Shown piece after piece: positions 1 to 35,223 of a stretch of DNA of 35,223 nucleotides. Location: positions 1 to 35,223 of the forward strand of contig JAPLJZ010000240.1 of NCBI GenBank assembly GCA_026388335.1. The letters are read 5' to 3'. Source of the stretch: Deltaproteobacteria bacterium (GTDB taxonomy: Bacteria; Desulfobacterota; Syntrophia; Syntrophales; UBA8958). The position numbers and the translations under genes were made by a program. The notes beneath the pieces are model-generated. The model was given only the letters and a program-made list of their open reading frames with translations, was not told the origin of the DNA and made no database searches. The number at the start of each line of letters is the position of its first letter. Positions within the stretch are counted from its first letter, which is position 1.

Positions 1-2069
1 CCGGGCGGGGCGAGGGCCTTTCTGATCCGCTGGACCCGTCTTTCCGTATTGGAGAAGGTGCCGTCTTTTTCGACGAAACAGGCGGAGGGAAGAACCACAT
101 CGGCAAGCCGCGCCGTCTCGGTCAGGAAGATATCCTGGACAACGAGGAAATCGAGGTGTTTCAACGACGCTTCCACATGAGAGAGGTCGGGATCGGAGAG
201 CATGGGGTTTTCACCCATGATGTACAGACCTTTGATCGAGCCCTTGTGGGCTCCTTCCATGATTTCCATGATGGTCAAACCTGGTCTTGCCGAGAGCTTT
301 GCCCCCCAGGCCTTCTCGAATTTGACCCTGGCCTCGTCGCTGGCGACTTGCTGGTAGGCGGGGTAAACATTGGGCAGCGCCCCCATGTCGCAGGCCCCTT
401 GGACGTTGTTCTGCCCCCGCAGGGGATTTACGCCGCCCCCTTCGATGCCGACGTTGCCGCCGAGCATGGACAGGTTGGCGACGGACTTGACGTTGTCCGT
501 GCCGGTGATGTGTTGGGTCATCCCCATGGCATAGAGGATGGAGGCCCTGTTTGCCTGGCCGTACATCCGGGCGGCGCTCCGGAGATCCTTAGCCGGAATG
601 CCGGAGATCTTCTCCACGTAATCAGGGGTGTATTTTCCCACCGTCTTTTTAAGGGCCTCAAAGTTTTCCGTGCGGCTCTCTACATAGTCCTTGTCATAAA
701 GGTTTTCCGCGATCATCACATTCATGAGTCCATTGAGGACCGCTACGTCCGTACCCGGCGCCTGTCGGAGCCACAGATCGGCGTATTTCACCAGGTCGAT
801 CTCCCGGGGGTCGATAACGATCAGTTTGGCCCCGTGCTGGCGGACCGCCCGTTTCACTTTCATGCCGATAACGGGATGATTTTCCGTGGTGTTGGTTCCC
901 GTCGCCAGGATCAGGTCGGTAAATTCGATCTCATCGATGGAATTCGTCATTGCTCCACTGCCGAAGGCGGCGGCCAGACCGGCCACCGTTACGGAGTGTC
1001 AGAGCCGGGCACAGTGATCGACATTGTTGGTTCCGACCACCGCCCGCATGAATTTCTGGAAGAGATAATTCTCTTCGTTGGTGCATCGGGCCGACGAGAG
1101 ACCGGCGATGCTGTCGGCGCCGTCCTTCTTCTTGATCTCAGAGAACTTTTTGGCAATGAGCTCCAGGGCTTCGTCCCAGGACGCCTCCGTCAGCTCCCCT
1201 CCCTTTTCTTTGCGAATCAGGGGTTTCTTCAATCGATCCGGATGGTTGACAAAGTCGAGACCGAAGCGCCCCTTGATGCAGAGGCTGCCGCCGTTGGGCT
1301 GGGAATAATCCCGGTTCCCCGTAACCTTGACGATTTTTCCGTTGTTAATATTGAGATCCATCTGGCAACCGACGCCGCAATAAGTGCATGTTGTCTTGAC
1401 CTTCTGTATCTCCCAGGGCCGGCCTTTGAAGCGGGACTGCCTGAAGGTGATGGCCCCTACGGGACAGACATCGGCGCATTCCCCGCAGAAGAAACATTCC
1501 GAATCAATGTAATCGGCGTCAAAAGCGGGGCCGACCTTGGCCCGGGAACCGCGCTTGGAAAAATCGAGGACCTCATTTACCTGGATCTCGTTGCAGGCCC
1601 GGATACAGCGCCCGCAGAGGATGCACTTGTTCAGGTCCCTGGAAATCATGGTATTGGTCGTTTCCTGTTTGTATTTAGGAAACTGAATACTGAAGCGGGG
1701 TGTTTCCAATTCGAGCCAGTAAACAAGATTTTGCAGATCGCAATTGCCGTTTTGTTCGCAAGTCAGACAATTATGATCGCCGGAGGCCCAGAGCAGCTCC
1801 ACGATAAGACGCTGGGCATCGCGAACTTTCTTGGTATCCGTCCTGATAATCATGCCGGGGCTGACGGGCATGCAACAGGAGGCGACGAGGGAACGAGCGC
1901 CCTCGACGTCCACCACGCAGACACGACAGGCGCCGACTTTGGTTGTGCCTGGGTAATGACAAAGGGTCGGGATAAAAATCCCGTTTTCCCTGGCGACTTC
2001 CAGGATCATCTGACCCGCCGCTGCCTCCACTTCCCTGCCGTCAATTGTTATGGGGATCTTTTTTTCCAT
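1..2069 (-). CDS. fdhA: NAD(P)-linked formate dehydrogenase catalytic subunit, selenocysteine-containing (3' end beyond window)
   Basis: This subunit oxidises formate to CO2 (or the reverse) at a molybdenum or tungsten bis-pterin site and passes electrons through Fe-S clusters to the NuoE/NuoF-like partners encoded upstream. The 689 visible residues contain, in order, a plant-type [2Fe-2S] domain (C37, C48, C51, C65/C66), a NuoG-like cysteine-rich cluster motif near 98-110, two ferredoxin [4Fe-4S] motifs (CILCGRC and CFFCGEC), a CxxCxxxC cluster starting CTYCGVGC and the molybdopterin oxidoreductase domain. An in-frame TGA at 999-1001 is codon 357, in the context [13 protein letters not shown]. 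This matches the E. coli FdhF active site ARV-U-HGPSVAGL, and the frame stays open to the window edge. The ATG follows the ribosome site AAGGAG. Gene callers that read TGA as stop would split it. Confidence 0.93.
969..987 (-). promoter_or_regulatory. SECIS element of fdhA
   Basis: Directly after the UGA the mRNA folds into a fully paired 7-bp stem (GGUGGCC with GGCCGCC, one G-U pair) closed by the five-base loop GGUCU. Counting the U of UGA as 1, the loop occupies 22-26, the same loop sequence and spacing as the E. coli fdhF SECIS that binds SelB. It lies within the coding sequence. Confidence 0.92.
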
Positions 2070-2122
2070 GTCACACTCCTTAATATCACTTGAGTCACGA
2101 ACATTATATGAGACCTCACCCG

Positions 2123-3235
2123 CTATGGGAGGTTGATCACAAATTTACCGTCCTTATAGAACAACTCACCGTCCACCCTGATCTCGCCCCCTGCCCGGAG
2201 GTCACAGATCATGTCCCAGTGTATGGCCGACTTGTTAACGCTTCCCGTTTCCGGATACCCCGATCCCAGGGCCAGATGAAAGCTCCCGGCGATCTTTTCG
2301 TCAAAAAGGATCTGGCGGGTGAAATTCCTGATCCCTTCATTGGTTCCGATGGCGAACTCGCCGGCGTAACAGGATCCTTTATCCGTAGCGACCATCTTGA
2401 GGAGGAATTCCTCGTTTTTTTCCGCCCGGGCCTGCACGACCTTCCCCTTTGCGAAATCAAGCCTTATCCCCGTCACTTCCCGCCCCTGATAAATAGCGGG
2501 ATAAGAAAAGCAGACATGCCCCTCCAGGCTGTCTTCGACGGGTCCCGTAAAGATTTCGCCGTCCGGCACGTTGTGATGACCGTCGCAATTGCGGAAGACC
2601 CGACCCGCGATACTCAGGCGTAGATCCGTATCCTGCCCTTTGATATGAACCTGCTTCTTTCCTTGCAGCCAGTCGATGATCTTTTGTTGGCGGGCGGAAA
2701 AATTTCGCCAGTAACCCACCGGGTCGTTGAGGTCGGGCATACAGGCGCCATAGACGAAGTCTTCATAATCGGATAGACTCATATCGGCGTCCTGGGCGTA
2801 AGCGTTGGTCGGGAACAGGGTCACCGTCCAGCGCAGTTCCCCCCGGGCCGCCCTGGCCATGAAAATGTCAAGGATCTCACGACGGCCCTGGCTGCGGAGC
2901 ATTACCTTGCCGGGATCGACGCCGCTCAGAGACCTCGTGTTATCCGTACTGGCGACGGAAATACTTACGTCGTAGGTTTCCATGATCTCTTTGACCGGTG
3001 GCGCCACGAAGCGCAACTGCTCATCCGTGGCATGCCGGTAGAGTATCTCGTCCATGCCGGGCAGGGAAACAAGCAGGAGGGGATGACCTCCCGCCTTCAA
3101 GACAGCGGCATAGACTTCCCGCACGAGCACCCCCGCATCGGCGCCGCCGTTGATCACTACTTTGTCGCCGGGCTGCACGGCTACGGAATAGTCAACCAGG
3201 AGCCCGGCCAGTTTGGATACGCGTGAATCGCTCAT
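2123..3235 (-). CDS. M29-family metallo-aminopeptidase (AmpS/PepS type)
   Basis: The 370-residue product matches the M29 leaderless aminopeptidase family, cytosolic enzymes that remove N-terminal residues using a two-metal site. Family signatures are visible in order: NVPDGEIFTGPVEDSLEG, GEFAIGTNEGI, EKIAGSFHLALGSGYPETG and SAIHWDMICDLR, which hold the conserved Glu and His metal ligands. Length is slightly below the usual 400 or so. The start lies 8 bases after the NuoF-GltD stop with little of its own ribosome site, so translation is probably coupled. Its place between two formate dehydrogenase subunit genes is odd, and no biochemical link to the complex is evident. Confidence 0.88.
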   Translation of the reverse strand: MSDSRVSKLAGLLVDYSVAVQPGDKVVINGGADAGVLVREVYAAVLKAGGHPLLLVSLPGMDEILYRHATDEQLRFVAPPVKEIMETYDVSISVASTDNTRSLSGVDPGKVMLRSQGRREILDIFMARAARGELRWTVTLFPTNAYAQDADMSLSDYEDFVYGACMPDLNDPVGYWRNFSARQQKIIDWLQGKKQVHIKGQDTDLRLSIAGRVFRNCDGHHNVPDGEIFTGPVEDSLEGHVCFSYPAIYQGREVTGIRLDFAKGKVVQARAEKNEEFLLKMVATDKGSCYAGEFAIGTNEGIRNFTRQILFDEKIAGSFHLALGSGYPETGSVNKSAIHWDMICDLRAGGEIRVDGELFYKDGKFVINLP

Positions 3236-3243
3236 ATATTCAA

Positions 3244-6200
3244 TCAGACTTCCGCATCACATCGGAGGCAGCGGGCTGCCTCTTTGACGGCGTCTTCCAT
3301 GGAGAAGCCAAGTTCCACTTCCACAAAACTTGCTCTCCGATCCGGCCCGTGTAATTCCGGCATCTTGCCCTGGGGCGCTTCCTCACCCTCCTCGTCGATG
3401 ATCAGCGGAATAATGATCTTTTCTTCCGCCGGCTCTTCATAGGCCGGTTCGCCTCCGGCAAGCCGGATAGCGGCGTCCATATCCCGCGCCGCCTGGTGAC
3501 CAGCGGCGATAGCCCCGATAACCGTATCTGGTCCTGTCACGGCGTCCCCACCGGCATAGAATCTGGCGTCGGTAGTCTGGGACTTGCTGCCCTTCGCCAG
3601 ATCGAAGCAGTCCCATTTATTTACGGAGACACCGCAGTCCTTGGGAACAAAGGTCAGATCCGGGACCTGGCCGATGGAAGCCACAATGGCGTCCATCGCC
3701 AGGGTGAAGGCCGAACCGGGGATGGCCACCGGCTTCTTTCTACCGCTGCGATCAAACTCGCCCAACTTCATCCGTTCACAGGTGATGCCGGAGACTTTGC
3801 CGTCTTTGGCCTCGATCTTCAGGGGGGCGACGAGGTATTCGATCTTGATTCCTTCGTCTTCCGCGGCGATGATCTCTTCATCCGCGGCGGGCATGTCTTT
3901 CCGCTCCCGGCGATAGAGGATGGTGACGTCCGCCCCGAGACGCAGGGCCACCCGGGCGGCGTCAATGGCCGAATTTCCGCCGCCGATTACGGCGACTTTC
4001 GATCCCAGGGTTTTTTCACCTTTAACCCAGGCGTCTTCATGGGCGTTGAAATCACGGAGGAACTCCACTCCCCCACGGACACCGGGGATGTCTTCCCCTT
4101 CCACGCCCATCTTCTGGCTTTTGTGGGCCCCGGGGGCCATATAGACATAATCATAGTTTTTATTCAGTTTGGTAAAGGACAGCTCTCTTCCCACCCGGAT
4201 GTTGCATTTGATCTCCACCCCCAGGGCCGTCACATCGGCTATTTCATTTGCCAGAATATTTCGGGGAAGGCGGTAGGCGGGAATGGCCCAGCGGAGCATC
4301 CCCCCGGGCTCAGGGAGCTCTTCGAAAACAGTTACCTTGTAACCCCGCAGGGCAAGGTCACGGGCTGCCGTCAAGCCGGCAGGACCGGCGCCGACGACGG
4401 CGATCTTTTCATTGCGGGTTACAGGAACCGGCTCGGTCTTCGGCCGTGGGGCGTTGTCAGTGATGAAGCGCTTGAGGAATTTGATGGCAATAGGTTCATC
4501 CATCTTACCCCGGCGGCATTTGGTCTGGCATTTATGATCGCAGACCCGTCCGCAGACCGACGGGAAAGGATTGGTGCGGAGCAGCACCTTATAGGCGTCT
4601 TCCATGCGGTTGGCCCGGATCAGGGAGATATAGGAAGGAATGTCCATTTCAATGGGACAGGTATGCTGGCAGGGGGACTTGAACAGGGCGGTACAGACCG
4701 CCGCATTGCAACGGTGGTTCCGGATGTGATCCTCATATTCCTTCCGGAAATAACGGATGGTGCTGAGGACCGGATTCGGCGCCGTTTGGCCCAGGCCACA
4801 GAGGGAGGCGTCCTTGATGATGGGCGCCATCTCCTCCAACAGTTCGATATCCCCTTCCTTGCCCTTACCCTGAGTAATATTCACCAGGATCTGGAGCATC
4901 CGCTTGGTTCCTTCTCGACAGGGCGTACACTTGCCGCAGGACTCGTCCTGGCAGAAATCCATGAAGAACCGGGCCATGTCGACAGCACAGGAATCCTCGT
5001 TCATGACGATCATACCGCCGGACCCCATGATGGCGCCCAGTTCCGCCACCTTCTCATAGTCGATAGGGGCATTGAGGTGCTGCATGGGAATCATGCCTCC
5101 CGATGGTCCCCCCAACTGGGCGGCTTTGAATTTCTTGCCTTTGGGGATACCGCCGCCGATATCAAAGACGATGGTTCCCAGGGTGGTCCCCATGGGAACT
5201 TCCACGAGACCGACGTTGTTGACGTCCCCGGTAAGGGCAAAAACCTTTGTTCCCTTGCTTCTTTCCGTACCGACGCTGGCGTACCAGGCGCCGCCCCGGA
5301 GGATGAGCTGGCCTATATTGGCGAGAGTTTCCACGTTATTGAGGACGGACGGTCGCTGCCAGAGGCCGGCGATGGCGGGGAAGGGCGGACGGGGACGGGG
5401 CATCCCTCTCTTTCCTTCAATGGAGGTCATCAAAGCGGTTTCCTCGCCGCAGACAAAGGCCCCGGCCCCCTGGTAGATCTCCAGGTCAAAGTCAAAGCCC
5501 GTGCCCAGGATATCCCTGCCCAGAAGACCCATGTCCTTGGCCTGGGCAATGGCGATATTCATACGGCTGATCGCCAGGGGATATTCGGCGCGGCAATAGA
5601 TATATCCGTTATGGGAGCCGATGGCCTTGGCGGCGATGACCATGCCCTCGAGGACGGAATGGGGGTCAGCTTCGAGGACGCTCCGGTCCATGAAGGCTCC
5701 CGGATCACCTTCGTCGGCGTTACATAAAACATACTTGACGTCCCCGGGAGATGCGGCGGCAAATTTCCATTTCAGACCGGTGGGGAAGCCCGCACCGCCC
5801 CGACCGCGCAGACCCGAGGTGAGGACTTCCTGGACGATGTCCGCGGCGGTCATTTCGGTCAGGGCCTTGGCCATTCCCTGGTACCCGTCCCGGGCGATAT
5901 ATTCTTCAATTTTCTCCGGATCGATGAGCCCCCGGTTCCTGAGGACCCGCAACTCCTGAAGGGCGAAAAAGGGGATCTCCTGCATCGTCGGGATAATCTC
6001 TTCCGTGGTGGGTTCCCTGTAGAGGAGTCGTTCGAGAATCCGGCCCTTGATCAGGTGTTCTTCCACAAGTTCAGGGATGTCTTCTGCCTTGATCAGCATA
6101 TAGATGACGCCCTCGGGATAGACGACCATGATCGGACCCATGGCGCAGAATCCGTTACACCCCGTTTCTACGATCTTGATTTCTTCGGAGAGCTTTCTTT

Positions 6201-6300
6201 TTATTAGTTCCGCGACTAACGCCTTCTTGACGTTGAGACTTCCGGAGGCATGGCAGCCGGTGCCGCCACAAATCAGTAAGTGTGATCGGAATACCTTCAT
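3244..6300 (-). CDS. NuoF-GltD fusion: NADH-binding flavoprotein subunit with a glutamate-synthase-beta-like module
   Basis: This 1018-residue diaphorase subunit joins two redox modules. Residues 1-90 are a thioredoxin-like [2Fe-2S] domain (C11, C16, C48, C52). Residues about 100-525 are NuoF-like, with the FMN loop GLRGRGGAGFPTG (163-175), the NADH loop GAGAFVCGEE (278-287) and a [4Fe-4S] site (C455, C458, C461, C501). Residues about 528-1018 resemble GltD/NfnB: a double [4Fe-4S] N-domain (C531 to C595), the FAD motif VVGAGPAG at 635, the pyridine-nucleotide motif IGGGNSA at 772 followed by YRRER (796-800), a pattern usual for NADPH, and the FAD C-motif YAGGDA at 915. The ATG follows AGGAGG. 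Two flavins and two nucleotide sites suggest bifurcation or NAD/NADP exchange, which is inference. Confidence 0.9.
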   Translation of the reverse strand: MKVFRSHLLICGGTGCHASGSLNVKKALVAELIKRKLSEEIKIVETGCNGFCAMGPIMVVYPEGVIYMLIKAEDIPELVEEHLIKGRILERLLYREPTTEEIIPTMQEIPFFALQELRVLRNRGLIDPEKIEEYIARDGYQGMAKALTEMTAADIVQEVLTSGLRGRGGAGFPTGLKWKFAAASPGDVKYVLCNADEGDPGAFMDRSVLEADPHSVLEGMVIAAKAIGSHNGYIYCRAEYPLAISRMNIAIAQAKDMGLLGRDILGTGFDFDLEIYQGAGAFVCGEETALMTSIEGKRGMPRPRPPFPAIAGLWQRPSVLNNVETLANIGQLILRGGAWYASVGTERSKGTKVFALTGDVNNVGLVEVPMGTTLGTIVFDIGGGIPKGKKFKAAQLGGPSGGMIPMQHLNAPIDYEKVAELGAIMGSGGMIVMNEDSCAVDMARFFMDFCQDESCGKCTPCREGTKRMLQILVNITQGKGKEGDIELLEEMAPIIKDASLCGLGQTAPNPVLSTIRYFRKEYEDHIRNHRCNAAVCTALFKSPCQHTCPIEMDIPSYISLIRANRMEDAYKVLLRTNPFPSVCGRVCDHKCQTKCRRGKMDEPIAIKFLKRFITDNAPRPKTEPVPVTRNEKIAVVGAGPAGLTAARDLALRGYKVTVFEELPEPGGMLRWAIPAYRLPRNILANEIADVTALGVEIKCNIRVGRELSFTKLNKNYDYVYMAPGAHKSQKMGVEGEDIPGVRGGVEFLRDFNAHEDAWVKGEKTLGSKVAVIGGGNSAIDAARVALRLGADVTILYRRERKDMPAADEEIIAAEDEGIKIEYLVAPLKIEAKDGKVSGITCERMKLGEFDRSGRKKPVAIPGSAFTLAMDAIVASIGQVPDLTFVPKDCGVSVNKWDCFDLAKGSKSQTTDARFYAGGDAVTGPDTVIGAIAAGHQAARDMDAAIRLAGGEPAYEEPAEEKIIIPLIIDEEGEEAPQGKMPELHGPDRRASFVEVELGFSMEDAVKEAARCLRCDAEV

Positions 6301-6318
6301 TAGGTTAATATCCTCCTT

Positions 6319-6702
6319 CTATTTTTGTGTTTCCGCGCCCCGGGCCAGTACGAAGGGATTCTGAATTTCTCCTTCCAGAATGTGCCGTTTGAAGACCTGA
6401 CGCATTTTGTTTGAATTCATGTATTCGTACTTGATCGGCTCCTGGTTGAGGATCTCGACGGTAACCAGGGGTTCCCTGCTGCAGAGACCCATGCAGCCCG
6501 AGGTGGTAACAGCTACATCCGTCACCCCGGCTTCTTCAATCTCCCTCAACAGGGCGTCCATGACTTCCTTGGCTCCCGAGGCGATACCGCAGGTTCCCAT
6601 ATGAACGGTGACCTTGACACGCAGGTGACCATCCCGCAGGGCCGTTTCCGCATGGACCCGCTCCTTGATTTTCTTTAAATCTTCAATCGTGATCTTTGCC
6701 AT
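6319..6702 (-). CDS. HndB-like thioredoxin-fold [2Fe-2S] ferredoxin subunit
   Basis: The 127-residue protein resembles HndB of NADP-reducing hydrogenases, a small cluster-carrying subunit between the NuoE-like and NuoF-like proteins. Visible features are HMGTCGIASGA around C38 and SGCMGLCSREP with C70 and C74. Only three cysteines are present at the cluster site, with His34 near the place of a possible fourth ligand. The gene sits 16 bases before the NuoF-GltD start and 19 after the NuoE-like stop, so it is part of the same transcript. Confidence 0.82.
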   Translation of the reverse strand: MAKITIEDLKKIKERVHAETALRDGHLRVKVTVHMGTCGIASGAKEVMDALLREIEEAGVTDVAVTTSGCMGLCSREPLVTVEILNQEPIKYEYMNSNKMRQVFKRHILEGEIQNPFVLARGAETQK

Positions 6703-6721
6703 AAGGTATCCTCACTTTTTA

Positions 6722-7216
6722 TCAGTTATAAGCATTCAAGATATCTTTGACTTTCCCCGGCTTGACCCGTCCGTGAACGTCATTATCCACAACAATGACC
6801 GGTCCGAGGCCGCAGGCCCCCAAGCAACGGACCGACTCATAGGTAAACTTGCGGTCGAGAGTCGTTTCTCCCTCCTTGACGCCGAAATTTTTTTCAATGG
6901 TTTCCGCGAGGGCCTTGCCCCCCCGGACGTAACAGGCGGTGCCGAGACAGACGCGGACGGTATGCCTTCCCCGGGGGGTCATGGTGAAAAAAGAATAAAA
7001 GGTGACGACGCCGTAAACACGGCTGAAGGGAAGGTTCAAACCTTTGGCGATCTTTTTCTGGATGGGAACGGGCAGGTATTCGAGGGTAACCTGCGCTTCC
7101 TCAAGAACGGGAATCAGACCTCCTGGTTTCCCCTTGAATTTGGCGATGATTTCTTCCAGCTTCGCTATCTTGGCCGCTGAAAATTCTTTTATTAATTCGT
7201 CGTTCTCCGCTTTCAT
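6722..7216 (-). CDS. NuoE-like [2Fe-2S] subunit (HndA type)
   Basis: At 164 residues this is a normal-length NuoE/24-kDa subunit. The N-terminal helical part (about 10-80) contains YGVVTFYSFF. The thioredoxin-like domain carries the four cluster ligands C90 and C95 (VCLGTACYVRGG) and C131 and C135 (RCLGACGLGP). It relays electrons between FMN in the NuoF-like subunit and the rest of the complex. A strong ribosome site AAGGAGG precedes the ATG. The gene order NuoE, HndB, NuoF-GltD, FdhA parallels Hnd/Hyd hydrogenase operons, with formate dehydrogenase as the catalytic subunit. Confidence 0.92.
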   Translation of the reverse strand: MKAENDELIKEFSAAKIAKLEEIIAKFKGKPGGLIPVLEEAQVTLEYLPVPIQKKIAKGLNLPFSRVYGVVTFYSFFTMTPRGRHTVRVCLGTACYVRGGKALAETIEKNFGVKEGETTLDRKFTYESVRCLGACGLGPVIVVDNDVHGRVKPGKVKDILNAYN

Positions 7217-7249
7217 GAATTGCTTCCTCCTTCATATGTAAAGCGATGC

Positions 7250-7798
7250 TTACGCTTCCGATCCGATTTCTTTCATCCCTTCCGCAACATGGCATCTGAT
7301 ATATTTCAGTATTTCCACGTGATTGATGGGGACGTCCTCGATCTCTTTTTTTATCTCTTCCGTGCTGAGCAGATAGATTTTATCCTGGCACTCATGACAA
7401 TAAGTAAAATCAATGTCCGGATTCCCGGCGATCAGGGTTACCAGGGATCCGGCAATATCTCCCAGGGGCTGGCGGTCAAGGTGCCGGAGTCCAAAGGTCA
7501 CTTTGAGTCGTGTCCCTTTGCCCGGTTCCGAACTCAGGATCAGTTCGCCTCCTGCGCTTTCTGCCGCCTGGGCCAGCATCGGCAGCCCTAGCCCCACCCG
7601 GCGGACCTTCTTGGTCGTGTAAAAAGGGTCGAGGGCCTTCGCCAGGGTTTCCTGGTCCATACCGGCGCCGTCATCGGTGATCTCCAGGGTGAGGAGATCG
7701 TGGCCGGGGTCTTCCTTTAGATGTATATCCACATGCCTGGCCCCGGCCCGGGTGGAATTCTCGGCGATATCAAGAATATGTAAGGCCAACTCCAGCAT
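7250..7798 (-). CDS. Stand-alone histidine-kinase-like ATPase domain protein with Cys-containing tail
   Basis: Residues about 1-110 of 182 form a GHKL ATP-binding fold: N-box around ENSTRAG, DDGAGMD, PFYTTKK, GLGLPM and GKGTRLKV. There is no phospho-acceptor helix or sensor. The C-terminal half has no motif I recognise beyond CHEC, a possible metal- or cluster-binding pair. Such proteins recur with NuoE/HndB/NuoF-type gene sets in anaerobes, and a signalling or assembly role is inferred from that. It overlaps or abuts the PHP gene stop and precedes the NuoE-like gene by 33 bases. Confidence 0.75.
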   Translation of the reverse strand: MLELALHILDIAENSTRAGARHVDIHLKEDPGHDLLTLEITDDGAGMDQETLAKALDPFYTTKKVRRVGLGLPMLAQAAESAGGELILSSEPGKGTRLKVTFGLRHLDRQPLGDIAGSLVTLIAGNPDIDFTYCHECQDKIYLLSTEEIKKEIEDVPINHVEILKYIRCHVAEGMKEIGSEA

Positions 7799-7799
7799 G

Positions 7800-8540
7800 T
7801 CAAGTCCCGCTGATTACATGTCTTCCCGCCTTGCCACGGAGGGCCATGCATAGCTCTTGAAAGCTTCCCTCCGCCATCCACATCTCTGTATAAGTCTTGC
7901 CGATATCACGAAGGAAATGGGCGTCGGAGGACGTAATAAAGGGATAGCCGATAAGCTCGGGAAAGGTTTCTCTGGCCCTGGCCAGGCCTAGGCGAGGCGT
8001 GACCTCCAGGGCATCAAAGGCGAAGGTAGGGTCGATGAAACCCAACTGCCCGATGACGCTGAAGCTTTCTCTGTCGATATGGGAGGCAATGGCGAGCCCC
8101 CCCAGCCGGTGAATATGGTCAATAATTTCTTGGAGAGACAAAACCGTCGCACCGATGAGGAGGCGCTGATTGAGCCCCTCAACTTCGTCCCTTTCATTAA
8201 CGATGGCCTGACATCCGAAAACATCTTCGTCGTTTTCACCTGGCAGGTTATCGTAGATGACTTTCTGGAAGTGTTGCAAACGGGATATATTATCAAAGAG
8301 CGCCAGCGTGTGGACTTCCTCCCTGCTGGAAACCTCCATCCCCGGAAGCACCGTCAGGGGATGGCCGGATGCCGCCCTCTGAACGGAGGCGACATTCTCT
8401 GAGGAATTATGGTCACATATGCCGATAATATCAAGTTCTTCCTCACGGACCTTCCGCACAATAGCCCGTGGGTACATATCCAGCTCAGCGCATGGCGAAA
8501 GGCAGGTATGAATGTGAAGGTCACAACGAAACGCCTTCAT
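7800..8540 (-). CDS. PHP-domain metal-dependent phosphoesterase
   Basis: The 246-residue protein shows the PHP metal-site motifs in order: DLHIHTCLSPCAE near the N terminus, GICDHNS, GMEVSS, ASHIDRE and SSDAHF near the C terminus. PHP proteins act on phosphate esters or nucleotides; the substrate here is unknown. The gene follows a hairpin-plus-T-tract terminator by about 20 bases, so its expression may depend on read-through. PHP genes of this type accompany DRTGG genes and NADH-linked hydrogenase or dehydrogenase operons in other anaerobes. Confidence 0.85.
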   Translation of the reverse strand: MKAFRCDLHIHTCLSPCAELDMYPRAIVRKVREEELDIIGICDHNSSENVASVQRAASGHPLTVLPGMEVSSREEVHTLALFDNISRLQHFQKVIYDNLPGENDEDVFGCQAIVNERDEVEGLNQRLLIGATVLSLQEIIDHIHRLGGLAIASHIDRESFSVIGQLGFIDPTFAFDALEVTPRLGLARARETFPELIGYPFITSSDAHFLRDIGKTYTEMWMAEGSFQELCMALRGKAGRHVISGT

Positions 8541-8562
8541 CAGGAGCTGAACCTAAAAATAT

Positions 8563-8588
8563 AAAAAAAAGACCATGATTTCATGGCC
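8563..8588 (-). terminator. Intrinsic terminator inside the cluster, between DRTGG and PHP genes
   Basis: Read on the minus strand, GGCCATG pairs with CATGGTC across the loop AAAT and is followed by eight T residues. It starts four bases after the DRTGG stop codon. It probably attenuates rather than ends transcription, since no clear promoter fits in the roughly 20 bases before the PHP start. Confidence 0.75.
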
Positions 8589-8591
8589 ATT

Positions 8592-8951
8592 TCATGTGGA
8601 AGGGTCGGGACCCTTCTTAGTTGCGAGCATGTTATATACCCTGCCGATAACTTCAAAACCGGGCATGTCCGTTACCATAATCGGGATGCCTTCCTTACGT
8701 GCCTTATCCAAGGTATCGGCAGCCGGTTCACAGCCCTGAATCAGGATGATTCCGGCATGGTCCTTCAGACTGGCCACGGCAACGATGTTCTGATGAATCT
8801 GCCGGGTTATCCATAGATCTCCTTCTTTGCTGTTGGCCATGACATCGCTCAACAGGTCGCCGACATATCCCCCCAGAACATCGGCAGAGAGCCTTTCCTC
8901 ACCAGAGACAACCCTTAAATTAAGTGCTTTGACAATGTCTTCTAAATACAC
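8592..8951 (-). CDS. DRTGG-domain protein (second copy)
   Basis: The 119-residue protein matches the DRTGG fold: an N-terminal segment VKALNLRVVSGEE, the core VLGGYVGDLLSDVMANSKEGDLWIT and a C-terminal alternating beta-alpha pattern ending near GFEVIGRVYNML. DRTGG domains occur in phosphotransacetylases and CBS-domain proteins and are thought to bind a ligand. It is a diverged relative of the product encoded at 9405-9779. The two flank an RsbT-like ATPase, an arrangement seen beside Hnd-type operons. Function is unproven. Confidence 0.8.
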   Translation of the reverse strand: MYLEDIVKALNLRVVSGEERLSADVLGGYVGDLLSDVMANSKEGDLWITRQIHQNIVAVASLKDHAGIILIQGCEPAADTLDKARKEGIPIMVTDMPGFEVIGRVYNMLATKKGPDPST

Positions 8952-8962
8952 GGTAAATTTAA

Positions 8963-9418
8963 TTAAATGCCATCAAAATCTTTGTCGATGCGAATAACCA
9001 TTTTGAGATGAGTGCCTTTTCCAATCTCCGAGGTGATGCGAAAGAAATCAGAAAAATTCTTGATGTTACACAACCCCATCCCGGCCCCGAAACCCATTTC
9101 CCTTATCCTGTCCGTTGCCGTCGAATAACCTTCCTGCATGGCCAGTTCGATATCCACGATGCCCTGGCCCTCATCAATTGCCTCAATCATGACGTGCTCC
9201 GGCGTTACCCGGAGGACGATCTTGCCGCTTCTGGCATAGGAACAGATATTGATCTCTGATTCGTAAGTGACTAAGGCTGCCCGCCTGACGACCTCCTTGG
9301 AAATTTTCATCCTTTTTAGCAGGGCCTTGATCTGGCTGGACACATGCCCGGCGTTTTCGTAAGTTCCACCCTCTACGGGAAAGGAATTCTCATAGATGGC
9401 GGGTTCATGTGAAAGCAC
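8963..9418 (-). CDS. RsbT/RsbW-like anti-sigma-type ATPase domain protein
   Basis: The GHKL ATPase motifs are YESEINICSYA (N-box), DEGQGIVDIE and GFGAGMGLCNIKNF followed by GKGTHLKMVI, as in the serine kinases RsbT/RsbW and SpoIIAB. I chose the GTG at 9418, giving 151 residues. It overlaps the previous gene stop by 14 bases and lies 13 bases after GGAAAGG. A longer frame opens at an ATG at 9484 but would overlap 80 bases. No partner antagonist (STAS protein) is visible, so a role in a DRTGG-linked switch is inference. Confidence 0.8.
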   Translation of the reverse strand: MLSHEPAIYENSFPVEGGTYENAGHVSSQIKALLKRMKISKEVVRRAALVTYESEINICSYARSGKIVLRVTPEHVMIEAIDEGQGIVDIELAMQEGYSTATDRIREMGFGAGMGLCNIKNFSDFFRITSEIGKGTHLKMVIRIDKDFDGI

Positions 9419-9779
9419 GTTCGTCGTCAACCCTTTCCATGCAGCCAACGATACCTTTGGCGTATAGTTTCCCGGCGGTTTCAAAGAGGATATATTTTGT
9501 GGTTAGAACCGGGATCAGCAGCTCTTCCGCAAGGCGGAGCGTTTCCGGTGATGGTCGCTTTCCTCGCACCATGATAATAGCGGCGATATCGAGAACATCA
9601 GACGTCCGGATGACCTGGGGGTTCGTCAGGCCGGTCAGCAACAGACTCCCCGCCTTGGCAAAGGCCAGGACATCACTCATGAGATCGGCGCCAAAGGCGG
9701 TCTTTATCTCTTTGTCCAGCTGATCGTAGCCGACGAGCACTTCTGCATCCAGTAGGTCTTTTATCTCTCGAAGCGTCAC
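9405..9779 (-). CDS. DRTGG-domain protein (first copy, first gene of the formate dehydrogenase cluster)
   Basis: The 124-residue product starts with GTG after the ribosome site AAAGGAG. It carries the DRTGG-type sequence FGADLMSDVLAFAKAGSLLLTGL and a C-terminal part with ILFETAGKLYAKG. It is paralogous in layout to the product encoded at 8592-8951. As the first gene of the minus-strand cluster it lies downstream of a TTGACA box (9870-9875, minus), although the matching -10 (GTAAGC) is weak. The molecular role of these small proteins is not established. Confidence 0.8.
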   Translation of the reverse strand: MTLREIKDLLDAEVLVGYDQLDKEIKTAFGADLMSDVLAFAKAGSLLLTGLTNPQVIRTSDVLDIAAIIMVRGKRPSPETLRLAEELLIPVLTTKYILFETAGKLYAKGIVGCMERVDDERAFT

Positions 9780-9997
9780 CTTGCTCTCCTTTGAAAGAAA
9801 ATATGTTAAAAATCAAGACTCTAATCGTTAATTGAAACGCGAATCCGCTTACCACAAGGAGAGGGGGGATGTCAATAAAATTGTCCTGACTGGGAAAAGA
9901 ATTGCATCCAAATCTTGAGACATTCATGGTATGAACAAAATCGTCGTAAACAAGCTTATGGACTCTTTTGGGAAGGTCTGTTAAACAACCTCATCAA

Positions 9998-12850
9998 ATG
10001 AAAAAACCGTATACCAGAGAAAATCATACCAAACAGAAGGACTTTTACCATACCATTGCGGAAGCCTCCTTTGCCGGCATTTATGTGGTTCAGGACGGCC
10101 GTTTCAGTTACCTCAACAGAAATGCCGCCTCCTATGCCGGATACACACCTATAGAACTCGTGGGCCGTGACGCCTTCAGTATTGTTCATCACGAAGACAG
10201 AGACCTGGTGGATAAGCTGGCCCGGGAGATGCTTAAGGGTCTAAGAACAGAACCCTATGAATTCCGGATCATTACCAAGGATTTGCAGACCCGTTGGATC
10301 ATGGAGACGGTTATATCCATCACCTACCAGGGGAAACCGGCCATTCTGGGTAATTCGATGGACGTGACTGAAAAGAAACAAGCGGAAGCGGTGTTTTCTG
10401 AACAGAAAATGCGTTATCAGACGCTGTTCGAAGGGGCCAATGACGCTATTTTCGTCATGGAAGACTACGTGTTTACGGATTGCAATAATCGGGCACTGGA
10501 AGTCTTCAAGTGCAAACGGGAAAACCTTGTCGGAGCAACGCCCGATCGTTTCTCCACGCCCCTCCAGTCCGACGGGGCGAGTTCCAGGGAAAAATCAAGG
10601 GAAAGAATGGACGCGGCGCTACGGGGCGAGCCCCAGCTCTTTGAATGGCTCCATTGCCGTTACGATGGGACCCCTTTCTACGCTGAGGTGAGCCTGAGCC
10701 GCCTCGATATTGCCGGGAAGGTTCTGTTACAGGGCATTGTCCGGGATATTGATGAAAAAAAGCGTACGGAAGAAGCGCTCAGCTTAAGTGAGAATAGATA
10801 CCGGACTCTGATTGAGACCACTCATGATCTCGTTTTTACCGTGGATCGGTGGGGGTATTTTACATACATTAACCCTCAGTTCCAGAAGACATTAGGCTAT
10901 ACGACCACTGATCTCCTGGGTAAACCCTTCACGACCATCGTGGTGTCAGAGGGCCTGAAGACGGTGCTTGAACATTTCAAAGCGGGAATAAAAGGAGGGA
11001 TCATTCCGCCCTATGAAGTTGAGCTCCTTCGTAAGGACGGGAAAAGGCTTCTCGTGGAATTCCTGACTACGACCATTTGGGATGGGCAAAAAGGGAAAGG
11101 CATCGGGCGCTTTGGCATCGGGCGCGACATCACGGAGAGAAGGCACGCGGAGGATTTGCGCAGAGAATCAGAGAAACGCCTGACGGACATGATTGATTTT
11201 CTTCCAGACGCCACTTTAGCGATCGATCGGGAGGGCAGGGTTATTGCCTGGAACCGGGCTATCGAGGACATGACGGGGATCTCCAAGGAAAAGATGATTG
11301 GCAAGGACGATTATGAATATGCCATTCCTCTTTATGGTCTACGCCGGCCTATCCTAATTGATCTTGTTTTACATCCTGATGCCGATGCAGATGACGAATA
11401 CTCGTTCATCCACAGAGTCGGTAATAATCTTATTGCCGAACCTGCCGCCCCAACAACTATTGCCGGGAAAAAGCTCTACCTTTGGGCCAAAGCATCTCCC
11501 CTGTTTGACACTCAGGGAGGTATTATCGGCGCCATCGAATCGATCCGGGATATAACGAATATCAAACAGGCAGAGCAAGACCTGAAAGAAAGTGAATCCA
11601 ACTATCGGAAAATATTTGATGAATCTGTCGTGGGTATGTTCCAGAGCACTCCTGAAGGCCGGTTTGTCCATGTCAATCCTGCCCTGGCAAAAATGTGTGG
11701 CTTCACCTCGCCGGAGGAGATGATCGAATCGGTCACGGACATGGCTGCCCAACATTATGTATATTCTGATGATCGTGAATATTTTAAAGAGACGATAAAA
11801 AAACAAGGCTTTGTGGAAAATTTTGAACATGCCACTTTCAGAAAAGACGGGACGATTTTCTGGGTGTCCGTTAATGCCCGGCTTGTCTTGGACAATTCCG
11901 GCAAGGCCCTCCATTATGAGGGGACACATATCGATATTACTGATCGGAAACTGGCCCAGGATGCCCTGAAGGCCAGCGAGGAGCGATACCGGGCCATCAT
12001 CGAAAACATCGGGGACGGCTATTACGAAGTCGACCTGAAAGGGCACGTCCAGTTTATGAATGATTCCTGTGCACGGATTACCGGCGTTCCGCATCATAAG
12101 CTCATTGGTGTTAATTTCAAGGAATTTGCCGTTGAAGAAGACGAAGGGGAGCTTTATAGAATCTTCCATCGCGTCTTCATGACCGGTGAACCGGAAAAGG
12201 GACTGGTGACTCGTGTCAACCGTCCGGATGGAAAAGAACAATATGTGGAAATTTCCGTCTCTTTGCAAAAGGACAGCAAGGGAAAGCCAACCGGTTTCAT
12301 GGGGATTCTTCATGATGTAACGGAGCGGAGAAAAGCAGAGGAGACGATTCAGTGGATGGCCTATCATGACGCCCTGACCGGCTTGCCGAACCGGATTCTC
12401 TTTCATGACCGCCTCGCCGTGGCTCTGATCCAGGCGAAACGAAATCGGGAACAACTGGCGGTGATGATGCTGGATCTCGATAAATTCAAAGAGATCAACG
12501 ATTCTTATGGCCACTACATGGGCGACTGCATCCTCTGCGCCTTTGTCGAGTGCGTCAAAAAACAGCTTCGAGAAGGGGACACTGTCGCCCGCATGGGCGG
12601 CGACGAATTCATGATTCTCCTGCCCGGCATTCGGAAGATAGAGGATTTGGAAAAACTGGGGCAAAAGATCATCGAAGCCTTTCAAGTGCCTGTAGAAGTG
12701 GGTGAGCGCTCTTTTGTAATCAGAACAAGCCTCGGCATCGCCCTTTATCCCCGGGATGGTCAAGACTTCGACACCCTGGTCAAAAAGGCCGACATGGCCA
12801 TGTACCAGGCAAAAAAACTCGGTGGTAATAAGTACATTATTTGCTGTTGA
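9998..12850 (+). CDS. Multi-PAS diguanylate cyclase
   Basis: The protein makes cyclic di-GMP from two GTP. From the ATG at 9998 it has 950 residues; an in-frame TTG at 9968 is possible, but GGAAGG at 9971-9976 points to the ATG although it is 21 bases away. About six PAS/PAC units follow one another, each ending in a DITE/DVTE-like linker (near 120, 250, 380, 515, 645 and 775). The GGDEF domain has the active-site motif GGDEF and the product-inhibition site REGD exactly five residues before it. There is no transmembrane segment or signal peptide, so sensing is cytoplasmic. It is divergent from the formate dehydrogenase cluster and stands alone. Confidence 0.93.
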   Translation: MKKPYTRENHTKQKDFYHTIAEASFAGIYVVQDGRFSYLNRNAASYAGYTPIELVGRDAFSIVHHEDRDLVDKLAREMLKGLRTEPYEFRIITKDLQTRWIMETVISITYQGKPAILGNSMDVTEKKQAEAVFSEQKMRYQTLFEGANDAIFVMEDYVFTDCNNRALEVFKCKRENLVGATPDRFSTPLQSDGASSREKSRERMDAALRGEPQLFEWLHCRYDGTPFYAEVSLSRLDIAGKVLLQGIVRDIDEKKRTEEALSLSENRYRTLIETTHDLVFTVDRWGYFTYINPQFQKTLGYTTTDLLGKPFTTIVVSEGLKTVLEHFKAGIKGGIIPPYEVELLRKDGKRLLVEFLTTTIWDGQKGKGIGRFGIGRDITERRHAEDLRRESEKRLTDMIDFLPDATLAIDREGRVIAWNRAIEDMTGISKEKMIGKDDYEYAIPLYGLRRPILIDLVLHPDADADDEYSFIHRVGNNLIAEPAAPTTIAGKKLYLWAKASPLFDTQGGIIGAIESIRDITNIKQAEQDLKESESNYRKIFDESVVGMFQSTPEGRFVHVNPALAKMCGFTSPEEMIESVTDMAAQHYVYSDDREYFKETIKKQGFVENFEHATFRKDGTIFWVSVNARLVLDNSGKALHYEGTHIDITDRKLAQDALKASEERYRAIIENIGDGYYEVDLKGHVQFMNDSCARITGVPHHKLIGVNFKEFAVEEDEGELYRIFHRVFMTGEPEKGLVTRVNRPDGKEQYVEISVSLQKDSKGKPTGFMGILHDVTERRKAEETIQWMAYHDALTGLPNRILFHDRLAVALIQAKRNREQLAVMMLDLDKFKEINDSYGHYMGDCILCAFVECVKKQLREGDTVARMGGDEFMILLPGIRKIEDLEKLGQKIIEAFQVPVEVGERSFVIRTSLGIALYPRDGQDFDTLVKKADMAMYQAKKLGGNKYIICC

Positions 12851-12984
12851 GAAAAAAATTAAAATGGTTCTGTAGTATAGATCCAAGGATTGCCTTGCTC
12901 CGACACTATAGAATCCGTTCCGATTCCTATTCCTTTGGGGACTGTAAAACGGCGTAAAAAATATCTTGACGATATTTTGCAGTT

Positions 12985-13051
12985 CTGTTAGGGGGAATCA
13001 CCGCTTGGATCCCGTAAGGGACTGGGACGGAAGGTTAAGGGAATGTAACAG
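12985..13051 (+). ncRNA. pan-motif-like leader RNA upstream of panC
   Basis: Bases 13001-13030 form a long stem-loop. CCG pairs with CGG, CTTGG with CTGGG and TCCC with GGGA, closed by the tetraloop GTAA, with single bulged A residues at 13009 and 13027. One stem-loop with two bulged adenines ahead of pantothenate genes is the description of the pan RNA motif known from Firmicutes, Chloroflexi and Deltaproteobacteria. An outer helix CTGTTA (12985-12990) with TAACAG (13046-13051) can close the structure. The motif's ligand is not established. Confidence 0.75.
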
Positions 13052-13065
13052 GGACGAAATTCCAG

Positions 13066-13096
13066 GCCTCCCGTCAGCGACGGCGAGGCTTTTTTT
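13066..13096 (+). terminator. Intrinsic terminator in the panC leader
   Basis: GCCTC-CCGTC pairs with GACGG-C-GAGGC (one bulged C) across the loop AGC and is followed by seven T residues. It ends about 20 bases before the panC ATG and just after the pan-like hairpin. This placement suggests premature termination as the control point for panCD. Confidence 0.85.
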
Positions 13097-13117
13097 GGTT
13101 TGAAGAGGGGTGCGCCT

Positions 13118-13975
13118 ATGAAGATTGTCGAGACGGTCAAGGAAATGCAGGCTTATGCTGAGTCCCTGAGAATTGCGGGGAAGAAAATCGCCTTTGTACC
13201 GACCATGGGCTACTTTCATGAGGGCCATCTGGATCTAATGAGAGACGGCCGGAAACGGGGGGATTGCCTGGTCATCAGCATTTACGTGAATCCGACCCAG
13301 TTTGGTCCCAACGAAGACCTGGCCAAGTATCCCCGGGATTTTGAAAGAGACAGGAAAATGGCGGCAAGCGTGGGCGTCGATGTCATCTTCTATCCCCCCA
13401 ACGAGGAGATGTATCCTGAGAACTATCAGACCTATGTAAATGTGGAAGGGGTTACCGATAACCTCTGCGGCCTTTCCCGGCCCGGGCATTTCCGGGGCGT
13501 TACCACGGTGTGCTGCAAGCTCTTCAATATGGTCAAACCCCATGTCACCATTTTCGGCAAGAAGGATTTTCAACAACTGACAGCCATCAAGAGGATGGTC
13601 ATCGATCTCAATATGGATTTGGAGGTCGTCGCCATGCAGACGACGCGGGAAACGGACGGTCTGGCCATGAGTTCCCGGAATATTTATCTCAAGCCTGAAG
13701 AACGCGAGTCGGCCTTGAGTCTCAGCCGTTCCCTGAAGATGGCGAAGGAGATGTATGACCGAGGCGAAAGGGATGCCGGCGTCATCATTAACAGGGTTCG
13801 GACATTTATCGGGGATCATCCTCATGCCCGGATCGATTATGTACAGATCTGCGATACCAAGACCATGAAGGACATCGGGAGGTTGCACGGCGAGGCCGTC
13901 ATCGCCCTGGCCGTGAGGGTGGGTGTGGCCCGTTTGATCGATAATTACGTCTTCGGAGATCCTCTGGAGATATGA
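13118..13975 (+). CDS. panC: Pantothenate synthetase
   Basis: The 285-residue enzyme joins pantoate and beta-alanine with ATP to give pantothenate in coenzyme A synthesis. Family motifs are [14 protein letters not shown] (ATP-binding HIGH-like), [52 protein letters not shown] and MSSRNIYL. The ATG at 13118 follows AGAGGGG; a longer TTG start at 13100 lies right at the terminator T-tract and is unlikely. It is 16 bases from panD and sits behind the pan-motif leader. Confidence 0.97.
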
Positions 13976-13991
13976 AAAAGGGGTAACGTCT

Positions 13992-14348
13992 ATGCAGAGG
14001 TTCATGCTGAAATCAAAACTACATCGAGCCGTCGTAACGGATGCGGATCTGCATTATGAGGGAAGCATTTCCATTGACGAGGGCCTGTTGGAAGCGGCGG
14101 ACATCATTCCCTACGAAAAGGTCGCCATTTATAATGTTACCAATGGCGAACGCTTCACCACCTACGCGATCAAGGCCGCTCGTGGTTCGGGCACTTTCTG
14201 CCTCAATGGCGCCGCGGCGCACAAAGCGTCAAAAGGCGATGTGATCATTATCGCGACTTATGTTACCGCTGAGGCTTCGGAGCTCAAGGGCTGGTCGCCT
14301 AAATGCGTCCTCCTCGACGGCAATAACAAGATCAAGAAAACAAGCTGA
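13992..14348 (+). CDS. panD: Aspartate 1-decarboxylase precursor
   Basis: PanD makes beta-alanine from aspartate for the PanC reaction. The 118-residue proenzyme contains the self-cleavage site at Gly24-Ser25 (LHYEGS). Ser25 becomes the pyruvoyl group. The numbering from this ATG matches the E. coli protein exactly, supporting the start over the ATG four codons later. The family pattern [17 protein letters not shown] and LNGAAAH is intact. The ribosome site is AAAGGGG. Confidence 0.97.
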
Positions 14349-14386
14349 CAAGCAGATCTTGAGGACCATCTTAATTCGGTGAGATC

Positions 14387-14414
14387 CGGGCAGGGCGGGT
14401 ATGTGCCTTGCCCG
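14387..14414 (+). terminator. GC-rich hairpin between panD and the DUF502 gene
   Basis: CGGGCAGGG pairs with CCTTGCCCG (one G-T pair) across a 10-base loop and is followed by the weak T-run TTTGTCT. It may be a weak terminator or an mRNA-stabilising hairpin. Confidence 0.5.
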
Positions 14415-14441
14415 TTTGTCTATCCGGGAGATTAAAAGAAA

Positions 14442-15053
14442 ATGAGAAAGAAAATCAGACAGATATTCATTGCCGGGCTGGCGGCGACGATTCCCATCGG
14501 TCTGAGTTTATACATCCTCTTTTTCCTCATTGCCCTTATGGACAATCTCCTCGGAGTCATTCCCCTCCGTTTCCATCCCGATACCCTGTTGCAGTTTCAC
14601 ATCCCCGGACTCGGCGTCATCTTCGTTATTCTGCTGATTTTTGTCGTCGGCCTGATGATGAAGAGCTATATCGGAAACAGGATTGTTAATTATGGAGAGA
14701 CCATATTTCATAAAATACCTGTAATACGGAGTGTTTATGACGGGGCCAAACAGGTTGTGGACAGGATGTTTGTCAACAAAAGCCGAAGTTTCAAGAAGGT
14801 TGTCCTCGTGGAGTTTCCTCGCCCCGGTGCGTACACCGTAGGCTTTGTTACCGGCCCGGCCCATGATCGGATCTGGCGCCATGTCGGGCAGCCCTGCTCC
14901 AATGTATTTGTTCCCACCACCCCCAACCCCACCTCGGGCTATCTGCTGGTGATTCCGGATCAGGAACTCATCGAGCTGAACATGACCGTGGAAGAGGCCC
15001 TTACCTACGTTATTTCCTGCGGGATTGTCCAGCCCCAAGTTCTCAAGATATAA
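14442..15053 (+). CDS. DUF502 family integral membrane protein
   Basis: The 203-residue protein has two N-terminal membrane segments (about 8-36 and 48-74). A conserved cytoplasmic or periplasmic domain follows, with KIPVIRSVYDGAKQVVD, VVLVEFPRPGAYTVGFVTG and VFVPTTPNPTSGYLLVIP. These are hallmarks of DUF502. Its function is unknown. It follows panD at a short distance and precedes metK by 81 bases, so it could be cotranscribed with either. Confidence 0.9.
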   Translation: MRKKIRQIFIAGLAATIPIGLSLYILFFLIALMDNLLGVIPLRFHPDTLLQFHIPGLGVIFVILLIFVVGLMMKSYIGNRIVNYGETIFHKIPVIRSVYDGAKQVVDRMFVNKSRSFKKVVLVEFPRPGAYTVGFVTGPAHDRIWRHVGQPCSNVFVPTTPNPTSGYLLVIPDQELIELNMTVEEALTYVISCGIVQPQVLKI

Positions 15054-15134
15054 TTTGATTTAAAAAGTTATTGAAGTCATTCAAAGGGTTGTGTTAATGG
15101 GCAGGCTGAGAATGTCATGAAAGGAGATGCGCCC

Positions 15135-16313
15135 ATGTACATCACGTCGGAGAGCGTCAAGGTCGGACATCCGGATATGGTCTGTGATGCCATCGCAGCC
15201 AATATTATTGCCGAGATTCTGTCTGAAGAAAAGAAGATAGGCATGACCATCGATGATATGCCGCACTGCGGGCTGGAGGTCTTTCTTGGCAAGGGCCTCT
15301 GTGTCATCGGCGGGGAGGTCGCCACGAGAAGTTATGTGGACATCGAGAAGGTGACTCGGAAAACGGTCCTGTCCTTGGGTTACAAAGATTCGGCCGTCGG
15401 TCTTAATGGCAGTTCGATGGGGATTCTCAACGCCATGATTCCCCAGTCCCCGGACATCAATATCGGGACCAGGGCCGGTCTGGGGAAATATCAGGAGATC
15501 GGCGCCGGTGATCAGGGTATTATTTACGGTTTTGCCTGTGATGAGACGCCGGAGTTGTTGCCCCTCCCATATGTGCTTGGAAACCGTCTGATGCGGGCAT
15601 TTGAATATTGCGGCAATCCCGTTTTTGCCCCCGATGGAAAAGGTCAGGTGACCGTGGAATACGACGAAAATATGGTTCCGGTCCGCGTGGCGACGATCCT
15701 CATGTCCAATGCCATTGATTATCGTCAGGTTCCTGATACCTTTCGCAACACCCTAGAGCACGTTGCCCGCGATATTGCTATGGAAGCCCTGCAAGATCAT
15801 GTGGATGACAAAACAGTTTTTCTCTTCAACCCAACCGGTGAATGGCAGGCAATCAATTCTTGCAGCGCCGCCGATTCAGGGGTGACGGGAAGGAAGCTGG
15901 TGGTGCAACTTTATGGAGGTTATCCGGGAGCCCAGATCGGCGGCGGGGCGGTTGTGAACAAGACGCCGGAAAAAGTCGACTGTTCAGCGACTTTTGGGAC
16001 TCGTTATGTAGCGAAAAACATCGTTGCCGCCGGGTTGGCAAAGAAGTGCTCCGTTCAGGTCGCCTACGCCATCGGGATCGCCAAGCCCATTTCGATCTAT
16101 GTCAATACCTTCGGATCGGGGCAGATCGGGGACGATAAATTGGGAAAAATGATTGCCGAGATCTTCGATCTCACCCCCAGAGGGATGATCGAAAATTTCG
16201 ATTTACTCAACAGCAGGACGTATAAAAAGATCCCCAGGACACTCTTCATGGATGATTTTCCCTGGGAGAAAACGGATAAGGTGGAGGCCCTGAAGACCGC
16301 GGCCGGCCTTTAA
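15135..16313 (+). CDS. metK: S-adenosylmethionine synthetase (divergent)
   Basis: MetK forms SAM from methionine and ATP. The 392-residue product has ITSESVKVGHPD near the N terminus, GAGDQG, PDGKGQVTVEYD, SGVTGRK and GGGAVVNKTPEKVD, followed by YVAKNIVAAGLAKK. Compared with E. coli, most catalytic residues are kept, but GHPDK is GHPDM (Met15) and [22 protein letters not shown] is changed at several places. I chose the ATG at 15135 because AAAGGAG lies 9 bases before it; an ATG at 15117 overlaps that site. It is followed 20 bases later by ahcY, completing a SAM-SAH pair. Confidence 0.92.
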   Translation: MYITSESVKVGHPDMVCDAIAANIIAEILSEEKKIGMTIDDMPHCGLEVFLGKGLCVIGGEVATRSYVDIEKVTRKTVLSLGYKDSAVGLNGSSMGILNAMIPQSPDINIGTRAGLGKYQEIGAGDQGIIYGFACDETPELLPLPYVLGNRLMRAFEYCGNPVFAPDGKGQVTVEYDENMVPVRVATILMSNAIDYRQVPDTFRNTLEHVARDIAMEALQDHVDDKTVFLFNPTGEWQAINSCSAADSGVTGRKLVVQLYGGYPGAQIGGGAVVNKTPEKVDCSATFGTRYVAKNIVAAGLAKKCSVQVAYAIGIAKPISIYVNTFGSGQIGDDKLGKMIAEIFDLTPRGMIENFDLLNSRTYKKIPRTLFMDDFPWEKTDKVEALKTAAGL

Positions 16314-16333
16314 GGAATAAATAAGGAGGATTT

Positions 16334-17758
16334 GTGGCTTACAAAAAGATTGACCTATCAGTACCATACAAAGTCGCCGACATCGGCCTGGCCGACTGGG
16401 GACGCAAGGAAATGGAGTTGGCGGAAAATGAAATGCCGGGCCTTATGGCGGTCCGCAAAAAGTACGGTCCCCGGAAACCCCTACAGGGAAAAAAGATCAT
16501 GGGCAGTCTGCACATGACCATTCAAACAGCGATGCTCATCGAGACCCTCAAGGAATTGGGAGCGGATCTCCGTTGGGCCTCCTGCAATATCTTTTCGACC
16601 CAGGATCATGCCGCCGCGGCCATCGCCAAAGCGGGTACGGCGGCCGTATTCGCCTGGAAGGGAGAGACCCTGGAGGAATACTGGTGGTGTACGGAACAGG
16701 CGATCACCTGGCCGGATGGAACTGGTCCCGACTTGCTTGTCGATGACGGCGGCGACGCTACGCTCTTGATCCATCAGGGCGTCAACGTGGAAAAGAACCC
16801 GGGTATTCTGAAAGACATCCCCGAGAACAAGGAATTTCGCATCATCATGGAGCGCCTCGCCCAGGGATATAAAAAGGAAAAGCAACGCTGGCAAAATGTT
16901 GCAGCCAATGTGATCGGCGTTTCCGAAGAAACGACGACGGGCGTTCACCGTTTATATCAGATGCAAAAAAATGGCGAACTGCTCTTTCCTGCCATCAATG
17001 TCAATGATTCGGTAACAAAGTCCAAATTTGACAACCTCTACGGATGTCGTGAATCCCTCGTTGACGGTATCAAGAGGGCGACGGATGTCATGGTGGCCGG
17101 GAAGCTCGTAGTGATCTGCGGCTACGGCGATGTCGGCAAGGGTTCTGCGCAATCGATGAGAGGATTCGGCGCCCGGGTGGTCATCACGGAAATCGATCCC
17201 ATCTGCGCCCTCCAGGCGGCCATGGAAGGTTATGAAGTGGTAACTTTGGAAGATGTTGTGTCTGCGGCGGATATCTTTGTGACGGCGACGGGATGCTGCG
17301 AGGTTATTTCCGGCGCCCACATGGAAAAGATGAAAAACGAAGCGATCATCTGCAATATTGGTCATTTCGACAGCGAAATCGCCATGCATTACCTGGAGAA
17401 CAGCAAGGAGTGCAAGAAAAAAACGATCAAGCCCCAAGTGGATAAATGGACTCTCGCCTCGGGACGGTCGATCATTGTTCTGGCGGAAGGGCGTCTCGTC
17501 AATCTCGGTTGCGCCACCGGTCATCCGAGTTTCGTCATGAGCAACAGCTTTACTAACCAATGTATGGCCCAGATAGAATTAGTGAAGAACAGGTATAAAC
17601 CAGGAGTGTACATCCTGCCCAAGATCCTGGACGAAGAGGTGGCGAGACTGCACCTGGGCCGTCTTGGGGCCAAGCTGACCAAGTTAACGAAAGAACAGTC
17701 TAATTATCTCGGCGTCTCCATTAAAGGTCCCTTTAAACCTGAACAATACCGCTACTAA
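16334..17758 (+). CDS. ahcY: Adenosylhomocysteinase (SAH hydrolase)
   Basis: The enzyme splits S-adenosylhomocysteine into adenosine and homocysteine, removing the product of SAM-dependent methylation. The 474-residue product has the usual motifs: [42 protein letters not shown], the NAD loop [19 protein letters not shown] and the C-terminal end PFKPEQYRY. The start is GTG at 16334 after AAGGAGGA. It lies immediately behind metK, and an intrinsic terminator follows. Confidence 0.97.
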
Positions 17759-17793
17759 CCCCCATGCCCGCAGCGGGCGCAACGAAGAATAAA

Positions 17794-17837
17794 AATCCCA
17801 TCTTTCCCTTTTATCAAAAGGGATTGGTGGGATTTTT
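17794..17837 (+). terminator. Intrinsic terminator after ahcY
   Basis: AATCCCA pairs with TGGGATT around an inner stem TCCCTTTT with AAAAGGGA, and a run of T residues follows. It ends the pan-metK-ahcY block. Confidence 0.88.
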
Positions 17838-17866
17838 TATTGTGAGCATCCTCATAGTTTATTAAA

Positions 17867-17883
17867 TTCCGATTGAAAGATGC
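17867..17883 (+). repeat. 17-bp direct repeat, left copy, bounding the accessory region
   Basis: TTCCGATTGAAAGATGC matches 16 of 17 bases at 25871-25887 in the same direction. The two copies enclose the region with the 105-bp repeats and the selenoprotein locus. A single-mismatch 17-mer pair is expected about once or twice by chance in a window of this size. Confidence 0.35.
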
Positions 17884-17928
17884 ATATTTTGGAGATTGAT
17901 ATTTCTAAAGAACATGGCTCTTTGTGAA

Positions 17929-17997
17929 GATCGGCACCGGTGCCTGATCGAACACCGGTAAAAATATCTCTTGACATGTAAAAATTGCCCGTATACT
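17929..17997 (+). promoter_or_regulatory. Palindrome and promoter upstream of the malate dehydrogenase-like gene
   Basis: GGCACCGGTGCC (17933-17944) is a perfect palindrome, with GATC on both sides (17929-17932 and 17946-17949). A TTGACA (17971-17976) and TATACT (17992-17997) pair follows with a short 15-base spacer. The arrangement suggests an operator just upstream of a sigma-70 promoter. The first codon lies 133 bases further on. Confidence 0.5.
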
Positions 17998-18129
17998 TCA
18001 AACTACCAAAGCAATGTCATATACGACCCATTCATAGTGATTACATGGCTTTCAGCATACGTTGGCATTTAAACCCATGATCAAACAATGTATCCAGAGA
18101 TGTACAACAGAAATGAGGACACACAAGAC

Positions 18130-19209
18130 ATGAACTTAGCTGTTATCGGTGCGGCTGGAAGCTGCGGACGCCAATTGGCCGTTCAATTGCTTGACCGACG
18201 CGTCTTGCCAGAATCGGCCCGGTTACAATTAGTTGGCCATCGCGGTGGTCACAGTGAGAATGAGTTGTGGGGGCTGATGTCCGATCTTGAAGACGCGTTT
18301 GAAGACGGTGCGCCCACGATCGAATTGGTGGTCGATGCATCGGAAGTGAATGCCGATGTGGTAGTTATGATGGCTGGAGCCACTGTTTCCACCGATCCCA
18401 ACGCGTCGGTGGACCGTTCGGCGCTTGGACAAGCCAATTATAGGATGTTTATCGAGTTTGCCGATGCGCTGGCCGCGCGTCCGGGTTTGCCACCAACAGT
18501 GATTGTACAATCAAATCCGGTGGAACTGGGTGTTAAAGTATTTGCAGAGCGACTGGGCCGGAAACAGGTACTTGGCGCGGGTGGGTGGACGGATACACTT
18601 CGTCTGCGCGCCGAGATTGCAATGGAATTAGGTGTGCGCCGACCTCAGGTGGAAGCGTGGATATTCGGGCAGCATGGCGATTTCTTGATACCTATCTGGA
18701 GTCAGGTCCGAGTGCAAGGTATAGCGCCGGAAGAAGTAGCAGCTCTTGTGGAGCAGGTGCGGGCCGACCGATCGCTGGCTGATATGCCGCAGCAGATACG
18801 TACGAATAAGATCCATATGCTGGAACTGGTGCGCAGCGGGCAGGTACGCGCTGCCTACGATATGGTGCAATCGCTAACGCCCGATTTGCGAGCAGCGGTA
18901 AAACCCTTTTTCACCCACTTCACGGCTGGTCACACGACGGAGGTGGTAGCAGCGCACGCCGTGGCCGACATCGTAGAGTCACTGATGATTGGTAGACAGC
19001 AGGTTATCCCGGCACAGGTTTTACTGGAGGGAGAGTGGCTGGGGTTGCACGGCGTGGTGGGGGCGCCGGTAGTTCTATCTATGAGCGGTTGGGAGCACAT
19101 CTACCCTGTGGAAATGAACACCGATGAAACTGCCGCAGTTAAGGCGGCGGCGGAAGCGATTTCCGCAGCCAACAATGCCGTGATTCCCAAAAAATGTAAA
19201 GGGAAGTAA
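18130..19209 (+). CDS. Malate/lactate dehydrogenase-like NAD-dependent oxidoreductase
   Basis: The 359-residue protein (ATG at 18130 after GAGGA) has the NAD loop VIGAAGSCG (5-13), QSNPVEL (127-133), a catalytic-type aspartate and arginine (D155, R158) and GQHGD with the proton-accepting His182. The usual substrate-binding arginine in the mobile loop (PRKPGMSR in malate dehydrogenases) is absent from MAGATVSTDPNASVDR. The substrate may therefore differ from malate. Codon use (many GCG, CGC and CGT) looks unlike the neighbouring genes, hinting at transfer. It stands alone. Confidence 0.75.
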   Translation: MNLAVIGAAGSCGRQLAVQLLDRRVLPESARLQLVGHRGGHSENELWGLMSDLEDAFEDGAPTIELVVDASEVNADVVVMMAGATVSTDPNASVDRSALGQANYRMFIEFADALAARPGLPPTVIVQSNPVELGVKVFAERLGRKQVLGAGGWTDTLRLRAEIAMELGVRRPQVEAWIFGQHGDFLIPIWSQVRVQGIAPEEVAALVEQVRADRSLADMPQQIRTNKIHMLELVRSGQVRAAYDMVQSLTPDLRAAVKPFFTHFTAGHTTEVVAAHAVADIVESLMIGRQQVIPAQVLLEGEWLGLHGVVGAPVVLSMSGWEHIYPVEMNTDETAAVKAAAEAISAANNAVIPKKCKGK

Positions 19210-19294
19210 GGTGCATGATAACCTGATAGGTGTTACGATGTTAGATTTCAAACGGTTATCATTGATTGTAAGTGATGCAGCCATGTGAAACATT

Positions 19295-19397
19295 GTAGAT
19301 GGACACAATGTCTAGAGCAGGTCATAATTTTCTGAATTGCAGTCAATTCCTTCAAATCAAGGCGTCAGTGACCCATTAGAGCCAGTGCATTGAATAC
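19295..19397 (+). repeat. Dispersed ~105-bp intergenic repeat, copy A
   Basis: It begins GTAGATGGACACAA and shares TGAATTGCAGTCAATTCC followed by TTCAAAT with copies B and C; the last third is diverged. It lies 85 bases after the dehydrogenase stop. Confidence 0.7.
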
Positions 19398-19541
19398 AAA
19401 AGGTAACCCTCACTTCACTCTTATTCCAAAAGTTGATGACTTGTAGTCTCCCCAACGTGCCGTTAACGCCTGTCAACGCTCATCGATGATCACGGAAAAT
19501 GGTTTTAAGGGGTAGCCATAGATTAGCAAAGAGGAAAAACA

Positions 19542-19576
19542 AGGGGCTAACCAAAAACGGCTAACCCCTCTTTTTT
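19542..19576. terminator. Bidirectional terminator next to the tRNA fragment
   Basis: AGGGGCTAACC and GGCTAACCCCT form an imperfect 11-bp stem with two mismatches. Six T residues follow on the plus strand, and the T-rich TTGTTTTT follows on the minus strand. The rest of 19398-19579 contains no gene I can support. Confidence 0.65.
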
Positions 19577-19579
19577 ATA

Positions 19580-19604
19580 TGGTGCGCCCAGCAAGATTCG
19601 AACC
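19580..19604 (-). other. tRNA 3'-end fragment (possible att-site remnant)
   Basis: On the minus strand the sequence reads GGTTCGAATC, TTGCT, GGGCGCACCA: a T-loop, the 3' acceptor strand and an encoded CCA. The bases 5' of the T-loop (GGAG) do not pair with the 3' T-stem strand, and no anticodon or D arm follows. It is therefore a fragment, not a tRNA. Such fragments are typical where elements integrate into a tRNA 3' end. Confidence 0.5.
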
Positions 19605-19636
19605 TCCGGCAAAGAGGTGGTTTTTTCAAAATCTCG

Positions 19637-19828
19637 TTATATTACTTTACCCAGGGACGCCAGAATATTCCCTGATACACCCATCTTTCCCCATTTTGTC
19701 TCAACCCAAAGGTCGGGGTCGGGGAAGATATCAATGCGATTCTTGCATTTAGGACAAGAAAGACCATATCCATACTGCAAAACCGCAAACTCCTTTTCAC
19801 AGTGCGGGCAAATACCTGTGTCCTCCAT
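19637..19828 (-). CDS. Small zinc-ribbon protein
   Basis: The 63-residue protein has two CxxC knuckles 19 residues apart, CPHC and CPKC, which can bind one zinc. A basic and aromatic tail (LWVETKWGKMG) follows. The ATG at 19828 has a strong AAGGAGG ribosome site; a longer frame to 19882 lacks support. The fold resembles FmdB-like or DUF-type zinc ribbons, but no family is assigned. It stands alone between the tRNA fragment and 270 bases without a recognised gene. Confidence 0.7.
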   Translation of the reverse strand: MEDTGICPHCEKEFAVLQYGYGLSCPKCKNRIDIFPDPDLWVETKWGKMGVSGNILASLGKVI

Positions 19829-20097
19829 AAGTTCCTCCTTTTGAATGTCTTGATTAACGCATTTTGCCGCGCTTCGTGGCATCCAAACTCATTGCAACCA
19901 ATGTCGGGTGCACTAAAAAACCTATTTTTCTGGGGCGGGGGGATACGACGGGAGGGCTTATTTGTCAAGAAGATTTTGACAGCAATTTTTTTATCGAAAT
20001 GGTATGATAAAAACTAATAATGTTGCTTATAAAACGTAGTAATCATCGGCACGAATAACGGCCATACAGTATGCGAATTCAAGCGAAGGGAGCACCG

Positions 20098-20457
20098 ATG
20101 AAAAAGAATGATGGCTCAAAGGACAATGAAGGAGACCATCGTCTGACGCGCCGTGCGGCGCTGAAAGCAGGTCTCGCCCTCGGCGCCCTGGTTTCAACCG
20201 GGAATCTTGCTGCTTACGCTGCACCGCCGGGCAGCGTTCATCAAAACGTTTCGGAGAAGGGAGGACCGGTAAAAATGGCGACCCGGTATGATAGGTTTTT
20301 CTTTAAGGACGAGAGCCTTGTCTTCGAGCTTATCAGGGTCATGGCCAAAACTCTCGAGCACGGGGCGGACATAGGAGAATCGCTCTCCACAGCATTCCGC
20401 ATCAAACAGAAGGTACATTTTGCTCCGCTAAGGGTTACGGTACTGATTTTCAAATGA
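20098..20457 (+). pseudogene. Truncated Tat-exported alpha/beta-hydrolase-like protein
   Basis: The 119-residue product starts after AAGGGAG and has a Tat-type leader (RLTRRAALKAGLALGALV) with a cleavage site near AYAAPP. The following segment, RYDRFFFKDESLVFELIRVM to GADIGESLSTAFRIK, resembles the beginning of exported alpha/beta hydrolases of about 400 residues. It then runs into unrelated sequence (VHFAPLRVTVLIFK) and stops. The catalytic domain is missing, so this is a gene remnant. The stop codon lies in a hairpin (20447-20470, TTTTCAA with TTGAAAA). Confidence 0.55.
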
Positions 20458-20550
20458 TTATCATTGAAAAATGTTCTTGATTTTTTATGAATAATAGCAC
20501 AGTTTTAAACCTAAATATGCCACTATCAAAGATTAAACTGGAAAGGGAAA

Positions 20551-20844
20551 ATGGAAGCAGATAAAAGCGAGTAGAACAAAAAGTATGCAAAGTTGATCGC
20601 CAAGGCTTGGAGTGATGAATCCTTCAAAGAGAGGCTAACATCAGACCCCAAGGCAGTATTGGAAGCAGAAGGTATCTCGGTACCCAAAGATGTAAATATC
20701 AGTGTTGTAGAGCAATCTGAAAAGCAAATTTATTTAGTTATTCCGCAGAGGCAAGATGATATAGCTATCGACATAGTAGAAGAGCGCAAAGCTGCATCTG
20801 CAGTTGGTTGTATTGCGGGACACTGCATTATGTGCTGGAAATAA
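20551..20844 (+). CDS. NHLP-type (nitrile-hydratase-like leader) RiPP precursor with in-frame amber codon
   Basis: The frame from the ATG at 20551 (ribosome site GGAAAGGG) has a TAG at codon 8 (20572-20574) and then stays open to 20844. The segment KLIAKAWSDESFKERLTSDP, then AVLEAEGISVPKDVNISVVE and YLVIPQ, is the nitrile-hydratase-alpha-like leader used by RiPP precursors. The C-terminal core AVGCIAGHCIMCWK has three cysteines and one histidine. No modifying enzyme or exporter is nearby. Either the TAG (one change from CAG) is a recent nonsense mutation, or translation starts at the TTG at 20593 (83 residues), which has no good ribosome site. Confidence 0.72.
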
Positions 20845-20991
20845 GAGGAATAACGAACGCAGCAAAGTGCAAGGAGGCGATGGTTGCGCTCAGGCCGGTA
20901 TGTATGAGCGATTAACCGGCTTCCATATGGCAGCGTGGTAATTATTGTTGGGAAAAGACATTAAAACGGTTATGATTGCAAGGAGATACCT

Positions 20992-21507
20992 ATGAAGAAA
21001 TCAACGAAATTGTTTATCCTAGGAATAGCCTTGTCAATCATTCCCGTTGTCGGGGCGCAGGCGCAGACCGGTTTAATCATCCGCGCGGCCGTGGGCGTGG
21101 TGAAGCATTTTACCAGTTCTGATGATGACCCAGGCGGCTATCAGCGCCATCCTCATCACCATCAAGAACGGGGAGATGGGGGAGGCGTCAAAGTGCAGCG
21201 ACAGGAAGTCGCTTCAGTGATTCTGGAGGCCGATGCTGACAAGGTATATGCTAAGTCCTTGAAGGTTGTTCAGGAAAACAAGAAGTTGCACATCATCGCC
21301 AGTAACGATGAGAGCAGGACCATCAATTTTACCGATGGTGAAAGAAATGTTGTGATGAAGGTGAGCCGCTTTCAGAATAATATCGCCCAGATTTTAGTGA
21401 GTGCCGTTTCCACTTCTGAAAAAGCGTCCAATACTTCCCCGGTAGTGGACGGCATCCTCAGCGTCTGCCAGGAAATAAACACCCGTTGCTCCGTAACCGA
21501 CGATTAA
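20992..21507 (+). CDS. Secreted protein with His-rich linker, paralogue of the lipoprotein encoded at 30726-31157
   Basis: The 171-residue protein has a Sec signal peptide with cleavage after GAQAQ (near residue 25), a His-rich stretch (RHPHHHQ, about 52-58) and a domain of about 95 residues. The domain shows DADKVYAKSLKVVQENKKLHI, then SNDESRTINFTDGE. It aligns with the lipoprotein encoded at 30726-31157 (NPDKVYAAAL, NDASRYIEFSEGE, CKELN). The pattern suggests a small periplasmic alpha-beta domain. Function is unknown. The ATG follows AAGGAG. Confidence 0.75.
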   Translation: MKKSTKLFILGIALSIIPVVGAQAQTGLIIRAAVGVVKHFTSSDDDPGGYQRHPHHHQERGDGGGVKVQRQEVASVILEADADKVYAKSLKVVQENKKLHIIASNDESRTINFTDGERNVVMKVSRFQNNIAQILVSAVSTSEKASNTSPVVDGILSVCQEINTRCSVTDD

Positions 21508-21569
21508 GTGCGATCGGCGGTTATAAATGGAAATCTTAACCGCAATTCTGAACGAAAAATTGTTTATAA

Positions 21570-21674
21570 GTAGATGGACACGAGGTCCACTGAATCTCCT
21601 TATTTTATGAATGGTAGTCAATTCCTTCAAATACAAGTCCTCACATAGGCAAATATGGCCAGCCAATGAATACC
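21570..21674 (+). repeat. Dispersed ~105-bp intergenic repeat, copy B
   Basis: It runs from GTAGATGGACACGAGGTCC to CAATGAATACCG and matches copy C along its whole length with few gaps. It lies 62 bases after a plus-strand stop codon. The remaining bases to 21889 show no gene I can support. Confidence 0.75.
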
Positions 21675-21889
21675 GTTCGAAAACGCGCATACACCTGAAA
21701 GCCAATTTCTTCCTTTTGGAGCGGATACGCTTCTTCCTGTATTCAATAATTGACGGATTCTGAGAACCGTGAGAGAACACAAAAAGTAATGCTTGCACTA
21801 CATTGATACCGCCGGGAAATCAGACGGTTAAAGAAGACAACAAACACCAACCAGCATTATTGAGAGAAACTGATCAACTCGACTCAAAT

Positions 21890-22846
21890 ATGGATACACG
21901 ACGATACTTCATTAAGAAAATTGCTATTGTGGCCGCTGCGCTGTGCCTCCCGGTTTCTCTGCCATGTGAAAACTTGGCAGCTTATCCTGATTTAAAAACA
22001 CGCAATCCGAAAAGAGTGCTGGTCTTATGGTATAGTCAGACAGGTCAGACGCGCAGGTATGCCAGGCTTATCGGCTGCATCCTGGAAGGGAAAGGTCTTA
22101 CGGTAGATGCACGTGATATGCAGGAATTTGATAAAAAATTACTGCCTAATTATGATCTCATCGTGTTCGGTACACCGGTATTTTATTATGATACCCCCTC
22201 CAATGTCAGCGAGTGGCTTAAAACGATACCTTCGATCGAAGGAACGCCGGTTGCAGCCTTTGTTTCCTTCGGTGGCCCGGAAGGCAATCAGTATAACTCT
22301 TCCAGTCACATTCTCAAACTTTTGGCAGGCAGAGGCGGAGTTCCTGTCGGAAGGGATACCTTTAGGAATGTTGCTTCGTACCCAACGCCCAAATGGAATA
22401 ACCCTAAACAGATTTCCGGGCAGCATCTGCCCGATGCAGGAACATATGATCAGGTGAGACGCTTTACAGCAGAAGTTATGAAAAGAATTACTCGCGGCGA
22501 AACAATTTCTGTCGGATATGAAGTGGCGTTGAGGGAAGGATTGAGTTTGCTGCCCTTGGTCTGGATGAACAAGAAGGCAATCAGCAAGCACACTGTTGAT
22601 GCAAAAAAATGTATTGGCTGCCAAACTTGCGTGAGAAAATGCCCAACTAAGGCCATCAATCCCTCCAAGCAAACTGTTGATCGGGATAAATGCTTGGCCT
22701 GCTTTGGTTGTTTGAATAATTGTCCTGCCGATGCTGTAGTTATGGAGTACAGAGGCGAGCGTCTATATGGTTTCCCGGAATATCTGAAGCGCAACAAAAT
22801 AACCATCATGGAACCGCCGGAATTTAAAACAGGCGAGTTATCATGA
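21890..22846 (+). CDS. Tat-exported flavodoxin-ferredoxin fusion (EFR1-like)
   Basis: The 318-residue protein starts with a Tat-type signal, TRRYFIKK (3-10) and the hydrophobic run IAIVAAALCLPVSLP. A flavodoxin domain follows with the FMN phosphate loop LWYSQTGQTRRYA and FGTPVFYYDTPSN. A C-terminal ferredoxin domain has two [4Fe-4S] motifs, CIGCQTCVRKCP and CLACFGCLNNCP. Cytosolic EFR1 proteins have the same order but no export signal. Folding with FMN and clusters before export fits the Tat route. I preferred the ATG at 21890; the frame opens at 21803 with TTG. Partner and role are unknown. Confidence 0.82.
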   Translation: MDTRRYFIKKIAIVAAALCLPVSLPCENLAAYPDLKTRNPKRVLVLWYSQTGQTRRYARLIGCILEGKGLTVDARDMQEFDKKLLPNYDLIVFGTPVFYYDTPSNVSEWLKTIPSIEGTPVAAFVSFGGPEGNQYNSSSHILKLLAGRGGVPVGRDTFRNVASYPTPKWNNPKQISGQHLPDAGTYDQVRRFTAEVMKRITRGETISVGYEVALREGLSLLPLVWMNKKAISKHTVDAKKCIGCQTCVRKCPTKAINPSKQTVDRDKCLACFGCLNNCPADAVVMEYRGERLYGFPEYLKRNKITIMEPPEFKTGELS

Positions 22847-22883
22847 TTCCACTGTCTTTGTGATTTTGAAACGTCGTTTACTT

Positions 22884-22986
22884 GTAGACACAAGGTCCGA
22901 TGCAGCTCCTTACTTTATGAATTGCAGTCAATCCATTCAAATACAACTCTACACATAGGCTGATCGGATCAGATCAATGAATGCGG
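22884..22986 (+). repeat. Dispersed ~105-bp intergenic repeat, copy C
   Basis: It shares GACACAAGGTCC, TATGAATTGCAGTCAAT and TTCAAATACAACTCTACACAT with copies B and D, and contains the palindrome CTGATCGGATCAG. It lies 37 bases after the flavodoxin-ferredoxin stop. Further on, CGTGATAT occurs twice (23074-23081 and 23102-23109) ahead of the small ORF. Confidence 0.75.
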
Positions 22987-23174
22987 GTGGAAAGGCGCAA
23001 ATATTTATCGGCAATATTTTTGTTCATATTGTCCCTCCACAACGTCCTTGAAAGTGTTAGACCGACAAATTCCCGTGATATGTTAGATTTTAAATGTAAA
23101 TCGTGATATTTATCGAAGCGTACTAAAGGCAATTGAATTAAGTTCCATTCTGTATAGCCGCTTTGGAGAGAAAT

Positions 23175-23321
23175 ATGGACTGGCTAAAAAATACCACAGA
23201 TACCACGCTTTTTAAGAAGAACGAGGTATCTTATTTCAGACAGGTCAACGGGTCACAAGATTTGTCTTATCCCGATCCAGATAAACATTGTTGGGGGCTA
23301 TCCGGGTTGGGTAATATCTGA
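23175..23321 (+). CDS. Small 48-aa ORF translationally coupled to the ECF sigma gene
   Basis: The ATG follows GGAGAG at good spacing, and the TGA is only three bases before the sigma factor ATG (TGAACAATG). The product begins MDWLKNTTDTTLFKK and ends WGLSGLGNI, with no membrane segment and one cysteine. It resembles nothing I recognise. The tight coupling suggests a leader peptide or a small regulator of the sigma factor. Confidence 0.6.
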   Translation: MDWLKNTTDTTLFKKNEVSYFRQVNGSQDLSYPDPDKHCWGLSGLGNI

Positions 23322-23324
23322 ACA

Positions 23325-23891
23325 ATGATATCTGTTGATTTCTCAAAGATACACCGTGAGTTCCGTCCAATGATTTTCCACTATTTGAACGGCATGGTGG
23401 GCAAGGATAACGCAGAGGACCTGACGCAGGTGGTGTTTGAGAAGATCAATCGCAGCTTGACCGATTTTCGTGGAGAATCAAGCCTTGCCACCTGGATTTA
23501 CCGCATCGCCACTAATGTCGCACTGGATCACAGCCGCTGCGTCTCGGTGCGCCCCAAGACAATATCCTTAGACACCATTGACGCCAAGTGTGAATGTTAC
23601 GTATTAAGTGATGAAAAGCTGCAAAACGCCGAACATGGCCTCATGAGGCGCGAAATGAATGCCTGCATACACCGCCTTGTCAAGCGGATGCCGGAGGGCG
23701 AACGCGTCGTCCTGATCCTCAGCGAATTCGAGGGGATGAAAAACCGTGAAATTGCCGATATCCTCGCAATCAGCCTTGAGGCCGTCAAAATCAGACTCCA
23801 CCGTGCCCGAACCAGACTGAAAAAGGATATCGAAGTTGAGTGTAATTTATCCCGGGACGAAAGGAACGAGCTCGTTTGCCACCCAAAGTAG
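23325..23891 (+). CDS. ECF-type sigma factor
   Basis: The 188-residue protein has sigma region 2 (about 10-80: DNAEDLTQVVFEKI, ESSLATWIYRIATNVALDHSR) and region 4 (about 115-170: MPEGERVVLILSEFEGMKNREIADIL, then EAVKIRLHRARTRLKK). Regions 1 and 3 are absent, as in ECF sigma factors. The C-terminal tail NLSRDERNELVCHPK carries one cysteine. No zinc-binding anti-sigma gene follows. It converges with the minus-strand selenoprotein genes, its stop lying 4 bases from the SECIS hairpin of the UXX-type protein. Its targets are not visible. Confidence 0.9.
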   Translation: MISVDFSKIHREFRPMIFHYLNGMVGKDNAEDLTQVVFEKINRSLTDFRGESSLATWIYRIATNVALDHSRCVSVRPKTISLDTIDAKCECYVLSDEKLQNAEHGLMRREMNACIHRLVKRMPEGERVVLILSEFEGMKNREIADILAISLEAVKIRLHRARTRLKKDIEVECNLSRDERNELVCHPK

Positions 23892-23895
23892 TAAT

Positions 23896-23912
23896 TCCGA
23901 TCAACTATCGGA
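23896..23912 (-). promoter_or_regulatory. SECIS-like hairpin in the 3' untranslated region of the UXX-type selenoprotein
   Basis: On the minus strand TCCGAT pairs perfectly with ATCGGA across the loop AGTTG. With the UGA at 23930 counted as 1, the loop is at 25-29. It lies beyond the real stop codon, as needed for a Sec two residues from the C terminus. Confidence 0.7.
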
Positions 23913-23918
23913 TTCTAT

Positions 23919-24134
23919 TCACACTCCTCAAACGCCGCCATATCCGATTGTTATCTGCCCCCTTTCCACAATCACGGGAATCTGCCTGACACCGTTGGTG
24001 AGTTTGAGCATTATTTGGAATTGTGCACTATCCTCCCCCACGTCGATGTATCTCGTCCTCTTCCCATAGGCCGATATAGCCTTACCGGTAAAAGGGCAAG
24101 CCGCCTTACCGTAAATAACGATCTCATCCACCAT
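23919..24134 (-). CDS. Glutaredoxin-like UXX-star selenoprotein, C-terminal Sec-Gly-Val
   Basis: The ATG at 24134 follows GGGAGG. The 71-residue product has a glutaredoxin-like fold: EIVIYGKAACPFTGKAI with Cys13, then NGVRQIPVIVERGQITIGYGGV. The TGA at 23928-23930 would end it at residue 68. Reading it as selenocysteine gives GGV-U-G-V before a second TGA at 23919-23921. A terminal U-x-x-stop is the defining feature of the UXX-star family, whose Cys members I recall ending GGTCGV. A SECIS-like hairpin follows. It lies 39 bases after the MerB-like gene, so the two are probably cotranscribed. A redox partner role is inference. Confidence 0.83.
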
Positions 24135-24173
24135 GACAATTATACCTCCCTTTCGATTAAAACCCGCCAAAAA

Positions 24174-24878
24174 CTATGGCAAGGTTGGATTCCAAAATGC
24201 CGCGTTACGCGTTACTTTTTTAAGATTCTCAAAAAATAGAGGGGCATAGTTTGGCGTCGCCGAGACGTAATTGCCGCTCAAGCGTGCCTGATGACGAGGT
24301 GTGCTTACAATCGCCATGACATCCGCAAGCGAAAGAATAGCCTCGTCCGTTCCGGCACCATACTCTGCCCAGTTCCGAACATGTTCTTCCGACCGGAAGA
24401 GATGGATACGACTTCATGTATAAGGCCAATCTTTCCCCCATCTATCCATAGGAATATCGACATAACCGCATATTTCGGACGGGCTTTGATTTTCAATAAC
24501 TCCGTCGCGTACTACTACCCGCATTTGTTTCCCGCAATCCAAACAAGGTGCATCAATCTGAATTGTTTTACCCGGAAAGACCCAGCAGACCGCCAGGGCT
24601 TCGAACCCTCATTGGGCAAACCATTTTTGATGTCCGTCAATGGTAATATGGTATTGATTGGGGAGGTTGTGGAAAGGTGCAAACGATGCGATTATGTCCG
24701 TATTCGGGTATAACCAGATCGGGAGCTTCGTGTTCATCAACTCATGAAGAAGCTTCTTGCCATCATCAGGGCTTATGGAAAACGCCTTGGCAATTTCGGT
24801 AAAATGCGGGGCACGCCCCCACTTTACAAAATACTCCATAATGAAATGATAGGTTTTATCTTGTTGGGTCTGATCCAC
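24174..24878 (-). CDS. MerB-like (alkylmercury lyase family) selenoprotein with two selenocysteines
   Basis: From GTG at 24878 (ribosome site AAGGAGG) one frame runs to TAG at 24174-24176, 234 residues, broken only by two TGA codons: 24609-24611 (residue 90) and 24414-24416 (residue 155). Residues 1-75 are a winged-helix-like domain as in MerB. Then come FAQ-U-GFEALAVCWVFPG, CLDC (112-115), CGYVDIP and WPYT-U-SRIHLFRSEEHVRNW. U90 and U155 match MerB Cys96 and Cys159 (spacing 65 versus 63), with E93 at the Asp99 position. Family-like sequence continues after each TGA with no frameshift, and each TGA has a GGUC-loop hairpin. MerB cleaves carbon-mercury bonds; the substrate here is inferred. Confidence 0.87.
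24385..24400 (-). promoter_or_regulatory. SECIS element for Sec155 of the MerB-like gene
   Basis: In the mRNA UCUUCC pairs perfectly with GGAAGA across the loop GGUC, at positions 23-26 after the UGA. CAU and AUG can extend the stem beyond a small internal loop. Confidence 0.85.
24582..24596 (-). promoter_or_regulatory. SECIS element for Sec90 of the MerB-like gene
   Basis: CUGGC pairs with GCUGG (with two G-U pairs), extendable by one C-G pair, across the loop GGUCU. The loop is at positions 21-25 after the UGA, one base from the fdhF spacing, and its sequence equals the fdhF loop. Confidence 0.85.
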
Positions 24879-25175
24879 ATCTCCCTCCTTGTTTATACTT
24901 ATTTAATCTCAATTTAATACTATAATAAGGCAGTCAATCCTCTCTTATTAGATATCTAACGGCAGTGCCGCGATTACCCCTTTTATATCTGCTTAGACGT
25001 AAGAAAAGAAAAAAGGGTACATTGTAATAATATATAATTTTACGGAGAGCCGTCTCCACATCCTCGACTTAATCAAGAACGTTGATATATGAACATCTAT
25101 CTTCAAAGCATCAGCGGTTCAGCGGAAGCAGTAGCGGGGCACAAGCACGCAGAACTTGAGCCTTTGGTTACGGCT

Positions 25176-25284
25176 TTAGATGGACACAAGGGCCGGAGCA
25201 TCTTATCTTTCTTACGATCCAAACTCACCGAGCCCGGGTTCAAATACAACTCTACACATCGGCTGATCGGACCAGAGAACTGAA
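25176..25284 (+). repeat. Dispersed ~105-bp intergenic repeat, copy D
   Basis: Both ends match the other copies (TTAGATGGACACAAGG at the start; TTCAAATACAACTCTACACAT and GGCTGATCGGACCAGA later), while the middle is diverged. The rest of 24881-25376 holds the upstream region of the MerB-like gene, with a TTGACT box at 24932-24937 (minus), and no gene I can support. Confidence 0.7.
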
Positions 25285-25376
25285 AACTGGTTGAAACAAA
25301 AATTCACAAGAAGAAGTTTTTATTGGCATGGCAGCTTTAAAAAGGTTATTATGATGCCAAATAAGGGGGATGCATC

Positions 25377-25598
25377 ATGGATAGACTTGATAAACGCTTT
25401 GGAACGATAGCTGTTGAATTAGGAATAATTTCGAAGCGACAATTATTAGTTGCAATGGAAATACAGATTGAAGATGACCTCGCTGGAAAAGACCACCTCC
25501 TCCTTGGAGAAATTCTCATGGGCGGGGGAATCATCAGTCGTGATCAGCTCCGGACGGTGCTGACCGAGATGGGCATCAACCCCAGCCTTAAAACTTGA
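25377..25598 (+). CDS. Small protein resembling the N-terminal domain of type II secretion/MshE ATPases
   Basis: The 73-residue protein has two related halves, FGTIAVELGIISKRQLLVAM and LLGEILMGGGIISRDQLRTVL. This is the LGxxLxxxGxIsxxQLxxAL pattern of GspE/MshE N-terminal domains. It has no ATPase part and occurs as free-standing small proteins in Deltaproteobacteria, possibly as a c-di-GMP- or partner-binding module (inference). The ATG follows AAGGGGG. Confidence 0.65.
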   Translation: MDRLDKRFGTIAVELGIISKRQLLVAMEIQIEDDLAGKDHLLLGEILMGGGIISRDQLRTVLTEMGINPSLKT

Positions 25599-25959
25599 TT
25601 CGCCAATAAGGATGACCACCCCCGGATCAACAGATCTCTTGCTGGTCCAAGGGAGAATGAGTCGGGTGCTTTTCTGGACAAACTCTATTTCACTTCAGCC
25701 CCATAGCCCTGATAGAGGGATTAGATCCTTCATTATACGGGTAGAATACAGTCTTCGCAGCCTCCAGCAGTTAAACACTTCCCCGTCGTCCTTTTCCCCA
25801 GTCCGGCCTGACAGCCCCCCGACCCACCGATCCCGCAGCATCGAAATTTCCCCTCACCTCTCCTGAGTAGTTCCGATTGAAAGCTGCTATGCGAGCCTCC
25901 TCCACCAAAATAACGCTTTCAATAAAAAGTAAATATTTAGCCATGATTTAGGGGGCGAA
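25599..25959. other. Intergenic stretch without supported genes; right copy of the 17-bp repeat
   Basis: I see no convincing reading frame here. TTCCGATTGAAAGCTGC at 25871-25887 repeats 17867-17883 with one mismatch. The composition near 25780-25870 is C-rich. Confidence 0.5.
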
Positions 25960-27042
25960 TCAGGTGTTGACCCGCCGGATCAGGTAGTACGCCGCAACAC
26001 TGAAAAGCAGGTTGGGAATCCATGCCGCCAGCAGGGGGTAAAGGGTTCCCGACCTGCCGAGGGAGAGGGAGAAGGCAAACACCAGCCAATAGGAAAAACC
26101 GATGATAACCCCGGCGCCGATGCTTTGCGCCACCCCGCCGCTGCGCTCCGAGCGTAGAGAAAAGCTGATCCCGATCACCAGCAGGATGATGCTGACGAAA
26201 CTGAAGGCCAGTTTCCCATGCATATCCACCAGGTAGCGTGTCATGTCATACCCTTCGGATTGCAGTTTGCGAATATACGGATACAGTTCAAAAAATCCCA
26301 TTTTGTCGGCTTCCTTTTGAACTTTCTTGAAGTCTGCCGGTTTTTCCGGAAGATTCATGGCTTGGGACGATAGTTTTTCCAGCTTGGGGAATCCGCCCCC
26401 ATCTGCCATCGAGGCGATCAGCACATTCTGGAAAATCCATTTCCCTTCCTGCCACTGTGCTTTTTCCGCATCAATTCTTTGAAGCAGACGGAATTTGGGA
26501 TCCAGATAGTAAATCGTGATTCCATGGAGAGCATTGTTTTGTGCATCAAACATGCGGAAATTATATATGGCATGATTTCCACGGTACCAGACCTCATTCT
26601 GTTTGAATATCCCCATGGATTCCTGCTTCTGGACCTCTACCAGGCGGATATGTTCGGCCTTCTGGAAGGCCCGGGGTGTAATGAACTCGCTGAACATAAA
26701 AAGAACGATACTGACAATGATACAAATGATGAGCAGCGGGAAAGCGAGGCGGTAAAGACTCACACCGTTGGCCTTGACGGCCACAATCTCGTTGTTTTTA
26801 GACAGGGCACCGAAGGTCATGAGCGTTGCCAGGAGGATGACGGCCGGGGTCGTCTGAGAAACGATCGTGGGGATCATGAAAAAGAAATGCGACGCCATCT
26901 GGATAATGGTGGCGTTATTGCTTATAAACATGCGGATTTTACCGAAAAAATCGATGATCAGATAGATCGAAATGATGGACAGGAGAATGAGAAAGAACAA
27001 CTTAAGGTATTCCTTGATAATATAGCGGTCCAGGATCTTCAT
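25960..27042 (-). CDS. lptG: LPS export permease LptG-like
   Basis: The 360-residue inner-membrane protein has the LptF/LptG layout: one to two N-terminal membrane segments (about 12-35 and 50-75), a third near 95-118, a large periplasmic domain (about 125-265) and three C-terminal segments (about 270-355). It begins MKILDRYIIKEYLK, typical of LptG. With LptF and LptB it pulls lipopolysaccharide from the inner membrane to the Lpt bridge. It follows lptF by 10 bases. Confidence 0.9.
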   Translation of the reverse strand: MKILDRYIIKEYLKLFFLILLSIISIYLIIDFFGKIRMFISNNATIIQMASHFFFMIPTIVSQTTPAVILLATLMTFGALSKNNEIVAVKANGVSLYRLAFPLLIICIIVSIVLFMFSEFITPRAFQKAEHIRLVEVQKQESMGIFKQNEVWYRGNHAIYNFRMFDAQNNALHGITIYYLDPKFRLLQRIDAEKAQWQEGKWIFQNVLIASMADGGGFPKLEKLSSQAMNLPEKPADFKKVQKEADKMGFFELYPYIRKLQSEGYDMTRYLVDMHGKLAFSFVSIILLVIGISFSLRSERSGGVAQSIGAGVIIGFSYWLVFAFSLSLGRSGTLYPLLAAWIPNLLFSVAAYYLIRRVNT

Positions 27043-27052
27043 AGCTCAATAA

Positions 27053-28201
27053 TCATTTGACTGTCTTGGAAAAGTTCGGCCATAGGGGTTTCTCTTCCGC
27101 TGCCCGGTAGAATAGATAAATTCCCACGATTCCGAGCAGGATATTGGGGGTCCACGTGCCGATAAAAGGCGTCAACCGTCCCGTTTCCGCAAGAGCTTCC
27201 CCTCCCAGGCGGATGAGGTAGTAGATGAGGACTACCACCAGACCGATGGAAAATCCCCAGAACTTGGCTGTGCGGTGCTTCCGGATGCCGAGGGGGATGC
27301 CGAGAACGCAGAAAACCAGCGTAGAAACCGGAATAGAGAGTTTCTTCTGGATCTCGATTGCCAATTCCCGAAAATCCGTATCCTTGATCTTTTTATCCTG
27401 CATGCGCTTATAGATTTCCACAGTGGTCATTTCCGTACTTGCCTTGGTTTTGGCCTTATCTTCCGTCATCGCCGCACCCAGGTCCAGTTTGATATCATAC
27501 CGGGCAAAGTCCATCTTACGGTAATTTTTCATATTCCGGTCCACACTGTGAGTGGCTCCGTTTTCCAGGCGTAACGTGACGATCATCTCATTGGGGTTGG
27601 CGACAAGGTAACCCCTGGAGGCGATTATGGTGGACGGCTCTTCTTTGTCGCGGGTATCGGAGATGAGTACGCCTTCCATATAATCTCCGCTGACGGGTAT
27701 CTTGTCGGCGTACAGAAGGATTCCCTTGAAGTCATCGTTGAAGACCTTTTCTTTGATACCGGCGCTGGCCTTTTGCCGGGCGACGCTGAAAAGCAGAAGC
27801 TTGGTGGCGTAGTTACCCTCAGGGACAAGAAAATAACTCGTCACCGCCGTCAGAAAAAAGGTCACAACGGTGGCAAGGATAATGGGTTTGGAAATTTCGT
27901 AGAGACTCATTCCCGACGCCTTCATGACGATGAGTTCATTGTCGCTGGAAAGCCGGCCAAGGCCCATCATGATGGCCACAAAAAGGGAAATGGGAATAGT
28001 GAACAGGAGAAAAGACGGCAACAGGTAAATGATCATCAGCGCAATATCGAATATGCGGATGCCCTTGTTGACCATGAGATCCATGAGTTGGAGGATCTTT
28101 CCCATGAGCAGGACGAAGGTCAGAATAAAGAGGATCATGAAAAAGGGGAAGGCGATCTCTTTCAGAATGTAGCGATGGATGATCTTTTTCATGATCCTCA
28201 T
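27053..28201 (-). CDS. lptF: LPS export permease LptF-like
   Basis: The 382-residue protein shares the six-helix permease plan with the product of the next gene. It begins MKKIIHRYILKEIAFPF and contains the conserved SSDNELIVMKASGMS segment near the second and third helices. It starts 3 bases after the crotonase stop, so translation is likely coupled; an ATG three codons further in (28192) is also possible. lptF and lptG together indicate a lipopolysaccharide outer membrane. Confidence 0.9.
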   Translation of the reverse strand: MRIMKKIIHRYILKEIAFPFFMILFILTFVLLMGKILQLMDLMVNKGIRIFDIALMIIYLLPSFLLFTIPISLFVAIMMGLGRLSSDNELIVMKASGMSLYEISKPIILATVVTFFLTAVTSYFLVPEGNYATKLLLFSVARQKASAGIKEKVFNDDFKGILLYADKIPVSGDYMEGVLISDTRDKEEPSTIIASRGYLVANPNEMIVTLRLENGATHSVDRNMKNYRKMDFARYDIKLDLGAAMTEDKAKTKASTEMTTVEIYKRMQDKKIKDTDFRELAIEIQKKLSIPVSTLVFCVLGIPLGIRKHRTAKFWGFSIGLVVVLIYYLIRLGGEALAETGRLTPFIGTWTPNILLGIVGIYLFYRAAEEKPLWPNFSKTVK

Positions 28202-28204
28202 TGT

Positions 28205-28921
28205 TTACATCATGAGTTTCAAAGGTTCTATGTATTCGGGGTCTTCCTTGTCCATGATCTCGACGATGTGTTTGTGGATACGTCTTTTCATCTCTCCGAA
28301 AATGGCGCGTTTTTTCTTGAAGGTCTTGGCGAAGGCAACGGATTCCTTCATCAGTTCGTCCTGATCGGCGCAGGCCTTGACGATGATGTGGTGCTCTTCC
28401 AATTCCTTGGCTCCCATGCGCTTGCCGCTGAATACCGCTTCTTCGAACTTGTAATAGGGCAGGGCCTTTTTCAGGAGGGCAAACATGCCCGGCAGGAAGG
28501 GGATGCTGATATCCACTTCGGGGAAGCAGAAGAAGCCCTTGTCCGATCTCATAAAGCGGAAATCGCAGGCACAGGCCATGATGCTGCCGTCGCCGAAGGC
28601 GTGACCGCTGATAGCGGCGACGACCGGCACGGGATAGAGTAGGATTCTCTTGAAGATTTTATTCAGGCCGTACATAAAGTCCTTGATGGCCTGAAAATCC
28701 TTCTTGTTGAAAACATCCAGCAGCCAGGGCAGGTCGATTCCCTGGGACCAGTTCTTGGGGTCGTTGGAGGCAATAACGACCGCCGAGATGTCTGCATCTG
28801 CTTCAATTTCGTCGAAGGCTTTTAAAATGGCCTCGATAAACATCGGATTGTGCCTGTTTTCGCCGTTAGTCATGGTAATGATTGCGACGTTTTCGTCTTT
28901 TGTCCATTCCAGTATCGCCAT
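28205..28921 (-). CDS. Enoyl-CoA hydratase/isomerase (crotonase) family protein
   Basis: The 238-residue protein has the crotonase oxyanion-hole segments NWSQGIDLPWL and SGHAFGDGSIMACACDFRFM, followed by FCFPEVDISIPFLPG with a candidate catalytic Glu. The second segment has FGDGS where hydratases have GGGCE, so the first catalytic Glu of hydratases is missing. This fits an isomerase or another crotonase reaction better than hydration. The ATG follows GGAGG. It is shorter than the usual 260 residues. It heads a transcript with lptF and lptG, an unexpected partnership. Confidence 0.8.
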   Translation of the reverse strand: MAILEWTKDENVAIITMTNGENRHNPMFIEAILKAFDEIEADADISAVVIASNDPKNWSQGIDLPWLLDVFNKKDFQAIKDFMYGLNKIFKRILLYPVPVVAAISGHAFGDGSIMACACDFRFMRSDKGFFCFPEVDISIPFLPGMFALLKKALPYYKFEEAVFSGKRMGAKELEEHHIIVKACADQDELMKESVAFAKTFKKKRAIFGEMKRRIHKHIVEIMDKEDPEYIEPLKLMM

Positions 28922-29099
28922 AGCATATTCCTCCGTGAGGTAGTTTTTGGTAGCCGTCCATTGTTCATTCCTGAGGCTGGCCGTCAGTTAGCACAATAGA
29001 CTTGATATTTCAATCAGCTTAATGGCGACAATCTATTTGACAATTTACACCCTCAAAGGGTAGAAGCTCGACATGAAAGTTCTGTGAAAGGAATATCCG

Positions 29100-30650
29100 A
29101 TGAAGATTAAAACACTTGTGATGTTGATTTGTATAGTGTCATTCGGAGTCGCCGATGCGCGCGAAATTAAGGCCAAAAAAACAATCCCGCAGAGCAACTA
29201 CGTGGCAACGAACCAGTATTACTCCAATCTGATCTCGGGGGCGACTCCCAACGTCGCAGAGCTTAATATGTTCGCAAACATGCTGCCCAAAGGCGGCGAT
29301 ATACATCATCATTACTCGGGAGCGATCTATGCCGAGACTTATCTGGATTGGGTAGGGAAAAAGAACTACTGTATTTACAGTGAAAACCATGAGCAGCTTA
29401 AGATTGAGAAATATCGTATCGAGATCAGGCCTGCCGCCGAGCTTGCGGAAAGGGCCGGCCAAATATGCATCAGCGCCGCTGCGGTGCGCAAGGACAACAC
29501 TTTCTACCGGGAATTACTCATGCGCTGGTCCGATAAGGACTTCAGCAACCACTTTCACGAGCAACCCGCACCGGATCAGCAATTTTTCGACACCTTCGGC
29601 TTTTTCGGGCCTGTTTCGAACGCCGCCTTCCAGGAGGGCTTACAGACAATCAAAGAACGCGCCAAGGCCGAGAATGTGCAGTACATAGAGACGATGCTGG
29701 AAAAATCTCCCGATGTCGATAACCATGAATTGGCTAAGAAAATTAACAATCTGAAAGCCGATGCCGCAGAAGATGAGGTGGAAGTCGCCTTAACGGAATA
29801 TTCGGATTTCATGGACGGAGATGCCGCTACCAAGGAGAAGATCGACAACTATGTCAAAAGTTTGGAAGAGGCGGCCGCGGGCATCGATGACGCCGCTTTC
29901 AAGCTCCGCTTTCAGGCCTATGCGTCTCGCAACAATGCTCCCGCAAAGGTATTCTCAGGTTTGTATTCCGCCTTTGCCGCCGCTAAGGAAAGTAATCTTA
30001 TTGTCGGCGTCAACATTGTCGGCCCGGAAAACGGCTATGTCGCGATGCGTGACTACTCGCTCCACATGCAGATGTTTCGTTTTTTGAATCAGCGCTTTCC
30101 TGGCGTGAAGCTCTCACTCCATGCAGGCGAGCTGGTACTGGGTATGGTTCCACCTGAGGGTTTGAAGAGCCACGTCCGTGAAGCCGTAGAGATCGCTATG
30201 GCAGACCGGATCGGGCATGGCGTCGATATTGCGTATGAGACGGATCCCGACGAGTTGCTTGAAGTGCTGAAGGAGCGCAAAGTCGCGATTGAGGTGAACC
30301 TGACCAGTAACTCTTTCATCCTCGGGGTGAAAAACGAGGCTCATCCGGTGCAGGTGTATCGGTATCATAACGTGCCATTCGTAATTTCCACCGATGATCC
30401 CGGCGTGTCGCGCAACAATTTGAGCAACGAATATCTTTTATTTATAGTCCGCTACAAGCCCTCCTATGAAGAACTAAAGAAGGTGGCGTATAACAGTATC
30501 CGTTACTCCTTCTTGAGTGAGAGTGAAAAGCTCGACGAGCTTAAATCACTGGATAAACGCTTCGCCAATTTCGAAGCCAAGGTGGCCAAGCTGGCGAGTC
30601 CCGGGCGGGGAAGCAGCGCCGCCGGTGCTCGCAAGAGCCGTGGCCGTTAG
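29100..30650 (+). CDS. Secreted adenosine-deaminase-family protein
   Basis: The 516-residue protein has a signal peptide (about 1-20, cleavage near VADA). The metal-dependent deaminase motifs follow in order: GDIHHHYSGA with H69 and H71, KLSLHAGE, DRIGHGVDI and STDDPGVS. These supply the zinc ligands and the catalytic Glu, His and Asp. Length and export resemble the ADGF/CECR1 type rather than the cytosolic enzyme of about 340 residues. A Lys/Arg/Gly-rich tail ends the protein. It would deaminate adenosine or a similar purine in the periplasm. It stands alone; the ribosome site is AAAGGA. Confidence 0.85.
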   Translation: MKIKTLVMLICIVSFGVADAREIKAKKTIPQSNYVATNQYYSNLISGATPNVAELNMFANMLPKGGDIHHHYSGAIYAETYLDWVGKKNYCIYSENHEQLKIEKYRIEIRPAAELAERAGQICISAAAVRKDNTFYRELLMRWSDKDFSNHFHEQPAPDQQFFDTFGFFGPVSNAAFQEGLQTIKERAKAENVQYIETMLEKSPDVDNHELAKKINNLKADAAEDEVEVALTEYSDFMDGDAATKEKIDNYVKSLEEAAAGIDDAAFKLRFQAYASRNNAPAKVFSGLYSAFAAAKESNLIVGVNIVGPENGYVAMRDYSLHMQMFRFLNQRFPGVKLSLHAGELVLGMVPPEGLKSHVREAVEIAMADRIGHGVDIAYETDPDELLEVLKERKVAIEVNLTSNSFILGVKNEAHPVQVYRYHNVPFVISTDDPGVSRNNLSNEYLLFIVRYKPSYEELKKVAYNSIRYSFLSESEKLDELKSLDKRFANFEAKVAKLASPGRGSSAAGARKSRGR

Positions 30651-30725
30651 CCCGACCTTGTCAATGGGCCGATAAATCGATCAGACGGCTTATTGGCGCG
30701 GGCATGACGATCTTTTGCGAAACCG

Positions 30726-31157
30726 TCAGTTTTTAACGATCCGATAAGGAATATTCAACTCTTTGCAGATATTTTCTACCGTCATCAGCACCATATTCGT
30801 TGTATTCTGTTTGCCGAGGGGAGTGTATGAGGCAATCGTCAATTGACTGGTGTCCTCGGAAACGGAACTGATTTTCAGGCTTGCAGCGTATTCTCCTTCA
30901 GAAAATTCAATGTAGCGGCTGGCGTCGTTGCGCGCAGTGATGAGCAGCTTTGGATTATTGTCAATCCTATTCAGCGCTGCGGCATAGACCTTGTCCGGGT
31001 TAGCCTTCAGATTCACCGTCGCGATCGTCTGTCGCACGTTTTCCAGATATACAACCGTTTCCGCGGCGGCAAAGAACGTGGCAACACAACCGCTTGTCAG
31101 GCCGGTCAAGATCAATAAGAGCCCCAGTAAATATGAAGTGTTTCGTCCTTTAAGCAT
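30726..31157 (-). CDS. Small lipoprotein, paralogue of the secreted protein encoded at 20992-21507
   Basis: The 143-residue protein has a lipoprotein signal with lipobox LTSGC. A domain follows with NPDKVYAAALNRIDNNPKLLI, NDASRYIEFSEGE and VENICKELN. This aligns with the secreted protein encoded near 21 kb (DADKVYAKSLKVVQENKKLHI, NDESRTINFTDGE, CQEIN). The pair suggests a family of small envelope proteins of unknown function. The ATG follows AGGAGG, which lies inside the preceding small ORF. Confidence 0.8.
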   Translation of the reverse strand: MLKGRNTSYLLGLLLILTGLTSGCVATFFAAAETVVYLENVRQTIATVNLKANPDKVYAAALNRIDNNPKLLITARNDASRYIEFSEGEYAASLKISSVSEDTSQLTIASYTPLGKQNTTNMVLMTVENICKELNIPYRIVKN

Positions 31158-31272
31158 CGCTATTCCTCCTATAAGTTGTTATCTTTCCCCCAATAATCAT
31201 AAGTAGGCCGACGCCGGCGACGACGAGGCCGATGATCAGAAATATCTTGCCGAACTGAGAGAAATCGTTCAT
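31150..31272 (-). CDS. Very small membrane protein resembling the start of DUF2905
   Basis: A 40-residue frame, MNDFSQFGKIFLIIGLVVAG then VGLLMIIGGKI, has one membrane segment and matches the N-terminal half of DUF2905 proteins (about 65-70 residues). The second half is missing, so it may be a truncated copy. It overlaps the lipoprotein start by 8 bases. No clear ribosome site is visible. Confidence 0.45.
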   Translation of the reverse strand: MNDFSQFGKIFLIIGLVVAGVGLLMIIGGKITTYRRNSDA

Positions 31273-31290
31273 GCTTTTTGTTTTATCTTG

Positions 31291-31722
31291 CTAATCTGCT
31301 TGACTATCCCAGGGATTAAAAATCTTGACACGGCAATGTTCCGGATCAGACACATTACGCGTGACTACGATCAGGTTGTGTACATTGGCCGTGACGGCAA
31401 TCAGGCTATCGATAACGGGAAGTTTCTCTCCCCGGCCTTCCGCTTCGCCGAGCATCGTTCCCCAAGCCCAGGCAATTTCCGTGTCGATATCCAGGATACG
31501 TTGCCCGAATCGTACTGTCAGATCGTTGCTGATCCAGGATCGCAGCCGTTCTTTCTTGTCTCCTTCCGGCAACTTGGCAATTCCTTTCATGATCTCGCCA
31601 ATGGTCAGGACGCTCAAATACAGCCTGCTTTCATCGCAATCATTCATCCAGGTGATAACCTCTGGATGAGGCACCTTCTTCACTAATTCCGAGATCACAC
31701 ACGTATCCAACAGATATTTCAT
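31291..31722 (-). CDS. PIN-domain toxin (VapC-like)
   Basis: The 143-residue protein begins MKYLLDTCVISELVKK with the first acidic PIN residue at D6 and E12 nearby. It also has LTIGEIMKGI and LPVIDSLIAVTA with the later acidic residues, then VVTRNVSDPEHC. PIN toxins are Mg-dependent RNases that cut tRNA or other RNA. Its start overlaps the antitoxin stop by 4 bases (ATGA), the usual toxin-antitoxin arrangement. Confidence 0.92.
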   Translation of the reverse strand: MKYLLDTCVISELVKKVPHPEVITWMNDCDESRLYLSVLTIGEIMKGIAKLPEGDKKERLRSWISNDLTVRFGQRILDIDTEIAWAWGTMLGEAEGRGEKLPVIDSLIAVTANVHNLIVVTRNVSDPEHCRVKIFNPWDSQAD

Positions 31723-31997
31723 AGCAAAACCTCACGAGCGAGGTCTTTACTACGCTCAAGATCGAGATCCGTATCATAGAGAGGAGATTGTCTGAAAAAT
31801 TCGCGCAGGGACGTGTGGGGACGGATGAGATTTTGAAACTCTTCAAAGGAAACAACCACCACGGCGGGCTTACCGTGCAAGGTAATGGTTTGTGGTCCTT
31901 CCCGCAAAGCATGATCAACAACCTGACTCAAGCGGCTCTTTGCCTCCTGTAATTGCCAGGACGGGTCTTTTGTTTTTGTCTGGGTTCGCGTAGTCAT
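31719..31997 (-). CDS. Phd/YefM-type antitoxin
   Basis: The 92-residue protein has the Phd fold: WQLQEAKSRLSQVVDHAL, GPQTITLHGKPAVVVVSFEEF and a flexible acidic C-terminal tail that would neutralise the PIN toxin. The ATG follows AAGGAGG. A 19-bp palindrome lies just upstream and probably serves autorepression. Confidence 0.92.
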   Translation of the reverse strand: MTTRTQTKTKDPSWQLQEAKSRLSQVVDHALREGPQTITLHGKPAVVVVSFEEFQNLIRPHTSLREFFRQSPLYDTDLDLERSKDLAREVLL

Positions 31998-32011
31998 ATG
32001 GCCTCCTTATC

Positions 32012-32030
32012 TGTCTAGTCAGACCAGACA
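32012..32030. promoter_or_regulatory. Operator-like palindrome upstream of the toxin-antitoxin pair
   Basis: TGTCTAGTC, a central A, and GACCAGACA form arms matching at 8 of 9 positions, 15 bases upstream of the antitoxin ATG. Confidence 0.65.
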
Positions 32031-32269
32031 TCTCAATTTCATATTACCATATAGCTGGTTAGAATAGCAACGGAATTTATTTTCTCCACCTTGGCATGTT
32101 TAGCCATTTGAAATGTAGTCTCTCATAGTGCTGTGGAATCCGTAGCACCGCATTATCTGCCGGGCATGTCAGAAAAAGAAGCCGATCCGCGCCTCCGCTT
32201 TGAAATCATAGACATTGTAATCCTTGATGATAGGAATGTTCACCTACACGGAAGCGACCGTCGTTTTGT

Positions 32270-32374
32270 TCAGCATTTTGCCCACCATGAAATCCGCGGG
32301 AATGAACCACCGGCCCTTGTCTCCAGGCCGATAATCAATATGATGTAGCCGACGATGTAAATCCCAAATGACAT
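32270..32374 (-). CDS. Small single-span membrane ORF (34 aa)
   Basis: The ATG follows a strong AAGGAGG site. The product MSFGIYIVGYIILIIGL, then ETRAGG and SWWAKC, has one membrane segment. A shift after GL opens another frame (GDKGRWFIPADFMVGKML), so it could be a decayed longer gene. The rest of 32031-32269 shows nothing I can support. Confidence 0.4.
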   Translation of the reverse strand: MSFGIYIVGYIILIIGLETRAGGSFPRISWWAKC

Positions 32375-32435
32375 TGTTGGCCCTCCTTAACTGTGTTTAG
32401 TAATGGTTAGTTGTTGATTATTCCAAATGTTTCTT

Positions 32436-33164
32436 TCATTCTTTCAGGTCTGTGCCGATTGCCTTCTCCTTGTTAAAAAGATACCGAGCAATGAGGCGTG
32501 TCCCCAATCCGATAAATAGTGCGATAATGATAGCCAAATAGTCGCGCTGTCGAATGGCATTGATCTCTTGTACGCGTTCGGTCAGCAATCGTTCTTCTTC
32601 GATTTGCATGACATTTACGTTGACGCGTATTTCATCCATCGTCCGTTTCGCGTAGGTGAGGTGATAATATAATTCTGTACCGAGGATGCCCGGTGAGTTG
32701 ACGTACTTCTCTTGCCAAGAGAGGTCTGCCATTTGCCGATCAATCAGGAGTTGTATTTGGTTCAGTAGGTGTAGTTTCCTAAGTCGAGGATTATAGCTCG
32801 GCTCTGCTTCAGATAGAGAACGTAGGTTTGACATTGCCGAGGGGAGTTTTTGCGACGCCGTGGTATAGGGCTTTAGAAACTCATCGCGCTTGGTTAGAAG
32901 ATAGCCGCGCATACCGGTTTCAGCATTGACCATCGAGATGACAACTTCATTCAATCCCCTAACCATCTGAAATTGATGCTGAATATTGTCTTGAATATTG
33001 GCACGCTGATGATTGCCGAAAAGGGCTAAAACGGCGGCGATTGTGATTGCAAGTAGCGGAAGTATTACCAGTATTTTCTCTTGAACACGCAACGGAATAC
33101 ATCGCCATAGACGCATCTCAGGCTGAACGATACGCTTTCCTATACTTATAATTCTTTGTATCAT
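32436..33164 (-). CDS. CHASE3-domain membrane protein without output domain
   Basis: The 242-residue protein has a membrane segment at about 30-50, an extracytoplasmic helical CHASE3 domain (about 55-205, with VNAETGMRGYLLTKRDEFLKPY) and a second membrane segment near 212-230. It ends about 12 residues later. CHASE3 domains normally precede histidine kinases or GGDEF domains; none follows here, so this is a bare sensor or a truncated gene. Confidence 0.8.
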   Translation of the reverse strand: MIQRIISIGKRIVQPEMRLWRCIPLRVQEKILVILPLLAITIAAVLALFGNHQRANIQDNIQHQFQMVRGLNEVVISMVNAETGMRGYLLTKRDEFLKPYTTASQKLPSAMSNLRSLSEAEPSYNPRLRKLHLLNQIQLLIDRQMADLSWQEKYVNSPGILGTELYYHLTYAKRTMDEIRVNVNVMQIEEERLLTERVQEINAIRQRDYLAIIIALFIGLGTRLIARYLFNKEKAIGTDLKE

Positions 33165-33200
33165 CGCTTTGCCTGACCTGCCCCCAAAACATATACTACA

Positions 33201-33845
33201 TTAAAAGAACCTCTTGAAGAAATTGGTGATGGAGTTTCCATTCTTTTTACTTTTCCCTTGGCCGGGGGCGTTGGGGTGGAAGATGGTCCTGCTGAAAACG
33301 ATTCGCCACCCCTCCTCTTCCTTGATCATCTCCAGGTTCAGCGTTTCGCGACCGTAGAGTGTGAAGGGGCTTGAAACCACCACCACGGCTTTCCTTTTGT
33401 CGTACTCGTTAAAGATGACTTCATCGATTCTAAAATTCTGGACATTGATGCGATTTTCCACATGATCATTAACGAAATCGTTTAAGGCATATGCTTTTTT
33501 CGACTCCTCGGAGAGTTTTTCATAAGCGCCCCGATAATCACCCGACGTGACATTCTGCAAAAACCCGTTTACCAGCTTGATAATGTGGGATGTATCGCGG
33601 CTCGGCGAGGTAATCAAAAAGAGAAAAACCAGCATCAAGACGGCCAGGGAGGAATATCCCACCACGGCATACCGTTTCTTCCTTCTGAAGATGCTTTCGT
33701 TAATCCATTTTCGTTCTATGAAAATGATCGTGCCGATCGCGATGACGATGAGAACGACGGCGAGGATACTGCCCTTTAGCAGGAAAGACACGCCCATTCC
33801 GATAAAAATGTTTATAAGAGTGATGTAAAGATTTTCTTTTTTCAA
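33201..33845 (-). CDS. Membrane-anchored NTF2-like protein
   Basis: The 214-residue protein has three hydrophobic segments (about 8-24, 26-44 and 60-80). An extracytoplasmic domain follows (about 85-195), beginning with VNGFLQNVTSGDYRGAYEKLSEESKKAY. This helix pattern is common to NTF2-like/DUF4878-type domains. The C terminus is basic (SKKNGNSITNFFKRFF). Function is unknown. Confidence 0.65.
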   Translation of the reverse strand: MKKENLYITLINIFIGMGVSFLLKGSILAVVLIVIAIGTIIFIERKWINESIFRRKKRYAVVGYSSLAVLMLVFLFLITSPSRDTSHIIKLVNGFLQNVTSGDYRGAYEKLSEESKKAYALNDFVNDHVENRINVQNFRIDEVIFNEYDKRKAVVVVSSPFTLYGRETLNLEMIKEEEGWRIVFSRTIFHPNAPGQGKSKKNGNSITNFFKRFF

Positions 33846-33868
33846 TTGATCCCTATCATGCCCTCCAC

Positions 33869-33908
33869 CTCATCCCAAAACGATGATAAGAGCTCGTTTT
33901 TGGATGAG
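33869..33908. repeat. 15-bp inverted repeat upstream of the NTF2-like gene
   Basis: CTCATCCCAAAACGA and TCGTTTTTGGATGAG pair at 14 of 15 positions across a 10-base spacer. No T-run follows on the minus strand, so it is not a plain terminator there. The rest of 33909-34225 shows no gene I can support. Confidence 0.55.
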
Positions 33909-34225
33909 ATGACCATGATCATGAAAGTGTAATAGCAAAGGGTCTGCCAATAGCAGAATGAAAATAATAAGTTTGAATTAATCATTTAATAACAACTGGT
34001 TAGATTAGCAAAAGAGGACGTTGGAAAAGTATAAAATGATTCGCTTGGCCTCAATATTTGGTGGAACCTCAACATATGGAGGGATACTTTAAAGGGAGGT
34101 AGACAGTCTAATCTTGTTTTTTGTCTCCGGTCGGACTATCCCGAGCTTATTAAACCGTTTGAAATAAAGTGTGTCTGGGAAGATCATCATCCGATTCTAA
34201 CTTTCAAATAGCTACGCTTTATATG

Positions 34226-34273
34226 AAAATCCCCCCAAACCCCCCTTTCTCAAAGGGAGGGATGGGGGATTTT
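34226..34273 (-). terminator. Intrinsic terminator after the butyrate kinase gene
   Basis: AAAATCCCCC and GGGGGATTTT enclose an inner stem with CCCTTT and AAAGGG. The A/T flanks let it act in both directions. It lies 37 bases after the kinase stop. Confidence 0.85.
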
Positions 34274-34309
34274 TATGCTTCGTTGTGCCCACTTCGGGCA
34301 TGGATGTTA

Positions 34310-35223
34310 TTAGTATTTCTTGATCGCTTCTTCCCCCTCCAGCACCCTTAAACCGCCTGCCGCCAAAGCAGACATTTCATCCTCCCCGGGATAGACGGAA
34401 ACGGGGGCCAGGAAACGGACCTGCTCTGCGATCAGCCCCGTCAGTCTTTCGGAATGGGCCAGGCCCCCGGTGAGGATGATACCGTCAATTTCGCCTTTCA
34501 GGACGACGCACATGGCCCCGATGTCCTTGGCGATCTGATAGGCCATGGCTTCAAAAACAAGCATTGCCTTTTCGTCTCCCCCCTTGATCATTTCTTCAAC
34601 CTGCTGGGCGTCCGTGGTGCCTAAATAGGCCGCCAGGCCGCCCTGTCCCACCAGACGGCCCTGGATTTGTTTTTTATCGAGTTTCCCGGAAAAGGCGAGG
34701 TCGAGGAGATCCATGGTGGGCAACGCGCCGGCCCGTTCCGGGGTGAAAGGTCCCTCTGCGAGCCCGTGGGTGCAGTCGATGACTCGCCCCTGCCGATGGG
34801 CGCCAATGGTGATACCGCCCCCCAGATGGGCCACGACGACGTTTATTTCCTCGTATTTTTTCTTCTTGGCGAGGGCAAAACGTCTTGCCGCGATCTTCTG
34901 GTTCAGGGCATGAAAGGCGCTTTTGCGCTCTACTTCCGGAAGTCCCGAGATCCTGGCAAGAGGTTCGAATTCATCGGTACTGGGTGGATCGATTACGATT
35001 GCCGGCATACCGTATTGATTGGAAAAGCTTAAAGCCATAGCCGGTCCCAGGGCCGATGGGTGCTTCCCGTATTTTCCCGCCAACAGATCCGTGCACATGA
35101 TATCGTCTATTTGGTAGGCCCCGGCGGGGGCTGGTTTTCCCAATCCGCCCCGGCTGACGACCATGTCGATCTCGGCGAGGCTGATCATGTTTTTCCTCAG
35201 GAATTTCATCACGTCCATTTTCC
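34310..35223 (-). CDS. buk: Butyrate kinase (N terminus beyond window)
   Basis: The 304 visible residues are the C-terminal part of an acetate/butyrate kinase family enzyme. The frame is open to the window edge, and about 50 N-terminal residues with the phosphate loop lie outside. Motifs: VSRGGLGKPAPAGAYQI, VVAHLGGGITIGAHRQG, GLAEGPFTPERAGALP and DGIILTGGLAHSERL. The SPER/TPERAGALP pattern separates butyrate from acetate kinases. It makes ATP from butyryl phosphate or the reverse, or acts on branched or other acyl phosphates. A strong terminator follows. Confidence 0.93.
   Translation of the reverse strand, partial: KMDVMKFLRKNMISLAEIDMVVSRGGLGKPAPAGAYQIDDIMCTDLLAGKYGKHPSALGPAMALSFSNQYGMPAIVIDPPSTDEFEPLARISGLPEVERKSAFHALNQKIAARRFALAKKKKYEEINVVVAHLGGGITIGAHRQGRVIDCTHGLAEGPFTPERAGALPTMDLLDLAFSGKLDKKQIQGRLVGQGGLAAYLGTTDAQQVEEMIKGGDEKAMLVFEAMAYQIAKDIGAMCVVLKGEIDGIILTGGLAHSERLTGLIAEQVRFLAPVSVYPGEDEMSALAAGGLRVLEGEEAIKKY

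Follow-up and report, generated by a model that had tools for sequence, protein, structure and literature searches.

The gene at 24878-24174 on the minus strand of the window (the whole 35,223-nucleotide stretch of DNA analysed here) appears, with good support from comparative evidence, to encode a functional MerB-fold selenoprotein in which both in-frame UGA codons are read as selenocysteine (Sec), each by means of its own SECIS hairpin. Although it looks broken, the double-TGA gene is apparently intact and belongs to a protein family that is conserved among bacteria. Its landmarks are as follows.

24174-24878, minus strand: double-Sec MerB-like protein gene (234 aa, from a GTG start to a TAG stop; TGA in frame at residues 90 and 155)
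24884-24890, minus strand: AAGGAGG ribosome-binding sequence ahead of the GTG (from sequence reading)
24609-24611, minus strand: TGA codon for Sec90, at the MerB Cys96 column (from frame and profile alignment)
24414-24416, minus strand: TGA codon for Sec155, at the MerB Cys159 column (from frame and profile alignment)

A conserved family with two in-frame TGA codons

A sequence-only reading of this DNA had described, without naming a strand, a single frame with TGA codons at residues 90 and 155, a spacing of 65 residues and a Glu at residue 93. Translation of 24878-24174 bears all of this out in a minus-strand frame that begins with GTG at 24878-24876 and ends with TAG at 24174-24176; read on the plus strand, the interval yields no meaningful protein. 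The GTG column is an ATG column in 15 of 20 homologues, the frame of the remaining five having been begun at an inner Met. The read-through protein scores 68.8 bits against Pfam PF03243 (MerB; cut-off 27), the match running through both TGAs, and a six-frame search of the host's own genome with PF03243 returned this gene as the sole match (52.2 bits).

Relatives were collected from named genomes with two peptide patterns, and 80 of the 137 found were kept, giving 81 rows together with the window. Columns 90 and 155 hold TGA and TGA in 78 of the 81 rows and Cys followed by TGA in the other three; homologues with Cys or Sec at both columns, which the sequence-only reading had named as support, make up the entire set, and close homologues lacking them, which it had named as a refutation, do not occur in it. 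One row (L100) has 31 masked bases within the gene, with both TGAs present in its own frame; when it is left out, 77 rows are Sec/Sec and three Cys/Sec, and the codons at the two columns amount to 157 TGA and 3 TGC, with neither TAA nor TAG. Column 155 is TGA in all 80 of these close rows, and Cys is found there only in distant relatives. Another row (L075) is cut off by the end of its contig.

A search of 155 genomes belonging to the same order gave matches to the protein in 26 of them at E<=1e-8, in 29 places. Matches containing TGA occur in 24 of the 26, while the other two genomes (G031 and G032) hold relatives without stops. Both TGAs are present in 21 full-length places (L002-L022), one of which (L021) has a third TGA at its end. 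The remaining places comprise one with two TGAs and an extra TAG (L023), a partial one with two TGAs (L028), two partial ones with one TGA each (L024 and L025), a short end piece with no TGA (L030) and three of Cys type; L023, with its extra TAG, and L024, with an altered C-terminal end, appear damaged. Many of the named-genome loci come from the same genomes as the order-set loci, and the two counts are not additive. Searched against 395 genomes of the phylum, the family profile found matches in 40 genomes at E<=1e-6. Each of the 27 places with a score above 230 bits holds exactly two TGAs; of five partial places at 109-163 bits, four hold one TGA and one holds none; and among 18 places below 100 bits, 16 are free of stops and two have one TGA. 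Some genomes carry several double-Sec MerB-like places: two each in G291 and G229, and three in G235.

The hosts, as labelled, are mostly deltaproteobacterial or Desulfobacterota MAGs, with further labels including Nitrospirae, Chloroflexi, Lambdaproteobacteria, Poribacteria, Alpha- and Betaproteobacteria and others. The gene is absent from all seven listed genomes of the same genus, and its distribution is therefore patchy. Plasmids yielded merely six weak matches, all below 26% identity. Protein-level constraint differs little across the three segments that the two TGAs delimit: over 355 pairs, mean pN was 0.137, 0.166 and 0.180 from the first segment to the last, and pS was 0.73, 0.69 and 0.69.

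Hairpins after the two codons and decoding of UGA

24581-24597, minus strand: SECIS-like hairpin 1, loop GGUC(U), with GGUC at 24588-24591, +21 from the U of UGA (comparative)
24385-24400, minus strand: SECIS-like hairpin 2, loop GGUC at 24391-24394, +23 from the U of UGA (comparative)
3-2069, minus strand: formate dehydrogenase alpha subunit with one in-frame TGA, running off the window edge (TIGR01591, 673.7 bits, cut-off 666.25)

The GGUC loops that had been described at +21 and +23 lie at just those positions, and comparative evidence points to a SECIS-type hairpin downstream of each UGA, with weaker covariation at residue 90. With L100 left out, GGUC occurs at +21 after residue 90 in 64 of 77 TGA-90 rows (13 are without it) and at +23 after residue 155 in 76 of 80 rows. 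Codon choice is skewed at the hairpins relative to the background of the same genes: Arg162 is CGG in 78 of 78 cases versus 24%, Ser163 is TCG in 76 of 78 versus 20%, and Ser94 is TCG in 59 of 61 versus 20%. Standard pairs make up 96.7% of the stem after residue 155, where four pairs are changed on both sides in 17 cells (distinct rows), and 98.9% of the stem after residue 90, where one pair is changed on both sides in nine cells (distinct rows). The covariation score was reached by none of 500 shuffles at either hairpin, the shuffles ignoring relatedness; both the codon-bias and the shuffle tests take rows as independent despite shared ancestry.

At the residue-90 hairpin, two of the five measures did not exceed what shuffling gave (440 and 342 of 500). 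The both-sided change there concerns one pair and is confined to 13 rows of one clade, and therefore probably represents a single event. Averaged over 80 rows, folding energy is low downstream of both codons without singling them out: they rank 8 and 3 among 210 residues. When the window's own two regions were folded singly, their stability was no better than that of shuffles (z 0.62 and 0.34), and the minimum-energy fold after residue 90 in the window is a different hairpin. Rfam gave no match at the gathering threshold anywhere in the window.

The three rows with Cys at column 90 (L058, L075 and L110; codon TGC) have no GGUC at +21, yet retain GGUC at +23 after TGA-155, and in two of the three a C-G pair of the residue-155 hairpin stem has been exchanged for U-A. 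In the tree they cluster together within the Sec/Sec rows (fork 100/94; the whole-family fork is 92/89, not starred). The simplest reading of these rows is that Sec was changed to Cys and that the SECIS belonging to that codon was lost along with it. Column 90 is Cys in 3 of 80 close rows, which gives the pattern by which a bacterial selenoprotein would be recognised, namely a UGA at a Cys column of its homologues.

The host genome encodes Sec machinery, with selA (601.8 bits), selB (392 bits) and tRNA-Sec (75.6 bits) all over cut-off. Of 14 control genomes, five also scored above the cut-off of the tRNA-Sec model, but ARAGORN calls the match in the host genome tRNA-Sec (anticodon tca) and the genome's second match tRNA-Ser. 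The presence of selA is not discriminating: it occurs in 137 of the 155 order genomes, among them 23 of the 24 that carry the MerB-like gene. The claim that this genome decodes UGA as Sec in fdhA also holds: the gene at 3-2069 on the minus strand is a formate dehydrogenase alpha subunit with an in-frame TGA, its N-terminal part being NuoG-like. Of the 15 window genes examined, six end in TGA as an ordinary stop; among the 15, LptF, LptG and enoyl-CoA hydratase are names that we assigned ourselves.

Fold, metal-site columns and relatives

An AlphaFold2 model built from 51 aligned family members had a pLDDT of 96.2, and all 11 PDB chains that Foldseek returned for it at E<=0.001 are MerB. VIA-align gave Z 16.9 to MerB2 5c17 (192 residues, 3.6 A) and 15.9 to MerB, with identity of 15-20%. 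Residues 1 to about 70 resemble the winged-helix domains of LexA, MntR and DtxR (VIA Z about 3 to 4.7). In a profile alignment with experimental MerB structures, residues 90, 112 and 155 fall at Cys96, Cys117 and Cys159 of the usual MerB numbering. The same numbering is used in PMC8261052, which describes Cys96, Cys159 and Asp99 as essential in MerB. The proposal of the sequence-only reading that Sec stands at both catalytic Cys positions of MerB is thereby supported, and it is also backed by the predicted fold, the Cys/Sec exchange at column 90 and the hairpin after each TGA. Residue 93, at the place of Asp99, is Glu in 78 of 80 rows, Asp in one and Lys in one (L053), whereas Cys112 is found in all 80 rows and Cys115 in 79 of them (L100 left out throughout).

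By Pfam gathering score and predicted fold, the protein is placed in the MerB superfamily (PF03243). Like MerB and MerB2 (PDB 3f0o and 5c17), it has the fold, a winged-helix part at the N-terminus and all three metal-site columns, but it differs in having Sec for Cys96 and Cys159 and Glu for Asp99, and in its genome lacking MerA over cut-off. When the residue criteria for canonical MerB given in PMC8261052 (Cys96, Asp99, Cys117 and Cys159) are applied, the only literal match is at the Cys117 column (Cys112), the other positions being Sec90, Glu93 and Sec155. The canonical MerB models are not reached either (NF009710, 21.9 versus 193 bits; NF033555, 18.4 versus 200 bits); no NCBIfam model matched at its cut-off, and beyond SaoL and these two MerB models nothing appeared up to E=1. 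Three Cys/Cys MerB-like proteins of the phylum, read from the places below 100 bits (L153, L154 and L156), are similar in their N-terminal part. Unlike the double-Sec family, they have Cys at both columns and no in-frame TGA, score 89-91 bits against the family profile and form a separate branch.

The closest named comparison is SaoL (NF040728), the MerB-like organometallic lyase of the SAO system, to whose family the sequence-only reading had suggested the gene might belong. The relationship stands, in that SaoL is likewise a MerB-superfamily selenoprotein with Sec at the Cys159 column and both proteins have a CxxC in the Cys117 region; membership of the SaoL family does not. SaoL has one Sec, with Cys at column 96 and Asp at 99, whereas the double-Sec protein has Sec at both columns and Glu for Asp, and the residue before the second Sec is Cys in SaoL (the CU motif) but Thr before Sec155. 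SaoL is listed with one Sec and the motif CU in Table 1 of the 2026 review PMC13188914. The assignment of the protein to SaoL was rejected on its score of 39 bits against a cut-off of 140, together with Sec at both columns and the lack of a CU motif.

SaoL itself exceeds its cut-off in 2 of the 395 phylum genomes (L158, 175.7 bits; L159, 148.1 bits). In both, column 96 is Cys, column 99 is Asp and the Sec of the CU motif falls at the 159 column, which was placed by eye against the conserved motif that follows it; GGUC was not found after the SaoL UGA in either. No sao-family match occurred among the part of the window's ORFs that was scanned, the sao gene names for the SAO system being those in PMC13188914. 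Sec at the 159 column is, as judged from the alignments, shared with SaoL-like proteins; Sec at the 96 column is seen only in the double-Sec family. A further MerB relative (L162), in which Cys96 and Asp99 accompany a Sec at the 159 column, scores 54.8 bits against the SaoL model, below cut-off, and possibly represents another single-Sec MerB group.

We regard the protein as a putative MerB-superfamily selenoprotein, distinct from SaoL, with Sec at both metal positions. A MerB with two Sec is not described among the literature matches listed, as far as their accessible text goes; a mention in the SaoL or later selenoprotein papers of Haft and colleagues, or in supplementary material, is possible. 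The words MerB and SaoL are absent from the main text of the deep-Sep paper, and the word MerB is absent from the main texts of two papers, of 2008 and 2016, which the reviews give as their source for a MerB-like selenoprotein. Placing two Sec at both metal positions of the MerB fold amounts to a natural redesign of a well-studied active site, conserved among many anaerobe species, and the family makes it possible to ask what advantage Sec brings over Cys in a metal site.

Genomic surroundings and proposed chemistry

Taken as a whole, the evidence is probably best explained by a double-Sec MerB-fold selenoprotein whose two selenolates bind an organometal and whose chemistry splits the metal-carbon bond. 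By homology, the Sec pair and Glu93 should act as their counterparts do in MerB, with the Sec pair as softer and more acidic ligands. The selenolates at the Cys96 and Cys159 positions would bind the metal of the organometal, for which R-Hg+ is the first candidate and another soft organometal is possible, and Glu93, in place of Asp99, would serve as the proton donor. Splitting of the metal-carbon bond would release R-H and leave the metal on the Se-Se pair; with no MerA in the genome, it would either be handed on to further carriers with thiols or selenols, of which the neighbouring UXX-star selenoprotein may be one, or be retained. By analogy with MerB, the most likely role is cleavage or capture of organomercury or another soft organometal in anaerobes without MerA; the lyase activity, substrate, product route and UXX-star partnership are all predicted attributes. 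Selenols in general bind mercury more tightly than thiols, and the Sec pair would be expected to do so too; very tight Se-Hg binding could hinder turnover. Glu for Asp99 (Lys in L053), the lack of MerA over cut-off and the lack of a conserved operon count against this explanation, as do the weak link to mercury methylation, the thin covariation and the 13 rows without GGUC at the residue-90 hairpin, and the poor folding of the window's own hairpins.

The possible partner lies directly beside the gene:

23919-24134, minus strand: UXX-star selenoprotein family 1 (glutaredoxin-like; NF041114, 91.6 bits, cut-off 72)

This gene starts 39 nt downstream of the MerB-like gene on the same strand, and its product, which has a different fold and belongs to a different family from the MerB-like protein, ends U69-Gly-Val-stop, with the Sec TGA at 23928-23930 on the minus strand. 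In a one-query tblastn of the available flanks, the two genes stood side by side in 1 of 81 loci, namely the window itself. No conserved operon was found across the 81 loci, the commonest neighbour cluster occurring in ten. Genes for CCG-domain, FAD-oxidase and Fe-S proteins form a neighbour set present in 10, 7 and 9 of the 81 loci, respectively; a C_GCAxxG_C_C cluster is present in eight and a LysR cluster in four. Among loci with genes listed, AhpD-like genes adjoin two members (L049 and L052) and methyltransferases adjoin two others (L053 and L056). MerA exceeded its cut-off in 2 of the 155 order genomes and in 1 of the 24 with the MerB-like gene; no MerA over cut-off was found in the window's genome, and the usual mer route is therefore absent from it.

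The main rival to bond cleavage is a metal trap, in which the two selenols bind Hg(II), methylmercury or another soft metal very tightly and store or deliver it with no bond split, which we regard as unlikely. Two selenols at a metal site would suit such a role, as would varied genomic surroundings and a genome in which no MerA over cut-off is available to accept a product. The UXX-star neighbour fits as well, for in PMC13188914 the Sec of its family is said possibly to be a metal ligand or to bind other substrates. However, the acidic residue three positions after the first Sec is kept as Glu or Asp in all but one of the 80 rows, which would be superfluous for a pure trap, and the MerB fold has been retained.

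Less probable again is a MerB-fold enzyme that acts on an organoarsenic, organoselenium, organotin or non-metal substrate in thiol or selenol redox chemistry. The AhpD-like, C_GCAxxG_C_C, methyltransferase and Fe-S/FAD oxidoreductase genes near some members are compatible with this, and the AhpD-like neighbour of L052 resembles the AhpD domain of the arsenite methyltransferase/AhpD selenoprotein (45 bits, far below the 510 that this model requires), but each such neighbour is present in few loci and the MerB metal columns are retained as Sec/Sec/Glu. We give little credence to a soft-metal sensor or regulator whose N-terminal winged-helix part binds DNA or a partner while the Sec pair senses the metal: the likeness of that part to LexA, MntR and DtxR would agree with it, but according to the tool Z under 8 may signify only a common arrangement, and MerB itself aligns over the N-terminal part (Z 16 to 17, from model residue 1 or 5 to 201). 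A decayed MerB gene with two chance stops, or a genome-wide reassignment of TGA, is hardly credible, for although standard annotation would break the gene and two order members appear damaged, the paired TGAs recur in nearly all rows with TAA and TAG never in their place (80 rows counted by codon), constraint extends throughout the gene, the hairpins are conserved, and TGA still serves as an ordinary stop in the window.

If the double-Sec protein does cleave organometals, it may be a selenium-dependent methylmercury demethylase of anaerobes, found also in hgcA carriers, that is responsible for some of the mer-independent methylmercury breakdown in anoxic habitats and has been missed by surveys; this is a tentative extension that we think rather doubtful. 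In that case the surveys would have missed the gene for two reasons: they judge MerB by Cys at 96 and 159, and annotation ends a gene at UGA. The MerB surveys PMC8261052 and PMC12997803 test for Cys and Asp signatures, and the sequences for the search profile in PMC9948709 were selected by the two Cys; we infer that all three passed over double-Sec genes. PMC12997803 names mer-independent demethylation pathways, and its reference list includes Oremland et al. 1991, whose title ties sulfate reducers and methanogens to methylmercury decomposition. The double-Sec family is a concrete candidate gene for methylmercury breakdown in sulfate reducers, methanogens and the like.

The host genome also carries hgcA (464.6 bits, cut-off 275). 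The link of the MerB-like gene to mercury methylation is weak and not robust: hgcA was found in 18 of the 24 order genomes with the gene versus 61 of the 131 without it (p=0.014; stratified by family, p=0.18), and hgcA over the family cut-off in 17 of 24 versus 58 of 131 (p=0.025). A separate partial hgcA match below cut-off (G131:C56:20526-21065) contains one in-frame TGA and is perhaps a Sec form or a broken gene. Elsewhere in the window, positions 20593-20844 on the plus strand encode an NHLP leader-peptide family RiPP precursor (TIGR03793, 71.1 bits, cut-off 50.9) with a Cys-containing stretch at its end, and the region 19302-25296 contains dispersed repeats of two overlapping families, 74 and 58 nt long, with three copies each at 61-84% identity to the reference copy.
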